64,000 nucleotides of DNA from Ruegeria sp. THAF33 (GTDB lineage Bacteria > Pseudomonadota > Alphaproteobacteria > Rhodobacterales > Rhodobacteraceae), in NCBI RefSeq assembly GCF_009363615.1, contig NZ_CP045384.1:3036501-3100500 (forward strand), read 5' to 3'. Below, piece after piece: positions 1 through 64,000 of this stretch (its first letter is position 1; each line of letters opens with the position of its first letter). A model generated the notes under the pieces. It ran no database searches. It had not been told where the DNA came from and worked only from the letters and a program-made list of their open reading frames with translations. The position numbers were made by a program, and so were the translations under genes.

Positions 1-979
1 CAGAATCCTTCGGTCGGTTGACCGGATTGAACCGGAAACGACATCCCGTGTCGCTCAGGCCAAAGCCAGCGTTGCCAAGGCGGAAGGGGACAGTGACCGT
101 GAAGAAGAGTTGTTGACCGAGGTTATAACCTCTACCGACGCCGCCGCTGAATCTCCGCTGGCTTTGGCGCGCCTGGTGGAAAAACGTTGGTCTGAACGCA
201 AAGCTGTTTCTTTTCAGGAGCTTGATCTGGCGGCATCTTATGCGGTCGAGTTCAGACGATCGGAGCTGGGCGCGATGATGAACCGCACCTATGCGATCGC
301 TCTGAGCCTGAGCCAGGAATTCGACCGCGCATTTGACGTGATCGAAGCGCAGCCACCCGGACCCGATAGTGACGGCGCGATCAATCGGCATCTGCAATTG
401 CTTGCCGAGAGATCGGACGACGCAACCTTTCTACGCCAGACGATGGAGGTAATGCAGCCAGACATGACGGAAGTGCTGACAACCGATACTGTAATTGCAT
501 TGGCAAGCCGTCTTGCTGATCTGGGCTTTGCTCAGCAGACATTCGCGCTGGCGAACAGACCGGAAGATCAGTCTCGGCGCTCGGATCGGGCTCGGTTGCG
601 GGCTCGGGCCGCTTTGCTGTCGGAGCGCCCTCATCAAGCCCTGCTGGAACTGGCTGATGACAATTCCGCAGAGGCGATCGCCTTGCGCGCGCAGGCGATG
701 GTTTCAACAGAAGATTTTGCAGCCGCCGGCGAAATGCTCCGAGATCTCGAACAAAACGAAGCGGCAAACCGGTACTTCTGGCTGGCCGGAGTATCGGATA
801 AAAGGTTGGAACCTGCGGGCGGGAAATACGCGGCATTGAACCAAACGACCCAAGCCTTGTCTGACCTGCCGGAACGGTTGGCGGAAAAACCGCTGGCGGA
901 TGCGCAAAACCTGTTGAAGGACAGCCAGTCGGCCCGTCAGCGGATCGATGAAATGTTGAACGCAGTTGGGGTAAAGTGA
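1..979 (+). CDS. C-terminal part of an unidentified helical-repeat protein (5' end outside window)
   Basis: The reading frame is open from base 2 to the TGA at 977-979, so the gene starts upstream of the window; a TTG at 110 is an internal codon rather than a convincing start because the same frame continues upstream without a stop. About 325 residues are visible. They are almost entirely predicted helix, rich in Ala, Leu, Arg and Glu, with helix pairs spaced roughly 30-35 residues apart (for example around SLSQEFDRAFDVIE and RARAALLSERPHQALLEL), which resembles a TPR or Sel1-like solenoid. No catalytic motif or membrane segment is visible in this part. I do not recognise the family. Such proteins usually act as scaffolds, but that is inference only. 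Confidence 0.6.
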   Translation, partial: RILRSVDRIEPETTSRVAQAKASVAKAEGDSDREEELLTEVITSTDAAAESPLALARLVEKRWSERKAVSFQELDLAASYAVEFRRSELGAMMNRTYAIALSLSQEFDRAFDVIEAQPPGPDSDGAINRHLQLLAERSDDATFLRQTMEVMQPDMTEVLTTDTVIALASRLADLGFAQQTFALANRPEDQSRRSDRARLRARAALLSERPHQALLELADDNSAEAIALRAQAMVSTEDFAAAGEMLRDLEQNEAANRYFWLAGVSDKRLEPAGGKYAALNQTTQALSDLPERLAEKPLADAQNLLKDSQSARQRIDEMLNAVGVK

Positions 980-1558
980 CGTATATCGCGGCTGTTCCGG
1001 CCGCACCCGGCAAAGTGGACGCCGGTCCCGGTATACCCTGCGATGCGTTTCAACCGCTGGCAACCCGGCGCCGTTGCTTCAAAGCCGGTCCAATCAGAAC
1101 GCCCGATCAGGCGGGGATGCAAAAAAGCTCCAACTTCTTTCAAGGATGTTGTGTTCCAGACATGACACAGAAGAACAGGCCGCCGAACTTCAGGCCGCGT
1201 TCCTCAACCACAAAGGTCACGACGGCTGACCGCCTGTGAAGCAACCGGTGCCGTGGCATTGACGACAGATGCGTGAAAACGAGACGCCACATCCGAAGGA
1301 CGGCGGTAAAAGTTCCACGCCTTCAATGAGTTCCGTGGTCAGAGAATTCGCGGACGTGTCTCCTCATCAAACCTGGCCAACCGGTTTGGGATGGCAACGT
1401 CTTTGGACACAAATTCTGCAAGCCCGCCTTTTCCGACACGCTGACAGGCATCGGTATTGCCAGTGCAGTATTGCACGCCACTGGCTGGCGTTTTCTCTGC
1501 TCCCGGTGCCGGGCACCGGGAGCAGAGACGTCAAAAACAGCGGACAACCGTCCTTGCT
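980..1558. other. Gene-free stretch between two convergent genes
   Basis: I find no supportable gene in these 579 bases. The longer open frames (976-1239 and 1269-1595 on the plus strand) lack a ribosome binding site and read as low-complexity, Arg/Pro/His-rich shadows. One frame at about 1330-1490 is open and somewhat protein-like but has no start codon, so a degraded gene cannot be excluded. The right end holds a very strong inverted repeat (1495-1527) that probably ends betB transcription, and a weaker nested one (GTGCA/TGCAC inside GCCA repeats) lies near 1459-1486. Confidence 0.5.
1495..1527 (-). terminator. Perfect 16-bp inverted repeat downstream of betB
   Basis: CTCTGCTCCCGGTGCC is followed after one base by its exact reverse complement, giving a 16-bp perfect palindrome 31 bases beyond the betB stop. 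There is no T-run on the minus-strand exit side (the next bases are AAAA), while TTTT precedes it on the plus strand. It probably stabilises or ends the betB transcript, possibly with Rho, but it is not a textbook intrinsic terminator. Confidence 0.5.
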
Positions 1559-3013
1559 TCAGTACGGAGCCTCAACATCATTCATCGAGACATAGACGGT
1601 TTTCATTTCCGAGAAGTGATTGATCGCCAGTTTCGAGTTCTCGCGCCCGACACCGGACATCTTCGATCCACCAAACGGCGCTTCAACCGGGGCAAGGTTG
1701 TAGGTGTTGATATAGCAAGTGCCAGCTTCGAATCCGGCCACGATTCGATGCGCCCTGGTCAGATCATTCGTGAAGACACCTGCGGCCAGACCGAACTCGG
1801 TGTCATTGGCGCGGGCCATCACCTCTTCTTCGGTCTCGAAATCCAGCACCGACATGACGGGGCCAAAGATTTCCTCGCGCGCGATGGTCATGTTGTCCGT
1901 GACGTCAGCAAAAACCGTGGGTTGCACAAAATAGCCGTCTCTTTCGATCCGTTCACCGCCATAAACCAGTCTTGCGCCTTCGGCTTTGCCCTTTTCGATA
2001 TAGCCCAGGGTGATGTTCATCTGGTTCTCGCTGACCATCGGGCCAAAGCTGACGTCCTCGTCCATTGGATCGCCGATTTTCGCGTGATCCAGACGTTCTG
2101 ACAGACGTTTCAGGAATGCCTCTTTGATACCTTTCTGAACGAAGACGCGGGTGCCATTGGAACAAACCTGGCCCGAAGAGTAGAAATTGCCCAGGATCGC
2201 ACCTGAAACAGCATTTTCGATGTCGGCATCGTCAAAGACGATCATCGGGGATTTGCCGCCAAGTTCCATGGTCACATGCTTCATGCCATCCGCAGCAGCA
2301 GCATAGACCTTGCGGCCCGTCGGCACAGAACCTGTCAAAGAGACCTTGGCCACGCGCGGATCAGAGACCAGCGAAGCACCGACATCACCGTATCCCTGGA
2401 TCACGTTGTAGACACCCTTGGGCGCTCCGGCCTCGACAAGAATTTCGGCCACTTTCAATGCCGAAAGGGGCGTGGTTTCCGAAGGTTTGAATACCATCGT
2501 GTTGCCGCAGGCCAGTGCAGGTGCACCTTTCCAGCAGGCGATCTGCGTGGGGTAATTCCAGGCGCCGATCCCGACGCACACGCCCAGCGCCTCGCGGATG
2601 GTATAGACGAAATCCCCCCCGCCCAGCGGAATATGCTCGCCAGTCAGAGAGGCTGCCAATCCACCAAAATACTCCAGCGCATCGGCCCCCGAGGTGGCAT
2701 CGGCAACTGTGGTTTCCTGAAACGGCTTGCCGGTATCATGGGTTTCCAGAACGGACAGGTCGTAGTTGCGTTCGCGCATGATATCAGAGGCGCGGCGCAG
2801 GATGCGGCCACGTTCCGTCCCGGACAGGGCCGCCCATGCTGCCTGAGCGTTTTTTGCGCTGTTTAGAGCCTTTTCCACGATCGCCGGCGTCGCTGAATGC
2901 AACCGTGCAATCACTTCGCCTGTAGCGGGATAGATCACTTCGATGGCCGCGCCGTTTGTATCTTCGACATATTCGCCATCAATGAAATGGCTGGCCCGGG
3001 GCTGAAACTTCAT
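1559..3013 (-). CDS. betB: Betaine aldehyde dehydrogenase
   Basis: NAD(P)-dependent oxidation of betaine aldehyde to glycine betaine, the last step of choline-to-betaine osmoprotectant synthesis, in the cytoplasm. The 484-residue length fits the family. The ALDH landmarks are clear: GAWNYPTQ near 150, the catalytic Glu250 in [10 protein letters not shown] and the catalytic Cys284 in GQVCSNGTR, with the C-terminal [13 protein letters not shown]. The ATG at 3013 is chosen over one 13 codons upstream because it has AAGGACA seven bases before it and matches the family N-terminus. Unlike many roseobacters, no betA, betI or betC lies alongside: the gene upstream diverges and the region downstream is empty. 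A palindrome at 3080-3101 in its promoter region resembles a TetR-type (BetI) operator. Close ALDH relatives acting on aminoaldehydes are the main alternative. Confidence 0.9.
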
Positions 3014-3079
3014 ACCGTGTCCTTTTCTTTCGCACCCGTCAGGACGGGACAAATGGTCAGTCGAAAATCGGCCTATCGG

Positions 3080-3101
3080 TTATTGATTGACCAGTCAATA
3101 A
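3080..3101. promoter_or_regulatory. Candidate BetI/TetR-type operator upstream of betB
   Basis: A 22-base imperfect palindrome, TTATTGA-N8-TCAATAA, with 18 of 22 positions symmetrical; its core contains TTGAC-CA-GTCAA. It lies about 67-88 bases upstream of the betB start, in the gap shared with the divergent gene at 3201. TetR-family repressors bind palindromes of this size, and BetI is the TetR regulator normally tied to betB. The regulator gene itself is not in the window, so the link is inference. Confidence 0.5.
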
Positions 3102-3145
3102 AATCATCAAAGGGGCGGTTTCACGCCTGTCAAACCCCGCAAACC

Positions 3146-3178
3146 TTGAAATTTTTGGTTAATGTTCTATTTATGTTC
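3146..3178 (+). promoter_or_regulatory. LexA (SOS) box over a candidate promoter of the 3201 gene
   Basis: GTTC at 3164-3167 and GTTC at 3175-3178 are separated by exactly seven bases, matching the alphaproteobacterial LexA box GTTC-N7-GTTC. A possible -35 (TTGAAA, 3146-3151) followed after 16 bases by TATTTA (3168-3173) would place the box over the -10 region, as expected for repression. The box ends 22 bases before the ATG of the downstream gene. The box is an exact match; the promoter assignment is weaker. Confidence 0.65.
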
Positions 3179-3200
3179 TACATAGTCAGAGGACAAACCG

Positions 3201-3530
3201 ATGACCCAGCAAACACGCCCCACAGCCCTGAACGGGCCGAACAACGACTATCACCTGCTTCCGGTCACCGATCGGCAGATGCGGTATGCGCGTGCGATTG
3301 CCGAGAAGTCAGCCCTTGAGATTCCGGTTGAGGCACAGCGTGACCGGCGGCTTTTGTCTGACTGGATTTCAGCCCACAAACCACGCGGGACCTCGCAGTT
3401 CGACAATTACCCGACGGGAAAACAAGTCGCGTTTGCCGAGCGGATTTCACGCAGCAAGCGCCGCCCGATCCCATCCGAGTGTTTCCGCGACAAGAAAATG
3501 ATGTCGCGCTGGATCGATCACAACAAATAG
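3201..3530 (+). CDS. Small protein with two tandem copies of a 38-residue motif, probably SOS-induced
   Basis: A 109-residue basic protein preceded by AGAGGA at a good distance from the ATG. It consists of a short N-terminal tail and two copies of one motif: residues 23-60 and 72-109, with about 13 of 38 positions identical (T..Q...A..I.......IP.E....RD....S.WI...K). No signal peptide or membrane segment is visible, so it should be cytoplasmic. The motif resembles short modules I associate with the C-termini of some plasmid topoisomerases and other DNA-acting enzymes, but I cannot name a family with certainty. The exact LexA box upstream suggests induction on DNA damage, which fits a DNA-related role. 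It is divergent from betB and nearly abuts the convergent channel gene. Confidence 0.7.
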   Translation: MTQQTRPTALNGPNNDYHLLPVTDRQMRYARAIAEKSALEIPVEAQRDRRLLSDWISAHKPRGTSQFDNYPTGKQVAFAERISRSKRRPIPSECFRDKKMMSRWIDHNK

Positions 3531-3537
3531 TCCCGAA

Positions 3538-4047
3538 TTAGGGTCTATCCGGATTGTGGTTGCGGGCATAAAGCGAAACTGCTGCGGCAACAAACATACC
3601 CAGTAGGATATAGCCTGTTACGGCCTCGGACACGGCGAGCCCACGGCACAGACCGGTCGGGGACATGTCGCCATATCCGACTGTGGTAAAGGTGACATAG
3701 GAAAAATACAGGATATCCCCCGGACCCTGCGCACCAATGACACAGTGGTCGTTATACCCAAAGGCCCCGTAAACTGCGGCGAACAGGAATGGAACAACCT
3801 GTATGAACGAAACACCCATCAGAAACAAAAGCCTGCGGGGCGATTTCACCTGTGTCATGTAATACCAGGACTGTGACACCAGCCAGATCAACAGCCCGAT
3901 TGAGGCGACTGTGCCAATCGTATCGCCCGCAGCCGCCTCGCTCAGGCGGGACAGGCCATACCAAGCCAGGAAGCTAGCAAGGACCAGCCCCAGTGCCGCA
4001 ATCAGGGTCGATTTCCATTCGTCCAATGTCGTGGGTTTGCGGTGCAT
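3538..4047 (-). CDS. Two-pore-helix-type potassium channel family protein
   Basis: A 169-residue inner-membrane protein with three hydrophobic segments, then a pore loop with the potassium selectivity signature TTVGYGD, then a last membrane helix (GYILLGMFVAAAVSLYA). This layout matches the ion-channel domain family that forms tetrameric K+ channels. There is no cytoplasmic RCK or cyclic-nucleotide domain, so gating is not evident. The ATG at 4047 is preferred over a TTG ten codons upstream because GAAGGGG precedes it. It is expressed alone on the minus strand, between the small SOS-box gene and trhO. Ion selectivity is inferred from the signature only. Confidence 0.8.
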   Translation of the reverse strand: MHRKPTTLDEWKSTLIAALGLVLASFLAWYGLSRLSEAAAGDTIGTVASIGLLIWLVSQSWYYMTQVKSPRRLLFLMGVSFIQVVPFLFAAVYGAFGYNDHCVIGAQGPGDILYFSYVTFTTVGYGDMSPTGLCRGLAVSEAVTGYILLGMFVAAAVSLYARNHNPDRP

Positions 4048-4112
4048 GAACGCCCCTTCAATCCGGTCTTCGGGCAATCATCCGACCTAAAGGCATCGCC
4101 CGCAACCCGAAT

Positions 4113-5018
4113 TCAATCCTGCCGCAAATGCGCCTCACCCCGTTCCCGCGCCAGCAGGATCTGCTTTTGCCGCTCGCGAAAGCGCATTTTGTCAGCATCG
4201 GACGTCTCATCGATGCATTGATGGCATGAAACGCCATGCTCGTATTCCGGGCGCTTCATATCCTCGGGCAGGATTGGACGCCGGCAGCCATGACAAAGCT
4301 TGTGCGGCCCTTCAACAAGACCGTGGCCAACCGAAACGCGATTGTCGAACACAAAGCATTCACCCTGCCAGGAACTGTCTTCAGCAGGGATTTCCTCAAG
4401 ATACCGCAGGATACCGCCTTTGAGGTGATAGACATCCTCGACCCCCTGCCCCAACAGGTAGTTGGTGGATTTCTCGCAACGGATGCCGCCCGTGCAGAAC
4501 ATGGCGACCCGCTTGTTGTGAAAGCGGTCCTTGTTCTGTTCCCACCATGCAGGGAAATCGCGGAAACTGGCCGTTTCAGGGTCTATTGCCCCTTCAAACG
4601 TCCCGATTGCCACTTCGTAATCGTTTCGCGTGTCGATCAAAACCACATCGTCAGAGTGGATCAGGTCATTCCACTCCTGCGGGTCGACATAGTTGCCGAC
4701 GCGGGCGCGCGGGTCCACGTCGGGCTGGCCCATGGTCACGATCTCTTTCTTCAACCGCACCTTCATCTTGCCGAAAGGCGGGTGGTCCGAGGTCGCTTCT
4801 TTCCACTCCAGATCAGCGCAACCGGGCAAGGATCGGACATGTGACAGCACGGCGTCAATTCCGGCCCGCGGGCCGGCGATCGTGCCGTTGATCCCTTCCT
4901 GGGCAAGCAGCAGCGTACCTGTGACAGACTGCGCGCGGCACAGGTCCAGCAAGGGGTTGCGCAACGCGGCCGGGTCCGCGAAACGTGTAAAGTGATAGAG
5001 GGCAGCGATTGTGTACAT
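4113..5018 (-). CDS. trhO: tRNA uridine(34) hydroxylase TrhO (rhodanese family)
   Basis: Oxygen-dependent hydroxylation of the wobble uridine (U34) of tRNAs, giving 5-hydroxyuridine; formerly the YceA/UPF0176 family. The 301-residue length fits. An N-terminal acylphosphatase-like region (with LLLAQEGINGTIAG) is followed by a rhodanese domain with LIDTRNDYEV and the active-site loop CTGGIRCEK, and a Cys-rich C-terminal tail (CHGCRRPI, CHQC) that may bind metal. Start ATG at 5018 has AGGTAG upstream. It is divergent from pncA. Confident by motif order and length. Confidence 0.9.
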   Translation of the reverse strand: MYTIAALYHFTRFADPAALRNPLLDLCRAQSVTGTLLLAQEGINGTIAGPRAGIDAVLSHVRSLPGCADLEWKEATSDHPPFGKMKVRLKKEIVTMGQPDVDPRARVGNYVDPQEWNDLIHSDDVVLIDTRNDYEVAIGTFEGAIDPETASFRDFPAWWEQNKDRFHNKRVAMFCTGGIRCEKSTNYLLGQGVEDVYHLKGGILRYLEEIPAEDSSWQGECFVFDNRVSVGHGLVEGPHKLCHGCRRPILPEDMKRPEYEHGVSCHQCIDETSDADKMRFRERQKQILLARERGEAHLRQD

Positions 5019-5114
5019 ACGCGCGATCTACCTTTGCAGACCCAGAGTCGCAAGGGATTGCATTGACGCCCCGCGCGCCGCCGCCTACCGATAGAGCGGT
5101 AAAAGGAGGCCGCC

Positions 5115-5708
5115 ATGACCCATGCCCTGCTCGTGATCGATGTCCAGAACGACTTCTGCCCAGGCGGGGCACTGGCCGTGGTAGAAGGGGACGAGATCGT
5201 CGCACAGATAAACGCCATGATGGATGAATTCGATGCCGTGATCCTGACTCAGGACTGGCATCCAGCGGGGCATTCTTCTTTTGCCAGTTCCCACGATGGC
5301 AAAAACCCGTTCGACCTGGTCGACATGCCCTATGGCCCACAGGTTCTGTGGCCCGACCACTGCGTGCAGGGCACGCGCGGCGCCGGGTTTCATCCCGAAT
5401 TGCGCACGGATGGCGACCTGATCCTTCGCAAGGGGTTCCGCAGTGCCATCGACAGCTATTCCGCATTCTTCGAGAATGACCACCAGACACCGACAGGCCT
5501 GAAAGGCTATTTGGATACACGCGGCATCGACCGTTTGACCCTTGTGGGATTGGCCACCGATTACTGCGTGCGTTATTCTGCGGTAGATGCCGCCAGGTTG
5601 GGTTTCGACGTCACGGTTCGCATGGGTGCCTGTCGCGCGATTGACATGGACGGTTCGCTGGCAGCCGCCGAACAGGCGATGCGGGATGCCGGCGTCCTAT
5701 TGACCTAA
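5115..5708 (+). CDS. pncA: Nicotinamidase
   Basis: Hydrolyses nicotinamide to nicotinate and ammonia, the first step of NAD salvage; also acts on pyrazinamide in this family. The 197-residue isochorismatase-fold protein shows the catalytic triad Asp9 (VIDVQNDF), Lys106 (LRKGF) and Cys151 (ATDYCV), and the metal-binding TQDWHP and DHC residues (Asp47, His49, His82). AGGAGG precedes the ATG. The next enzyme of the pathway, pncB, lies 0.7 kb downstream on the same strand but is separated by a gene on the opposite strand. Its stop shares CTAA with the stop of the convergent gene at 5705. Confidence 0.95.
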   Translation: MTHALLVIDVQNDFCPGGALAVVEGDEIVAQINAMMDEFDAVILTQDWHPAGHSSFASSHDGKNPFDLVDMPYGPQVLWPDHCVQGTRGAGFHPELRTDGDLILRKGFRSAIDSYSAFFENDHQTPTGLKGYLDTRGIDRLTLVGLATDYCVRYSAVDAARLGFDVTVRMGACRAIDMDGSLAAAEQAMRDAGVLLT

Positions 5709-6235
5709 GGTGTGGCGCCTGCAGCGGCCAGAAGCTTGATCATCACGAACAGAACAACCGCCAGACCCAGCGCGAACCCAATGCGCCCTGGTATCGTGCG
5801 ACGTTCCGGGTTGGTCTGGTTTGACGGAGGTGGCGGAACGCGCATCGGTCGGCTGCGTACGATCCCAGCCATGGGTTGCGCGGTTCGCACGTAGTGCAAG
5901 AAATCCCAAAGGTTGAAATCGCCGCAATATTCACCCTGAATTCCACGCGTCCTGATGTTGTCAAACAGCGACCGCAGAATTCGCACCCGATCCGCATGAT
6001 CCTCGGCCGGAAAAACACCCGGCACGATGCCGCTGTTGCGCGACTCGAGGCTGAACCCGGCATCCATGAAAATCTTGCGGATTTTCGGCGATGTTCCACG
6101 CAACGCGTCCGCGGCTCTGATATCGCGGAACACCGCACATACCTGGCGTTCCGTATCAGAGGCAGACCCCAGCTTTTCAGGGTCCAGATCTTCCAGCGCT
6201 ACGTTAACAATATCAAAATCGTACTCGATACCCAT
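5705..6235 (-). CDS. Unidentified tail-anchored membrane protein
   Basis: A 176-residue protein whose N-terminal ~120 residues are soluble and carry no motif I recognise. A proline-rich linker (VPPPPSNQ) leads to one C-terminal membrane helix (GFALGLAVVLFVMIKLL) five residues from the end, the arrangement of a tail-anchored protein facing the cytoplasm. It sits between pncA and pncB but on the opposite strand, so it is not part of an NAD operon. The ribosome binding site is weak. I cannot assign a function. Confidence 0.65.
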   Translation of the reverse strand: MGIEYDFDIVNVALEDLDPEKLGSASDTERQVCAVFRDIRAADALRGTSPKIRKIFMDAGFSLESRNSGIVPGVFPAEDHADRVRILRSLFDNIRTRGIQGEYCGDFNLWDFLHYVRTAQPMAGIVRSRPMRVPPPPSNQTNPERRTIPGRIGFALGLAVVLFVMIKLLAAAGATP

Positions 6236-6399
6236 TCACAAACTCAGTTTCGACTTTCCATCCCCTCTTCTCACTAACCGGTAAAAACAATGCACAATAT
6301 GCCGGTATTGTGACGTCAAACTGGCATTGTCACCAAATCAGTGACTCTTGCTATTTCCAGAGTCGATTGATCTAACTACGGAAATCGCAGGAGTTCCCC

Positions 6400-7692
6400 A
6401 TGGTCGACATCGCGACCCGCGTCTACAATCACAAATGGAAGATTGACCCGATTGTACGGTCTTTGATCGATACTGATTTCTACAAACTGCTGATGTGCCA
6501 GTCAGTGTTTCGAAACAAGCCTCAAACAGATGTCGTTTTTTCGTTGATCAACCGGTCGAATCACGTACCTCTGGCGCGTTTGATCGATGAGGGAGAGCTG
6601 CGGGAACAGCTGGATCACATCCGCTCTCTCAGCCTCAGCCGTGGGGAAAGCACCTGGCTGCGCGGCAACATGTTCTACGGAAAACGGCAGATGTTCCGCT
6701 CGGACTTCATGGAGTGGTTCGAGAATTTGCGCCTGCCGCCCTATCACCTTGAACGCAAAGGTGACCAATTTGAACTGACCTTTGAAGGCAAGTGGCACGA
6801 GGTCATGCTGTGGGAAATTCCCGCGCTGGCGGTGTTGATGGAGCTGCGCTCGCGCGCGGTGCTTAACGATATGCGCCGGTTCGAATTGCAGGTGCTTTAC
6901 GCCCGCGCGATGACCCGGGTTTGGGAAAAGATCGAAAAGTTGAGCTCGATAAACGGGCTTGGGATCGCGGATTTCGGCACCAGACGGCGGCATTCCTTCC
7001 TGTGGCAGGATTGGTGCGTGCAGGCGATGATCGAAGGGCTGGGCGCATCCTTTACCGGAACTTCGAACTGCCTGATCGCCATGCGACGCGAAGTCGAGGC
7101 CATCGGCACCAATGCGCATGAACTGCCCATGGTCTATTCCGCGCTGGCCGATACGGATGAAGCGTTGGCGCAGGCGCCTTATGACGTGCTCAGCGACTGG
7201 CATGACGAACATGACGGCAACCTGCGCATCATCCTGCCCGACACCTATGGCACCAAGGGGTTTCTGGACAATGCTCCTGACTGGTTGGCGGGATGGACCG
7301 GCATTCGCATCGACAGCGGAGACCCGGCAGCAGCGGCCGAGGTCGCAATAGACTGGTGGAACGCACGCGGCGAAGACCCGACAGGGAAACGGATCATCTT
7401 CTCTGATGGTCTGGATGTCGAGAAAATTCAGGAATTGCATGCCCAGTTCGCGGGCCGCGCCAATATTTCCTTCGGTTGGGGAACCTTGCTGACCAACGAT
7501 TTTCGCGGACTCGTCCCCAATGACGCGCTGGCGCCGTTCTCATTGGTCTGCAAAGCGGTATCCGCCAATGGCCGCCCGACGGTCAAACTGTCGGACAACC
7601 CGGAAAAGGCTATGGGTCCGGAGGACCAGATCGAACGCTACAAGCGGGTGTTCGGCGTCGGAGCGCAAAAGGCGATCGAGGTGATCGTCTGA
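6400..7692 (+). CDS. pncB: Nicotinate phosphoribosyltransferase
   Basis: Converts nicotinate and PRPP to nicotinate mononucleotide, coupled to ATP hydrolysis, completing salvage begun by PncA. The 430-residue length and the landmarks fit PncB: SLIDTDFYKLLM near the N-terminus, DFGTRRRHSF near 191-200, FTGTSN, and the GTNAHE motif with His240 in the place of the phosphorylated active-site histidine, plus GIRIDSGD and SFGWGTLLTND. AGGAG stands before the ATG. The 164 bases upstream probably hold its own promoter; I see no clear operator. Confidence 0.95.
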   Translation: MVDIATRVYNHKWKIDPIVRSLIDTDFYKLLMCQSVFRNKPQTDVVFSLINRSNHVPLARLIDEGELREQLDHIRSLSLSRGESTWLRGNMFYGKRQMFRSDFMEWFENLRLPPYHLERKGDQFELTFEGKWHEVMLWEIPALAVLMELRSRAVLNDMRRFELQVLYARAMTRVWEKIEKLSSINGLGIADFGTRRRHSFLWQDWCVQAMIEGLGASFTGTSNCLIAMRREVEAIGTNAHELPMVYSALADTDEALAQAPYDVLSDWHDEHDGNLRIILPDTYGTKGFLDNAPDWLAGWTGIRIDSGDPAAAAEVAIDWWNARGEDPTGKRIIFSDGLDVEKIQELHAQFAGRANISFGWGTLLTNDFRGLVPNDALAPFSLVCKAVSANGRPTVKLSDNPEKAMGPEDQIERYKRVFGVGAQKAIEVIV

Positions 7693-7779
7693 ACCACGGC
7701 GGTGCATTCATCATTTATCGGCACCTCACCTGATGCTATTTTGGAAGGCATTCCCATTGAGCATTAAGGTTGAGATACA

Positions 7780-8940
7780 ATGATTTTTGAACCAAAGAAC
7801 TTCTACGATACCGGCGGATCCCGAGATGAGCTTTCACTTTTTTCCTACGCCGCATACCTGATATCCCGCGCGCAGTTTCTGCAAGCCGAAGGCGATGACA
7901 GCGACCTTTTCCTGTTGGGCCGCGATTTGGAAGAAACCGAAGATGCCGTTCTGTCCAAACAGCTTGTCATGCTCGGATTCCGGCCAATTGACGACCGCCA
8001 AATATCCGCCCACGAATACATGCGTTTCTTTGATGGCCCCGGCGATCCAAGGCCCGTTGACCTGCTTACTTCGCCAGAGCCTGAGGGGTATTACCAACAT
8101 TTGTTCGAGGCGATCAAAGCAGCAGAAGAACAGCCGAACGTCGAACATATTGACGCTGCTTTGAAGCTTGGACTGGCGGCCCCTGATTCAATTGTTGCTC
8201 TTGCCGCACTGAGTTCGTGCCTCAAACTGTATTCGCCGGAATCTTTTCCGCCACGTCTTTGGCTTGGTGTGTTTACGGCGCGTTGGGCGCAGTTGGAGCC
8301 GCTCTCGCAAGATTTGCTTACTGTGTTGTCGTCCGCTCTGATTTCAGACCCGCCGGGTTCGAAGATTCCACCGGCGCCCGCGCAACAGAAAGCCGGTGCG
8401 CCGGGGTTGCTTCTGGTTCATGGCACACACTTCGAAGTCAATCCCGACCCCACATGGTACTATCCCCATGTCGGAGATCTGCACAATTACATCAGGCCGC
8501 ATCGCAACGACATCTATTCAGGGCAAAACTACTATGAATGGGAGGGCCGGTGGTCCGACCGCGGCCGACATATTGCTGCCAAACACTTGAAAAACTGGAT
8601 AGATCTTGAGGCTTATCACGGCTGCGATGTGGTTGCCCACAGCCACGGCTGCAATGTCGTCATGAAAGCCGCCGAGATGGGGGCACATTTCAACAAGGTC
8701 GTTTTCTTGAGCTGCCCGGTACACTGGCACAAGTACAACCTGAATTCAGGCCGGATCAATGTGCCGTATTCTGTTCGGGTCTGGTTTGACCTGGTGATCC
8801 TGGCAGATGGCGGAAGACAAAAGTTCCCCGCCAGTGCCAACGTTGCCGACGAGGTCGTCGGAGGTTGGTTCAGTGGGCATTCTGCCACGCGGACATCACA
8901 GATTTGGGGCAATCATACATTGGAAGCAAAGCTGATCTGA
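7780..8940 (+). CDS. Alpha/beta hydrolase-like protein with a novel N-terminal domain
   Basis: A 386-residue cytoplasmic protein (no signal peptide). Residues 1-200 form a domain I do not recognise, rich in acidic residues and leucines. Residues 208-386 read as an alpha/beta hydrolase core: LLLVHGTHFE (strand and oxyanion loop), a nucleophile elbow AHSHG with Ser288 in which the first Gly of G-x-S-x-G is Ala, a following strand VVFLSCPVH, a candidate acid Asp343 (ILADGG) and a candidate His379 (WGNHTL). That order suggests a lipase/esterase-like serine hydrolase. It follows pncB by 87 bases and is convergent with the aldehyde dehydrogenase of the next operon, so context gives no substrate. 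Confidence 0.65.
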   Translation: MIFEPKNFYDTGGSRDELSLFSYAAYLISRAQFLQAEGDDSDLFLLGRDLEETEDAVLSKQLVMLGFRPIDDRQISAHEYMRFFDGPGDPRPVDLLTSPEPEGYYQHLFEAIKAAEEQPNVEHIDAALKLGLAAPDSIVALAALSSCLKLYSPESFPPRLWLGVFTARWAQLEPLSQDLLTVLSSALISDPPGSKIPPAPAQQKAGAPGLLLVHGTHFEVNPDPTWYYPHVGDLHNYIRPHRNDIYSGQNYYEWEGRWSDRGRHIAAKHLKNWIDLEAYHGCDVVAHSHGCNVVMKAAEMGAHFNKVVFLSCPVHWHKYNLNSGRINVPYSVRVWFDLVILADGGRQKFPASANVADEVVGGWFSGHSATRTSQIWGNHTLEAKLI

Positions 8941-8955
8941 ATTGCCTGGGAAATG

Positions 8956-10407
8956 TTATCCGTGAAACGCGGCAACTGTCTTCAACTGTGAAAAGCCGTA
9001 CAAAGCCTCGAACCCTTTTTCGCGGCCATGGCCGGATTTTCCCACCCCGCCAAACGGCAGTTCAACACCACCGCCTGCACCGTAGTTGTTGATGAAAACC
9101 TGACCCGAGTGCAGCGCTTTCGCCAACCGCATCTGCCGCGCGCCATCCCGCGTCCAGACGCTGGCGACAAGGCCGTACTCTGTACTATTCGCTATGGTCA
9201 GGGCCTGTTCTTCGGTGTCGAACGGGATCAGAACCTGGACGGGGCCGAAAATTTCGTCCTGTGCCAACTGATGATCTGGCGGCACGTCTGCGAACAAAGT
9301 GGGCCGGACATAGGCTCCGGTCTCTGGCGCGTCTTCGACAATCTGTCCCTGCGCAGCGATCGTCAGGTCCGTGGCGGTTTTCAGAAAGCCCCTGACAATC
9401 TGTTTCTGCCGGTCCGAGATCAACGGCCCAACCCGCAGATCCCGCATCGCCGGGCCGACAGTCAGTTCTTCATAGGCCTGGGACATGCGCGATCTGACCT
9501 GCTCATAAACGCCCCGCTGCACCAGGATCCGGGACGAGGCCGAACAGGTCTGGCCCGCATTTTGGATCCCCGCATTCACCAGAAACGGCAGCGCCGCATC
9601 CAGATCGGCATCGTCAAAAACCAATTGCGGGGATTTCCCGCCCAGTTCCAGCGTCACGGGCACCACGTTGCGTCCCGCCGCCTGCTGCACAAGGGCCCCT
9701 GTGGCAACTGAACCGGTGAACGAGATGTGGTTTACACCCGAATGTCCGGACAGCGCCGCACCCGCCTCGGCCCCCAGACCGGGCACGACATTCAAAGCAC
9801 CGGCCGGCAGCCCGGCCTGTTGCGCAAGATGGGCAAAGGCCAACGCGGTCAGACAGGCCTCTTCCGCAGGTTTCAGAACACAGGCGTTGCCCATGGCCAA
9901 CGCCGCCCCGACCGAACGCCCGATAATCTGCATCGGATAGTTCCAGGGCACGATATGGCCCGTCACCCCATGCGGTTCGCGCAGGGTATAGACGGTGTAG
10001 CCATCGAGATAGGGAATGGTCTCGCCCATCACCTTGTCGGCCGCGCCGCCGTAGAACTCGCAATAGCGCGCCAGGGCGACCGCGTCTGCCCGGGCCTGTG
10101 TCAGCGGTTTGCCGACATCCATCGCCTCAAGCCGCGCTAGATCGTCCACCCGTTCCAGCACCAGTTGGCCCAGCCGGGTCAGGATGCGGCCGCGTTCCAA
10201 CGCCGTCTTTCGCCCCCAATCACCATTCAACGCAGATCGGGCGGCTTGTACCGCCGCGTCGATTTCCGCCTCGGACCCTCGGGCGATCCGGCAGATCTCG
10301 GTCCCGTCCGAAGGGTTGATCAAGGGCAGGCTGTCGCCCGCAGCCGCCCGGATCCAGCGCCCGCCGATCAGGCACAAGGTGGGATCAAACCAAATCTTCT
10401 GGGTCAT
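8956..10407 (-). CDS. Aldehyde dehydrogenase at the end of the ABC/ligand-gated-channel operon
   Basis: NAD(P)-dependent oxidation of an aldehyde to a carboxylate; substrate unknown. The 483-residue protein has the NAD-binding VPWNYPMQ region, catalytic Glu254 (VTLELGGKSP), catalytic Cys288 (GQTCSA) and the C-terminal PFGGVGKSGHGRE. The ATG at 10407 is preceded by GGAGG at ideal spacing, and is preferred over a start nine codons upstream. It is the last gene of the minus-strand cluster, 33 bases after the ATPase stop, so it is likely co-transcribed with the transporter and may act on a product of the imported compound. It resembles betaine/aminoaldehyde dehydrogenases in general form but is clearly distinct from the BetB at 1559. 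Confidence 0.85.
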   Translation of the reverse strand: MTQKIWFDPTLCLIGGRWIRAAAGDSLPLINPSDGTEICRIARGSEAEIDAAVQAARSALNGDWGRKTALERGRILTRLGQLVLERVDDLARLEAMDVGKPLTQARADAVALARYCEFYGGAADKVMGETIPYLDGYTVYTLREPHGVTGHIVPWNYPMQIIGRSVGAALAMGNACVLKPAEEACLTALAFAHLAQQAGLPAGALNVVPGLGAEAGAALSGHSGVNHISFTGSVATGALVQQAAGRNVVPVTLELGGKSPQLVFDDADLDAALPFLVNAGIQNAGQTCSASSRILVQRGVYEQVRSRMSQAYEELTVGPAMRDLRVGPLISDRQKQIVRGFLKTATDLTIAAQGQIVEDAPETGAYVRPTLFADVPPDHQLAQDEIFGPVQVLIPFDTEEQALTIANSTEYGLVASVWTRDGARQMRLAKALHSGQVFINNYGAGGGVELPFGGVGKSGHGREKGFEALYGFSQLKTVAAFHG

Positions 10408-10440
10408 TTTGGGCCTCCAATCAGGATCTAACAAGGAACT

Positions 10441-12039
10441 TTATGCCGTCAGCGGCCTTATCTCGGGCAACCGGGGCGCAGCGGCAATCAGGGTTTGCGT
10501 ATAGGGATGTTGCGGATTTTCGAACACCTGCTTGGTCTGACCCTGTTCGACGATCCGCCCGGACTGCATCACAAGCACACGGTCGGTGATCGTGCGGACA
10601 ACGCTCAGGTCATGGCTGATGAACAGATAGGTCAGGTCATAGGCATCGCACAGTTCAGCGAGCAGATCGAGGATCTGTGCACGGACCGAAACGTCAAGCG
10701 CCGAAACCGCCTCGTCGAACAGGATCAGATCGGGCCGGATGATCAGGGCGCGTGCAATGGCGATCCGTTGTCGTTGCCCGCCCGAGAATTCGTGGATGTA
10801 CTTGCCCGCGTCGTCGGGGCTGAGGCCGACGGCCGTCAATATTTCCGAGATCCGATCCTGTCGATCTGATCCGGTGGGCGGGGTGTCCAGCAAGTGGAAA
10901 GGCTCGGTGATCAGGCGCGCGACACGATGGCGGGGGTTGAAGCTGCCATATGGGTCCTGAAACACAACCTGCATCCTTCGACGTACGGCAAGGTTGGATT
11001 TGTGACCGGTGAATACCGGCTGACCACCCAACCGGATTTGACCGGACTGAACCTCCTCCAGGCCCAGAATTGCCCGTGTCAGGGTCGATTTTCCACATCC
11101 GGATTCCCCGACCAGCCCCAACCGCTCGCCTCGGTTGAGGCAGAAGCTGACACCATCCACCGCCCGGTGATGGCGCGGCGCGTCCAACAGGCCTTTTCGG
11201 GGCAATCGGTAGTCCCGGACAACCTGGGTTACCTCCAGCAACGTTTGCGGTTGTGCGGGTTCCGGCAAAGTGACCTGATGACCAGACGCCTCGAACAGCA
11301 TTCGGGTATAAGGGTGTTGCATGTGACGCAGCAGGTGCTGTGTGGCCCCGCTTTCAACCACTTCTCCGTGGCGCATCACGATGATCTGGTCGGCCATATC
11401 AGAGACAACAGCCAGATCATGGGTGATCATCAGCAGCCCCATGTCGTATTCGCGCACCAGCCCCTTGAGCAGGTCGAGAATCTGCGCCTGTGTCGTGACG
11501 TCCAGCGCTGTCGTCGGCTCGTCCGCGATCAGCAGCCTGGGGCGCAGAGCGATGGCCATGGCAATGACCACGCGTTGCCGTTGCCCGCCGGACAGTTCGT
11601 GCGGATAGCGGGAAAGGGGGAACCGATCAGGTGGCAGGCCGACGCGGGTCAGCACCTCTTTGGCGCGTGTTCGGGCCTGGGTCGGGGGCATCGCCTTGTG
11701 GATCAGGATCGTCTCCATCACCTGATCACCGATGGTTTTCACCGGATTGAGCGCTGTCATCGGTTCCTGAAACACCATCCCCACGGACGCGCCGCGCAAG
11801 GCGCACAAATCGGGCTCTGACCGTGTCAACAGATCCTGACCGTCCAGCCAGATCGCACCTTCCGTGCTGGCCGCATGCGGCAGCAGTTGCATTACCGCCA
11901 ATGCGGTCATCGATTTGCCCGAACCGCTTTCACCCGTCACCGCCACGATCTGGCCGGGGTCGATCGACAAGCTGACCTGTTTCAGAATCGGTATCCCGTG
12001 GATCGTCAGCGACAGGTTTTCAATCTGCAAGAAACTCAT
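10441..12039 (-). CDS. Dipeptide/nickel-type ABC transporter ATPase, fused DppD-DppF
   Basis: A 532-residue protein carrying two complete ABC ATPase domains, equivalent to DppD and DppF joined. The first has Walker A GESGSGKS (36-43), signature LSGGQRQRV and Walker B LLIADEPTTALD; the second has GESGCGKS, FSGGQRQRI and LILFDEAVSALD. Each half also has the C-terminal extension typical of the peptide/opine/nickel family (HPYTRML and HPYTQTL). It energises the two permeases encoded immediately upstream; its ATG overlaps the second permease stop by four bases (ATGA), indicating translational coupling. Fused ATPases of this kind are known in the GsiA-like group. Confidence 0.92.
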   Translation of the reverse strand: MSFLQIENLSLTIHGIPILKQVSLSIDPGQIVAVTGESGSGKSMTALAVMQLLPHAASTEGAIWLDGQDLLTRSEPDLCALRGASVGMVFQEPMTALNPVKTIGDQVMETILIHKAMPPTQARTRAKEVLTRVGLPPDRFPLSRYPHELSGGQRQRVVIAMAIALRPRLLIADEPTTALDVTTQAQILDLLKGLVREYDMGLLMITHDLAVVSDMADQIIVMRHGEVVESGATQHLLRHMQHPYTRMLFEASGHQVTLPEPAQPQTLLEVTQVVRDYRLPRKGLLDAPRHHRAVDGVSFCLNRGERLGLVGESGCGKSTLTRAILGLEEVQSGQIRLGGQPVFTGHKSNLAVRRRMQVVFQDPYGSFNPRHRVARLITEPFHLLDTPPTGSDRQDRISEILTAVGLSPDDAGKYIHEFSGGQRQRIAIARALIIRPDLILFDEAVSALDVSVRAQILDLLAELCDAYDLTYLFISHDLSVVRTITDRVLVMQSGRIVEQGQTKQVFENPQHPYTQTLIAAAPRLPEIRPLTA

Positions 12040-12851
12040 GCCCGCGCCACCCTGATCCGGGGATCCAGCCAGTCCCGCATTCCGTCGCCCAACACGTTCA
12101 GACCCAGCACCGTGACGATGATCGACAGACCCGGAATCAGAGCCAAATGCGGGGCAAAACTGACCATCGTCTGCGCGTCTGCCAGCATCCGGCCCCAGCT
12201 GGGCGTTGGAGGTTGAGCGCCCAGACCTACATATGACAGGCCCGCTTCGGCCAGAATGCCAAGGCTGAACTGGATGGTCCCCTGCACGATCAGCAGATTG
12301 GCCACGTTGGGCAGAATATGTTCAGCCGATATCCGCGCGGCCCCTTTGCCCGACACACGGGCGGCGAGGATGAACTCTCTCTCCCAAAGCGACAAAGCAG
12401 CCCCGCGGGTGATACGGGCAAAGACGGGGATGTTGAAAATACCGATCGCAACAATGGCGTTGATCGCTCCGGCGCCATAGACGGCCGTGATCAGGATGGC
12501 GATCACCAGCGAGGGGAAAGCGAAGACCAGATCATTGCCACGCATGATGACCTCATCCAGCCATGAGCCTTTGCGCGCGGCCGCTGCCAGGCCAAGAGGA
12601 ACGCCGATTGCCATGCCGATGCCGACGGCCACCAACGCCACCGCAATCGACGTACGCGCACCGACCATGATCATCGAGAACATGTCGCGGCCGAAATGAT
12701 CGGTCCCAAACCAATGCTGCCCGTTTGGTGGCTGCAATTTATTGGGAATGTCCAGCGCGGCATGGTCGTAAGGGGTCCAAATGAACGAGACCAACGCGGC
12801 CAGAACCACCAGCGACGACAACAAGGCCCCAACGATCAGGTTCCGGTTCAT
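12036..12851 (-). CDS. ABC transporter permease, DppC type
   Basis: Inner-membrane permease of the family-5 peptide/opine/nickel uptake class, 271 residues, with about six hydrophobic segments. It begins with the short N-terminal helix and HWFGTDHFGRDMFS segment characteristic of DppC proteins, and contains the EAA-type coupling loop (AARVSGKGAARISAEHILPN) and a GLGAQPPTPSWGRML stretch conserved in this subfamily. It overlaps the genes on both sides by four bases. It would pair with the DppB-type permease to form the channel for the substrate bound by the protein encoded at 14969. Confidence 0.92.
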   Translation of the reverse strand: MNRNLIVGALLSSLVVLAALVSFIWTPYDHAALDIPNKLQPPNGQHWFGTDHFGRDMFSMIMVGARTSIAVALVAVGIGMAIGVPLGLAAAARKGSWLDEVIMRGNDLVFAFPSLVIAILITAVYGAGAINAIVAIGIFNIPVFARITRGAALSLWEREFILAARVSGKGAARISAEHILPNVANLLIVQGTIQFSLGILAEAGLSYVGLGAQPPTPSWGRMLADAQTMVSFAPHLALIPGLSIIVTVLGLNVLGDGMRDWLDPRIRVARA

Positions 12852-13795
12852 ATCCTGCTCCTCAGTCGTGGGTCCACGGCCGCATAAGCAAGATCGACAA
12901 GGAAATTGACCGTTATCACGGCAAAGACCAGCAACATCACGACCGATTCCACGACGATGAGGTCTCGGGCAGAAATGGCCTGAAACACCAGCCGCCCGAG
13001 GCCCGGCAGATAGAACACCTGTTCAATTATGATCGATCCCGCCAGCAGGAAGGAAAACTGCAAGCCGATGATGGTCAGCACCGGAATCAGCGCATTTCGC
13101 ACCCCATGCCGCCAAAGGGCCTGACGACGGGACAGGCCCTTGGCCCGAGCCGTGCGCATGAAATCCTCACCCAGAATGTCCAGCAAGGCCGACCGCATGA
13201 CGCGCGCCAGAATCGCCGCCTGTGGCAAGGCAAGAGCCACGGCAGGCAGGGTCAGGGAATGCAGGCCGACCCACAGACCGTCGTTCCAACCGGCAAACCC
13301 GCCCGCATTGAACCAGCGCAGATTGATGGCGAAGATCAGCACAAGCATCATCGCGAACCAGAAGTTCGGGACTGCGATGCCAAGCTGCGTCGCCCCCATC
13401 ACTGCAAGGTCCCCCGGTTTGCCCCGACGCGCAGCGGCATAAATTCCGGCGGGAAAGGCGATCAACGTGGACAGCGTCAGCGCATAAAGTGCCAGGGGCA
13501 ACGATACCCACAGCCGGTCAGCGATCATCTGCGACACCGGTGTGCGATAGGTGTATGACGTGCCGAAATCGCCCACCAGCATGCCGCCAACCCAGTGGAA
13601 ATAGCGCTGTATCCTGGACGCATCCAAACCCAGCTCGGCCCGCAACGCGGCCAGCGTGTCCTCCTGCGCGTTGACGCCCAGCATGAACGACGCCGGATCA
13701 CCCGGGGCAACCTCGATCACGGCGAAGATGACCACCGAGGCGACGGCCAGGCTGACAAGCAAGGAAATCAGTCGTTTGAGGACGTAGCGGAGCAT
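12848..13795 (-). CDS. ABC transporter permease, DppB type
   Basis: Inner-membrane permease, 315 residues from the ATG at 13795; a GTG three codons upstream is possible and neither has a strong ribosome binding site. The N-terminal helix (RYVLKRLISLLVSL), the GDFGTSYTYRTPV segment, the coupling loop near ARAKGLSRRQALWRHGVRNALIP and the C-terminal FYLPGLGRLVFQA are hallmarks of DppB proteins. It follows the ligand-gated channel gene by about 40 bases and is coupled to the DppC-type gene by an ATGA overlap. Substrate specificity cannot be read from the permease. Confidence 0.9.
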   Translation of the reverse strand: MLRYVLKRLISLLVSLAVASVVIFAVIEVAPGDPASFMLGVNAQEDTLAALRAELGLDASRIQRYFHWVGGMLVGDFGTSYTYRTPVSQMIADRLWVSLPLALYALTLSTLIAFPAGIYAAARRGKPGDLAVMGATQLGIAVPNFWFAMMLVLIFAINLRWFNAGGFAGWNDGLWVGLHSLTLPAVALALPQAAILARVMRSALLDILGEDFMRTARAKGLSRRQALWRHGVRNALIPVLTIIGLQFSFLLAGSIIIEQVFYLPGLGRLVFQAISARDLIVVESVVMLLVFAVITVNFLVDLAYAAVDPRLRSRI

Positions 13796-13835
13796 TGGCA
13801 CCACGTTAGGGTCACATCAGGCACGGGTCCAGCGT

Positions 13836-14906
13836 CTAAGGCACCAGAAGGAAAGCGGAAACCGCATAGGCAACGATCGCGGCATAGCCCAGTGGATAGA
13901 TCCACTTGATCGCATAATTGTCCAAAGTGCGCGCCGCCCCCTCCTTGCCGGACACTTTCAATCGTCGCAGCGCGACGTTGAACACGATCAGCGCCCCGGT
14001 CATCAGGAACATACACTGAAGGACAAAATCCAGAAAAGTCAGATAACCCAGCTTGGGCAGATCTGCGGATATTGCCCAGTTGAACGCGACGAAGACCAGC
14101 AGGTTGCCGCCCGCAATCTCGATCCTCCGGCGGTATTCATCCAGAAAAAACAGCGCCCAGCCGACCGAGATCAAGACAAGCATCGGCAGGAAAACCCGAA
14201 TGACGTAATAGGTCAGATGTCGATTGCCCTCAAAAACAAGCGCGACCTGATCGCTTTCTTTGCCGGATAGACCCAAGACCCTGGATGTTTCCAACCGTGC
14301 ATTGTTCAGAATCCATTCTTCTTCGCCCAACTGATCTCCGAGGCCCGAGAATTCGTTCAACGGATGGTAATTGACGTATTCAGAGGGAAAGACCGAAACG
14401 ACCTCGAAATGAAACTCCTGCGTGTCGAACGGGTATTTTCGGAAATCGAAATGAGGCGCCTGGAGTGTAAGAGACGATTTTTCGACATACAGCACCCGTC
14501 CGTCGTAACGCAGGGATGCGGCGGATTCGTGGATCCACTTGTTGGACTGCTGATTGTGAATGACAAAAGCCGGCAGAACGGACCCGATACTTGCCGCGTG
14601 ATTTGCAAGGTCGGGCGGGTTGAAGACCCGGACATCCCTCCCCAGTTCCTCGGGATCAAACGCCAGCGCCGGATCGGTCCATTCCACCCGCAAGACCACA
14701 ACCGCGCCATAGTTTTCGGCCTTTTGATCAACACCGGTGATCTGGTCGATGCGAATTCCGATCCCAACATTCAACGGGTTCTCGGGCGTTCCGGGAAGGG
14801 CATCCATCCGACCCCCCAACACATTCTGCGCCGTGGCCGCGACAGAGGAACCGAGCACCAGAAAAAAACCTAAAACCAAGACGGGAATGGCACGGAGCAA
14901 GAACAT
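13836..14906 (-). CDS. Pentameric ligand-gated ion channel (prokaryotic Cys-loop receptor homologue)
   Basis: A 356-residue channel subunit of the GLIC/ELIC type. A signal peptide (1-27, ending ATAQ) is followed by a beta-rich extracellular/periplasmic ligand-binding domain (28-230) containing VEWTDPALAF (the W-x-D motif) and KYPFDTQEF (157-165), the counterpart of the Cys-loop in which both cysteines are replaced (Pro151, Phe165), as usual in bacteria. Four membrane helices follow: M1 about 233-255, M2 about 262-283 ending in LPKLGYLT, M3 about 288-312 and M4 about 335-355. By hand alignment to GLIC, Leu270 is the 9' gate residue, Glu263 is at 2' and Arg259-261 are at -2' to 0'. The ATG at 14906 is chosen because the signal peptide starts there and AGGGTG lies nine bases upstream. 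It lies between the binding-protein gene and the permeases of one ABC operon. The fold assignment is strong; ligand and ion selectivity are unknown. Confidence 0.9.
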   Translation of the reverse strand: MFLLRAIPVLVLGFFLVLGSSVAATAQNVLGGRMDALPGTPENPLNVGIGIRIDQITGVDQKAENYGAVVVLRVEWTDPALAFDPEELGRDVRVFNPPDLANHAASIGSVLPAFVIHNQQSNKWIHESAASLRYDGRVLYVEKSSLTLQAPHFDFRKYPFDTQEFHFEVVSVFPSEYVNYHPLNEFSGLGDQLGEEEWILNNARLETSRVLGLSGKESDQVALVFEGNRHLTYYVIRVFLPMLVLISVGWALFFLDEYRRRIEIAGGNLLVFVAFNWAISADLPKLGYLTFLDFVLQCMFLMTGALIVFNVALRRLKVSGKEGAARTLDNYAIKWIYPLGYAAIVAYAVSAFLLVP

Positions 14907-14934
14907 ACGTGAGAACACCCTGACACAATGGAAG

Positions 14935-14961
14935 GCCCAGGCCGCCCGGCGCGGCCCGGGC
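14935..14961 (-). other. Strong mRNA hairpin between the binding-protein and channel genes
   Basis: On the transcribed strand GCCCGGGCCGC pairs with GCGGCCTGGGC across a five-base loop: an 11-bp stem with one G-U pair. No T-run follows, so it is unlikely to stop transcription completely. Stem-loops just after a binding-protein gene commonly protect its mRNA from 3' decay and so allow more binding protein than membrane components; that role is inferred here. Confidence 0.6.
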
Positions 14962-14968
14962 TGTAACA

Positions 14969-16456
14969 TTACTCGGACCAGCTGATCTGAGTCAGATCGA
15001 TTGCGGCGGTGGGCGCGTTCTCCCAAAGGCCCTGAACGCCGACTTTCGCAACGCCCAGTTTGGCCAACTGGAACAGGTAGCCATTGACATAGTCGCTTGC
15101 GATCAGGCGCTGCGCCTCACCCAGCAAACGGGTGCGTTCTTCGGGGTCGGTGGTGGTGTTCAGAGTGTCCATCAGCGCCTGAAAATCCGTGCTGTCATAC
15201 TGAAAGTAATAATCAGGCCGCGCATAAATACCGATATCCATAGGCTCGGTATGGCTGACGATGGTCAGACCGAATTCCTTGCCCTTGAACACGGATTCCA
15301 GCCATTGGGCCCATTCCACATTGATGATCTCGGCCGTGATGCCAACCTCGGCCAGCTGCGCCGCTATGATTTCGCCCCCACGACGGGCGTAAGACGGCGG
15401 GGGCAAATGCAATGTGGTCTCGAACCCATTTTCGAATCCCGCCTCGGCCAGCAACTCTCTGGCTTTTTCGGGGTCGTAAGCGGATTGCGCGGTCAGATCG
15501 ACGTAAGCCGGGTTGTGCGGCGCAAAGTGGGTTCCGATCGGCGTGCCATAGCCAAACATTGCGCCGTCGATGATCGCCTGCCGGTCAATGGCATGGGCCA
15601 ATGCCTGACGAACAAGGATATCATCAAACGGAGGTTGCTTGTTGTTGGTGGACAGGATCGTCTCACCTTCGGTCGACCCCACAAGGACCTGAAAGCGCGG
15701 GTCGGCCTCGAACTGAGGCAGGTTTTCCGGCGCCGGGAAGTTGTCAAACACGTCGACATCCTCGGCCATCATGGCGGCAAAAGCGGCGGTCGGGTCCGAG
15801 ATGAACTTGAACGTCGCAGTCTCTAATTCGGGCTGTTCGCCCCAGTAATCGGGGTTTCGGTTCAGCGTGATACTGTCGCCCTGCACCCAGTTTCCAAAGG
15901 TATAGGCACCGGTACCAACCGGGTTGGTCTTGATGTTGTCTATGCTTTCCGGCGCGACGATGACCGCATCCCCCCAGGCCAGGTTGAACAGGAAATTTCC
16001 GTTCGGTTCTGACAGGGTAACCTTCACGGTCAGCGGGTCGACGACCTCGACGGTTTCGATACCGGCAAACAGGGCCTTCTGCGCATTGGCGCTGTCTTCA
16101 GCGGTTGCGCGGTCAAGGCTGAATTTGACATCCTCGGCGTCCATGGTGGTGCCATCATGGAAGGTCACCCCGTCATGCAGGTTAAAGGTATAGACCGTCC
16201 CGTCTTCGGAAATCTCCCAGCTTTCCGCCAATCCGGGCACAACCGAGCCGTCGCCCATGAAACGTGTCAGGCCTTCGAAGATATTGGTGTAAACCACCGA
16301 GTCGATGGCTTGCGCCGCGGCGCTAGTCGGGTCCAGATGCGGAGGCTCAAGCTGCATCGCAATGGTGATGTCCGACTTGGCCAAAGCCTGCGTGGAAAGC
16401 AGGCTGGCCCCTACGGCCAGGGTCGATGCAAATGTCCGGAACAGGAATTTTGTCAT
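14969..16456 (-). CDS. Periplasmic substrate-binding protein, family 5 (DppA/OppA type)
   Basis: A 495-residue exported binding protein. The signal peptide is about 1-26 (cleavage after QALA). The mature part has the family-5 features: SDITIAMQLEPPHLDP at the start, the signature segment beginning YTFNLHDGVTFHDGTTMDAEDVKFSLDR, NRNPDYWG, and VRQALAHAIDRQAII. Ligands in this family include oligopeptides, dipeptides, nickel, opines and glutathione; I cannot tell which applies. The ATG at 16456 has GGGAGAG upstream and fits the signal peptide, unlike an in-frame start 16 codons earlier. It is the first gene of the cluster and is followed after 62 bases by the ligand-gated channel gene. Confidence 0.92.
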   Translation of the reverse strand: MTKFLFRTFASTLAVGASLLSTQALAKSDITIAMQLEPPHLDPTSAAAQAIDSVVYTNIFEGLTRFMGDGSVVPGLAESWEISEDGTVYTFNLHDGVTFHDGTTMDAEDVKFSLDRATAEDSANAQKALFAGIETVEVVDPLTVKVTLSEPNGNFLFNLAWGDAVIVAPESIDNIKTNPVGTGAYTFGNWVQGDSITLNRNPDYWGEQPELETATFKFISDPTAAFAAMMAEDVDVFDNFPAPENLPQFEADPRFQVLVGSTEGETILSTNNKQPPFDDILVRQALAHAIDRQAIIDGAMFGYGTPIGTHFAPHNPAYVDLTAQSAYDPEKARELLAEAGFENGFETTLHLPPPSYARRGGEIIAAQLAEVGITAEIINVEWAQWLESVFKGKEFGLTIVSHTEPMDIGIYARPDYYFQYDSTDFQALMDTLNTTTDPEERTRLLGEAQRLIASDYVNGYLFQLAKLGVAKVGVQGLWENAPTAAIDLTQISWSE

Positions 16457-16625
16457 GTGAACTCTCCCTACTGAAATGGGTTGTGCCCTTGTTTTCAGGG
16501 CCATTTTACTGACAGTCTTCCTGTAAACCTCAGGTCAATCAAGGGAATGTTCGCGCAACCGGGGTTTCTTCGGCCCCTCCCGATCTGCTATGCCGCACTG
16601 CAACATAATACTGCAGGAGCGATCC

Positions 16626-17465
16626 ATGAGCGCCACCGCCCGCAAGAAAGCCCCGAACGCCGAGGACATTCGCGCCCGAAAAGGCGGCGAACCTCTGGTC
16701 TCTTTGACCGCCTATACCACGCCAATGGCGCGCCTGATGGACGCCCATTGCGATTTTGTGCTGGTCGGTGACAGCGTCGGCATGGTGCTGCACGGGCTGG
16801 AATCCACGCTGGGGGTCACGATGGAGATGATGATCCTGCATGGTCAGGCCGTATCACGCGGCCTGAAAAGTGCGATGATGGTCATCGACATGCCTTTCGG
16901 AAGCTATGAGGAAGGCCCGGCACAAGCCTTTCGTAACGCCGCACGCCTGATGGCGCACACAAATGCAGGCGCGGTCAAACTGGAATGCGGGGTCGAAATG
17001 GCTGAAACCATCCGCTTTCTGGTGAAACGAGGCATTCCGGTGATGGCTCATATCGGACTGACGCCGCAGTCGATCAATACCCTGGGCGGCTACAAGGTGC
17101 AGGGCCGGGACGAGCAGGCTGAAGCCGTCATGGCAGACGCCCGTGCCGTAACCGAGGCTGGTGCGTTCTCGGTCGTTCTGGAGAAAGTGCCCCAAGGTCT
17201 GGCGAACCAGATCACCGAAGAGATTGCGATCCCGACCATCGGCATCGGTGCATCTGCGGGCTGTGACGGGCAGATTTTGGTCGTGGACGACATGGTGGGC
17301 TTTTTCACCGCCTTCAAACCCAAATTCGTCAAACGCTATGCCGAGCTTGGTCCGTTGGCCGAAGCGGCCATTGCGGAATACGCGGCCGAAGTCCGCGCGC
17401 GGACCTTCCCGGCGGACGAACATGTCTTTGCCGATCAGGCTCCGGCCAAAGGACAAAAGACATGA
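16626..17465 (+). CDS. panB: 3-methyl-2-oxobutanoate hydroxymethyltransferase
   Basis: Transfers a hydroxymethyl group from methylenetetrahydrofolate to 2-oxoisovalerate, the first committed step of pantothenate synthesis. The 279-residue TIM-barrel protein shows LTAYTTPMA, the metal-binding [19 protein letters not shown] and the catalytic Glu region VLEKVP, then [18 protein letters not shown]. The ATG at 16626 follows GCAGGAG and is preferred over one 12 codons upstream. Its stop overlaps the panC start by four bases (ATGA), so the two are translationally coupled. It is divergent from the ABC/channel operon. Confidence 0.96.
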
Positions 17466-18313
17466 CCGCACCGATTCTGCGCTCTCTGGCCGAGCTGCGT
17501 GCCAAAACCACCACATGGCGCCGAAACGGTGAGGGGATCGGCGTGGTTCCGACCATGGGTGCGCTGCACGAGGGGCATTTGTCGCTGGCGCAGGCTGCGA
17601 AACAGGGCTGCGACCGGGTGATCGTGACGATTTTTGTGAATCCCAAGCAGTTCAACAATCCCGAAGACTTGGCAAATTACCCCCGCACCGAACATGAAGA
17701 CGCCCAAAAGCTGGCCCCGTATGGCGTGGATGCGATCTATGTGCCGGACCCGCAGGAAATCTATCCGGAAGGTTTTTCGACGACGGTGTCGGTTGCCGGT
17801 CTGACCGACGTGATGGAAGGACCTTTCCGCCCCGGACATTTCGAAGGCGTTTCCACGGTGGTCGCCAAACTGTTCCTGCAAACACAGGCGGATCGAGCCT
17901 ATTTCGGGGAAAAAGACTATCAACAGCTGCTGGTTGTCCGCCGGATGGCGCGCGATCTGAACATCCCAATCGAGGTGATCGGCTGCCCGACTGTCCGAGA
18001 ACCTTCGGGCCTGGCGATGTCGTCGCGCAACCTTCTTCTTTCTCCCCAAGGATTGGAGATCGCAGAGCAAATGAACAGCGTCATGCGGCAGGTGGCGGAC
18101 GATCTGGCCAAGGGCGCAGACTTTGCCGTGCTGGCGCAGGATGCCAAGGAAACCCTGCTGAAGGTCGGGTTCACCGAAGTCGAGTATATCGACCTCCGCT
18201 GTGCCGAGACGCTGGAAAGCCTGTCCAACGCAAGTCAACCCGCCCGCCTGTTCGTCACAGCCTGGGCCGACGGTGTCCGCCTGATCGACAATATTCCTGT
18301 CAATCCGGCCTGA
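17462..18313 (+). CDS. panC: Pantothenate synthetase
   Basis: ATP-dependent condensation of pantoate and beta-alanine to pantothenate. 283 residues, as usual. Visible motifs are the nucleotide-binding [14 protein letters not shown] with its HxGH element, [18 protein letters not shown] and the KMSKS-like segment MSSRN. It forms an operon with panB through a four-base overlap. panD and panE are not in the window. Confidence 0.96.
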
Positions 18314-18382
18314 TTTCTGCACTGGCCCCTTCGCCATTGTTTGCGCTAAAGTCCGGCAAAACGATACCGGGGGAGAGCGGAA

Positions 18383-19861
18383 ATGACCCATATTCTGGCA
18401 ATCGATCAAGGCACCACATCCTCGCGCGCCATTCTGTTTGACGCGCAGATGCGGCCTGTTGGCACCGCCCAGCAGGAGTTTCCTCAGCACTTTCCGCAGG
18501 AAGGCTGGGTTGAACACGACCCCGAGGATATCTGGTCCAGCGTTCTGCACGTGTGCCGTGAGGTGATGGAAACCACCGGTGTTTCAGCGGATCAGATTGC
18601 CGGTATCGGAATCACCAACCAGCGCGAAACGACGGTCGTCTGGGACAAACAGACCGGCAAGGCCATCCACAATGCCATCGTCTGGCAAGACCGCCGCACC
18701 GCCGATATCTGCGCGCGCTACAAACAGGCCGGGTGCGAGGATGACGTCACAGCTCAGACCGGTCTGCTGCTAGATCCTTATTTCTCGGGCACCAAGGTCA
18801 AATGGCTGCTGGATACCGTTTCCGGTGCACGCGAGCGCGCAGAAGCCGGAGACCTGCTGTTCGGCACGATCGACAGTTTCCTGATCTGGCGGCTGACCGA
18901 AGGCCGTGTCCATGCAACCGATGCCACCAACGCTGCCCGTACTCTGCTGTTCGATATTCACTCGGGCACGTGGAGCGCCGAGATTTGCGACCTGCTGGAT
19001 GTGCCCCTGAACCTTTTGCCCGAAGTGAAGGATTGCGCCGCGGATTTCGGAACCACCACTTTGCTCGGGGGCGACATTCCCATTCTGGGCGTTGCAGGCG
19101 ACCAGCAAGCCGCCACCATCGGGCAGGCCTGTTTCCAGCCCGGTATGATGAAATCAACCTATGGCACGGGCTGCTTTGCACTGCTGAACACTGGCGCGCA
19201 GCCGGTTCAGTCGAATAACCGCCTGCTGACGACGATCGCGTATCAACTGGACGGCCGGCGAACTTATGCGCTGGAGGGTTCGATCTTTATCGCGGGGGCC
19301 GCAGTGCAATGGTTGCGCGACGCGTTGCAGATCATTGATGCGGCGCCACAAAGCGGCGAACTGGCGGCTCAGGCCGATCCGAACCAGCATGTGGTGCTTG
19401 TGCCCGCCTTCACCGGCCTCGGGGCGCCTTATTGGAAACCTGACTGTCGCGGAGCGCTGTTCGGGCTGACGCGCAATTCCGGCCGGGCCGAGATTGCCCG
19501 CGCCACGCTGGAAAGCATCGCCTTCCAGACCCGCGACCTGTGGCATGCCATGCAGGGCGACTGGGGCGCCGATGCCGATGTCATCCTGCGCGTCGATGGC
19601 GGGATGGCCGCGTCTGACTGGACCATGCAAGGCCTGTCGAACTGTCTTGGCGCGCCTGTGGACCGCCCTGTCATGCAAGAGACGACAGCCCTGGGCGCCG
19701 CATGGCTGGCAGGCATGAAAGCCGGAATTTATCCGGATCAGGCCGGGTTTGCGGAAACTTGGGCGCTGGATCGCCGGTTCGAACCAACGCAGGAACAAGC
19801 CGAACGCGATGCGGCTTATGAGCGTTGGCAACGCGCGGTACAGGCAGCGATGGCGTTCTAG
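18383..19861 (+). CDS. glpK: Glycerol kinase
   Basis: Phosphorylates glycerol to sn-glycerol 3-phosphate for entry into glycolysis and lipid synthesis. The 492-residue FGGY-family kinase begins with the ATP-binding [12 protein letters not shown], has [13 protein letters not shown], the substrate-binding [10 protein letters not shown] and the FGGY signature [16 protein letters not shown] and LAGMKAGIY near the C-terminus. GGGGGAG lies before the ATG. It appears to be expressed alone, with no glpF or glpD beside it. Its TAG stop shares CTAG with the stop of the convergent smpB. Confidence 0.95.
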
Positions 19862-20334
19862 CTGTGGTCTTTCAACAAACGCTGTTTCTGCCGTGACCAA
19901 TCCCGCTTGGCCTGGGTTTCGCGCTTGTCATGGGTTTTCTTACCCTTGGCGATGCCGATCTTGATCTTGGCCAACCCCTTGTGGTTGAAATACAAAACCA
20001 GCGGCACCAGCGTCATGCCCTTGCGCTGGGTTGCATTCCACAAATCGGACATCTGTTTGCGGGACACCAACAGCTTGCGACGGCGGCGTTCTTCGTGCTT
20101 GAACACTTTGGCCTGCTCGTATGGCGCAATATAGCTGTTGACCAGCCACAGCTCGCCATCATCGACGGTGGCATAGCTTTCCGCGATGTTGGAGCCACCC
20201 GCGCGCAGGGATTTGACCTCGGATCCTTGCAGAACGATACCGCATTCGATGTCGTCCTCGATGGCATAATCGAAGCGGGCGCGCCGGTTTTCGGCGATCA
20301 CTTTGTAATTCGGGTCTGTCTTCTGCTTGGCCAT
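19858..20334 (-). CDS. smpB: SsrA-binding protein (trans-translation)
   Basis: Binds tmRNA and delivers it to stalled ribosomes to tag incomplete proteins and release the ribosome. The 158-residue length fits, and the conserved stretches are present: [33 protein letters not shown], and the basic C-terminal tail ([17 protein letters not shown]) that enters the mRNA channel. The ATG at 20334 matches the family N-terminus (MAKQ...); an upstream in-frame start is less likely. It follows idi by 58 bases on the same strand. A second rescue factor, arfB, lies 3.2 kb away. Confidence 0.95.
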
Positions 20335-20392
20335 GACGCGTTGATTTAGGCGGCTTGCGCCGCCCTTGCAAGGCACGGATTTCCAGCCGCGG

Positions 20393-20935
20393 TCATGATT
20401 TGGCAGAAATGATCAGATCCGGGCCAAAAATCGTGTCCGCGTGGTTGTGAAGATATATCTTCAACCAGGGCGTAAACCGATCCGGGTGACGTTTCACTTC
20501 GGCCAACAGATCGTGATAGTCGATCCAACGGATATCCATGACTTCATCCGGGTTGGGCGCGATTTTCAGCGAGCCGCGGACATGGGCCAGAAAGACGTCG
20601 ACAACCTCGTTTTCCACCATGCTGTTGCCCACATCGGCGTGATATTCCAGCCGGTGTCGGTATTCTGGATACAGGCCCGTGATCCCCAGCTCTTCACGCA
20701 GGCGGCGCACGGCACAGGTGGACGAGCTTTCGTCCCAATCGGGATGCGTGCAGCAGGTGTTCGCCCAAAGGCCGGGCGTGTGGTACTTGCCCAATGCGCG
20801 ACGCTGTAACAGGATCTCGGTCCCCCGTACGACAAAAACCGACACAGCCTTGTGCTTGAGCCCCTTCTCGTGAACTTCAAGCTTGTCTACAGGGGTCAAC
20901 TCACCATCGACCCAAGCTGGGATCATGATACCCAT
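20393..20935 (-). CDS. idi: Isopentenyl-diphosphate delta-isomerase, type I
   Basis: Interconverts isopentenyl and dimethylallyl diphosphate in isoprenoid synthesis, using Mg2+ or Mn2+. The 180-residue Nudix-fold enzyme carries the catalytic cysteine segment [10 protein letters not shown] (Cys62 aligning with the active Cys) and the acid segment [16 protein letters not shown] precedes the ATG at 20935. In related phototrophic and carotenoid-forming Rhodobacteraceae this type of idi is common; no carotenoid genes are in this window. It is upstream of smpB on the same strand. Confidence 0.93.
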
Positions 20936-21076
20936 CTGTCCTCTCCTGCTGCCAATCCGCCTGACGAGCCCTGATTTTGATTATTGCTGTTGCCGGATCG
21001 GCTTGGCTTTGCGGCGTTGCTTGGCAATCCGCCGTCTGACTTTAAAGTGCGGCTGTTCCACATTGTTATCAATCGC

Positions 21077-21107
21077 ACCAAAGGCCGCAGGGGCTGCGGC
21101 CTTTGGT
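21077..21107 (-). terminator. Strong inverted repeat downstream of cytochrome c gene
   Basis: ACCAAAGGCCGCAG and its exact reverse complement flank a three-base loop, a 14-bp perfect stem, 30 bases beyond the cytochrome c stop. No clear T-run follows on the minus strand, but the AAAGGCC/GGCCTTT edges are typical of terminators in GC-rich genomes. It could act for either direction. Confidence 0.7.
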
Positions 21108-21136
21108 CCTTGTGCAGTAGTGCACAGTATCAGGTG

Positions 21137-21550
21137 TTATTCACCCGACACGCTTGCGATATAGGCATAGACGTCTTCGGCGCCCTTTTTCAGCTTGAAG
21201 GTCATTTTCGATTTGGCGGATGTATCATCCAGATAGGATTTCAAAAATGCCTTGGGGTCCTGAGCATACTCGACAAAAGTAGTTTCGTCCCAAACCAGGC
21301 CCTTCTCACCGGCGGCAACGATGCTGTCTCCGTATTTGAAACCCTCAACGGTACCAGCGGTGCGGCCCGCGATTCCATAGAGGTTGGGGCCGGTCTTGCC
21401 ACCTTTGACGATCACTTCGCCTGCCGGGTCGGCGATCATGTGGCAGGACTTGCATTTGTTGAAGGTTTTCTTGCCCGCCTCAGCGTCACCTTCAGCATAA
21501 GCAGGAAGGGCCAGAAGGCCGACGATTGCGGTAGCGAGGATGCGATTCAT
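21137..21550 (-). CDS. cycA: Periplasmic cytochrome c (c2/c550 type)
   Basis: A 137-residue exported class I cytochrome c carrying electrons in the periplasm, typically from the bc1 complex to terminal oxidases or a photosynthetic centre. The signal peptide is about 1-19 (ending AYA). The haem site is CKSCH (33-37) with His37 as proximal ligand, and Met116 in KSKMTFK is the likely sixth ligand. GPNLYGIAGR is a class I hallmark. The ATG at 21550 has GGAGC upstream. The gene is monocistronic with its own terminator. The symbol cycA is by analogy with the Rhodobacter c2 gene and is less certain than the family. Confidence 0.85.
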   Translation of the reverse strand: MNRILATAIVGLLALPAYAEGDAEAGKKTFNKCKSCHMIADPAGEVIVKGGKTGPNLYGIAGRTAGTVEGFKYGDSIVAAGEKGLVWDETTFVEYAQDPKAFLKSYLDDTSAKSKMTFKLKKGAEDVYAYIASVSGE

Positions 21551-21663
21551 AGCTTTTGCTCCGATAGAAATTGGCTGCACCGAATGGACCGTCGGCGCAA
21601 AAAAGAGTCAACGCGCAGATTGCCGCGCGCGCTTAATGTGCCACTGCGACAAATAGGATGTCC

Positions 21664-22680
21664 TTAACTTTTGTCATGTACCTCGGACCAGCAAGGCAAC
21701 AGATCGCCTGCGGCCGGAGTCGCCAGATACACGGCGCGCGCAATAGCTCGCGCCAGGCACAGCGAGGCCGCATGCCCGATGACACCTGGTTCGGTGTCGG
21801 TGGCGACACTCCGCGCGCCCGTGCTGACCCCGAATACCAGATCACCATCCCCCGGCGTGTGGGCGGGTACAATGGCGCGGGCAATACCGTCATGGGCGGC
21901 AACGGCCAGTCTCTGACATTGCGGTTTGGTCAGGGCCGCATCCGTCGCAACGATGGCAATCGTGGTATTGGCCTTGTCCGGGTTCGCGGACTGCATCACC
22001 TGCGCTTTGCGACTGACCGTTGGTTGGCCAAGTCCGGCATTGGGATCAGGCCCCAACCCACCGAACTCGCCGTCCACTTCAAAGGGGGCTGCCCAGAAAT
22101 GCCTGTCACCCGGCGTGGTGACACTGCCCAGCGGATTGACCGCAACCAATGCGCCAACGGTAACACCACTGTCCAAAACAACCGAGGCCGAACCCAACCC
22201 GCCTTTGTGCATCGCGGTCAAAGCCCCGGTTCCTGCACCTGCTGTTCCGAGTTCGAACCGGTCCGACGCGGATTCGAACGCCGCACGGCCCAAGGCGCGA
22301 TAGGGATTCTCGTACCACGCCTTGTGGCCGCCATTCAGCAGGTCGAACAGGATTGCCCCGGGCACGATCGGCACCACGGCGGAACCCACCTTGAACCCGC
22401 GGCCCAGGGCATGCAGCGCATCCATGACGCCCGAACAGGCATCCAGCCCGAAGGCCGACCCGCCCGAAAGCACGATCGCATCCACCTTTTCAACGGTCTT
22501 GTCGGCGGCCAGCAAATCTGTCTCGCGCGTGCCGGGAGCGCCACCCATCACATGCACCGAGGCGCGGAGTGGTTGCGCGCCGGTCAGGACGGTGACGCCT
22601 GATTTCAAAGTTGCGTTCTGTGCGTTGCCGACCTTCAGGCCGGGGACATCCGTGATCAGGTTTCTGGGTCCGGGGATCAT
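21664..22680 (-). CDS. P1-family peptidase (DmpA/NylC-like)
   Basis: A 338-residue member of the self-processing Ntn-hydrolase-like family that includes the aminopeptidase DmpA and 6-aminohexanoate oligomer hydrolase. The opening PRNLITDVPGLKVGNAQ, the LSGGSAFGLDA segment and the KGGLGSASVVL and GALVAVNPLGSVT segments are all characteristic. Members are cleaved into two chains before a Ser/Thr nucleophile; I cannot fix the cleavage site with certainty here. No signal peptide is visible. It lies downstream of the SDR gene on the same strand, separated by a repeat element, so co-transcription is doubtful. Substrate unknown. Confidence 0.82.
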   Translation of the reverse strand: MIPGPRNLITDVPGLKVGNAQNATLKSGVTVLTGAQPLRASVHVMGGAPGTRETDLLAADKTVEKVDAIVLSGGSAFGLDACSGVMDALHALGRGFKVGSAVVPIVPGAILFDLLNGGHKAWYENPYRALGRAAFESASDRFELGTAGAGTGALTAMHKGGLGSASVVLDSGVTVGALVAVNPLGSVTTPGDRHFWAAPFEVDGEFGGLGPDPNAGLGQPTVSRKAQVMQSANPDKANTTIAIVATDAALTKPQCQRLAVAAHDGIARAIVPAHTPGDGDLVFGVSTGARSVATDTEPGVIGHAASLCLARAIARAVYLATPAAGDLLPCWSEVHDKS

Positions 22681-22705
22681 GCAAGCCTCGGCGGTTGAGC
22701 GGGAA

Positions 22706-22756
22706 AGCGCGCTGGCGCGCGCTGCCTCCGGCGGGGATATTTTTGGCCAGATGAAG
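22706..22756. repeat. Dispersed hairpin-plus-tail repeat, copy 1
   Basis: A 7-bp hairpin (AGCGCGC-TGGC-GCGCGCT, 22706-22723) is followed after ten bases by a conserved tail GGGATATTTTTG-GCCAGATGAAG (22734-22756). The tail recurs at 31494-31516 with 21 of 23 bases identical, again next to a GC-rich hairpin. Read on the minus strand the tail comes first and the hairpin second, seven bases beyond the SDR stop, so it may serve as a 3'-end processing or termination element. Confidence 0.65.
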
Positions 22757-22762
22757 AGCGGG

Positions 22763-23509
22763 TCAGATGCATCGGCCTCCGTCCACCTCGAGCGCGGCGC
22801 CGGTGATCATGCTGGCCTCGTCCGAACACAGGAAACAGGCGGCATTGGCCATATCTTCGGGGGTTGAGAAGCGGCCCAACGGGATGGTCGACAGGAATTT
22901 TGCACGGATTTCGGGCGTATCCTCGCCCATGAAGGATTTCAATAGCGGCGTTTCCCCGGCAACCGGGCAGATCGCGTTCACCCGCACGCCGGACGGGGCG
23001 AGCTCGACCGCCATCGTTTTGGTTGCGGTGATCATCCAGCCCTTGGAAGCGTTGTACCAGTTCAGGTTCGGGCGCGGTGACAGGCCCGCGGTTGAAGCAA
23101 CATTCAGTATTGAACCCGCCCCGCACGCCTTCATGGGTGGAACCAATGCGCGGGCGGTCAGATAGACGGATTTCATGTTCACGTTGAAAACACGGTCGAA
23201 ATCCGCTTCGCTTACCTCCTCCAGCGGCGCCGGCAAGTGGGTCACACCGGCGTTGTTCACAAGGATGTCCAGATGGCCGAAGGTTGAGAAAGCCGCATCC
23301 GCCATCTTTTGAACCGAAGCGCCCTCGCCTACATCGACCTGCTGGGCAACCGCCTCGGACCCAAGCCGGGTTGCGAGTTCATGCGCAGCATCGCCATTGA
23401 TGTCAGCGATCATGACACGCGCGCCTTCGGCCAGGAACTTCCTTACGATCCCCGCACCAAACCCGGATGCACCGCCAGTGACGATTGCGGTTTTTCCCTC
23501 CAGCCTCAT
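22763..23509 (-). CDS. Short-chain dehydrogenase/reductase
   Basis: A 248-residue NAD(P)-dependent classical SDR, FabG-like. It has the nucleotide-binding TGGASGFG, the Asp of IADINGD that favours NAD(H), NNAG, the catalytic Ser (NVASTAG), Tyr and Lys (YNASKG), and the C-terminal DGGRCI. The ATG at 23509 has GGAGAG upstream. It stands between arfB and a P1 peptidase; neighbours do not reveal the substrate. A role in 3-hydroxyacid or sugar-alcohol oxidation is as plausible as fatty-acid synthesis. Confidence 0.88.
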   Translation of the reverse strand: MRLEGKTAIVTGGASGFGAGIVRKFLAEGARVMIADINGDAAHELATRLGSEAVAQQVDVGEGASVQKMADAAFSTFGHLDILVNNAGVTHLPAPLEEVSEADFDRVFNVNMKSVYLTARALVPPMKACGAGSILNVASTAGLSPRPNLNWYNASKGWMITATKTMAVELAPSGVRVNAICPVAGETPLLKSFMGEDTPEIRAKFLSTIPLGRFSTPEDMANAACFLCSDEASMITGAALEVDGGRCI

Positions 23510-23569
23510 GGTGTTACTCTCCTGCACCTTTTGCAGGCCAGACTATCAACGCCCGGACGAGATGCCAGA

Positions 23570-23989
23570 TCAATCTTCGGACACCTTGCCGCGCAGCGCC
23601 TTGACGTCGCCCCGCGCCTTTTTCGCCGCAAGCCTGCGTTTGACCGAACCATAGGTGGGTTTCGTCGCGATGCGCCGCTTGGGTTTGACCAGCGCCTTGC
23701 CGATCAGCTCGGCCAGCCTTGTTCGCGCAATTTCCCTGTTGCGGGCTTGGGAACGTGTTTCTTCGCATTGAATGATGATCGCGCCATCCTTGGTCCATCG
23801 GCGCCCGGCCAGCCGTTTCAGCCGCGCCTTGACCGGATCGGGCAGCGAGGGTGAGCGCGCGGCTTCGAAGCGCAGTTCAACGGCGGTCGAGACCTTGTTC
23901 ACATTCTGCCCACCTGGACCGGAGGAACGCATGAAGCTCTCGGTCATTTCCCAGTCTTGCAGAGTGATTTCGTCAGAGATGCGCAACAT
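23570..23989 (-). CDS. arfB: Alternative ribosome-rescue factor / peptidyl-tRNA hydrolase ArfB
   Basis: Frees ribosomes stalled without a stop codon by hydrolysing the peptidyl-tRNA, a backup to tmRNA-SmpB. 139 residues from the ATG at 23989; an ATG four codons upstream at 24001 is equally possible and neither has a good ribosome binding site. The release-factor-like GGQ loop (SSGPGGQNVNKV) and the basic C-terminal tail (KPKRRIATKPTYGSVKRRL) that enters the empty mRNA channel are both intact. Directly upstream is an unusual leader: a short ORF with an exceptional Shine-Dalgarno sequence, RNA structure and a terminator whose T-run ends about 13 bases before the first ATG. That arrangement suggests arfB expression depends on read-through or attenuation. 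Confidence 0.92.
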   Translation of the reverse strand: MLRISDEITLQDWEMTESFMRSSGPGGQNVNKVSTAVELRFEAARSPSLPDPVKARLKRLAGRRWTKDGAIIIQCEETRSQARNREIARTRLAELIGKALVKPKRRIATKPTYGSVKRRLAAKKARGDVKALRGKVSED

Positions 23990-24013
23990 GGGCAAGACCA
24001 TAGCTGGAGCGGT

Positions 24014-24050
24014 TAAAAACAGAAAGGGCCGCCCCGGTGGGACGGCCCTT
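24014..24050 (-). terminator. Intrinsic terminator just upstream of arfB
   Basis: On the minus strand AAGGGCCGTCCC-ACC-GGGGCGGCCCTT forms a 12-bp stem with one U-G pair and a three-base loop, followed by TCTGTTTTT. This is a textbook intrinsic terminator. It ends 13 bases before the upstream arfB ATG, so any transcript reaching arfB from upstream must pass it. Confidence 0.85.
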
Positions 24051-24120
24051 CGAAAGTTCAGGAGGTCGGGTCGGTTAGATCAATCGACCAGCCGGAGCAT
24101 ACGCTCGGCCAAGGGCTGCC

Positions 24121-24177
24121 CTAGCAGGCGGTCCCCCCGGTTGTTCCGACACCTCTCTCCAATCTCTTTCTCGACAC
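24121..24177 (-). CDS. Short leader ORF (18 codons) upstream of arfB
   Basis: GTG at 24177 lies seven bases after GGAGG in a ribosome binding site with unusually long 16S complementarity (AAAGGAGGTGATCCAG). The peptide would be MSRKRLERGVGTTGGTAC, ending at TAG 24121. A run of six G (24133-24138 on the plus strand as C) falls at codons 14-15; a -1 slip there, or one extra G, would extend the frame to TGA at 24080 and give a 32-residue basic amphipathic peptide. Whether this is a real peptide, a frameshift site or only a ribosome landing site cannot be told from sequence. Confidence 0.4.
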   Translation of the reverse strand: MSRKRLERGVGTTGGTAC

Positions 24178-24252
24178 TGGATCACCTCCTTTTCTATCTG
24201 TTGCGGTTGAAAAGAAGCGTGACACAAGATGCGCCATTCTCAAAGCACTTTT

Positions 24253-24900
24253 TTACGCAGGCTGTGCAGCGGTCAGTCGCGCAACGATCACCTTGAACGG
24301 AATCAGCGCGATCAGGGCCAGCGACAGTTTCACCAACCAGTCAGCAAAGGCCAGCGTCACCCACAGCGGTGCCTCGGGGCCCGACAGCATGAAGGGCACG
24401 GGCTCCCACGCCCAATTGATGGCCGCATCTGCATCGGCACCAAAGAAGGTGACCGAGGCCGAGAAGGCGATGGTGAAGAAGATCGCGGTATCCAGCGCTG
24501 AACCAACCAGGGTCGAGACCAGCGGAGCACGCCACCATTGACCACCGCGCATGGCGTTGAACACGGTGACGTCGGTCAGCTGCGCGATCAGGAACGCAGT
24601 GCCCGAGGCGACGGCGATGCGCAGCGGCACGGCGGCATAGGTGAACCCGTCGCCCTGAAGCATGATCTGGCTGCCGATCAGCGAGCAGATCACCCCGGTG
24701 ACGAAGCCCGCGAAAACAACCTTGCGGGCAGGGCCCACACCGTAGACGCGGTTCATGATGTCAGTGACCAGAAAGGCCAACGGATAGGTGAAGGCACCCC
24801 AGGTCAACAGGCCATCAAAGATCAGGAACTGGACCAGGATGTTCGAGGCCACGACGATGGCGGCCATGGCAAGAATGCCGGGAATAAAGTTGCGTTGCAT
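24253..24900 (-). CDS. yhhQ: VUT-family transporter (YhhQ type, probable queuosine-precursor importer)
   Basis: A 215-residue inner-membrane protein with about six hydrophobic segments. It carries the family landmarks NILVQF, GAFTYPLAFLVTDIMNRVYG, an internal LIAQLTDVTVFNAMR and SALDTAIFF. E. coli YhhQ imports 7-cyano-7-deazaguanine for queuosine synthesis; the same role is inferred. The ATG at 24900 suits the hydrophobic start but has a weak ribosome binding site; an in-frame start 14 codons upstream is possible. I looked for a preQ1 riboswitch upstream and did not find a convincing one. Confidence 0.85.
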   Translation of the reverse strand: MQRNFIPGILAMAAIVVASNILVQFLIFDGLLTWGAFTYPLAFLVTDIMNRVYGVGPARKVVFAGFVTGVICSLIGSQIMLQGDGFTYAAVPLRIAVASGTAFLIAQLTDVTVFNAMRGGQWWRAPLVSTLVGSALDTAIFFTIAFSASVTFFGADADAAINWAWEPVPFMLSGPEAPLWVTLAFADWLVKLSLALIALIPFKVIVARLTAAQPA

Positions 24901-24991
24901 TTTTTGATGCCCGTTTTGACAAGGTAGCGGCGACTTGGCCAAGGGACCGTCCCAAGGCAGGCTGTGCGTTTAGACCTTCATCTGCCGCGTG

Positions 24992-25876
24992 TCAATCGGG
25001 CAGCAGATACTCGACCAACTCGGTCCGTTGCAGTGCCAGAAAGTTGTCATCCGAGATCATCGTGGCCCGCAAACGTCCCCGATCATCCCGCCAGATCGAC
25101 AAGCCTTCGAGGTTGTCATGCGCGCCGGTTCCGGTTTCGAACAGGGTTTCCTCGGCTTTTGGCACGTCGCCTGTCAGATCCCATCGCCGCAGGCGCGAGC
25201 GAAATCCGATTGCCGTGAGGTTTCGCTCCAACACGTAGAACCGCCCATCAGGACCGAAATCAGCGGCAACCGGTTTGAACCAACCACGCTGGGGCAGAAC
25301 AAATGGGGTCGACCAGGTTTGGCCATTCCAGCGATAGACGGGAATATCTCCGTCCGAGGTGCGGTTCGTTTCCGGCAGCGTATACAGCCGCCCGCGCCTG
25401 TCGATGGCCAGACCTTCAAAGGACCCGTTGTCGGCGAGATGCTGAAATGCCTGCGGGCGTGGCAATACACGCGCCTTCGTGCCCGGTGCGGGGTAATGGG
25501 CGACGCGGTGCACCCCTTCGAATGAGATATAGAATCCACCGTCAGGAGCCGCCGCAATCCCCTCGGAATCGCCAACGCCGCCGGACATGAGATGCCCGTT
25601 GCTGGACAGAACCGGCCATTGCCCCAGAATGCGAATGCCGGTGATCTCGCCATCAAGACGGTCAATGCGCGCCGTCACCAACCGTGCCCGGTCGCTCAGC
25701 GCCATCATCTTCTGCCCATTGTCCGAAATGTGCAGCGCGGAGAATCCACCGAACCAATCCGCCTTGTCACGCCATGCAAAACTGCTTTGATGTGTGGCGG
25801 TTTTTACATCCACTCCGGGGGCCGCCGTGGCCAGAAACAGTGCCGCACTTACTTGGATTGCAAGACTGAGGCGCAT
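24992..25876 (-). CDS. Exported phytase-like esterase domain protein
   Basis: A 294-residue protein with an N-terminal signal peptide (about 1-19) and a beta-propeller-like body of the esterase-like/phytase-like family: repeated blades such as GGFSALHISDNGQKMMALSDR, GDSEGIAAAPDGGFYISFEG, SFEGLAIDRRGRLYTLPE and DNLEGLSIWRDDRGR. Enzymatic activity of these alphaproteobacterial members is not established. The start overlaps the end of mepA by 28 bases on the same strand, so both are probably translated from one mRNA with the MFS gene. Confidence 0.78.
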   Translation of the reverse strand: MRLSLAIQVSAALFLATAAPGVDVKTATHQSSFAWRDKADWFGGFSALHISDNGQKMMALSDRARLVTARIDRLDGEITGIRILGQWPVLSSNGHLMSGGVGDSEGIAAAPDGGFYISFEGVHRVAHYPAPGTKARVLPRPQAFQHLADNGSFEGLAIDRRGRLYTLPETNRTSDGDIPVYRWNGQTWSTPFVLPQRGWFKPVAADFGPDGRFYVLERNLTAIGFRSRLRRWDLTGDVPKAEETLFETGTGAHDNLEGLSIWRDDRGRLRATMISDDNFLALQRTELVEYLLPD

Positions 25877-26712
25877 TGTTTCGGCAAATCGGCCAGCACA
25901 TATTCCCGGCGTTTCTTGGGCGCCGGCGCGTTCGGGTCTGGCGGCGGCGGGTTCAGGATGTTACGCACCCATTGTTGCGCCTCGGCACAGCCATCGCCCT
26001 TGGGTGGTGCATCCTGGTTGACGCATCCCTTTGATCCTCTTGGGCATTTCAGGCGCACATGGAAGTGGTAGTGATGCCCCCACCAGGGCCTGATCTTGCG
26101 CAGGTAGGCCCGGTTGCCTTTTTCATCGTTGCACATCTGAACCTTCGCCCCGGGGAACACGAAGATACGTGCCACGCGCTTGTCCTTGGCGGCTTCGCGC
26201 AGCACCGCGTGGTGCTGTTTGGTCCAGTTGCTGTTGACGTAGGCACCGTTCGAGCGGCGCAGCGATATGGACGAAATATTCTCGCGCGCCTTGCGCGACA
26301 GGCGCATGTTGTCACCCGGAAGCATCCAGATATCGATATCCAGCCCCAGCTGGTGCGAGCGGTGGCCCGAAGTCATTGGCCCGCCCCGCGGCTGGCTGAT
26401 ATCCCCGATATAGAGACCGTTCCAACCCGGCTGTTTCGCCGCGAACCGGCTGAGGTCCTGCACGTAATCGATCGCTTCGGGATGCCCCCAGTTGCGATTG
26501 CGCGACAGCCGCATTGCCTGCCACGTGGGCCCGGTCTCGGGCAATTGAACCGATCCGGCCGCACATCCGCGCGAATAACTGCCGAACGCCGCTGCTTTTT
26601 GTTGCGAGCTTACCTTCTGTGCCCCGAACAACTGCTTTGCCAAGGGCTGCGCTGATGCCGTATTCGCCAGCGCGGTTATTACCAATAGTGCCAAAAAACG
26701 TAGTAAAATCAT
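25849..26712 (-). CDS. mepA: Penicillin-insensitive murein endopeptidase
   Basis: Periplasmic LAS-family zinc metallopeptidase that cuts D-Ala-meso-DAP cross-links in peptidoglycan. 287 residues with a signal peptide (1-21, ending ASA). The zinc-binding motif HRSHQLGLDIDIW and the downstream WWGHHYHFHVRL are both present, along with the cysteine pairs expected in the family. Its ATG overlaps the stop of the upstream MFS gene (ATGA), and its end overlaps the phytase-like gene, indicating one operon. Confidence 0.95.
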   Translation of the reverse strand: MILLRFLALLVITALANTASAQPLAKQLFGAQKVSSQQKAAAFGSYSRGCAAGSVQLPETGPTWQAMRLSRNRNWGHPEAIDYVQDLSRFAAKQPGWNGLYIGDISQPRGGPMTSGHRSHQLGLDIDIWMLPGDNMRLSRKARENISSISLRRSNGAYVNSNWTKQHHAVLREAAKDKRVARIFVFPGAKVQMCNDEKGNRAYLRKIRPWWGHHYHFHVRLKCPRGSKGCVNQDAPPKGDGCAEAQQWVRNILNPPPPDPNAPAPKKRREYVLADLPKQCASVLQSK

Positions 26713-28076
26713 CTGCTCTGATCCCCTTCCGGTCTGACCCAGCGCATCAGGAATAGACCCAGAATAAACAACAGAATGATTGGTGACACCCCCAGACGCG
26801 CACTGCCGGTTGCGGTTGTTGCAATCCCGATCAACAACGGGGCCGCAAAAGCGGTCGCGCGCCCCGACAGACCATAAAGACCAAAGCTTTCGACCGGGGT
26901 TTCAGGGTCGGTGTGGCGCACCATCATCGAACGGCTGGCCGATTGCAGAATGCCTCCCATGCCACCGATCAGCACACCACAGCCAAAGAAGACGAGGTCA
27001 GGCAGGTTGGATCCGTCAGGCAGGCCGATGCCGTAGATCTGCGTCCGGTCCATCGACACCACTGTGACGCAGACAAAAATCAATACCCAGATCGCCACCA
27101 TTATAACCGGCTTCGGGCCGTATTTCTTGTCTGCCTTTCCCCCGATCCACGCAAAAACGGCCGAGGCGAGAACGCTGACGATCCCGAATACTCCGATCTT
27201 GATCAGATCCCATTCCAACACCAGCCGCGCATAGACACCACCAAAACTGTACAGCCCGTTCAGCGCGTCGCGATAGAACATGGACGAACCGAGGTAACTG
27301 GCCAGACTGACGCGATAGCGCAAGTTAGACACTGATTTCGACAACAGGCGCAGCGCCTCTCCCACGCTTCCTTTCCTGTCTATCGCCGCATCATCGCGGA
27401 CCCACAGGAAGTACGGCACCATGAACAGAATGAACCAGATTGCCGTAAATGGGCCGACGAAACGCGTGCCTTCCCGGGTGGCAGCATCCAGACCAAAGGC
27501 GGGCGTCATCCCGATCAGGGTTTTGCCGTTTGGCTGTTCCACAAACAGCGCCAGCATGATCGCCAGCGAAATCAGCCCTCCAAAATAGCCAAAGGCAAAG
27601 CCAGAGCCCGAGATCTCTCCCACTTCGCTGTCATCACCCAGATCGGGTAGCTGCGAGTTGATGAAGATCAGCGCATATTCCGCGCCGACGAAGCCAAAAC
27701 CGAAAGCCGACAGCATCAACCACATGTTCGAGCCATCGGGCATCGTGTACCAAAGCGCCGCAGACCCGACCGCATACATGACCGAAAAGGCAAATATCCA
27801 CGGGATACGCCGCCCCGAAACATCCGCCATCGCCCCCAGCAGCGGCGCGCCAAAAGCGATGATCAACCCAGTGATCGTCAGACAGTTCGCCCAAACAGTC
27901 TGCGCGCGCGCCGCAGCCGCCTGCGCATCCAGCCCTTCAGTAGTGAAATACCCGGCGGCGACGCCTGCGAAGTAGGGGCCAAAGACAAAGGTGACCAGAA
28001 GGGTATGATAGGGCTGGCTGGCCCAGTCAAAGAACCACCAGCCCCAGATGCGCCTGCGCTTGGAAATCTCTGCCAT
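26709..28076 (-). CDS. MFS transporter, UMF1/Atg22-like family
   Basis: A 455-residue inner-membrane protein with about twelve hydrophobic segments. The N-terminal WWFFDWASQPYHTLLVTFVFGPYF is the hallmark of the UMF1/Atg22-like (vacuole effluxer) family, and GGMGGILQSASRSMM and PETPVESFGLYGLSGRATAF are further family stretches. Substrates are not established in bacteria; amino acids are moved by the yeast relative. It is first in an operon with mepA and the phytase-like gene, so export or recycling of cell-wall products is a possible but unproven role. Confidence 0.85.
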   Translation of the reverse strand: MAEISKRRRIWGWWFFDWASQPYHTLLVTFVFGPYFAGVAAGYFTTEGLDAQAAAARAQTVWANCLTITGLIIAFGAPLLGAMADVSGRRIPWIFAFSVMYAVGSAALWYTMPDGSNMWLMLSAFGFGFVGAEYALIFINSQLPDLGDDSEVGEISGSGFAFGYFGGLISLAIMLALFVEQPNGKTLIGMTPAFGLDAATREGTRFVGPFTAIWFILFMVPYFLWVRDDAAIDRKGSVGEALRLLSKSVSNLRYRVSLASYLGSSMFYRDALNGLYSFGGVYARLVLEWDLIKIGVFGIVSVLASAVFAWIGGKADKKYGPKPVIMVAIWVLIFVCVTVVSMDRTQIYGIGLPDGSNLPDLVFFGCGVLIGGMGGILQSASRSMMVRHTDPETPVESFGLYGLSGRATAFAAPLLIGIATTATGSARLGVSPIILLFILGLFLMRWVRPEGDQSR

Positions 28077-28204
28077 CTCTGCCCCTGTTTATCGTTGCGA
28101 TTATATGACTGGGCTTTAATTCAAATCGCAAGCGTTGAGTGCCAGACACTTGCTCTTTGTCGCTATGGTGCTTAGGTCTCGGCCAACTAGAATGCGGAGA
28201 ACCC

Positions 28205-28492
28205 ATGCTGTCGCTGATCCAAATCCTGCTGCTGATCCTGGACATTGTCTGGTTCATCATCCTGGCCCATGTGATCATGAGCTGGCTGATCAACTTTCAG
28301 GTGCTCAACCTGCACCAACAACTGGTCGCGCAAATCTGGTACGGGCTGAACCGCCTTTTAGAGCCTATTTATGGCCCGATCCGGCGTATCCTGCCCAACA
28401 TGGGCGGTCTGGACCTGACGCCGCTGGTGGTGCTGATCGGGGTCTATGCGCTGCGGATCATCCTGATCAACAACGCGGTCTATTTCTACTGA
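28205..28492 (+). CDS. YggT family membrane protein
   Basis: A 95-residue inner-membrane protein with two hydrophobic segments flanking the family motif (LEPIYGPIRRILPNMGGLDLTPL). GGAGA precedes the ATG at 28205, which starts the conserved sequence; an upstream start at 28139 is rejected. YggT proteins are linked in other bacteria to osmotic tolerance and to cell-division or outer-membrane clusters, but no biochemical function is firm. It is divergent from the MFS gene and lies 76 bases before recQ on the same strand. Confidence 0.9.
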   Translation: MLSLIQILLLILDIVWFIILAHVIMSWLINFQVLNLHQQLVAQIWYGLNRLLEPIYGPIRRILPNMGGLDLTPLVVLIGVYALRIILINNAVYFY

Positions 28493-28568
28493 CCTCTTGT
28501 TCCCCGATTCCGACTGTGTGATTGTCCTTTCAAGAGCAGTCAAATCTTGAAACAGGGCACCCACGCAC

Positions 28569-30608
28569 ATGTTCGACGCCGCGCCTCTGCTGCGAGATGT
28601 CTTTGGATTCGATGAATTCCGCCCCGGGCAGGAAGAGATCGTCGATGCCGTAACCGCCGGCCAGAACGTGCTGGCCATCATGCCCACGGGCGGCGGCAAA
28701 TCCCTGTGTTATCAACTGCCTGCCCTGCTGCGCGACGGGGTCACGGTGGTGATCTCGCCGCTGATCGCCCTGATGCGCGATCAGGTGCGGGGGCTGCAAG
28801 AAGCCGGGGTCGAAGCCGGCGCGCTGACCTCGGGCAACACCCCCGAGGAAACAGATGCCGTGTGGGCGGCGCTCGAAGCCGGGCGGCTGAAACTGCTTTA
28901 CATGGCGCCCGAACGGCTGGCCGCCGGGTCGGCACTGGGCGTGTTGCGTCGGATCAATGTCAGCCTGATCGCGGTGGACGAGGCCCATTGCGTCAGCCAG
29001 TGGGGCCATGATTTCCGCCCTGATTATTTACGGATCGGAGAGTTGCGGCGCGCGCTGAACGTGCCCTTGGCCGCCTTCACCGCCACGGCGGATGCGGAAA
29101 CCCAGGACGAAATCGTCGAGAAACTGTTCGACGGCACACCCCCGCGCAAGTTTCTGCGGGGCTTCGACCGGCCGAATATCCACCTGGCCTTTGCCGCCAA
29201 GGACAGCCCGCGCAGGCAGATCCTGGATTTCGCGGACGCCCACCGAGGCCAGTCGGGCATCATTTATTGCGGCACCCGCAACAAGACCGAAGTTCTGGCG
29301 CAGGCGCTGCGCGAACAGGGCCACAGCGCCTGCCACTATCACGGCGGGATGGAGGCCGAGGACCGCCGCATCGTCGAAACCCGCTTCGCGCGCGAGGACG
29401 GGCTGATCGTGGTGGCCACCGTGGCCTTCGGCATGGGCATCGACAAGCCCGACATTCGCTGGGTCGCCCATGCGGACCTGCCGAAATCCATCGAGGCCTA
29501 TTACCAGGAAATCGGCCGCGCCGGGCGCGACGGCGGGCCGGCTGAGACCCTGACTCTGTTCGGCCCCGACGATATACGTTTGCGGCGGTCCCAGATTGAC
29601 GAGGGGCTGGCACCACCCGAACGCCGCATGGCGGACCATGCGCGGCTGAACGCGCTGCTGGGGTTGGCCGAGGCGCTGCACTGCCGCCGCCAGACCCTGC
29701 TGGGCTATTTCGGGGAACAGGCCGCACCCTGCGGCAAATGCGACCTGTGCGATACACCGCCCGAAGTATTTGATGGAACAACACCCGTCCGAATGGCCTT
29801 GTCCGCGATTCTTCGCACCGAGGAATGGTTTGGCAGCGGTCATCTGATCGACATCCTTCTGGGGAACGAGACCGACAAGATCCGCGCCCGTCGTCATGAT
29901 GGTCTGTCCACCTGGGGCATCGGCAAGGACTGGTCGCGCGCGCAATGGCAGGCGATATTCCGCCAGATGATGGGGCACGATCTGGTGCGCCCCGACCCCG
30001 AACGCCACGGGGCCTTGCGCATGACCGAGGCCGCCAAACCTATTCTCAAGGGCGAGGCAAAGATCAATCTGCGCAAGGACGCCCTGCGCAAGGCAACCCG
30101 TCGCCCCGCCGTGAAAGCCATGGTGTCCGATGAAGATGCGCCCTTGCTGTCGGCTCTCAAGGCCAAAAGACGCGCTTTGGCAGAATCCGCCCGGGTCCCG
30201 GCCTATGTCATTTTTCCGGATCGCACCCTGATCGAAATGGCGGAAAAGCGCCCCATGACGCTGGACGAGATGGCCCGGATTGGCGGCGTCGGCGCCAAGA
30301 AGCTGGAACGGTATGGCGACACCTTCCTTGAAGTGATCGCGGGCGAGGCCCAGGCGTTGCACCCGGCGCGCCGCAAGCTGGCCGGTCGCGATCAGGGCGA
30401 CATCTTTGACCGCTTGCTGGAAGTACAGTCCCAATTGTCCCGCGGTCCCGACGGGATAGACAAGCCTCTGACCTGCTCGGCCTCGCAACTGGCAAAGGTG
30501 GCACAGATGCGCCCGGATGACCTGCGCGGGCTTGAACAGGTGCTGGGCGACCGGCGTCACGAAAGGTTTGGCACCGCCTTTCTGGACGTGCTGCGTGAGG
30601 CGGGCTAG
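28569..30608 (+). CDS. recQ: ATP-dependent DNA helicase RecQ
   Basis: 3'-5' DNA helicase acting in recombination and replication-fork repair. 679 residues with the full RecQ architecture: FRPGQEEIVDAV, Walker A MPTGGGKSLCYQLP (near 40), VDEAHCVSQWGHDFRPDY (near 140), the second RecA fold with GRAGRDGGP, the zinc-binding cysteines ending CGKCDLCD (near 390), an RQC winged-helix region and a C-terminal HRDC domain (near 520-595). I see no LexA box upstream. It leads into yaaA 33 bases downstream. Confidence 0.96.
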   Translation: MFDAAPLLRDVFGFDEFRPGQEEIVDAVTAGQNVLAIMPTGGGKSLCYQLPALLRDGVTVVISPLIALMRDQVRGLQEAGVEAGALTSGNTPEETDAVWAALEAGRLKLLYMAPERLAAGSALGVLRRINVSLIAVDEAHCVSQWGHDFRPDYLRIGELRRALNVPLAAFTATADAETQDEIVEKLFDGTPPRKFLRGFDRPNIHLAFAAKDSPRRQILDFADAHRGQSGIIYCGTRNKTEVLAQALREQGHSACHYHGGMEAEDRRIVETRFAREDGLIVVATVAFGMGIDKPDIRWVAHADLPKSIEAYYQEIGRAGRDGGPAETLTLFGPDDIRLRRSQIDEGLAPPERRMADHARLNALLGLAEALHCRRQTLLGYFGEQAAPCGKCDLCDTPPEVFDGTTPVRMALSAILRTEEWFGSGHLIDILLGNETDKIRARRHDGLSTWGIGKDWSRAQWQAIFRQMMGHDLVRPDPERHGALRMTEAAKPILKGEAKINLRKDALRKATRRPAVKAMVSDEDAPLLSALKAKRRALAESARVPAYVIFPDRTLIEMAEKRPMTLDEMARIGGVGAKKLERYGDTFLEVIAGEAQALHPARRKLAGRDQGDIFDRLLEVQSQLSRGPDGIDKPLTCSASQLAKVAQMRPDDLRGLEQVLGDRRHERFGTAFLDVLREAG

Positions 30609-30641
30609 ATACGCCGGGACAGGTAAGGAAAGAGGGCAGGT

Positions 30642-31412
30642 ATGCTGGTAGTGATTTCCCCGGCCAAACGGCTGGACTGGACAGAGCGGGACGTTGAAGT
30701 CACACAGCCCGATTTTCAGGATGATGCGATCAGACTGTCCAAAACCGCGCGCAATCTGACCCTTGGCGATCTGAAAAAGCTGATGGGTCTGAGCGATGAT
30801 CTGGCGCGCCTGAACCGCGATCGCTATCGTGCTTTTTCCGACATGCCAGACGCTGATGCAACGCGCCCTGCCGCGCTGGCCTTTGCGGGGGACACCTATC
30901 AGGGTCTGGAAGCAGCTTCGCTCGATCCTGACGAACTGGCATGGGCACAGGATCATCTGCGCATCCTCTCAGGTCTCTATGGTGTGTTGCGGCCACTCGA
31001 TGCGATACAGCCCTACAGGCTGGAGATGGGTAGCAAGCTGAAAACACGGCGCGGCAAAAACCTTTACGAGTTTTGGCGCGACCAGCTGAGCAAAGCTCTA
31101 AACGCACAAGGCAACATGATCGGCAGCGACGTTCTGATCAACTGCGCCAGTCAGGAGTATTTCGGCGCCGTGGACCCGAACGCGCTGAAATTGCGCGTCA
31201 TCTCGCCGGTGTTCATGGAAGACAGGAACGGCACACCGAAGATCGTGAGTTTCTTTGCCAAAAAGGCGCGTGGTGCAATGGCGCGATATGTCATTCACCA
31301 CCGCCTGACCGACCCCGATGCCTTGCTGGATTTCGATACGGGCGGTTACGCGTATCGTGCTGACCTGTCGGAAAAGGATAAACCTGTCTTTGTTCGACCT
31401 TATTCGGCCTGA
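30642..31412 (+). CDS. yaaA: Peroxide stress protein YaaA (DUF328)
   Basis: A 256-residue cytoplasmic protein matching YaaA along its length, beginning MLVVISPAKRLDW and containing PAALAFAGDTYQGL, LSGLYGVLRPLD, YRLEMGSKL, NCASQEYF and the Lys-rich FFAKKARG. In E. coli it limits intracellular iron and so oxidative DNA damage during peroxide stress, and can bind DNA. It sits directly after recQ and may be co-transcribed with it. A pair of hairpins and the second repeat copy follow its stop. Confidence 0.93.
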   Translation: MLVVISPAKRLDWTERDVEVTQPDFQDDAIRLSKTARNLTLGDLKKLMGLSDDLARLNRDRYRAFSDMPDADATRPAALAFAGDTYQGLEAASLDPDELAWAQDHLRILSGLYGVLRPLDAIQPYRLEMGSKLKTRRGKNLYEFWRDQLSKALNAQGNMIGSDVLINCASQEYFGAVDPNALKLRVISPVFMEDRNGTPKIVSFFAKKARGAMARYVIHHRLTDPDALLDFDTGGYAYRADLSEKDKPVFVRPYSA

Positions 31413-31441
31413 GACCCTGACAGCCTGATCGATACTTCCTT

Positions 31442-31502
31442 CCACGGTTTTGGGCCGTGGGTCCGGGCGAGGGGCCAGCCCCTCGCGCTCCCCGGGATAT
31501 TT

Positions 31503-31516
<14 letters not shown>
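31442..31516. repeat. Two hairpins and dispersed repeat copy 2
   Basis: Downstream of yaaA are two inverted repeats: CCACGG/CCGTGG (31442-31460) and GCGAGGGG-CCAG-CCCCTCGC (31467-31486). Seven bases after the second comes the conserved tail GGGATATTTTC-AGCCAGATGAAG (31494-31516), 21 of 23 identical to the copy at 22734. On the minus strand the tail contains the last codons and the TGA of the histidine kinase, followed by the hairpin, so it probably ends transcripts from one or both sides. Confidence 0.65.
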
Positions 31517-33761
<2,245 letters not shown>

Positions 33762-33877
33762 TTTGATCGATTCCGGGACGTTCGGATCTCAGCATCGCGA
33801 CAGAGAATGAAAAACTGTTTAAGCCGTTGCGCTACAGGCGCGCGCCATGCAAGGTTGAGCGCAAAGAGGAGAGCACG

Positions 33878-36800
33878 ATGCACCGCTTTGTTTTTATTTC
33901 AATAACTTACATAATTTGCCTTCTGATCCTTCCCGCTGCCGTTCTGGCGCAGAGTGCAGTGCCCGAGTTCCGCTATGTCACCTCTCGGGACACGGATTTT
34001 TACGGGTCGGATCTGGATCCGTTGTTCGACACCGATCTGAAGTCCTGTATTCAGGCCTGCTCGGCCAACGCGCAATGTACGGCGTTCACCTACAACACCC
34101 GGTCCGATGCCTGCTTTCCCAAAAGTGGCGTGAACCGACAAGAGGCGTATCAAGGCGCATTGTCCGCGCAAAAGGTGCCAAGCAGCGAACAGACCCTAAC
34201 CTTGGGAAAAACGCGCGCACAAGCGCTGAGCGTCCTGAGTTCTGGCGATCTGGGGCATGCAAGAAAACAAGCCCGCGGTCTGGGATTCCTGCACCCGGCA
34301 GGGGGGTATGATCTGCGGGCCGTTCTGGATGCGGCGCGCGACACGGGCAGTGTCGCACAAGCGATGCAGTGGACCGGTGTCGCCGTATCGCTCAGCGACA
34401 GCGCGGATCTTTGGGTGGAATATGCGCGCCTGCTGCTGGCCATGAACCCTTCGGGTTGGAACGAGCGGCGCGACCTGCGCAACCGCGCGCTGAATGCGTC
34501 GATCAATGGCTATCTGCGCGCCGAAACCCCCGGCACCCAGATCGCTGCCCTGGTGACCCTTGCGGACGCCCTGGAAGAGGTTGAGCGCGGGCGCGACATG
34601 ATTCCCGTTCTTCGGTTGGCCGAGCAGGTGCAGCCGCGCGAAGACGTGCTGACCGCATTGGACAAAGCCATCGGCAAATACGGTTTCCGCGTGGTCGACA
34701 GCTCGGTCGAAAGCGATGCCGCAGCCCCCAGGATCTGTATCGAATTCTCGGAATCGCTGGTCAAGGCCGGGGTCGACTATGATCCCTTCGTTCAACGTGA
34801 CGCCGACGGGCTGGTCGTGCAGGCCGAAGACAGCCAGCTTTGCATCGATGGGGTCGCGCATGGCCAGCGTTATCGCCTGACGCTGCGCGAAGGCTTGCCT
34901 GCCGCCTCGGGCGAAGCACTGAATCGCAGCATCGAACTGACCCATTATGTACGCGACCGGACGCCTTCGGTTCGGTTTCCCGGGCGCAGCTATGTCCTTC
35001 CGAAATCTGCCGACGCGGCCTTGCCTGTCGAAACGGTCAATGTCACCGAACTTGACCTGACCCTGCGGCGGGTCAGCGACCGGAACCTGTTGCGGGCCGT
35101 GCAACAGGACTTTTTCGGCCGCCCGCTCAGCGAATGGCAGGAGGAAGAATTCTCGGACCAGATTGCCCAGGACATCTGGACGGGTACTGCCGAGGTTTCA
35201 AACCAGTTGAACCAAACCATGACGGCACGTCTTCCCATGGCCGAAGCGATCTCGGATCAACCTGCGGGTATCTATGCATTGACCGCCCGGGTTCCGGGGG
35301 CCGATCCCTATGACGATCCCGGCGCAACGCAATGGTTTGTGCTTTCTGATCTGGGGATCAGCACCGCCTTGGGCACTGACGGGCTGCACGTGACCGTGCG
35401 CGGGCTAAGCGATGCGGCACCGCGCGAGGGTGTCGAAGTTTCGCTGGTCTCAGGGGCGAATGCTGTCATCGCATCGGCACAGACCGATGAAACCGGCTAT
35501 GCAAGGTTCGATCCGGGCCTGACACGCGGCAAAGGGGCCAGCGCGCCTGCTCTGGTGACGGCGGCAATCGATGATAGGGATTTCAGCTTTCTCTCGCTGA
35601 TCGATCCTGCCTTTGACCTGTCGGATCGCGGCGTTGAAGGGCGCGCACCGGCGGGGCCGGTCGATGTCTTTCTGACCACCGACCGAGGTGCCTATAGGGC
35701 CGGCGAAGTGATCCATGTCACCGCCCTGTCCCGCGATGGCAAGGCGCAGGCCATCGAGGGCCTGCCTCTGACGTCGATCCTGTATCGCCCGGACGGGGTG
35801 GAATACCGCCGGTCTGTCTCGGATGGCGGTGTTGCCGGGGGCCATGTCTTTGCCCTGCCCGTGGCCGCAGACGTACCGCGCGGCGCATGGAAAATTGAAA
35901 TCAAATCCGATCCAAAAGGCGATGCGCTGTCGCGTCAGACCGTTCTTGTCGAGGATTTCCTGCCCGAACGGATCGATTTCGAACTGACCCTGCCCGACGC
36001 ACCCTTGCGCCCCGGCGACAGCCCACCGCTCTCGATCGACGCGCGCTATCTGTTTAGAGCGCCGGGGTCGGACCTGAGCATCGACGGGCAGGTCATCGCA
36101 CGCCCGGCGGACACGGTCCCGGGCTACGACGGATATCGCTTTGGTCGCTATGATGCAGAAACCTCGATCAAGAGCACATATTTCGGAGACACGCGCACAG
36201 ACGCGACGGGGCACGCGACCGTAGCAGTCAAAATCCCCGTGTTAGAGACTGAGGGAAAGCCAATCGAGGCCGAAATCATCGCCCGGCTTGCCGATGGCTC
36301 AGGCCGCCCGGTCGAGCGTCGCCTGACCGCGCCCGTCCTGCCGCCGCACCCTGTTATTGGTGTCAAACCTCTGTTCGACGAAGTCATTCCGGAAGGCACC
36401 GAAGCTGCATTCGAGATCGTTGGCCTGTCTCCTGAGTTGACGCCCATTCCGATGCATCTCCGCTGGACGCTGAACAAGATAGAAACGCGCTATCAATGGT
36501 ACCAGCTTCACGGCGACTGGAACTGGGAACCGACAACGCGCCGCAGCCGTGTCGCCTCCGGCGAGGTGGACGTCTCCTCTGACCCTCTGACACTGACCCA
36601 ACCGGTGGAATGGGGGCGCTATGAACTGGTGGTGCAGCGAGTTGACGGAACATATACCGAAACCGCCGTCGATTTCTATGCGGGCTGGTATCAGGCCGCC
36701 GATGCATCGACCACGCCGGACCGGCTTGAAATGTCGTTGGATCGCGACAGTTATCGCATCGGGGATACGGCGCAGTTGCGGATCGTGCCCCGCATGGCCG

Positions 36801-39304
36801 GTGTCGCTCAGATCGAAGTCCTTTCGAACCGTCTGATCCACCGCCAGATCGTGGAGGTGCCCGAATGGGAAACTCTGATCCCGATTGAGGTGACCCAGGA
36901 TTGGGGCGCCGGGGCTTATGTCACCGCAACCGTGATCCGCCCAATGGATGTTGCAGCTGGTCGGAACCCCGCGCGGGCGATGGGCGTGGCCCATGCCAGC
37001 ATCGATCCAGGGGACCGCAGACTTTCCGTAACTGTCGATGTGCCCGAGGTCACCGCACCGCGTCAGACGCAAAAAGCCCGTATCAGGGTCGAAAATACCG
37101 TGGACGACGAACCGGTCTGGCTGACGCTGGCCGCCGTCGACCTGGGCATTCTGAACCTCACCGGGTTCAAAAGCCCGGACCCGCAAGGATACTATTTCGG
37201 GCAGCGCCGTCTGGGGGTTGATCTGCGGGATGTCTACGGACGACTGATCAACGGCATGAACGGAGCCATGGGCACAGTGCGCTCGGGCGGCGACAATGAC
37301 AGCGGGATGCGTCGCCAGTCTCCGCCACCGACACAAGACCTGATGGCCGTGTTCAGTGGACCGGTCGAGATCGGCGCGGACGGAGAGGTTGAGATCGACA
37401 TACCCCTTCCTGCCTTCAACGGAACCGTCCGGCTGATGGCCGTCGCGTGGTCGCGCAAATCCGTCGGTCAGGCCGAAGCTGAAATGATCGTCCGCGACCC
37501 GGTGGTCGTCACCGCCAGCCTTCCGCGCTTCCTTGCCCCGGGCGATCAAAGCCGGATGCGTCTTGAGATCGTCCATGCGGATGGCACATCCGGAGAAATG
37601 GCACTTGGCCTGACCGCCTCCAAGGGTTTGGAACTGGGCGCGGCACCGGCCAGCTTTGTGCTGGAGGACGGTGGCAAGGCGGTTTTCGACATCCCGATCA
37701 CGGCCAGCGCCATCGGCGATCCTGAAATCAGCGTATCGATCACCACACCTGATGGGCGCGACCTGTCGCAAACCCTGCGCATGCCGGTGCGGGCCAATGA
37801 CCCGGTGATTGCACAGACGCGGCGTTTTGCCTTGGGCGCAGGCGATAGCTTCCTGTTTTCGCAGGATGTGTTTGACGGGTTCCAGCCGGGTTCGGCCAAG
37901 GCCATCCTGTCCGCCGGAGCGTTGGCCAAATTCGACACGCCCGGTCTGCTGGATCAGCTGAACCGTTACCCTTATGGCTGCACCGAACAGATCACCAGCA
38001 AAGCGCTGCCGTTGCTGTACCTGTCATCCGTTGCGCAAGCCACGGGGCTGGGTGATGGCCCGGTTGTAGATCAACGCATCGCCGATTCGATCCGCAGTAT
38101 CCTGACCCGTCAGGCCGCAAACGGCGCCTTTGGCCTGTGGCGCGCAGACAGCGGGGATTTCTGGCTGGACGCATATGTGACCGATTTCCTGTCCCGTGCC
38201 CGCATTCAGGGGCATCCCGTGCCGGACCGGGCGTTTGCTCAGGCGATGGATAATCTTCGGAACAGGGTCAATTACGCGCCTGATTTCGACGAAGGCGGTC
38301 AGGACATCGCCTATGCCCTGATGGTTCTTGCGCGGGAAGGCGCGGCCTCGATGGGCGATCTGCGCTATTACGCGGATGTCAAAGGGGATGCCTTCGACAC
38401 CCCTCTGGCGGCGGCGCAACTGGGCGCAGCTCTGGCCTCTTACGGCGACCAGACCCGCGCGGATGCGATGTTCAACCGTGCCGCGCGGATGCTGGATCGG
38501 CAACAGAACCAGCAACAGAACGTCTGGCGCGCTGACTACGGCACCCACCTGCGGGATGCAGCGGGCTTGTTGAGCCTTGCCGTGGACGCGGGCAGCGAGG
38601 CGATCGACCGCGATGCTTTGATCCAACGGGTGAGCACGGGCCGCACGCCGCTGTCCACTCAGGAGGCCACGTGGTCATTGCTGGCGGCGCACGCGCTTGT
38701 GTCTGACCCAACGGGATCGGGCTTGATGGTCAACGGGGCCCCGGTTTCCGGTCCGTTCGTGAAAGTTCTGCAATCCGGACAGGCGGACGAGATCAACGTC
38801 ACGGCCGCCGACGGTCAGGCGACGGATATCACCTTGACGGTCACAGGCATCCCTGAGATTCCGCCCGAGGCAGGCGGCACCGGCTATGCAATCGAACGGC
38901 GGTATTACTCGATGGATGGCGATCTGATCGATTCAGACAGCTTTGCCGTGGGTGATCGGTTCGTCACCGTATTGCAAATAACACCGTTCGAAAACGGCGG
39001 CGCGCGGCTGATGGTGAACGATCCACTGGCCGCCGGGATCGAGATTGATAACCCAAGCCTGCTGCGCTCGGGCGATGTCCGCTCGCTGGACTGGCTGGAT
39101 CTGTCCGACGCCACCCATACCGAGTTCCGCTCGGACCGGTTCCTGGCCGCCGTTGATTTGTCCGGTCGTGAAACCGTGACGCTGGCCTACGTGGCGCGCG
39201 CCGTGACACCTGGCGTGTTCCATCATCCGGCGGCCTCGGTCGAGGACATGTACCGCCCACAGAACCGGGCGCGGACATCTACCGGACGGGTCGAGATCCA
39301 GTGA
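33878..39304 (+). CDS. Bacterial alpha-2-macroglobulin with N-terminal PAN/Apple domain
   Basis: A 1808-residue exported protein thought to trap and inhibit attacking proteases. A signal peptide (about 1-24, AVLAQ) lacks a lipobox cysteine, so the protein is probably soluble in the periplasm rather than a lipoprotein like E. coli YfhM. A PAN/Apple-like module with four cysteines follows (about 30-95). The remainder has repeated macroglobulin-type beta domains, the bait-region area and the thioester motif CTEQ (Cys1368) in YPYGCTEQITSKALPLLYLS, with the helical thioester domain after it. AGAGGAG precedes the ATG at 33878. pbpC follows directly, the classic pairing of macroglobulin with a cell-wall repair synthase. 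Confidence 0.93.
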   Translation: MHRFVFISITYIICLLILPAAVLAQSAVPEFRYVTSRDTDFYGSDLDPLFDTDLKSCIQACSANAQCTAFTYNTRSDACFPKSGVNRQEAYQGALSAQKVPSSEQTLTLGKTRAQALSVLSSGDLGHARKQARGLGFLHPAGGYDLRAVLDAARDTGSVAQAMQWTGVAVSLSDSADLWVEYARLLLAMNPSGWNERRDLRNRALNASINGYLRAETPGTQIAALVTLADALEEVERGRDMIPVLRLAEQVQPREDVLTALDKAIGKYGFRVVDSSVESDAAAPRICIEFSESLVKAGVDYDPFVQRDADGLVVQAEDSQLCIDGVAHGQRYRLTLREGLPAASGEALNRSIELTHYVRDRTPSVRFPGRSYVLPKSADAALPVETVNVTELDLTLRRVSDRNLLRAVQQDFFGRPLSEWQEEEFSDQIAQDIWTGTAEVSNQLNQTMTARLPMAEAISDQPAGIYALTARVPGADPYDDPGATQWFVLSDLGISTALGTDGLHVTVRGLSDAAPREGVEVSLVSGANAVIASAQTDETGYARFDPGLTRGKGASAPALVTAAIDDRDFSFLSLIDPAFDLSDRGVEGRAPAGPVDVFLTTDRGAYRAGEVIHVTALSRDGKAQAIEGLPLTSILYRPDGVEYRRSVSDGGVAGGHVFALPVAADVPRGAWKIEIKSDPKGDALSRQTVLVEDFLPERIDFELTLPDAPLRPGDSPPLSIDARYLFRAPGSDLSIDGQVIARPADTVPGYDGYRFGRYDAETSIKSTYFGDTRTDATGHATVAVKIPVLETEGKPIEAEIIARLADGSGRPVERRLTAPVLPPHPVIGVKPLFDEVIPEGTEAAFEIVGLSPELTPIPMHLRWTLNKIETRYQWYQLHGDWNWEPTTRRSRVASGEVDVSSDPLTLTQPVEWGRYELVVQRVDGTYTETAVDFYAGWYQAADASTTPDRLEMSLDRDSYRIGDTAQLRIVPRMAGVAQIEVLSNRLIHRQIVEVPEWETLIPIEVTQDWGAGAYVTATVIRPMDVAAGRNPARAMGVAHASIDPGDRRLSVTVDVPEVTAPRQTQKARIRVENTVDDEPVWLTLAAVDLGILNLTGFKSPDPQGYYFGQRRLGVDLRDVYGRLINGMNGAMGTVRSGGDNDSGMRRQSPPPTQDLMAVFSGPVEIGADGEVEIDIPLPAFNGTVRLMAVAWSRKSVGQAEAEMIVRDPVVVTASLPRFLAPGDQSRMRLEIVHADGTSGEMALGLTASKGLELGAAPASFVLEDGGKAVFDIPITASAIGDPEISVSITTPDGRDLSQTLRMPVRANDPVIAQTRRFALGAGDSFLFSQDVFDGFQPGSAKAILSAGALAKFDTPGLLDQLNRYPYGCTEQITSKALPLLYLSSVAQATGLGDGPVVDQRIADSIRSILTRQAANGAFGLWRADSGDFWLDAYVTDFLSRARIQGHPVPDRAFAQAMDNLRNRVNYAPDFDEGGQDIAYALMVLAREGAASMGDLRYYADVKGDAFDTPLAAAQLGAALASYGDQTRADAMFNRAARMLDRQQNQQQNVWRADYGTHLRDAAGLLSLAVDAGSEAIDRDALIQRVSTGRTPLSTQEATWSLLAAHALVSDPTGSGLMVNGAPVSGPFVKVLQSGQADEINVTAADGQATDITLTVTGIPEIPPEAGGTGYAIERRYYSMDGDLIDSDSFAVGDRFVTVLQITPFENGGARLMVNDPLAAGIEIDNPSLLRSGDVRSLDWLDLSDATHTEFRSDRFLAAVDLSGRETVTLAYVARAVTPGVFHHPAASVEDMYRPQNRARTSTGRVEIQ

Positions 39305-39340
39305 CCGGCCTTGCGCCATACCCTTGTTTGGGCGGTCGAC

Positions 39341-41377
39341 ATGCCTAGGCGGTCGCGGCTCTTGTTTGCGCTGGCCGGAGCACTCTATCTGACGGCACTG
39401 GCACGGGATGGTGTTGACCGCTGGGTCGATGCCACAACGCTGCCTTCCGTTCTGGCTGAAACTTCGGTCGAGATGCGGGACCGGAATGGCGAGCTTTTGC
39501 GGGCGTTTCCAGTCGAGGATGGCATCTGGAGGCTGCGGCCCGGCGCAGTTGACCCGGATTTCATCGCGATGCTGATCCGGTACGAGGATAAACGGTTCTG
39601 GACCCACGCCGGAGTGGACCTCATCGCGATGCTGCGGGCTGCCGGGCAAAGCCTGTGGAACGGGCGTAACGTGTCGGGCGGGTCCACCCTGACCATGCAG
39701 GTGGCGCGGTTGATCGAAGATGGCCCAACCGGGCGCTGGAGCGGGAAATTTCGCCAGATCAGAGTCGCATTGGCGTTGGAGCGGCGTCTGAGCAAACAGC
39801 AAATCCTGAACCTTTATCTGACCCATGCCCCCTATGGTGGCAATCTTGAAGGGCTCCGTGCCGGCGCCCGCGCGTGGTTTGGAAAGGACGCCACGCGGCT
39901 GACGCCCGCGCAAAGCGCCCTGTTGGTTGCGTTGCCGCAATCCCCCGAGGCCCGGCGCCCGGATCGCAAGCCAGAGGCTGCCCGGCAGGCCCGCGACCTG
40001 GTTCTGAACAGGCTGGTGCGCCACACCGTCCTGACCAATGCCCAAGCGCGTGCGGCCATGACCGAACCCCTTCCGGATCGGATGAATCTGTTTCCGCGCT
40101 TTGCACCCCATCTGACTGACCGCGTGAGGCTGCAAGCACCCGCAATCCAGGCCTTCGATCTGACGCTGGATGCCGGATTACAGGCCCGGCTGGAAACCTT
40201 GGTGGCCCAGGCCGCCACCCGCGTCGGACCACGCGTTTCCGGGGCTCTGATCGTGGCCGACCATCGCAGCGGCGAGGTTCTGGCATCGGTTGGATCTGCC
40301 GGGTACCAAGATGCCCGTCAGGGGTTCGTGGATATGACCCGGGCCGTACGGTCACCCGGATCGACCCTGAAACCTCTGGTCTACGGGCTGGCCTTCGATC
40401 AGGGGCTGGCCCATCCCGAGACCCTGATCAGCGACAGCCCCGTGATGTTTGGCCGATACGCACCGCGCAATTTCGACGGCGCCTTCCGTGGCGATGTCCG
40501 GGTGCGGGACGCCCTACAGCTGTCGCTGAACATCCCCGTAGTGCGCCTGACGAATGAGCTGGGGCCAGCTCGGTTGATGACGGCTTTGCGGTTGGCCGGG
40601 TCAGAGCCACGTCTGAATGGCGCAACACCCGGATTGGCGATTTCTTTGGGTGGCGTGGGGTTGAGCCTGCACGATCTGGTACAGGTTTACACCACTCTGG
40701 CAGCTGGCGGTACAGGCCCGATCCTGCATCATGACGTTCTGGCAGACGCCCGGCGCACCCGGCGCGTTCTGTCGGAAACCTCGGCCTGGCAGGTTTCGGA
40801 CATTCTGGCCGGGCTTGCGCCACCGGCAGGTGGTGCGACAGGGGCGCTGGCCTACAAGACCGGCACGTCTTATGGCCACCGCGATGCCTGGGCCATCGGC
40901 TTTGACGGGCAGCACGTCATAGGGGTCTGGCTGGGCCGCGCCGATGGAACGCCTGTTCCCGGTGCATTCGGGGGCGACCTTGCCGCACCCCTGTTGGCCG
41001 AGGCTTTCAACCTGTTGAAACCCGAGCTCACGCCCCTGCGCCCGCCGCCGCCTTCGACCCTGCTGGTGGGTGCTGCTCAATTGCCCCAACCCTTGCAGCG
41101 TTTCCGCCCCCGCACGGCTGTATTCGACAATGACCCGTCCGCACCAGACTTGCTGTTTCCGCCCGATAATTCCGTGTTAGAGACGTTTGGGGCACCTCTG
41201 ACAGTCAAACTGCGCGGGGGTGTCGGGCCGTTTTCAGTGCTGGCAGACGGTGTACCCCTGCTGACCGGGCAGCGACACCGAGAGTTCGAAATCCCAAATC
41301 CCGGGGCCGGTTTCACTTCGCTTGTAGTGGTGGATGCGCAAGGTCAATCCGACCGGGCATCCATCCGGATCGACTAA
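39341..41377 (+). CDS. pbpC: Penicillin-binding protein 1C
   Basis: Bifunctional peptidoglycan synthase anchored in the inner membrane. About 678 residues: an N-terminal membrane helix (LLFALAGALYLTAL), a glycosyltransferase domain with EDKRFWTHAGVD and GGSTLTMQVAR, a transpeptidase domain with the active-site SPGSTLKP, SLN and KTGTSYG, and a C-terminal beta domain (BiPBP_C type). The ATG at 41 bases after the upstream gene's stop region is chosen; a TTG at 39311, seven bases after the alpha-2-macroglobulin stop, is a possible alternative start. It is in operon with the macroglobulin gene, and its stop shares CTAA with the convergent gene's stop. Confidence 0.94.
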   Translation: MPRRSRLLFALAGALYLTALARDGVDRWVDATTLPSVLAETSVEMRDRNGELLRAFPVEDGIWRLRPGAVDPDFIAMLIRYEDKRFWTHAGVDLIAMLRAAGQSLWNGRNVSGGSTLTMQVARLIEDGPTGRWSGKFRQIRVALALERRLSKQQILNLYLTHAPYGGNLEGLRAGARAWFGKDATRLTPAQSALLVALPQSPEARRPDRKPEAARQARDLVLNRLVRHTVLTNAQARAAMTEPLPDRMNLFPRFAPHLTDRVRLQAPAIQAFDLTLDAGLQARLETLVAQAATRVGPRVSGALIVADHRSGEVLASVGSAGYQDARQGFVDMTRAVRSPGSTLKPLVYGLAFDQGLAHPETLISDSPVMFGRYAPRNFDGAFRGDVRVRDALQLSLNIPVVRLTNELGPARLMTALRLAGSEPRLNGATPGLAISLGGVGLSLHDLVQVYTTLAAGGTGPILHHDVLADARRTRRVLSETSAWQVSDILAGLAPPAGGATGALAYKTGTSYGHRDAWAIGFDGQHVIGVWLGRADGTPVPGAFGGDLAAPLLAEAFNLLKPELTPLRPPPPSTLLVGAAQLPQPLQRFRPRTAVFDNDPSAPDLLFPPDNSVLETFGAPLTVKLRGGVGPFSVLADGVPLLTGQRHREFEIPNPGAGFTSLVVVDAQGQSDRASIRID

Positions 41378-43416
41378 CGTCGCCCCTCGCGCAGCCAACC
41401 GCCCAGAAGGAACCCACCGGCCAACATCAAAACCAGCCAAGGCGGAAGCAGACCCGCTTGCGTAACGTCTCGTGTCTCATAGGCATTTCGCGGCGTCAGA
41501 CCGATCCAGCCCCGGCCTGCTGCCGGACGCCCGGTGCGCACGTTGCGGATCGACGGTAAACCGTCCTCCAAGCGGATTACGCCACCCCGCATACTGGCCA
41601 GAACTGGCTCGAGAACATCGCCGGTTGCGATGGTGCGTTCAAACTCCTTCGGTGCGGCGGGGCCAAGGCCAATCACGGCCATGTGGTCGCCTTCCTGCAA
41701 ACGGTAAAGACCAATCTCGGGCCCATAGTATTGCGCTTCGAACCGCCCCGGAGAGACCTCTTGCAAGGTGATTTCCAGCGTTTCCCCGTTCGGGCGCGTC
41801 ACAGTCACCGGACCCACATCATCCCCAAGCGTCTGTCGAATGATGCGCATGGACTGCCCGTTGGCTTCGGCCCACAGCGCCTCCTCCTCGAGTTCGGGTT
41901 CCTTCATCATCCAATGGGCCAACCTGCGCAAAAGCTCCAGTTGCGGGCCGCCACCCTCAAAGCCACGGCTCCACAGCCAGGCATGGTCCGATGCCAGCAT
42001 CGCAACACGCCCTTCTCCCACTCGGTCCAGAACCAGCAGGGGGCGTTCGTCAATGCCCGTCATCAGAACCTCGCCCGAGCGATGGTTCACATCGATCTGG
42101 CGCAACCAGGCCCCCCAATCCTCGGAATCGCCCAGATTTGTTGTCACCGGATGGCGCTGACCCAACTCGCTGACCTTCGGAACAAAGCGTTCCTCGAAGA
42201 CACGCGCGGAAGGTTGCGCCGGCAGGATCGGCGCCAGCGGCGACCGGAAAATGCTGTCAGCTCCGGCGAAATCGGGACCGGCCGCAATCAGAACCGCGCC
42301 GCCGTCATTGATATAACTGGTGACGTTGTCCAGATAGATCGCAGGCAGGATGCCGCGCCGCTTGTAGCGGTCGAATATGATCAGATCGAAATCGTTGATC
42401 TTTTCCAGAAACAACTCGCGGGTCGGGAAGGCGATCAAAGACAATTCGTCCACCGGCACGCCGTCTTGCTTCTCGGGCGGGCGCAGGATGGTGAAATGCA
42501 CCAGATCGACCGAGCTGTCGGATTTCAGCAGGTTGCGCCATGTGCGCCCGCCCGGATGAGGTTCACCCGAGACCAGCAGAACGCGCAGGCGATCCCGAAC
42601 GCCGTTCATCTGGATCAGCGCGGTGTTGTTGCGGTCGGTCAACTCGCCTTCGGCCAGGGGCACGGAAAACTGGATCACGTTGCGCCCGCCATGAGGCAGG
42701 GTGACAGGCAGTTCGACATCCCGACCGATTGGAATACTCAGTTGCTGAGGCTCACCACCATCCACGGAAATCTCCAACGGCGCTGTCGCGGCACCCGCGG
42801 GTGCTGCTCCGCTGTCCTCAACCCGCAGGGTCAAAGTCACCGATTCACCGATGATGGCAAAAGCAGGCGCATTTCGGACGATAAGCCTGCGATCCCAGTC
42901 GTCCGCACGCCCGGTTTGCAGCAGATGCATCGGCGCCGGCAATTCCGGGGCCTGATCGGCATCGTGCACGATCCCGTCCGATACCACCAGAATGCCTGCG
43001 ATGCGCGCACGCGGTTCCTCGGCCAGGGCCTCATTCAGGGCGGCCATGACCTGCGTGCCCTCATCCCCGTCACCGTCGCCGACCCGAATGCGGCGCAGTT
43101 CCGTATTGTCCCGCGCCTCGATCTCGGCGGCCAGATCTTCGGCGGCCTGCACCGTTTGTTCGGCCCGGTCCGAAAGTGACTGGCTGGCGCTTTCATCCTC
43201 GATCATCAAAACGATATCCGTCAGCGGCGCGCGGTCCTCGACTTGATAGACCGGACCGGACAGTGCCGCGACGACAACCAGGGCCGCCAATCCCCGCAGG
43301 GCCCAGCCCGACAAACCGCGCCACAAGGCCAGAGCTACTCCGACAGTGGCAATCGCCCCCACAGCAGCCAAAAGCGGCCACGGGATCAGCGGGTCGAATA
43401 TGACGGTTCCGGTCAT
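41374..43416 (-). CDS. Membrane protein with glutamine-amidotransferase-like domain, last gene of MoxR operon
   Basis: A 680-residue inner-membrane protein: two N-terminal membrane helices, a region with a vWA-like strand (LTDIVLMIEDESASQSLSD), a central periplasmic domain, a class I glutamine-amidotransferase-like domain (RVLLVSGEPHPGGRTW through GAVLIAAGPDFAG, without an obvious catalytic Cys) and one C-terminal helix. Proteins like this usually close MoxR-DUF58-BatA operons in alphaproteobacteria. Its ATG overlaps the previous stop by four bases. A catalytic role is doubtful; envelope protein assembly or chaperoning is suggested by context only. Confidence 0.75.
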   Translation of the reverse strand: MTGTVIFDPLIPWPLLAAVGAIATVGVALALWRGLSGWALRGLAALVVVAALSGPVYQVEDRAPLTDIVLMIEDESASQSLSDRAEQTVQAAEDLAAEIEARDNTELRRIRVGDGDGDEGTQVMAALNEALAEEPRARIAGILVVSDGIVHDADQAPELPAPMHLLQTGRADDWDRRLIVRNAPAFAIIGESVTLTLRVEDSGAAPAGAATAPLEISVDGGEPQQLSIPIGRDVELPVTLPHGGRNVIQFSVPLAEGELTDRNNTALIQMNGVRDRLRVLLVSGEPHPGGRTWRNLLKSDSSVDLVHFTILRPPEKQDGVPVDELSLIAFPTRELFLEKINDFDLIIFDRYKRRGILPAIYLDNVTSYINDGGAVLIAAGPDFAGADSIFRSPLAPILPAQPSARVFEERFVPKVSELGQRHPVTTNLGDSEDWGAWLRQIDVNHRSGEVLMTGIDERPLLVLDRVGEGRVAMLASDHAWLWSRGFEGGGPQLELLRRLAHWMMKEPELEEEALWAEANGQSMRIIRQTLGDDVGPVTVTRPNGETLEITLQEVSPGRFEAQYYGPEIGLYRLQEGDHMAVIGLGPAAPKEFERTIATGDVLEPVLASMRGGVIRLEDGLPSIRNVRTGRPAAGRGWIGLTPRNAYETRDVTQAGLLPPWLVLMLAGGFLLGGWLREGRR

Positions 43417-46175
43417 TGTCCCAACCTGTCCAAAAGGGCGGGCACGTGGACCTGATCGGATTTGTAATTCCCGGTCAGCACGTGCATCACGAGATTGACG
43501 CCAAAACGATTGGCCAGTTCGCGTTGCCGTTCCCCGGCATACCCACGACCGACAGGCAAAAGGGCCTGGCCGTTGCGATCCACGGCCCAGGCCCCGGCCC
43601 AGTCATTGCCGCCGATAACCACCGGTGTCACGTTGTCATTGAGGTTTCGGAAAGGCATCCCTTCGATCTGTTCTGCATCCCCGGGTGCAGCTTCGACCCA
43701 GACTTCTGCGCCGGAATAGCGGCCCGGGAAATCCTGGAGCAAATAGAATGTTCTGGTCAGGACGTGATCGCGGGGAATCGGCTCTAATGCAGGGATATTC
43801 AACGGTCCGGCCAGTTGCTGCAACTTGCGGCCATTCGGACTGGATGCGCCGAAACCGGCAATATCCGCATCGCGCGTATCAAACAGGATCATCCCACCCG
43901 AACGCAAATAGGCGTTCAGTTTGATATACGCCTCGGCCGAAGGTTGCGGCTGGTTCGGCGTAATGGGCCAGTAGAGAAGCGGAAAGAATGCCAGCTCGTC
44001 TCGTTCCAGATCAACGCCGATTGGGTCCGCCGGTTCGACAGAGGTGCGAAAGAACAGGGTTTGCGCCAAGCCCCGCAATCCGGCCTCGGCAATATCGTCC
44101 ACCTGCGTCTCACCGGTCAGCACATGCGCCAGCACAAGCTCGTGCGTTGCGGCAAGGGCAAATTCGGTATCCTCCGGCGTCTGCGCCTGTACGTCCGGCA
44201 CCAGCAGAAAAGCGGCCAGCGCGGCAGCCGCCGTTCGCGCCAGACCCAGCCTGCCCGACAAGGCCAGCGAGGCAATCACGTCAACCGTCAGCAAGATCAT
44301 TGCGAGGCTTAGTAACAGGCCACCAAGCGGGGTTTCCGTGCTGACCTCCTGCCCTTTGATCGGCACATTGGCGGGCCAGGTCACCGGGCGCAGCTCGGTT
44401 TCTTCCGAGACCACGTTCAATGCCAGCTTCTGCTTTCCGCTTTCATAGAGACCCGGACGCAAATCTGGCCCGATCCGGCCCGAGATCAGCTGAACGCCAT
44501 CCACACCGGCCAGGGTTCCGGCATCTGACAGGGCGCCAAACCCGTCCATAATCTGAACCGGCTCCCACGTGGTGCCTTGCAGTTGCGATTCTTGCCGCGA
44601 CTTGGCCGCCGAAGCCACGGCCAAACGATCCAGCATCTCGACGAACAGGCCCGACAACGGCAGGCTGGACCATTCGGCATCCGCAGTGACGTGAAACAGC
44701 ACCACCTGCCCAAGCCCCAAAGCCTTGCGTGTCACCAACGGAGTTCCGTCGGACAGCGAAGCAATCACGCGATCCGCCAAGTTAGGGTCTGGTTGCGCCA
44801 TGACTTGGGTCGAAACAACCACGTCCTTTGGGATATCCAGGCCAAAAAACGGAGAGCTCTCGGGGAATGGAGCCAGCGTCTTGGCTTCGCCCCAGCTCAT
44901 CGCACCGCCGACGGATCGCCCACCGCTGCGCAGCCGCGCCGGCAACAGGGTGTCTTCGGTATCCCTGCCCAGATCGCTGGCCGCCATGCGTGGACCGGCA
45001 AAACGCAGCAGAAGCCCGCCCTGTTCGACCCATTCGATCAAAGCGGCCTCTTCCGGCTCCGACATCTGCGCCACGTCCGACAGGACGATCACATCCGGGT
45101 TGGCGGGCAGAACCTCAAGCAGGCCGCCATCGACAAAATCCGCGGTCGGGACCAGGACCTGCGTCAGGTAATGCAGGGGTGACAACAGCTCCAGCCCTTC
45201 ACGGTTGCGGGTTCCGGCAATCAGCGCAACCTCGCGCCGGCGCAGACTGTCATCGGTCAAAGTCACGGCCCCGGCGGACCTTTGGCCCTGTATTTCAAAC
45301 CGCGTGATACGGGCGCGCAATTCCGACGGCAGCGCCAGATCGGCCTGCGCCGTGGTTTCGCCGGCTTCAAAGGTCAGGTCGACCGAATGCAGCACCCGGG
45401 CCGTGCCCGCCGGATCACGGCCTTGCGCCAATACCGTCACGCGGTCTTCCGGTCCGAGGCCCGCGCGCTGGACCGTCAATTGGATCAGCCCGTCCTGATA
45501 GGCCGCAGGCCGGATCGCAACGGGCCGGGAGGCCGCCTGATAGACCGTCACATCTCCGCGCGCCTGAAGGCTGGACACCAGTTCAGCGTGGTCTGCATAG
45601 TCCAGCCTGTCACTGAACCAATGGGTATCAAATCCGCCGTCAACGGCGTTCAACGCGGCAATGGTCTGAGCAATCTGATCTGCATTCGGCTGCCAGGGGT
45701 TCGGGGTCAGCCCAGGCAAACGCCCGCGCCACGCTTCCGCAGCCTGAAATACCGGTGTTTCAGGTTCTGTCAGGCGCAAAATTGCAACCGTTCGGCCCGC
45801 GCGCCCGGCCTCCGACAGTTGCGTGTCGATTTGGTCAAGTGTCGCCGGCCAGCGCGCGGCTCCGGCCCAACTGGCGTCCAGCACCAGCAGCAGCGGCCCG
45901 GTTCCGGTTTCATCCCGTGACGGGTTCAGAACCGGCCCTGCCAGCCCGATGATGATCGCAGCCGCCGCCAGCATCCGCAGCAGCAGCAGCCACCATGGGG
46001 TGCGGTCGGATACGCTTTCGTCATCTTTCAGGCCCAACAGCAGCGTGACCGCCGGGAACAAGCGGCGGATCGGTGCCGGCGGAACCGCGCGCAGGATCAG
46101 CCACAGGATCGGCAGAGTCAGAAGACCCAGCAACACCCATGGCGCGGTAAAGCCGATGCCCGCCAGAACCGTCAT
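43413..46175 (-). CDS. BatA-type/DUF4159 membrane protein
   Basis: A 920-residue inner-membrane protein. It begins with the BatA N-terminal double helix (TAPWVLLGLLTLPILWLILR, then RMLAAAAIIIGLAGPVL), followed by a vWA-like domain (LLLVLDASWAGA) and a long soluble part, a membrane helix pair near 640-690, and a C-terminal DUF4159 domain (LAFFPLLYWPI, GGMILFDTRD, FPGRYSGAEVWVE). The start at 46175 overlaps the DUF58 stop (ATGA); an in-frame start 33 codons upstream is rejected because it lies inside the upstream gene. Third of four coupled genes. Confidence 0.82.
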   Translation of the reverse strand: MTVLAGIGFTAPWVLLGLLTLPILWLILRAVPPAPIRRLFPAVTLLLGLKDDESVSDRTPWWLLLLRMLAAAAIIIGLAGPVLNPSRDETGTGPLLLVLDASWAGAARWPATLDQIDTQLSEAGRAGRTVAILRLTEPETPVFQAAEAWRGRLPGLTPNPWQPNADQIAQTIAALNAVDGGFDTHWFSDRLDYADHAELVSSLQARGDVTVYQAASRPVAIRPAAYQDGLIQLTVQRAGLGPEDRVTVLAQGRDPAGTARVLHSVDLTFEAGETTAQADLALPSELRARITRFEIQGQRSAGAVTLTDDSLRRREVALIAGTRNREGLELLSPLHYLTQVLVPTADFVDGGLLEVLPANPDVIVLSDVAQMSEPEEAALIEWVEQGGLLLRFAGPRMAASDLGRDTEDTLLPARLRSGGRSVGGAMSWGEAKTLAPFPESSPFFGLDIPKDVVVSTQVMAQPDPNLADRVIASLSDGTPLVTRKALGLGQVVLFHVTADAEWSSLPLSGLFVEMLDRLAVASAAKSRQESQLQGTTWEPVQIMDGFGALSDAGTLAGVDGVQLISGRIGPDLRPGLYESGKQKLALNVVSEETELRPVTWPANVPIKGQEVSTETPLGGLLLSLAMILLTVDVIASLALSGRLGLARTAAAALAAFLLVPDVQAQTPEDTEFALAATHELVLAHVLTGETQVDDIAEAGLRGLAQTLFFRTSVEPADPIGVDLERDELAFFPLLYWPITPNQPQPSAEAYIKLNAYLRSGGMILFDTRDADIAGFGASSPNGRKLQQLAGPLNIPALEPIPRDHVLTRTFYLLQDFPGRYSGAEVWVEAAPGDAEQIEGMPFRNLNDNVTPVVIGGNDWAGAWAVDRNGQALLPVGRGYAGERQRELANRFGVNLVMHVLTGNYKSDQVHVPALLDRLGQ

Positions 46176-47047
46176 CGCGTGCCCCCATCCAAGGCCCGAT
46201 AAAGCCATAAAAGAGCCGCTTGTGCGCTGTCGCCCGTGTGGTGCAGGCCCAGTTGCCAGCCCGTCGCTCGGCACAGTTGCCTCAGCGCGTCCTTGCGGTG
46301 CGCCAGGCGTTCCAGATAACGGTCCCGCAGCTCGGCGGCCTTGAGCGTTTCGTGTCGGACAGACCCTCCGACGCTTTCGAAAATGGTGCGTCCGCGATAG
46401 GGAAACGACTCTTCACCCGGATCCAGCACTTGCAGAACCACGCCGCGCACGCCACGGTCGGCGGCTTTGGTCAGGGCAAGTTCAACCTCATCCATGGGGC
46501 CCAGAAAATCCGAGATGAACACGGCGCGGGCATGAGGGATCATGGCGCGGTGTTCGGGCGGGGCGTAATCCGCTTGATCATCCTCGGTCCAGGCCTGCGC
46601 CAGCCGGATGATCTGCGCATTGCCGCGCCGGGGCGGCAAGGTGGTGCCGGTCAGACCTACGCGTTCACCGCCGCGCACCAGAAGGATGGATGTCGCCAGC
46701 CCCAACAGCCGGGCGCGATCCGCCTTGGTCGGCAGGGTCTTGTCGGACGCAAACCGCATCGAAGCCCCCTGATCGACCCATAACATCACGGATTGCGCGA
46801 TCTGCCATTCCCGTTCACGTACGAACTGCTGATCCCCCCGCGCCGAGCGGCGGTGATCGATCATGCGACGGCTGTCGCCGACCTGCGCCGGGCGGTATTG
46901 CCAGAAATCATCCCCCATCCCGGACCGCCGTCGACCGTGGTCGCCCAGCAGAACGGTTCCGGCCAAGTGCTCGGCCCGCGCCAAGAGGGGCGGCAGCCGT
47001 GATGCCTCGGCTTCGGATCTCTCGCGAAGGGTCAGCTCGGCATTCAC
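46172..47047 (-). CDS. DUF58 domain protein
   Basis: A 291-residue cytoplasmic protein of the DUF58 family, which has a vWA-like fold and regularly accompanies MoxR ATPases. Visible family features are GRRRSGMGDDFWQYRPAQVGD, the RMIDHRRSAR segment and WVDQGASMRF, the last resembling a degenerate metal-ion-dependent adhesion site. It starts with GTG, overlapping the moxR stop by four bases (GTGA). It is presumed to be a partner or substrate adaptor of the MoxR ATPase. Confidence 0.88.
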   Translation of the reverse strand: MNAELTLRERSEAEASRLPPLLARAEHLAGTVLLGDHGRRRSGMGDDFWQYRPAQVGDSRRMIDHRRSARGDQQFVREREWQIAQSVMLWVDQGASMRFASDKTLPTKADRARLLGLATSILLVRGGERVGLTGTTLPPRRGNAQIIRLAQAWTEDDQADYAPPEHRAMIPHARAVFISDFLGPMDEVELALTKAADRGVRGVVLQVLDPGEESFPYRGRTIFESVGGSVRHETLKAAELRDRYLERLAHRKDALRQLCRATGWQLGLHHTGDSAQAALLWLYRALDGGTR

Positions 47048-48051
47048 GCCGCGGCCTCGGTCCGGATCAGCCCGACAGCGGTCGAGTCAATCAGCTCTGC
47101 AAGGCTGTCACCACGCGCCCTTGCCGCAAAGTTCAGTGCCATCCGGTGGCTGAGCACCGGGCGCGCCATATCCAGAACATCCTCGGCATTTGGTGCCAGG
47201 CGTCCCTGCAACATGGCACGCGCCCGCACCGTCATCATCAGCGCCTGCGCGGCACGGGGGCCCGGACCCCAGGCCACGGTTTCGGCAACCCGTTCGGACA
47301 CACCGGGTTCTTCGGGGCGGAAGGCCCGCACCAGATCAAGAATCAGTTCAACGACGGATTCTCCGACCGGCATCCGGCGCAACAAGACCTGCGCAGCCAG
47401 CAACTCTTCCTTGCTGAAAATCTGATGCGCCTCTTCCTCTTCAACCCCGGTCGTGGCCAGCAGAATATCCCGCTCGGTCTGACGGTCGGGATATTCGACG
47501 TCAATCTGCACCAGGAACCGGTCAAGCTGGGCTTCGGGCAGCGGATAAGTGCCTTCCTGCTCGATCGGGTTTTGCGTTGCCAGCACATGGAACGGCGTAC
47601 CCAATGAACGATCTTCACCTGCCACGGTAACGGTGCGTTCCTGCATCGCCTGCAACAGTGCCGATTGTGTCCGCGGGCTTGCCCGGTTTATTTCATCCGC
47701 CATTAACAACTGACAGAAGATCGGGCCGGGAATGAACCGGAAATGCCGGCTGCCATCGTCGGCAGTGTCCAGAACCTCGGACCCAAGAATATCGGCGGGC
47801 ATCAGGTCGGGCGTGAACTGAATGCGGCTGCCATGCAGGCCCATCACCGTCGACAGAGTCTCGACCAGGCGTGTCTTGCCCAAACCCGGCAGACCGATCA
47901 ACAGGGCATGGCCGCCGCACAAAAGTGCGGTCAGCGTCAGGTCCACGACCCTCTCCTGCCCGATGAAGCGGCGGGTGATCGAGGCCTTGGCCTCTTGCAG
48001 CTTGTTTTCCAGCGCTTCGATCTCGGCTACGAGGTCGGCAGGTTCGGTCAT
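47044..48051 (-). CDS. MoxR-family AAA+ ATPase
   Basis: A 335-residue chaperone-like AAA+ ATPase that works with vWA-domain partners in assembly of membrane or periplasmic complexes. Walker A is GLPGLGKT (about 56-63), Walker B is LLMADEINRASP, and the sensor-1 segment is VLATQNPIEQEGTYPLPEAQLDRF, all standard for MoxR. GGAAGGG precedes the ATG. It is first in a four-gene chain in which each junction overlaps by four bases, so the products are probably made in fixed proportion. The operon is divergent from the DUF1285 gene. Confidence 0.94.
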   Translation of the reverse strand: MTEPADLVAEIEALENKLQEAKASITRRFIGQERVVDLTLTALLCGGHALLIGLPGLGKTRLVETLSTVMGLHGSRIQFTPDLMPADILGSEVLDTADDGSRHFRFIPGPIFCQLLMADEINRASPRTQSALLQAMQERTVTVAGEDRSLGTPFHVLATQNPIEQEGTYPLPEAQLDRFLVQIDVEYPDRQTERDILLATTGVEEEEAHQIFSKEELLAAQVLLRRMPVGESVVELILDLVRAFRPEEPGVSERVAETVAWGPGPRAAQALMMTVRARAMLQGRLAPNAEDVLDMARPVLSHRMALNFAARARGDSLAELIDSTAVGLIRTEAAA

Positions 48052-48103
48052 GACTTTCCCTTCCGTGGACTATTATGATTGAAGTGTATCGCGCTGAGAG
48101 GAA

Positions 48104-48691
48104 ATGGCAAAAGCAATGAGCGGACAAAAACCTGTGAAACCGTCGCCAGATGGTCTGGCGGCATCGGTCAAAGCGGCCAAAACCAACGGTTTACCGCCCG
48201 TTCACCTCTGGAATCCTCCGTTTTGCGGCGATCTGGACATCAAGATCGCAAAAGATGGCACATGGAGTTATTTAGGCTCACCCATCAACCGTTTCGAGCT
48301 TGTGAAGCTTTTTTCCTCAATTCTTAAGAAGGAAGACGGCAAGTACTTCCTCGTCACCCCGGTCGAGAAGGTGGGAATCACTGTCGAAGACGCGCCGTTT
48401 GTCGCTGTGGATTTCGACCGGGACGGGGATGGAAAGAACCAGTCCTTGACCTTCACAACCCATGTTGGCGACCGGGCCGTGGCCGGAGTTGATCATCCGA
48501 TCCGGATTGTTATCGACCCTGAAACAGACGAACCCTCACCCTACATATTGATCCGCGACAACCTCGAAGCTCGGATAGACCGCAAAAGCTTTTACCGCCT
48601 CGTCGAGATCGGAACGCACCATGACGGCTGGTTCGGTGTTTGGTCAGGCGGGCAGTTCTTTGGCCTGATCCCCTCAGCCGACCTGAGCTGA
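48104..48691 (+). CDS. DUF1285 domain protein
   Basis: A 195-residue cytoplasmic protein matching DUF1285: LWNPPFCGDLDIKIAKDGTW at the start, LVKLFSSILKKEDGKYFLVTPVEKV, and DAPFVAVDF. Function unknown; structures of the family show two small beta-rich domains. An ATG four codons later is a possible alternative start. The last 18 bases overlap the end of the convergent EamA gene. It is divergent from the MoxR operon across a 52-base gap. Confidence 0.88.
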   Translation: MAKAMSGQKPVKPSPDGLAASVKAAKTNGLPPVHLWNPPFCGDLDIKIAKDGTWSYLGSPINRFELVKLFSSILKKEDGKYFLVTPVEKVGITVEDAPFVAVDFDRDGDGKNQSLTFTTHVGDRAVAGVDHPIRIVIDPETDEPSPYILIRDNLEARIDRKSFYRLVEIGTHHDGWFGVWSGGQFFGLIPSADLS

Positions 48692-49624
48692 CCGTGGCGC
48701 GCGATCCTGTGCCAGCACGACAGCCATTGCAACAATGCTCGCACCCAATGCCCGAGTCCAGTTCCATTCGTCCCCCAGCATCAGCATGATCAGCATCACG
48801 TAAAACGGGGCAACATTGATGTGGAAAGAGGCCAGCGCAACGCCCAGCTTACCGACGGAGGTGATGAAAAATACCTGGCTGAGACCCATGGAGATAAGCG
48901 CATAGATCATCAGCATGCCTGCCTGCTGCATGTCGAACGCAGTTGCAGGCATCACGTCCAGACCAAACTGCGCCGATCCGAAAACCAGCAGCGATGCCAT
49001 GGCCAGCCCTCCGACAAAGGTGATCGTGGTGCGCCCGGTCTGGCTCAGTTCGGCAAAATCCCGGGCGGTTGCCATGCTGGCCCAGCAAAATAGCACCGTT
49101 GATCCAACCGCACAGGCCGCGCCCAGACCCAACTGGGCCGGGGCCAAGGCGCTGGTGGCGATCAACCCGCCGACAATCGATACAGCTACGCCCAGCGCAA
49201 AATTCCACTTCAACCGGCGTGTGCCAGCAGCCAATTCAAGCAATGTGGCCACCAAAGGTGCGCAAGAGACGATGATTGCCACCGTCACCGGGTCGGTCAG
49301 CTTTTGCGCCAAGATCAACAGGAACATTCCCAACCCGATTCCAAGGCCGCCGACGGTCATTGCATGACCCCAGCGGGCTGAAACAACCCGGCGCGGCCCG
49401 TCCAGAATCACCCAGACCGGCACCATCACCAACACGGCCAGCGCCAGTCGCGCGGCCAACAGGGCGACGGGCGGCCATGTTTGCAACAGCACCTCGGCCG
49501 CCGGAAACCCGGCCGCCCATGTCAGCATCGAAGCCACGGCCAACCCGTTACCGGACAAGGCAGAATGCTGTCCCGTCGGCGCAGAAAGGCTGTTCCCGCG
49601 GACGGGGTCTGGGCTCATCGCCAT
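48674..49624 (-). CDS. EamA-family (DMT superfamily) transporter
   Basis: A 316-residue inner-membrane protein with about ten hydrophobic segments in two repeated halves (EamA repeats), as in RhtA/YdcZ-like metabolite exporters. The start at 49624 is chosen because GGAAGG lies ten bases upstream; an ATG two codons later is possible, and the long upstream extension in the same frame is rejected as hydrophilic and family-unlike. Substrate unknown. It is divergent from hyi and overlaps the DUF1285 gene end. Confidence 0.85.
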   Translation of the reverse strand: MAMSPDPVRGNSLSAPTGQHSALSGNGLAVASMLTWAAGFPAAEVLLQTWPPVALLAARLALAVLVMVPVWVILDGPRRVVSARWGHAMTVGGLGIGLGMFLLILAQKLTDPVTVAIIVSCAPLVATLLELAAGTRRLKWNFALGVAVSIVGGLIATSALAPAQLGLGAACAVGSTVLFCWASMATARDFAELSQTGRTTITFVGGLAMASLLVFGSAQFGLDVMPATAFDMQQAGMLMIYALISMGLSQVFFITSVGKLGVALASFHINVAPFYVMLIMLMLGDEWNWTRALGASIVAMAVVLAQDRAPRSAQVG

Positions 49625-49800
49625 CGTTTTCAAACCTTCCATTGGCACGGCGTCAGAAAATTGATTCGCCGCAATGCAGGAAGCGTTTCCGATTTCATCG
49701 GGTCGATCTGGTCGAATTTCGACAAACTGTCGTTTTCTGTCACTTTCACAGAAATCAACGCGCGGATAAGGTCGGGCCACCAGAAATCCATGGGCCGCCT

Positions 49801-50556
49801 ATGCCAAAATTCGCCGCGAATATCTCATTGCTCTTTGCCGAACTTCCGTATCTGGATCGGTTTCAGGCAGCGGCAGATGCCGGGTTCCAGGCGGTCGAGA
49901 TCCTGTTTCCGTACGAACTTGCTGCAAAAGAAACCCGGCGTGCCTTGCTGGCCAACGGGCTCGAACTGGTTCTGATCAACGCGCCCCCGCCGAATTATAC
50001 CGGTGGCGCACCGGGTTATGCCGCCATCCCCGGCGGTGCGTCCCGGTTTCAGTCTGATATCCGCCGCGTTCTGCGCTACGCTCAGGTGCTGCGGCCGGGC
50101 TTCATTCATATAATGTCCGGATACGCAGCCGGGACGGATGCGTTGGACTGCTTCGTGCAAAACTTGCAGTGGGCCGCCGATTTCGCACCGCAGCAGACAT
50201 TTACGATCGAACCCCTCAATCCGATGTCCCAACCCGGCTATTTCCTGAACGACTATAATCTGGCGACCGAGGTACTGGGCCGCGTGGATCGCCCGAATGT
50301 CGGTCTGCAATATGACAGTTTTCACGCACATATGATCCACGGCGACGCGCTGGCCGTCTGGGAGCGTTTTCACCCCAGTGTTGTCCACGCCCAGATTGGG
50401 GCCGCCCCCGAACGTTCTGAACCGGGACGCGGGCCTACGGATTTCGCGCAGCTTTTCGCGGCAATGGATGATGCTGGTTACAGCGGTTGGGTCAGCGCCG
50501 AATACGCGCCTTCGACGGCTCGAACGGATGCGACCCTGGCTTGGATGCGACGTTAA
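49801..50556 (+). CDS. hyi: Hydroxypyruvate isomerase family protein
   Basis: A 251-residue TIM-barrel enzyme predicted to interconvert hydroxypyruvate and tartronate semialdehyde in glyoxylate metabolism. It starts MPKFAANISLLFAELPYLDRF and has AGFQAVEILFPYE, NAPPPNY, TIEPLNP, the QYDSFHAHMIHGD metal-site region and VSAEYAPS, the expected order of metal-binding acids and histidines. The ribosome binding site is weak. No gcl or glxR lies next to it, so a role in another sugar-acid pathway is possible. Confidence 0.87.
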   Translation: MPKFAANISLLFAELPYLDRFQAAADAGFQAVEILFPYELAAKETRRALLANGLELVLINAPPPNYTGGAPGYAAIPGGASRFQSDIRRVLRYAQVLRPGFIHIMSGYAAGTDALDCFVQNLQWAADFAPQQTFTIEPLNPMSQPGYFLNDYNLATEVLGRVDRPNVGLQYDSFHAHMIHGDALAVWERFHPSVVHAQIGAAPERSEPGRGPTDFAQLFAAMDDAGYSGWVSAEYAPSTARTDATLAWMRR

Positions 50557-50630
50557 CGACGTTCATTAGTCTGGAATTCGCTGCCCGAAAGGCGCACATA
50601 TCGGGCAAGCCGTTTTCGAGGATGCCCGAT

Positions 50631-50861
50631 ATGATTCCTGCCCGCTTTGCCCATGCCATCTTTGGACTGATCATGTCAGGACTGATGTCGTGCATTGTCA
50701 CCGGGATCGCTACGGTCAAGGCAGTGGGGTTCCATCCTGAAACGCTTGGTGACTGGATGGCGTCCTGGGCCTTTTGCTGGCCCATCGCGTTCACGGTGAT
50801 CCTGGTCCTAGGACCTTCGGTTAAACGTATGGTCGAAGGGTGGGTCAGGCCACAGAGCTGA
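50631..50861 (+). CDS. DUF2798 small membrane protein
   Basis: A 76-residue inner-membrane protein with two hydrophobic segments (FGLIMSGLMSCIVTGIATV and WAFCWPIAFTVILVLGPSV) and the ARFAHAIFG and RMVEGWV ends characteristic of DUF2798. The ATG at 50631 has GAGG nine bases upstream; an ATG three codons earlier overlaps that site. Function unknown. It is convergent with polA. Confidence 0.85.
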   Translation: MIPARFAHAIFGLIMSGLMSCIVTGIATVKAVGFHPETLGDWMASWAFCWPIAFTVILVLGPSVKRMVEGWVRPQS

Positions 50862-50881
50862 CCCGGAAGGCTGACCTGGTG

Positions 50882-53680
50882 CTAGTGCGCCTCGGCCCAG
50901 TTCGCACCCTGGCCAGCATCCACGCTCAGCTTCACATCCAGTTTCACCGCCGGGTCCGAGGCACCCTCCATCACCTCGCGCGCCACGTCGATCAGCGGAT
51001 CCACGGAATCCTCGGCGACTTCGAACAACAGTTCGTCATGGACCTGCAACAGCATCTTGGCGGGCAGCCCGTTGATCGCACCCGGCATCCGCACCATCGC
51101 GCGCCGGATCACATCCGCCGCCGTGCCCTGAATCGGCGCGTTGATCGCCGCCCGGCGCGAGAATCCTGCATGCGGCCCCTTGGCGTTGATTTCGGGCGTG
51201 TGGATCTTGCGCCCGAACAGAGTTTGGACATAGCCGTGCTCTTTGGCAAATGCCACCGTGTCATCCATATACTGGCGAATGCCCGGAAAGCGTTCGAAAT
51301 AGCGGTCGATGAAACCCTGTGCCTCGGCCCGCGGGATGCGCAGGTTGCGCGCCAGTCCGAAGCCCGAGATGCCATAGATCACACCAAAGTTGATCGCCTT
51401 GGCCTGACGGCGGATGTCCGGCGTCATCTCGTCCAGCGGCACGTCGAACATTTCCGACGCGGTCATGGCGTGGATGTCCAGCCCGTCGGCAAAGGCCTGT
51501 TTCAGGGTCGAAATGTCGGCGATATGCGCCAGGATGCGCAGCTCGATCTGGCTGTAGTCGAGGCTGACCAGAACATTGCCCGGCTCGGCGACAAAGGCCT
51601 CGCGGATGCGGCGGCCCTCCTCGGTGCGCACGGGGATATTCTGCAAATTGGGGTCGGTCGAGGCCAGACGCCCGGTATTCGCCCCGGTGATGGCATAAGA
51701 CGTGTGCACCCGGCCCGTGTCGGGGTTGATATGGGTCTGAAGCGCGTCGGTATAGGTTGATTTCAGCTTGGACAACTGGCGCCAATCCAGCACCCTGCGC
51801 GGCAGTTCATGCTCGGTCGCCAGATCTTCCAAAATATCAGCCCCGGTCGAGTACTTGCCGGTCTTGCCCTTCTTGCCACCTTCCAGGCCCATCTTGTCGA
51901 ACAGGATCTCACCCAACTGCGCGGGTGAGCCGACATTGAAGTTCTCACCCGCCAACTCGTGGATTTCAGCCTCTAAACCGGCCATTTTCTGGGCAAAGGC
52001 GTTCGACATACGGCTCAGCACGTCGCGGTCGACCTTGATGCCATGCATCTCCATCTCGGCCAGAACCGGCACAAGTGGTCGTTCGAGCGTCTCGTAGACA
52101 GTCGTCACCTGCACCCGGTGGAGCTGCGGTTTGAACAGTTGCCACAGGCGCAGCGTTATATCCGCATCCTCGGCGGCATAGGCGGTGGCCTCGTCGATCG
52201 GCACCTTGTCGAAGGTGATCGCAGATTTGCCTGACCCCAGCAGCGGCTTTATCGGGATCGGCGTATGGCCGAGATACCGTTCCGAGAGCGTATCCATGCC
52301 GTGCCCATGCTCACCGCCATGCATGGCATAGGACATCAGCATCGTATCATCGATCGGGGCCACATCGATACCGTGACGCCGGAAAATCTTGGCATCGTAT
52401 TTCATGTTCTGCCCGATTTTGATGATCGAGGGGTCCTCAAGCACCGGCTTCAGCAGCGTCAGCGCCTCATCCAGAGGCATTTGCCCTTCAGCCAGCGCGT
52501 CCGACCCGAACAGATCATCCGCCGCACCATCACGGTGGGTCAGCGGGATGTAACAGGCTTCGCCAGCCTCGACACACAGCGAAATACCGACCAGATCGGC
52601 GATCATTTCATTCAGACCGGTGGTTTCGGTATCAACAGCGATCCAGCCTCGTTCATGGGCCTGATCGATCCATTTTTGCAAAGCCGCTGCATCACGGACA
52701 CATTCATACTTTGCCGCGTCAAACGGGATCGTCTCGGCCTCAACTTCCTTGGCCGCAGGCGCCGGAGCGTCGGCGATGGCCGGTGCTTCGGCCCCCAGCT
52801 TGTCGGCGATCCGTTTGGTCAGTGTGCGGAATTCCATATCCGCCAGAAAACCCAGCAGGGTCTCTGCATCGGGCTCTCTCACTTCAAGGTCATCCAGCGT
52901 GAAATCCAGCGGTGTGTTCTCGTCCAGCTGTACCAGTTTCTTCGACAGTTCGATCTGATCGCGCTTTTCGATCAGGGTCTGCCGGCGCTTGGGCTGTTTG
53001 ATTTCCTCGGCCCGGTCCAGCAGTGTTTCCAGATCACCGTATTCCTTGATCAACAGCGCCGCCGTCTTGACCCCGATTCCCGGAGCACCCGGCACATTGT
53101 CAACGGAATCCCCCGCCAGCGCCTGAACATCCACAACGCGCTCAGGAGCAACTCCAAACTTCTCGATCACCCCGTCCCGGTCGATACGCTTGTTCTTCAT
53201 CGCATCCAGCATCTCGACACCGTCACCGACCAACTGCATCAGATCCTTGTCGGAACTTACGATGGTCACGCGGCCCCCAGCCTCGCGCGCCTGCACGGTC
53301 AGGGTGGCGATGATGTCGTCGGCCTCATAGCCTTCGAGTTCCTTGCAGGCGATATTGAACGCCTTTGTCGCCTCGCGGGTCAGTGGAATTTGCGGGCGCA
53401 GGTCCTCGGGCATCGCTTCGCGGTTGGCCTTGTACAGGTCGTACAGATCATTCCGGAATGTGTGCGACCCCTTGTCGAAAATCACCGCCACATGGGTTGG
53501 CGCATCCGGCCCGGTGTTCCCTTCGACATATTTCTGAAGCATGTTGCAGAACCCGGACACCGCCCCAATCGGCAGACCATCCGACTTGCGGGTTAGCGGA
53601 GGCAGCGCGTGATAGGCCCTGAAAATAAAGGCCGATCCGTCGATCAGATGCAGGTGACATCCTTTTCCGAAATTGCTCAT
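50882..53680 (-). CDS. polA: DNA polymerase I
   Basis: Repairs DNA and matures lagging strands. 932 residues with all three activities: the 5'-3' nuclease domain (about 1-290; SSDKDLMQLV, GDSVDNVPGAPGIGVKTA), a 3'-5' exonuclease domain with the proofreading acids intact (DTETTGLNEM) and the family A polymerase domain with motif A SLDYSQIELRIL, motif B RRQAKAINFGVIYG and motif C QVHDELLFEV. It is expressed alone. I see no LexA box upstream. Confidence 0.97.
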   Translation of the reverse strand: MSNFGKGCHLHLIDGSAFIFRAYHALPPLTRKSDGLPIGAVSGFCNMLQKYVEGNTGPDAPTHVAVIFDKGSHTFRNDLYDLYKANREAMPEDLRPQIPLTREATKAFNIACKELEGYEADDIIATLTVQAREAGGRVTIVSSDKDLMQLVGDGVEMLDAMKNKRIDRDGVIEKFGVAPERVVDVQALAGDSVDNVPGAPGIGVKTAALLIKEYGDLETLLDRAEEIKQPKRRQTLIEKRDQIELSKKLVQLDENTPLDFTLDDLEVREPDAETLLGFLADMEFRTLTKRIADKLGAEAPAIADAPAPAAKEVEAETIPFDAAKYECVRDAAALQKWIDQAHERGWIAVDTETTGLNEMIADLVGISLCVEAGEACYIPLTHRDGAADDLFGSDALAEGQMPLDEALTLLKPVLEDPSIIKIGQNMKYDAKIFRRHGIDVAPIDDTMLMSYAMHGGEHGHGMDTLSERYLGHTPIPIKPLLGSGKSAITFDKVPIDEATAYAAEDADITLRLWQLFKPQLHRVQVTTVYETLERPLVPVLAEMEMHGIKVDRDVLSRMSNAFAQKMAGLEAEIHELAGENFNVGSPAQLGEILFDKMGLEGGKKGKTGKYSTGADILEDLATEHELPRRVLDWRQLSKLKSTYTDALQTHINPDTGRVHTSYAITGANTGRLASTDPNLQNIPVRTEEGRRIREAFVAEPGNVLVSLDYSQIELRILAHIADISTLKQAFADGLDIHAMTASEMFDVPLDEMTPDIRRQAKAINFGVIYGISGFGLARNLRIPRAEAQGFIDRYFERFPGIRQYMDDTVAFAKEHGYVQTLFGRKIHTPEINAKGPHAGFSRRAAINAPIQGTAADVIRRAMVRMPGAINGLPAKMLLQVHDELLFEVAEDSVDPLIDVAREVMEGASDPAVKLDVKLSVDAGQGANWAEAH

Positions 53681-53750
53681 GCGCGCGCTCCCTGTCGGTC
53701 AGGGATGGTTCTGCCACAGGGTCACGCGGGTGACCAGCCAAGAACGCAGC

Positions 53751-54221
53751 CTAACCGCCAAACAATCCCGAGAAGACGTCAGAGAAACTGTTCAGCAAAG
53801 CCATGATCACCAACACCCCCAGCAACGCAAAAAACGCAAAGGCAAAGAACTGGAACAGGATTGCCCCCGTACCTATAACCATTCCGGCGATGGCAGGGCG
53901 CCGCTTTTCGTGACGCAGGATGCCAACAGCTGATATGACAATCGCAAGCCCGCCAAGCATGGCGACACCGATCCGCAGGAAATCATCCAGATCGCGGGCG
54001 CGGGCAACGGGCTCGGGTTGTTCCATCCCCGCGGCGGCCCTCAGTGTCGATTTGCCGATTTCGGCCGCCAGTTCGCCCAGCGACACACCCGCAGTCTGCT
54101 GAGGTGCAAAGGGCCCCGCCCAGAATACGAACAACGCAGCAAACAACGCCAAAGATGCGATGCAGAACCCAACCCAGCCGAAAACCGGGTTAACATTGTC
54201 AGTGGCCGAAATTCCGGTCAT
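53751..54221 (-). CDS. Unidentified small integral membrane protein
   Basis: A 156-residue inner-membrane protein with three hydrophobic stretches (WVGFCIASLALFAALFVFWA; IGVAMLGGLAIVISAVGIL; GMVIGTGAILFQFFAFAFF running into LLGVLVIMALL). Between the first and second is a soluble loop containing VSLGELAAEIGKS. The ATG at 54221 has GGGA six bases upstream; an in-frame start 32 codons earlier is less likely. I do not recognise a family. It lies between polA and a zf-CHCC gene, all on the same strand. Confidence 0.75.
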   Translation of the reverse strand: MTGISATDNVNPVFGWVGFCIASLALFAALFVFWAGPFAPQQTAGVSLGELAAEIGKSTLRAAAGMEQPEPVARARDLDDFLRIGVAMLGGLAIVISAVGILRHEKRRPAIAGMVIGTGAILFQFFAFAFFALLGVLVIMALLNSFSDVFSGLFGG

Positions 54222-54303
54222 CACGTATCCCTGCTTTGGTTGCGCCAAAGCACTAACATGAAAACCGAGGCAAGATTTGGGCAAAACCCGGCTGGTCGGG
54301 CAA

Positions 54304-54519
54304 TCAGCCCTGTTCACGGCCCTTCAGCACATATTTGCAGTCGCAATACGGGCATTCGACCCAGCCTGTATCCTCGGGGATTTGCAGCCAGACGCGCGGA
54401 TGGCCCAATGCGCCTTCGCCGCCGTCACAGGCGACACGGGCGGTTTCGACGATCTTGGTTTCCGGCGCTTCGATGGTCACGGCTGGCGATCCTTCTTCGG
54501 TTGTCGGCCTCGCGGGCAT
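54304..54519 (-). CDS. zf-CHCC zinc-finger protein
   Basis: A 71-residue protein whose C-terminal half carries the C-x8-H-x15-C-x2-C zinc site (Cys31, His40, Cys56, Cys59) of the zf-CHCC family, in [15 protein letters not shown] and [12 protein letters not shown]. The mitochondrial relative is the complex I subunit NDUFS6; in alphaproteobacteria the protein is taken to be an accessory complex I subunit or assembly factor. Too short for much else. No complex I genes are in the window. Confidence 0.9.
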
Positions 54520-54534
54520 GTATTAGGTGCGTTT

Positions 54535-55560
54535 ATGAGCGATGAGCAATCCGGGGGCAAGAGCCACATGAGCGATGCGGCAATCGGGATCGAAGGTCTG
54601 CGCAAGACCTATCGAGGCGGCAAGGGTCAGCCTGAGAAACACGCGTTGAAAGGCATTGATTTGACTGTTCCCAGGGGTTCGGTTTTCGGGCTGCTGGGCC
54701 CGAACGGCGCCGGGAAATCGACCCTGATCAATATTCTCGCCGGGTTGGTGGTGAAGTCTTCGGGCCGTGTATCGATCTGGGGTTTCGACCAGGATCAGAA
54801 TCCGCGGCAGTCCCGCGCCGCGATTGGTGTGATGCCGCAAGAGCTGAACCTTGACCCGTTTTTCACCCCGCGGGGCGCCTTGGAAGTACAGGCAGGCCTG
54901 TACGGCGTTCCGAAATCCGAACGGCGCAGCGACGAGATCCTTGAACTGGTCGGCCTCAGCGACAAGGCCGAGGCCTATGCCCGCACGCTGTCGGGCGGGA
55001 TGCGGCGGCGACTGCTGCTGGCCAAGGCGCTGGTGCATCACCCCAGAATCCTGGTGCTGGACGAACCCACGGCAGGCGTGGATATCGAACTGCGCCAGAT
55101 GCTGTGGGCCAATGTACGCAAGCTGAACCAGCAGGGCATGACCATCATCCTGACCACCCACTATCTGGAAGAAGCGCAGGAGATGTGCGACGAAATCGCC
55201 ATCATCAACCACGGTGAAAAGATCACTCAGGACAGTACCGCCAACCTGCTGGGCCGCATGGACAGCCGGACCATGGTCATTGTGCCGGACACCCCGGTGG
55301 TCGACCTGCCGGTGACCGAAGGCGTCGAGGCCAGCTTACGCGAAGACGGCAGCCTGATACTGCAATATCGCAGCGCCCGGACCAGCGCCGAGCAGGTTCT
55401 GGAATCCGTCCGGGCGGCGGGCATCCGCATCCGCGACGTGCGCACCGAAGAGGCCGATCTCGAGGATGTGTTCCTGGCCCTGACCTCCTCGCGGACCGAC
55501 GATGCTCCGGCCGACGATCAGGACCAGCCGCGCCGGGGCCTGCACCGGGTCAAGCTCTAA
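54535..55560 (+). CDS. ABC-2 type transporter ATP-binding protein (orphan)
   Basis: A 341-residue ABC ATPase of the CcmA/NodI-like exporter class: Walker A LLGPNGAGKST, signature LSGGMRRRLLLAKAL, Walker B ILVLDEPTAGVD and the switch His in TTHYLEEAQ, with a C-terminal extension of about 110 residues. The ATG at 54535 has AGGTG six bases upstream; another at 54568 is possible. No ABC-2 permease gene lies on either side: the left neighbours are divergent and the right neighbour is convergent, sharing CTAA at the stops. The partner permease must be encoded elsewhere. Confidence 0.9.
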   Translation: MSDEQSGGKSHMSDAAIGIEGLRKTYRGGKGQPEKHALKGIDLTVPRGSVFGLLGPNGAGKSTLINILAGLVVKSSGRVSIWGFDQDQNPRQSRAAIGVMPQELNLDPFFTPRGALEVQAGLYGVPKSERRSDEILELVGLSDKAEAYARTLSGGMRRRLLLAKALVHHPRILVLDEPTAGVDIELRQMLWANVRKLNQQGMTIILTTHYLEEAQEMCDEIAIINHGEKITQDSTANLLGRMDSRTMVIVPDTPVVDLPVTEGVEASLREDGSLILQYRSARTSAEQVLESVRAAGIRIRDVRTEEADLEDVFLALTSSRTDDAPADDQDQPRRGLHRVKL

Positions 55561-56021
55561 ACCCGGTCGATCCGTGCTTGGTAGCAGTTGTTCCGCGCCG
55601 ATCTGACGTGAATATAGGCCACGTCCGGGCGGGCAAAAATATCGCTGACTTTTGCGTCGATCTGATCTTTGGGCGTGATTGCGCCGGTGCCATAGACGAT
55701 CCGGTTATCCGGTCCATACCCCTTGATCAGATAGTCGGGTGCACTGGTCAAAATCTCGGGCAGGGCGCCGCCTTCATAGCGCTCGCAAGGCGTTGCGCAC
55801 AGAAAGATCGGCCCTGTTTCAGCGTATGGATGTGGCTCTAAAAAGGGGCGATGCGCCAATATCAGCATCTCTGCGCCTTCGGGAATGTTCTTCAGGCAGT
55901 GGCGACAGGGATTGCCAGCCCCCGACGAAACGGCGCGCTCGGGCGCGGCGCCATATGCATCAGGCTGACCTGCCTGAAGGGCGCGGACTTCGTCAGTGGG
56001 CAGAGCGGTGATCTTGAACAT
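55557..56021 (-). CDS. DUF1203 domain protein
   Basis: A 154-residue cytoplasmic protein of the DUF1203 family, recognisable from CRHCLKNIPEGAEMLILAHRPF, ETGPIFLC, RYEGG and YIHVRSARNNCYQARI. Several Cys residues are conserved but no metal site is proven. Function unknown. The ATG at 56021 has GGAGA upstream, and longer in-frame starts are rejected. It is divergent from dnaE2, so part of its promoter region is shared with the SOS-type promoter there. Confidence 0.88.
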   Translation of the reverse strand: MFKITALPTDEVRALQAGQPDAYGAAPERAVSSGAGNPCRHCLKNIPEGAEMLILAHRPFLEPHPYAETGPIFLCATPCERYEGGALPEILTSAPDYLIKGYGPDNRIVYGTGAITPKDQIDAKVSDIFARPDVAYIHVRSARNNCYQARIDRV

Positions 56022-56100
56022 ATCAGGTCTCCTTTTTCTGCAACCATGCGCGCCTGGCCTGGTCCAGGCGACCCGTTTTCTGCGCAAAGGACTCGAAAAA

Positions 56101-56120
56101 GAACAAAACGTGAATATAAT
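56101..56120 (+). promoter_or_regulatory. LexA-box-like sequence and -10 element of dnaE2
   Basis: GAAC-N7-GAAT (56101-56115) is the reverse complement of the GTTC-N7-GTTC LexA box with one mismatch in the last base. It runs directly into a perfect -10 hexamer TATAAT (56115-56120), 11 bases before the ATG, so a bound repressor would block the polymerase. SOS control of dnaE2 is well known in alphaproteobacteria. Confidence 0.7.
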
Positions 56121-56131
56121 GTGGAATCGCC

Positions 56132-59050
56132 ATGTATGCCGAGCTATCGATCACGTCGAACTTCACCTTCCTCACCGGGGCTTCGCACCCCGAGGAGTAC
56201 ATGGAGCGCGCCGTCACCCTGGGCCTGCCCGCCATCGCCATCGCCGATGACAACTCGGTGGCCGGCATCGCCCGCGCCCATACCCAGGCGCGCGAGATCG
56301 CCCGCAAGGTGCGCGAGCGCCGCGCGTGGGAGGAGCAGAACACGCCCATCGGCCCGCCCTGCCCCGATCACATCCCGAAACCACCCTCGTTCCCGGTGCA
56401 TGCAGTGCCGCGCCTGATCCCGGCGGCGCGGCTGATTTTTACCGATGCCCCGCCCGTCACCGCCCTGCCCATCAACCGGCAGGGCTGGGCCAGCCTGTGC
56501 CGCCTCCTGTCCACCGGACGGCTGCGCGCGGCCAAGGGCGAGTGCATCCTGCACCTGTCCGACCTGTTGGAGTTTTCCGACGGTCTGCACCTGCTACTCT
56601 GGCCACAGGCGGGCCGTCCGAGCGGCGGCGCGAGCGGGTGGCGAACACAGGCGCAACAGCTGACGCGCCGCTTTGCCGGGCGCATGCATCTGCTGATGCA
56701 TCCCCGCTATGACGGGGCGGACACGGCATTTTTCCATTTGTTAGAGACTGAATCGCTTCATCTGGGCCTGCCCACCATCGCCAGCGCCGCACCGATGATG
56801 CATCACGGGTCGCGCCGCCGGCTGGCCGATGTGCTGACCGCGATCCGCCTGCGCCGCAAGGTGGACGATCTGGGCCGCCACGCGCTGGCCAATGGCGAAC
56901 AGCGCCTGCGCTCGGAACCCGAGATGCTGCGCATCTTCAAGGGCTTTGAGGGCGCCGTGGCCCGCGCTTATGCGCTCAGCCAGGAACTCACATTCTCGCT
57001 GGACGAGCTGCGCTATGAATATCCCAGCGAGGGCAGCGACAAGGAAACCCCGACCCAGCGCCTGCATCGGCTGGCGCATGAAGGGTTGAAATGGCGCTAT
57101 CCCGCCGGGGCGTCCGAGAAAGCCCAAAAGATGCTGGCGCATGAACTGACGCTGATCGGCAAGCTGAAATACGAACCCTACTTCTTGACCGTCCGCGACA
57201 TCGTCCATTTCGCCCGCGGCCGCGGGATCCTGTGCCAGGGGCGCGGGTCAGCGGCGAACTCTGTCGTCTGTTTCTGTCTCGGCATCACCGAGGTCAGCCC
57301 CGAGATGGGCACCATGGTGTTCGAACGCTTCGTCTCCGAGGCGCGGGACGAGCCGCCCGACATCGACGTGGATTTCGAACATGAACGCCGCGAAGAGGTG
57401 ATCCAGCACATCTATGAACGCTATGGCCGCCACCGCGCGGGGCTGTGCGCCACGGTGATCCACTATCGCGGCAAGCGCGCCATCCGCGAGGTGGGCCGCG
57501 CCATGGGCCTGACCGAGGACACGATTTCCGCCCTGTCCTCGCAGCTGTGGGGGTTCTTCTCGGCCTCGGGGCTCGAGGCGGAACGGATGCGCGAAATCGG
57601 CCTCGACCCCGAGGATCGCCGCCTGAAACAGACTCTAACATTGGTGCATCAGATCAACGGGTTCCCTCGCCACCTATCCCAGCATGTGGGCGGGTTCATC
57701 ATCACCGAGGGCCGTCTGGACGAGCTGGTGCCCATCGAGAACGCCACCATGGAGGACCGCACCGTCATCTGCTGGGACAAGGATGACATCGATTCCTTGG
57801 GCATCCTCAAGGTCGATGTTCTGAGCCTGGGGATGCTGACCTGCATCCGCAAGGCCTTCGACCTGATCGGCCAGCATCATCAGACCAGCTATACGCTCGC
57901 CACCCTGCCGCCCGAGGACCCGGCGGTCTATGACATGCTGTGCCGCGCGGATTCGGTGGGCGTGTTCCAGGTGGAATCACGTGCGCAGATGAACTTTCTG
58001 CCCCGGATGCGGCCGCGCAATTTCTATGATCTGGTGATCGAGGTCGCCATCATCCGCCCCGGCCCCATCCAGGGCGACATGGTGCATCCCTATATCCGCC
58101 GCCGGAACGGAGAGGAGGAGGTCAGCTTCCCCTCGGACGCACTGGGCGAGGTGCTGGGCAAGACGCTGGGCGTGCCGCTGTTTCAGGAACAGGCGATGCA
58201 GATCGCCATCGTCGGCGCGGGCTTCACCCCCGAACAGGCCGACCGGCTGCGGCGGTCGCTGGCGACCTTCAAGAAGCATGGCAATGTCAGCGAATTCCGC
58301 ACCCTGTTCCTGCGCGGGATGCAGCGCAACGGCTATGACGCCGAATTTGCCGAGCGGTGTTTTTCGCAGATCGAGGGGTTCGGCTCCTACGGCTTCCCCG
58401 AAAGCCACGCGGCCAGCTTTGCGCTGCTGGTCTATGCCAGCGCCTGGATCAAGTGCCACCATCCGGGCATCTTCGCCTGCGCGCTGCTGAACTCGCAACC
58501 GATGGGGTTCTATGCCCCTGCCCAAATCGTGCGCGATGCGCGCGAACATGGCGTGCAGGTGCGCCCGGTCTGCATCAATGCCAGCTTTTGGGACAACGTG
58601 ATGGAGCCCGACGGCCATGGCGGGCTGGCCCTGCGGCTGGGCTTTCGCCAGATCAAGGGCCTCAGCGAGGAGGACGCCAGCTGGCTGACCGCCGCGCGCG
58701 GCAATGGCTATCATCAGGTTGACGACGTCTGGCGCCGCGCGGGCCTTGGCCCCTCGGTGATCGAGCGTCTGGCCGAGGCCGATGCCTTTGCCGCCTGCGG
58801 CCTGACCCGGCGCGAGGCGCTGTGGCAGGCCAAGGCGATCGCCACCGCCAGGCCCCTGCCGCTGTTCGCGCAGGATCTGGAAGGCGAGGCGCTGGACGAG
58901 CCCGCCGCCCATCTGCCCCGGATGTCGCTGGGCGAACAGGTGGTCGAGGATTACGTCGCCACCCGCCTGAGCCTGCGGGCGCATCCCGTGGCTCTGCTGC
59001 GGCACCTGCTGACGCCAGGGCAGCGCGACAATACCACCTCTGTCACATAA
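56132..59050 (+). CDS. dnaE2: Error-prone DNA polymerase III alpha subunit DnaE2 (ImuC), apparently short at the C-terminus
   Basis: Damage-inducible translesion polymerase that works with ImuB. 972 residues: an N-terminal PHP domain (YAELSITSNFTFLTGASHPEE), the palm with the catalytic acids Asp412 and Asp414 (PPDIDVDFEHERR) and Asp562 (LKVDVLSLGML), the fingers, and a helix-hairpin-helix region near 870-900. The family usually has about 1020-1100 residues and ends with an OB-fold segment containing RQRPGTAKG-like sequence; this protein stops after the SLRAHPVALLRHL region and I find no OB remnant in any frame before the next gene. A LexA-box-like site lies just upstream. imuB is 4 kb further on. 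Confidence 0.93.
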   Translation: MYAELSITSNFTFLTGASHPEEYMERAVTLGLPAIAIADDNSVAGIARAHTQAREIARKVRERRAWEEQNTPIGPPCPDHIPKPPSFPVHAVPRLIPAARLIFTDAPPVTALPINRQGWASLCRLLSTGRLRAAKGECILHLSDLLEFSDGLHLLLWPQAGRPSGGASGWRTQAQQLTRRFAGRMHLLMHPRYDGADTAFFHLLETESLHLGLPTIASAAPMMHHGSRRRLADVLTAIRLRRKVDDLGRHALANGEQRLRSEPEMLRIFKGFEGAVARAYALSQELTFSLDELRYEYPSEGSDKETPTQRLHRLAHEGLKWRYPAGASEKAQKMLAHELTLIGKLKYEPYFLTVRDIVHFARGRGILCQGRGSAANSVVCFCLGITEVSPEMGTMVFERFVSEARDEPPDIDVDFEHERREEVIQHIYERYGRHRAGLCATVIHYRGKRAIREVGRAMGLTEDTISALSSQLWGFFSASGLEAERMREIGLDPEDRRLKQTLTLVHQINGFPRHLSQHVGGFIITEGRLDELVPIENATMEDRTVICWDKDDIDSLGILKVDVLSLGMLTCIRKAFDLIGQHHQTSYTLATLPPEDPAVYDMLCRADSVGVFQVESRAQMNFLPRMRPRNFYDLVIEVAIIRPGPIQGDMVHPYIRRRNGEEEVSFPSDALGEVLGKTLGVPLFQEQAMQIAIVGAGFTPEQADRLRRSLATFKKHGNVSEFRTLFLRGMQRNGYDAEFAERCFSQIEGFGSYGFPESHAASFALLVYASAWIKCHHPGIFACALLNSQPMGFYAPAQIVRDAREHGVQVRPVCINASFWDNVMEPDGHGGLALRLGFRQIKGLSEEDASWLTAARGNGYHQVDDVWRRAGLGPSVIERLAEADAFAACGLTRREALWQAKAIATARPLPLFAQDLEGEALDEPAAHLPRMSLGEQVVEDYVATRLSLRAHPVALLRHLLTPGQRDNTTSVT

Positions 59051-59098
59051 CGCCGGAACCGCCTATCTGCCAAAAAACAGAGTCGAAAACAGGCCACC

Positions 59099-59512
59099 AT
59101 GACCAGACCAACCCTTCCGCCGCGCTTTCCCGCGACGCCCGAGCAGATCAACGCACAGGTTCGCGCCTTTTACGCCCGAGTGCGGCAGGACGCGGTACTT
59201 GGCCCGGTATTCGCCAACCATGTCACCGACTGGCCCGCGCATGAGGAAAAGATCGCATCCTTCTGGCGCAACGCCATCCTGTTCGAGCGCAGCTATGACG
59301 GCAACCCGCAGCGGGTGCATATCGAACGACCGGACGTAAAGCCCGAGATGTTCGCCCATTGGCTGGACCTGTTCGAAAAGGTCGCCACCGAGACCCTGCC
59401 TCCGGAAACCGCCACACCATGGGTCGCTCTGGCGCGCCGCATCGGTGTTGGGATGAAGGCCGGGGTGCAATCGGCCCGCCAGCCCAAGGACGCGCCACCG
59501 ATCCTGCGTTGA
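59099..59512 (+). CDS. Group III truncated haemoglobin
   Basis: A 137-residue haem protein of the 2-over-2 globin fold, group III. The likely proximal haem ligand is His87 in KPEMFAHWLDLFE, and RVHIE (His74) and FWRNAILF fit the group. These globins bind oxygen and nitric oxide with high affinity; a role in NO or peroxide chemistry is inferred. It begins 48 bases after dnaE2 on the same strand and might be read through from the SOS promoter. Confidence 0.88.
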   Translation: MTRPTLPPRFPATPEQINAQVRAFYARVRQDAVLGPVFANHVTDWPAHEEKIASFWRNAILFERSYDGNPQRVHIERPDVKPEMFAHWLDLFEKVATETLPPETATPWVALARRIGVGMKAGVQSARQPKDAPPILR

Positions 59513-59647
59513 GCCCACGTCATGGCTGCCTTGCGATGTTAGCGGTAAATTAGGGGCTATGCGGGTCGAGAAAATAGGGTTAGTCAGAGACAAGACAGCC
59601 CCTTTTGCGCTGCCCCTTCACATCGACACATCACCCGAGGCCGACCC

Positions 59648-60586
59648 ATGAGCACTCAGAACACCACCCTCCGGGGTCTTGGCTATGCATTCGCGGGCTT
59701 TGCGGTCTTTGCCACCCATGACGCGCTGATCAAGACGCTGGGCGGGACCTACTCGGTGATGCAGATCATCTTTTTTGCCACGCTGTTTTCCTTTGTCCCG
59801 ATGGCCGTGACGATCTTGACGGACCGGACCACGGGCAACTTTCGGCCGCATCACCCCTGGTTGGTGTTGCTGCGCTCGGGTCTGATGGTCACAGCCATGT
59901 CCTGCGCGTTCTATGCCTTTTCGGTCCTGCCCCTGGCCGAGGTCTATTCGTTGCTGTTTTCTTTCCCGCTGATCGTCACGGTACTGTCGATTCCGATACT
60001 GGGCGAAGTCGTCCGGGCCCAGCGCTGGGCTGCGGTTGGCGTGGGTCTGATCGGGGTGCTGATCGTTCTGCGCCCCGGCGCAACGGATATCACGCTCGGC
60101 CATCTGGCTGCCCTGATGGCCGCATTCTGCAGCGCCTTCGCATCCGTGCTGGTGCGCAAGATCGGGAACGAGGAACGCTCGGCCGTCCTGATCCTGTATC
60201 CGATGCTGCTGGCGATCGTGGTCATGAGCCTGGCCCAACCGGCCGTTTATCAGCCGCCGTCCCTGTTGCATCTGGCCATGATGGCGCTGGTCGGCGTGTT
60301 TTCCGTGATCGCCCAGCACCTGATCATTCTGGCCTATCGGGCTGCGCCCGCCGGTGTCATCGCCCCCAGCCAGTACAGCCAGATCATCTGGGCCACGATA
60401 TTCGGCATGATGTTCTTTGGCGAAACGCCCGACATGTGGGTCGCAGTCGGGGCCAGCATCATCATCGCGTCCGGTGTGTTCGTTGTCTGGCGCGAGAGCC
60501 GGGCCAATGTATCGCCGAACAAGCCGGTTCTGCGTGTCCGCTCGCCGCGTTCCGACACCGGCGCCTCGGCGCGGCCGGGGTCGTAG
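59648..60586 (+). CDS. EamA-family (DMT superfamily) transporter
   Basis: A 312-residue inner-membrane protein with about ten hydrophobic segments in two halves. Family stretches include GFAVFATHDALIKTLGG, FYAFSVLPLAEVYSLLFSFPLIVT and RAAPAGVIAPSQYSQIIWA. GAGG precedes the ATG. It is a different subgroup from the transporter at 48674; this type resembles S-adenosylmethionine or riboflavin/metabolite carriers, but the substrate cannot be told. It is convergent with the NYN gene, eight bases apart. Confidence 0.88.
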   Translation: MSTQNTTLRGLGYAFAGFAVFATHDALIKTLGGTYSVMQIIFFATLFSFVPMAVTILTDRTTGNFRPHHPWLVLLRSGLMVTAMSCAFYAFSVLPLAEVYSLLFSFPLIVTVLSIPILGEVVRAQRWAAVGVGLIGVLIVLRPGATDITLGHLAALMAAFCSAFASVLVRKIGNEERSAVLILYPMLLAIVVMSLAQPAVYQPPSLLHLAMMALVGVFSVIAQHLIILAYRAAPAGVIAPSQYSQIIWATIFGMMFFGETPDMWVAVGASIIIASGVFVVWRESRANVSPNKPVLRVRSPRSDTGASARPGS

Positions 60587-60594
60587 GGCGGCCG

Positions 60595-61323
60595 CTACTG
60601 ATCTTTCAGTCTGATCTTCCGGCCACCGTTTTCGCCTGTTTCCTCGAACTTCCCGGTGGCTCGTACCAAGTCGCTCAGCCGCTTGAAGCCGTAGGTTCGC
60701 GTGTCAAAATCCGGATAGTTCATGCTGAGCTGACTGCCGACCCAGCCAAGGCCCGCCCATCCGTCCGGTTCCTCGGATTTGAGCACGACATTCCGGATCA
60801 ACTGATAAGCATGGTTCAGCTCTTGTTTGGCAGAGGGCTTCTTAGCTTTCTCCGGGGAATCGTTCGCCTGCACCTCCTCCTTTTTGATATTCTCGATGTA
60901 GATGAATCGGTTGCAAGCCGCGACAAAGGCTTTGGGCGTCTTTTCCTCGCCGATCCCGAACACGCTCAACCCTTGTTCTCGGATCCGGCTGGCAAGCCGG
61001 GTAAAGTCGCTGTCTGACGACACCAGTACAAACCCACCGAACCGGCCGGAATGCAATATGTCCATGGCATCAATCACAAGGGCGATATCCCCGGCGTTCT
61101 TGCCAGTGGTATTGGCGAATTGCTGGTGCGGTACGATGGCGTATTCCGCCAGTTTCTCGGCGCTCCAACCCTGCGGCGTGCCGCCCGAGAAATCTCCGTA
61201 GATCCGGCGCAGGCTTGCCTCGCCCAATGTGGCGACTTCTTCGAAGATTTCGGCGACGTGTTTTGCCGGAACATTCTCGGCATCAATCAGAACGGCAAGG
61301 CGTTCTGTGGTGGTGGTGGTCAA
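60595..61323 (-). CDS. NYN-domain RNase-like protein with C-terminal OST-HTH/LOTUS domain
   Basis: A 242-residue cytoplasmic protein. The N-terminal NYN domain (about 8-150) has the acidic residues of PIN-like nucleases: VLIDAENVP, GDIALVIDAMD and FVLVSSDSDFTRL. After a charged linker (about 150-168) comes an OST-HTH/LOTUS-like domain (QLIRNVVLKSE through YGFKRLSDLVRATG), an RNA-binding module. RNA cleavage is the likely activity. It has its own promoter region, separated from adhI by a terminator. Confidence 0.9.
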   Translation of the reverse strand: MTTTTTERLAVLIDAENVPAKHVAEIFEEVATLGEASLRRIYGDFSGGTPQGWSAEKLAEYAIVPHQQFANTTGKNAGDIALVIDAMDILHSGRFGGFVLVSSDSDFTRLASRIREQGLSVFGIGEEKTPKAFVAACNRFIYIENIKKEEVQANDSPEKAKKPSAKQELNHAYQLIRNVVLKSEEPDGWAGLGWVGSQLSMNYPDFDTRTYGFKRLSDLVRATGKFEETGENGGRKIRLKDQ

Positions 61324-61370
61324 TTTAGTCTCTCTATTCAGGTATTTATCAATGCTCTGAAGATAGGAGA

Positions 61371-61398
61371 CAAAAAGGGCGGGTTAAACCCCGCCCTT
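61371..61398 (-). terminator. Intrinsic terminator of the formaldehyde dehydrogenase gene
   Basis: On the minus strand AAGGGCGGG-(6 bases)-CCCGCCCTT forms a 9-bp GC-rich stem followed by TTTTTG, 15 bases beyond the stop of the gene at 61413. A standard intrinsic terminator. Confidence 0.88.
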
Positions 61399-61412
61399 GC
61401 AATTTCTGGTTG

Positions 61413-62525
61413 TCAGTAAATCACCACCGACCGGATGCTTTCGCCCTTGTGCATCAGGTCAAAGCCGGTGTTGATGTCGTCCAGACCCATGGTGTGGGTG
61501 ATCATCGGGTCGATCTCGATCTTCCCTTCCATGTACCAGTCGACGATCTTGGGCACGTCCGTCCGCCCACGTGCGCCGCCGAAAGCGGTGCCGCGCCACG
61601 ACCGGCCGGTGACCAGCTGGAACGGACGGGTCGAGATTTCGGCCCCCGCGGGTGCGACGCCGATGATGATCGACTCACCCCAGCCTTTATGCGCCGATTC
61701 CAGCGCCGCGCGCATCACGCCGACATTGCCTGTTGCATCAAAGGTGTAATCCGCGCCGCCCTTGGTCAGGTTCACCAGATAGGGCACCAGATCGCCCTCG
61801 ACCTCGGACGGGTTGACGAAATCGGTCATGCCGAACTTGGTGGCCATCTCGACCTTGGCGGGGTTCAGGTCGACGCCGACGATCTGATCGGCCCCGGCCA
61901 GACGCAGGCCCTGAATCACGTTCAGACCGATGCCGCCCAGACCGAACACGATGGCGCGGCTGCCGATTTCCACCTTGGCCGTATTGATCACCGCGCCGAT
62001 GCCGGTGGTCACGCCGCAGCCGATATAGCAGATCTTGTCGAACGGCGCGTCCTCGCGCACCCTGGCCAGCGCGATTTCCGGCAGAACCGTGTGGTTCGAG
62101 AAGGTCGAGCAGCCCATGTAGTGCAGGATCGGATCGCCATCCAGCGTCGAAAAGCGCGAGGTGCCGTCGGGCATCAGCCCCTGGCCCTGCGTCTCGCGGA
62201 TGGCCTGGCACAGGTTGGTCTTGGGATGCAGACAGTATTCGCACTCGCGGCATTCAGGCGTGTAGAGCGGGATCACGTGATCGCCCGGCTTCAGGCTGGT
62301 CACACCCGGGCCGACCTCGACCACCACGCCGGCGCCCTCGTGCCCCAGAATGGCCGGGAACAGGCCTTCGGGGTCGGCGCCCGACAGGGTGAATTCATCC
62401 GTATGACAGATGCCAGTGGCCTTGATTTCAACCAGAACCTCGCCCGCCTTTGGGCCTTCAAGGTTCACATCCATCACTTCCAAAGGTTTGCCCGCCTGTA
62501 CGGCGACGGCAGCACGGGTACGCAT
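61413..62525 (-). CDS. frmA: S-(hydroxymethyl)glutathione dehydrogenase (class III alcohol dehydrogenase)
   Basis: Oxidises S-hydroxymethylglutathione to S-formylglutathione, the glutathione-dependent route of formaldehyde detoxification and methylotrophic C1 oxidation; also reduces S-nitrosoglutathione. 370 residues. The catalytic zinc ligands are in GICHTDEF and GHEGAG and the Cys of IGCGVTTG; the structural zinc site is [17 protein letters not shown]; the NAD site is [15 protein letters not shown] precedes the ATG at 62525, and a longer in-frame start is rejected. The S-formylglutathione hydrolase partner is not in the window. In Rhodobacter the gene is called adhI. Confidence 0.95.
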
Positions 62526-62655
62526 GGTACTTATCTCCCTGTCACTTTTGCCCCGACCCTGCGTCAAATACAGGGTGTTTTCAACTGTGCTTTCTTGGCA
62601 GGTTGGCTAATTGTTTGATATTGCAGAAACGACATTGCCAGAATGAGGAGCGCCA

Positions 62656-62943
62656 ATGCACCGTTTTTTACCGATCTTTATCTTTCTGGCGGCCTGCGCA
62701 GACACAAGCGTTCCGCAGGATGTCGCCACCACCTCAGAAGACGCTCCTGTTGATCTGGCATTTTGCAAGGGCGAGCCCTTTGCCGAAACGGTCGGTCAGC
62801 CCGTATCAACGATTCAAGCCGACCTTCCCGAACGGTCTCGTGTTTTGGGCCCGGATGACATCGCCACACAGGATTACCGTATCGACAGGCTGAACGTCTA
62901 TGTGAACGACACCGGTGTTATTCAGCGTCTGACCTGCGGGTAA
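62656..62943 (+). CDS. I78-family peptidase inhibitor, putative lipoprotein
   Basis: A 95-residue exported protein. The N-terminus MHRFLPIFIFLAACADT is a lipoprotein signal with lipobox LAAC (Cys15). The C-terminal half matches inhibitor family I78: VGQPVST, RVLGPDD, TQDYRIDRLNVYVNDTGVI and the final Cys-Gly (RLTCG). It would protect the envelope against serine proteases. GAGGAG precedes the ATG. It is just upstream of the imuB LexA box but is presumably regulated separately. Confidence 0.85.
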   Translation: MHRFLPIFIFLAACADTSVPQDVATTSEDAPVDLAFCKGEPFAETVGQPVSTIQADLPERSRVLGPDDIATQDYRIDRLNVYVNDTGVIQRLTCG

Positions 62944-62973
62944 GCGTGGACTCGGCAGGTGATTCTGAATTAA

Positions 62974-62988
62974 GAACAAAATAAGAAC
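62974..62988 (+). promoter_or_regulatory. LexA (SOS) box upstream of imuB
   Basis: GAAC (62974-62977), seven bases, GAAC (62985-62988): the exact reverse complement of the alphaproteobacterial LexA box GTTC-N7-GTTC. It ends 17 bases before the imuB ATG, so the transcript leader must be very short. SOS control of imuB is established in this class. Confidence 0.8.
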
Positions 62989-63005
62989 ATCAATGATGCC
63001 TGCCG

Positions 63006-64000
63006 ATGCCCAAACGCCGAATTCTTTCGCTGTGGTTTCCCCGTCTGGGGGCCGAACGGCTGGTCCGCGCCGCGCGGGGCCTGCATGCCGGGCCTTTGGC
63101 CGTTGTGGCCGAACAGTCGAACATGCAGATCGTCACGTCGTTGAATGCCGAGGCACAGGCCGCCGGATTGCGCGTGGGTCAGCCGGTACGCGATGCCCAT
63201 GCCATGTGCGCCAGCTTGATCACCCGCCCTCGCAACGCCCCGGTCGAGGCTGCGTTTCTGACCGCGCTGCGCCGCTGGGCGGGCAAGTTCAGCCCATGGG
63301 TGGCCGAAGAGGCCCCCGATGGCCTGATCGTTGACCTGTCGGGCTGTGCCCATCTGTTCGGCGGTGAAGAGACCTTGCTGAGCGTGCTTGAGACCGACTG
63401 CGCCGACATGGGCCTGAGCGTTCAGATGGGTATCGCCGACACGCTGGGCGCAGCCTGGGCGCTGGCGCGTTATGCGGGGCAAGAGGCCACGTCTGACCGC
63501 AACGGCGACGCCATCAGCCAAGAGGCACGCGCCACCCGCGCCCGGGCAAGCAAGCGGCGGCACTGGACCAGGGGCGGGGCCGCGCCACAGGTGATGGCGC
63601 TGGGCGGTGGCGCGCGGATTGCCACGCCGGGGCAGGCCTATGGCGCGCTCAGCCCCCTGCCCATCGCGGCGCTGCGGCTGGACGATCAGACCGTGGCGCA
63701 ACTGAACCGCCTGGGCCTGCGCCGGATCGGTGATCTGCTGGGCCAGCCGCGTGCCAGTTTGGCACGGCGGTTCGGCCGCGGGCTGGTGTTGCGTCTGGAT
63801 CAGGCGATGGGCAGCGCGCCCGAGCCGGTCTCGCCCGCCCGTCCGCCACATCACTTTGCAGTGCGGATGACTCTGCCCAACCCGATTGGCCTGGTCGAAG
63901 ACGTGATGGCCGCTGTCGATCGGATTCTGCCAACGCTCTGCACCAAACTGGAAGAGAAGGGGCGCGGGGCCCGCACGCTGCGTCTGGAAGCCCACCGTGC
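63006..64000 (+). CDS. imuB: ImuB, catalytically inactive Y-family polymerase (5' part, runs off the window)
   Basis: Adaptor of the inducible mutagenesis complex: it links DnaE2 to the sliding clamp. The frame is open from the ATG at 63006 to the window end, about 331 residues. It has the Y-family fold but lacks the metal-binding acids: the N-terminal segment reads RRILSLWFPRLGAERL where active enzymes have D-x-D, and GLIVDLSGCAHLFGGE stands at the second site, as typical of ImuB. A helix-hairpin-helix (LNRLGLRRIGDLLGQP) follows. TGA at 62994 in this frame rules out an earlier start. An exact LexA box is 17 bases upstream. imuA, normally upstream, is absent. Confidence 0.93.
   Translation, partial: MPKRRILSLWFPRLGAERLVRAARGLHAGPLAVVAEQSNMQIVTSLNAEAQAAGLRVGQPVRDAHAMCASLITRPRNAPVEAAFLTALRRWAGKFSPWVAEEAPDGLIVDLSGCAHLFGGEETLLSVLETDCADMGLSVQMGIADTLGAAWALARYAGQEATSDRNGDAISQEARATRARASKRRHWTRGGAAPQVMALGGGARIATPGQAYGALSPLPIAALRLDDQTVAQLNRLGLRRIGDLLGQPRASLARRFGRGLVLRLDQAMGSAPEPVSPARPPHHFAVRMTLPNPIGLVEDVMAAVDRILPTLCTKLEEKGRGARTLRLEAHR

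Follow-up and report, generated by a model that had tools for sequence, protein, structure and literature searches.

A predicted pentameric ligand-gated ion channel gene in a slot of variable content within a Dpp-type ABC importer cluster of Ruegeria

What is a gene for a ligand-gated ion channel doing inside the gene cluster of a peptide-type ABC importer? The question arises from a 64,000-nucleotide stretch of the Ruegeria sp. THAF33 genome (NZ_CP045384.1, positions 3,036,501 to 3,100,500; hereafter the window), in which a minus-strand run of six genes at 8956-16456 encodes a family-5 solute-binding protein (SBP), a pentameric ligand-gated ion channel (pLGIC), two Dpp-type permeases, a fused double ATPase and an aldehyde dehydrogenase. 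An earlier sequence-only reading had described these six genes as tightly ordered, and domain matches and coordinates bear this out, including its spacing (62 bp from the SBP stop to the channel ATG, 40 bp from the channel stop to the dppB ATG). From the SBP gene onwards, the features are as follows.

14969..16456, minus strand: family-5 SBP, 495 aa; PF00496 (SBP_bac_5), E 1e-95; ATG at 16456
14907..14968, minus strand: SBP-channel gap with a GC-rich hairpin (folding energy against shuffles)
13836..14906, minus strand: pLGIC, 356 aa, sTeLIC/DeCLIC-like; Neur_chan_LBD (PF02931), E 2.4e-13
13804..13831, minus strand: TGGACC-N16-CTAACG, a conserved two-part element 8 nt upstream of the dppB ATG
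12848..13795, minus strand: DppB-type permease; PF00528 (BPD_transp_1) and PF19300
12036..12851, minus strand: DppC-type permease; PF00528, E 1.5e-32
10441..12039, minus strand: fused DppD-DppF double ATPase, 532 aa; two ABC_tran stretches and oligo_HPY
8956..10407, minus strand: aldehyde dehydrogenase; Aldedh (PF00171), E 4.3e-153

The SBP has a signal peptide recognizable by eye and an upstream Shine-Dalgarno (SD) sequence, with an SD-like 4-mer before the SBP start in 51 of 52 genus loci. The channel frame runs from the ATG at 14906 to a stop codon ending at 13836. For dppB we took the conserved ATG at 13795 (the open frame begins at an in-frame GTG at 13804), and the dppDF start codon overlaps the dppC stop. 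By domain search, the cluster holds the binding protein, two permeases and two ATPase domains of a Dpp/PepT-type ABC importer. It shares SBP_bac_5, two BPD_transp_1 permeases and two ABC_tran domains with Dpp/Opp (peptide/nickel/opine) importers, but differs from them in its fused ATPases and attached aldehyde dehydrogenase.

The channel, a bacterial relative of neurotransmitter receptors, matches their ligand-binding domain model, PF02931, with 50.5 bits against a cut-off of 26, while the Pfam membrane-domain model finds no match and NCBIfam LGIC_1 and LIC match below their cut-offs. Its nearest solved structures, in near full-length alignments, are 6fl9 (E 2e-77) and 6v4a (E 2e-74), the prokaryotic pLGICs sTeLIC and DeCLIC, respectively. 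These alignments run continuously through the four-helix membrane domain and M2 pore (residues 43-342 to 6fl9, 47-348 to 6v4a). GLIC, the proton-gated channel of Gloeobacter, belongs to the same family and aligns over residues 38-341, but is much more distant (E 1e-24); channel R259 falls in the column of the GLIC -2′ glutamate. Loop names and pore numbering used here follow this alignment. Judged by these alignments, the channel is a member of the pLGIC family, predicted to form a pentamer and to open on ligand binding.

Cys-loop cysteines are absent. Of the DeCLIC calcium site, the window channel shares the GEEEW loop-F glutamates and the glutamate in the beta1-beta2 loop, E64 and E195-E197 aligning at DeCLIC E347 and E479-481; the 6v4a residue numbers agree with those in PMC9897478. 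Across the 59 channels compared, E64, E195 and E196 are invariant and E197 is present in 58. The acidic pore 2′ position (E263 in the window), another feature in common with sTeLIC/DeCLIC, is E or D in 59/59. At pore 16′, by contrast, sTeLIC and DeCLIC have Phe, whereas the window channel has Trp (W277), as do all 50 importer-linked channels, against F in 9/9 unlinked ones; K143 is likewise fixed in 50/50 linked channels. The canonical domain is preceded by just some 44 residues, largely signal peptide, and the N-terminal double jelly-roll domain of DeCLIC is missing, so we class the channel as sTeLIC-like rather than DeCLIC-type. Agonists of pLGICs usually bind at loops B and C, and here both are among the variable parts of the domain (2.86 bits for loop B and 2.93 for loop C, the domain as a whole having 3.27), with a single aromatic residue in loop C in one of 50 sequences. 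The frame is intact, dN/dS is 0.081 over 28 comparisons (a rough value, because dS is saturated at a median of 1.5), and none of the 50 linked channels has a stop inside the match, a pattern that identifies the gene as one under purifying selection. Our preferred reading is an accessory channel for cations that calcium or pH would tune, although a conserved calcium site is no proof of calcium gating.

How firmly is the channel tied to the importer? Among 50 named loci, fetched through the channel query, 44 carry SBP, channel and dpp genes together; four of the 44 (L025, L031-L033) carry additional genes in the channel-dppB interval, and in one (L051) the channel frame is broken. L025 runs off the end of its locus and appears whole as L170. 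The channel occurs in 38 of 54 genus genomes, always upstream of dppB and in the same orientation; match coordinates, compared by hand, lie 29-59 bp apart in 37 of the 38 and 6.6 kb apart in one. A chance neighbourhood is rejected on these 38/38 genus channels at dppB. Orthologue-grade channels with an intact copy adjoin this importer in nine genus codes, or eleven if a broken copy and a fragment at a contig end are added; of the 15 family genomes that carry an orthologue-grade channel, 12 have it next to this importer. The slot holds the channel in 10 of 71 family loci and a fragment in one more, these 71 being the highest-identity DppB matches, from 183 of 295 genomes; they include four duplicates of named loci (L132, L133, L145, L170), all of which were left out of the 130-locus element count below and three of which were left out of the occupant survey and ORF picking. 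Divergence of the channel correlates with that of the SBP (r 0.87), DppB (0.77) and DppDF (0.73). Taken across genomes, the linkage is real and old, and the neighbourhood described by the sequence-only reading stands.

A more distant channel (25%) in G180 (locus L072) stands last in a cluster for a TRAP importer; dppBCDF and an aldehyde dehydrogenase gene lie upstream. This apparently independent pairing mildly favours some tie between channels and importers and, together with the near-exclusive linkage (12/15), points to a functional one. Family-5 SBPs have the PBP-II fold. Tasneem et al. 2004 (PMC549065) proposed that channel and PBP-II genes cooperate, in a chemoreceptor role. Their gene pairs resemble the window in that the channel gene adjoins a stand-alone PBP gene and this is kept in relatives (44/50 loci here), but differ in that our channel is embedded in a complete importer-dehydrogenase cluster whose slot content varies between close relatives. 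Going by titles and the opening lines of abstracts, this was the one relevant paper that literature searches listed for channels with importers or in roseobacters; the text of PMC4795631 held none of the searched terms. The window channel, likened here to sTeLIC and DeCLIC by sequence, lies next to an ABC importer.

The same comparison reveals that the position between SBP and dppB is variable. A DppB orthologue is present in 54/54 genus genomes, yet 16 of them, with DppB 92-95% identical and SBP 89-93% identical to those of the window, have no channel match. The gene order that the sequence-only reading proposed to look for in relatives is kept, with the channel upstream of dppB, in the 38 genus genomes that have the channel, but the channel itself is missing from these 16. 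In its place they have a 339-aa secreted protein (nine genomes), an antisense SH3 protein (four), an empty slot (two) or a truncated SBP (one). Family-wide, genes upstream of dppB include Hist_deacetyl, cupin, tannase, GMC oxidoreductase and cyclase genes, several of them on the opposite strand. Transporter trees of 55 loci imply at least 10 changes of slot state and 7-8 changes between channel and no channel; because these loci combine channel-query rows with all channel-less genus genomes, and the outgroup rows carry the channel by selection, loss and gain are not separable on them. A 111-row tree gives 11 changes, an overcount because ORF picking missed genes (L020 is labelled channel-less though its channel is present, and L010 is missing). 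An obligate transporter subunit is excluded by the 16 genus genomes that have the importer and no channel. Searches for signs of mobile cargo returned no plasmid match and no relative in viral contigs. The same importer thus occurs with another gene or none in the slot, and the channel looks more like an interchangeable accessory than an integral component. The genus offers a natural comparison: the channel accompanies a closely similar importer in 38 genomes and is missing beside it in 16, where the slot has clear alternative contents. The effect of deleting the channel or swapping the slot could therefore be tested directly in a marine bacterium.

Two features of the flanking DNA suggest that the slot separates transcription units. 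The first, TGGACC-N16-CTAACG, sits 7-9 nt 5′ of dppB across loci. Its strict form is present in 75 of 130 loci (mononucleotide-shuffle rate 0.0004) and missing in 55, related loci not being independent. Of 78 loci counted as outside the Ruegeria set, though they include two named Ruegeria (L038, L049), 44 have it within two mismatches, against 0/78 at control offsets. An SD-like 4-mer precedes dppB in only 3/130 loci; this is not special to dppB, as dppDF lacks an SD in 52/52, and the count at channel starts (1/36) is weak, as not all of these starts are aligned. From these data, we infer a promoter-like element and a leaderless dppB start, which suggests that the permease genes have their own start downstream of the channel. 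The element may instead be an operator, because its one match in the window is also the only one in the whole 4.63-Mb genome, fewer than the 11 of its backwards control, and a sigma-70 scan found nothing there. The second feature is the SBP-channel hairpin, an 11-bp GC-rich stem with no U-tract. The 75 nt from the last SBP codon fold at -31.8 kcal/mol (z -2.1 from 60 approximate dinucleotide shuffles, as for every locus), with a median z of -2.2 over 53 channel loci and exceptions at L215 (+0.3), L026 (-0.5) and L031 (-1.0). It is likely the 3′ end or an attenuator of the SBP message. With a promoter-like element downstream of the channel, and with the hairpin also arguing against it, a single SBP-to-aldH transcript is doubtful.

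In the explanation we propose, at about even confidence, a conserved Dpp/PepT-type uptake system is transcribed as two units, and the slot between them takes exchangeable genes, of which the channel is one, an accessory. The SBP gene, ended by the hairpin, comes first, then the slot, then the promoter-like element with dppB-dppC-dppDF-aldH. Channel expression would be low, through read-through from the SBP promoter. The product would be a cation-conducting pentamer of the inner membrane. Ca2+ would hold its periplasmic domain shut, as it does in DeCLIC, and/or pH would set it, as in sTeLIC, and the channel would open on a drop in periplasmic divalent ions or on binding of an organic ligand. 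Cations would then enter when the SBP gene is switched on. Such a channel could be useful in a niche and dispensable for uptake, and this dispensability would account for the slot having repeatedly been passed to other genes or emptied. It is unlikely, in our view, that the interval goes further and is an evolved accessory slot, expressed with the SBP, in which strains swap periplasmic or envelope modules (pLGIC, 339-aa secreted protein, enzymes), the channel being one that turns periplasmic conditions into an inflow of cations as long as the importer is active.

The importer substrate bears on the alternatives. The sequence-only reading had likened the dehydrogenase to aminoaldehyde enzymes; this finds little echo, the best NCBIfam models (phenylacetaldehyde, betaine-aldehyde and aminobutyraldehyde) scoring about equally and all below cut-off, and the nearest PDB chain, 4ywe, being a 'putative aldehyde dehydrogenase'. 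Enzymes near the importer in relatives (an M20 deacylase, a Hist_deacetyl-family protein, an S58 peptidase and an SDR) suggest an amide or N-acyl compound. A polyamine substrate was rejected as unproven: the Hist_deacetyl-family neighbour is nearest to HDLP, with no acetylpolyamine amidohydrolase among the 60 listed of 136 matches. For the Ruegeria pomeroyi homologue, presumably SPO0097-SPO0101, a literature search and term searches in main texts found no experimental substrate.

The sequence-only reading held that channel and SBP recognize the same periplasmic compound, first guessed to be amine-derived; the channel would signal rapidly through ions, while the transporter and dehydrogenase would use the compound. 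We take this view to cover an amine or an N-acyl amine. The linkage is real and old, and the SBP-channel correlation, the neighbouring enzymes listed above, the cooperation proposed in PMC549065 and the G180 cluster all fit. We nevertheless regard it as distinctly unlikely: absence of the channel from close relatives with the same ABC genes had been named beforehand as counter-evidence, and 16 of 54 genus genomes show just that, while the variable loops B and C and the near-total lack of loop C aromatics also speak against a shared ligand. The amine guess is weakened likewise by the nearest solved relatives being sTeLIC and DeCLIC. Gene neighbourhood between channel and transporter should not be read as a shared ligand. 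Very unlikely is a channel gated by the binding protein itself, with loaded SBP docking on the periplasmic domain to open or close it; the genes are adjacent, the SBP tracks channel divergence best of the three genes, and SBPs can stimulate receptors, according to PMC9602780, but the SBP keeps its 89-93% identity to that of the window in the channel-less genus genomes.

Possible, if on balance improbable, is that the interval is just a safe insertion point, where the channel landed in a roseobacter ancestor and has been inherited ever since, its function having nothing to do with the transporter. The variety of unrelated genes found upstream of dppB, several of them in the opposite orientation, agrees with this, as do several unlinked orthologues that lie, by eye, beside housekeeping genes such as typA/alaS, sufS and ispH, and the confinement of every channel locus to one 75-row clade of the 111-row tree. 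Against it stand the complete linkage in the 38 channel genomes of the genus, the fixation of W277 and K143 in 50/50 linked channels, and the second, distant channel adjoining an importer in G180.

Longer flanks were read for two distant-channel loci. Beside the channel lies a DctM-type TRAP permease gene in L072 (G180) and an ABC_trans_aux lipoprotein gene in L073 (G106).

The gene order described in the sequence-only reading was confirmed, with gaps of 62 and 40 bp flanking the channel gene:

8956-16456, minus strand: importer cluster, comprising an SBP_bac_5 binding protein (SBP), a pentameric ligand-gated ion channel (pLGIC), two BPD_transp_1 permeases, a double ABC ATPase and an aldehyde dehydrogenase

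The channel is a 356-aa protein with an intact frame and, by eye, a signal peptide. Its nearest named loci are from Ruegeria, at up to 87% identity. Of 50 named loci that the channel query brought in, 44 keep the importer neighbourhood; the six exceptions come from Aliiruegeria, Shimia, Thiocapsa and three Chloroflexi MAGs. Across the 50 loci, channel distances correlate with those of SBP (r 0.87), DppB (0.77) and DppDF (0.73), values reached in 0 of 500 permutations. The median channel dN/dS of 0.081 (28 comparisons) is close to the 0.035-0.078 of neighbouring genes.

Channel matches of any strength occur in 25 of 295 family genomes, and at E 1.4e-59 or better in 15. In twelve of these 15 the channel lies at the importer, including one copy with a broken frame and one contig-end fragment located 5 kb from dppB; in the other three it lies elsewhere (G207, G100 and G007, the last a broken copy). 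One genome, G213, has both a linked channel and a second, unlinked copy. A class-wide sample gave a match in 8/385 genomes, the window's own included. Channel copies are broken or cut at L051/L133, L063/L077, L186 and L114, suggesting that loss is in progress in some lineages.

We compared the contents of the slot between the SBP gene and dppB. Within the genus, all 54 genomes encode DppB and 38 of them also encode the channel; in the 16 genomes lacking the channel, SBP and permeases are still in place. Their slots hold a 339-aa secreted protein (nine), an antisense SH3 protein (four, with Pfam run on one) or nothing (two). The sixteenth, L211, comes from a genome of 89% completeness and has a truncated SBP apparently fused to dppB, with a 651-aa frame over dppB, which is possibly an assembly fault. 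The 339-aa protein has no Pfam match and appears Sel1/TPR-like by eye only:

L201, 4355-5374 in dppB orientation, and eight further genus loci: 339-aa secreted protein in the channel's place

At 61% identity or more, this protein occurs in 10/54 genus genomes, namely the nine slot cases and one channel genome, where it lies outside the slot. Trees of 55 loci built from either flank imply at least 10 changes of slot state, and 7-8 changes in channel presence.

Slot contents also vary among 71 family loci picked by highest DppB identity. The channel is present in 10 (four duplicating named loci, one of those broken), while 15 have a gap below 250 bp, three a gap of 487-551 bp and 23 another insert exceeding 800 bp; in 20, one of which carries a channel fragment, an SBP match is missing upstream within the stretch. 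Upstream of dppB, 14 loci have an opposite-strand Hist_deacetyl-family gene (assigned by clustering, with Pfam run on one), which accompanies the channel in three Leisingera loci. Cupin, tannase and GMC oxidoreductase genes also occur there, and at L025 channel and dppB are separated by a gene for a DAO-family oxidoreductase together with further genes. Because slot contents in genus and family differ around a kept importer, the importer is the constant element and the channel the variable one.

For 12 distant channel relatives (seven from the family, five from other families of the class), short flanks were examined, mostly by eye, and contained no Dpp genes. Transport genes adjoin two, in genomes G180 and G106; longer stretches were fetched for these two only. 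In G106 (L229), a 24% identical channel (6877-7923) follows an ABC_trans_aux lipoprotein gene, with PqiA/PqiB-like genes, by eye, also ahead of it. In G180 (L228), the features share one strand:

about 8800-9863: channel, 25% identical
6587-8707: DctM-type TRAP permease, ending ~90 bp before the channel (by eye)
487-1434: dppB (71%)

A TRAP-type binding protein (by eye) precedes the permease, and dppC, dppDF and an aldehyde dehydrogenase (31%) also lie upstream of the channel. This is a second channel-importer neighbourhood, apparently independent.

These observations bear on the earlier proposal that channel and transporter answer to the same periplasmic ligand, possibly amine-derived. The existence of channel-less relatives (16/54 in the genus) weakens this reading, which is one among several, while the G180 case keeps a link between channels and importers alive. 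Neighbours of the importer in relatives (M20 deacylase, a Hist_deacetyl-family protein closest to HDLP, S58 NylC/DmpA-like peptidase and SDR) suggest that its substrate may be an amide or an N-acyl compound. Tasneem et al. 2004 (PMC549065) describes predicted operons that combine bacterial pLGIC genes with genes for PBP-II proteins, and proposes a chemoreceptor role for such pairs. We found no description of this importer slot in the open-access literature searched, nor any term match in PMC4795631. The pairing of channel and binding-protein genes is a known kind in a new form, and the exchange of slot contents appears to be what is new here.

The solved structures nearest to the channel are 6fl9 (E 2e-77) and 6v4a (2e-74), followed by GLIC (1e-24). 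In our hand-counted alignment, E64 and E195-E197 align with the DeCLIC calcium-site residues E347 and E479-E481, as numbered in PMC9897478. Among 50 operon-linked and 9 unlinked sequences, E64, E195 and E196 are present in 59/59 and E197 in 58/59. At what we take to be pore position 2', all 59 have E or D; at 16', similarly assigned, linked channels have W (50/50) whereas unlinked ones have F (9/9), and K143 occurs in 50/50 linked versus 0/9 unlinked channels. The calcium-site stretches, like loops A and E, are conserved (3.8-4.05 bits). Loops B and C are not (2.86 and 2.93 bits against a domain mean of 3.27), and loop C (209-222) holds a single F, W or Y across 50 sequences. We infer from sequence a cation channel tuned by calcium, perhaps also by pH, that would lack the classical aromatic agonist box. 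Gating is known for GLIC and ELIC, and sTeLIC is gated by pH. Three Chloroflexi relatives (L046, L047 and L048) carry ~300 extra N-terminal residues, like DeCLIC.

Upstream of dppB, 75/130 loci contain T[TG]GACC-N14..19-[CT]TAA[CT]N, in every case with 16-nt box spacing and 7-9 nt from the ATG (mononucleotide-shuffle rate 0.0004). Outside the Ruegeria set, TGGACC-N16-CTAACG with at most 2 mismatches stands at this position before dppB in 44/78 loci, against 0/78 at control offsets. An SD-like 4-mer precedes dppB in only 3/130 genes. Together these findings would fit a leaderless transcript that starts at dppB from a promoter downstream of the channel. Against this, a sigma-70 scan gave no site at the element. 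It occurs once in the 4.63-Mb genome versus 11 times for the backwards control, so it is no widely used type of promoter in this genome and could be an operator. SD-like sites precede SBP (51/52 loci), dppC (50/52) and aldH, the aldehyde dehydrogenase gene (51/51), and are scarce before dppDF (0/52) and the channel (1/36). In most of the channel loci listed, a GC-rich hairpin follows the SBP stop (median z -2.2 over 53 loci; +0.3 at L215).

The window also encodes an S58 (DmpA/NylC-type) peptidase and an SDR (21664-22680 and 22763-23527, minus strand). Between these two and aldH lie pan, glpK, smpB, idi and cytochrome genes, all named by eye. Relatives of the peptidase and SDR follow the same importer's aldehyde dehydrogenase in many other family loci. 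On the importer's 3' side, a nicotinate phosphoribosyltransferase-like gene (by eye; window 6400-7692) recurs in 62/111 clustered loci, with a nicotinamidase-like gene (window 5115-5708) beyond it in 35 of the 111. Adjoining aldH, a 386-aa hydrolase-like gene (by eye; window 7780-8940) varies between strains and, among compared loci, is present in L012 (46%), L170, L215 and L216.
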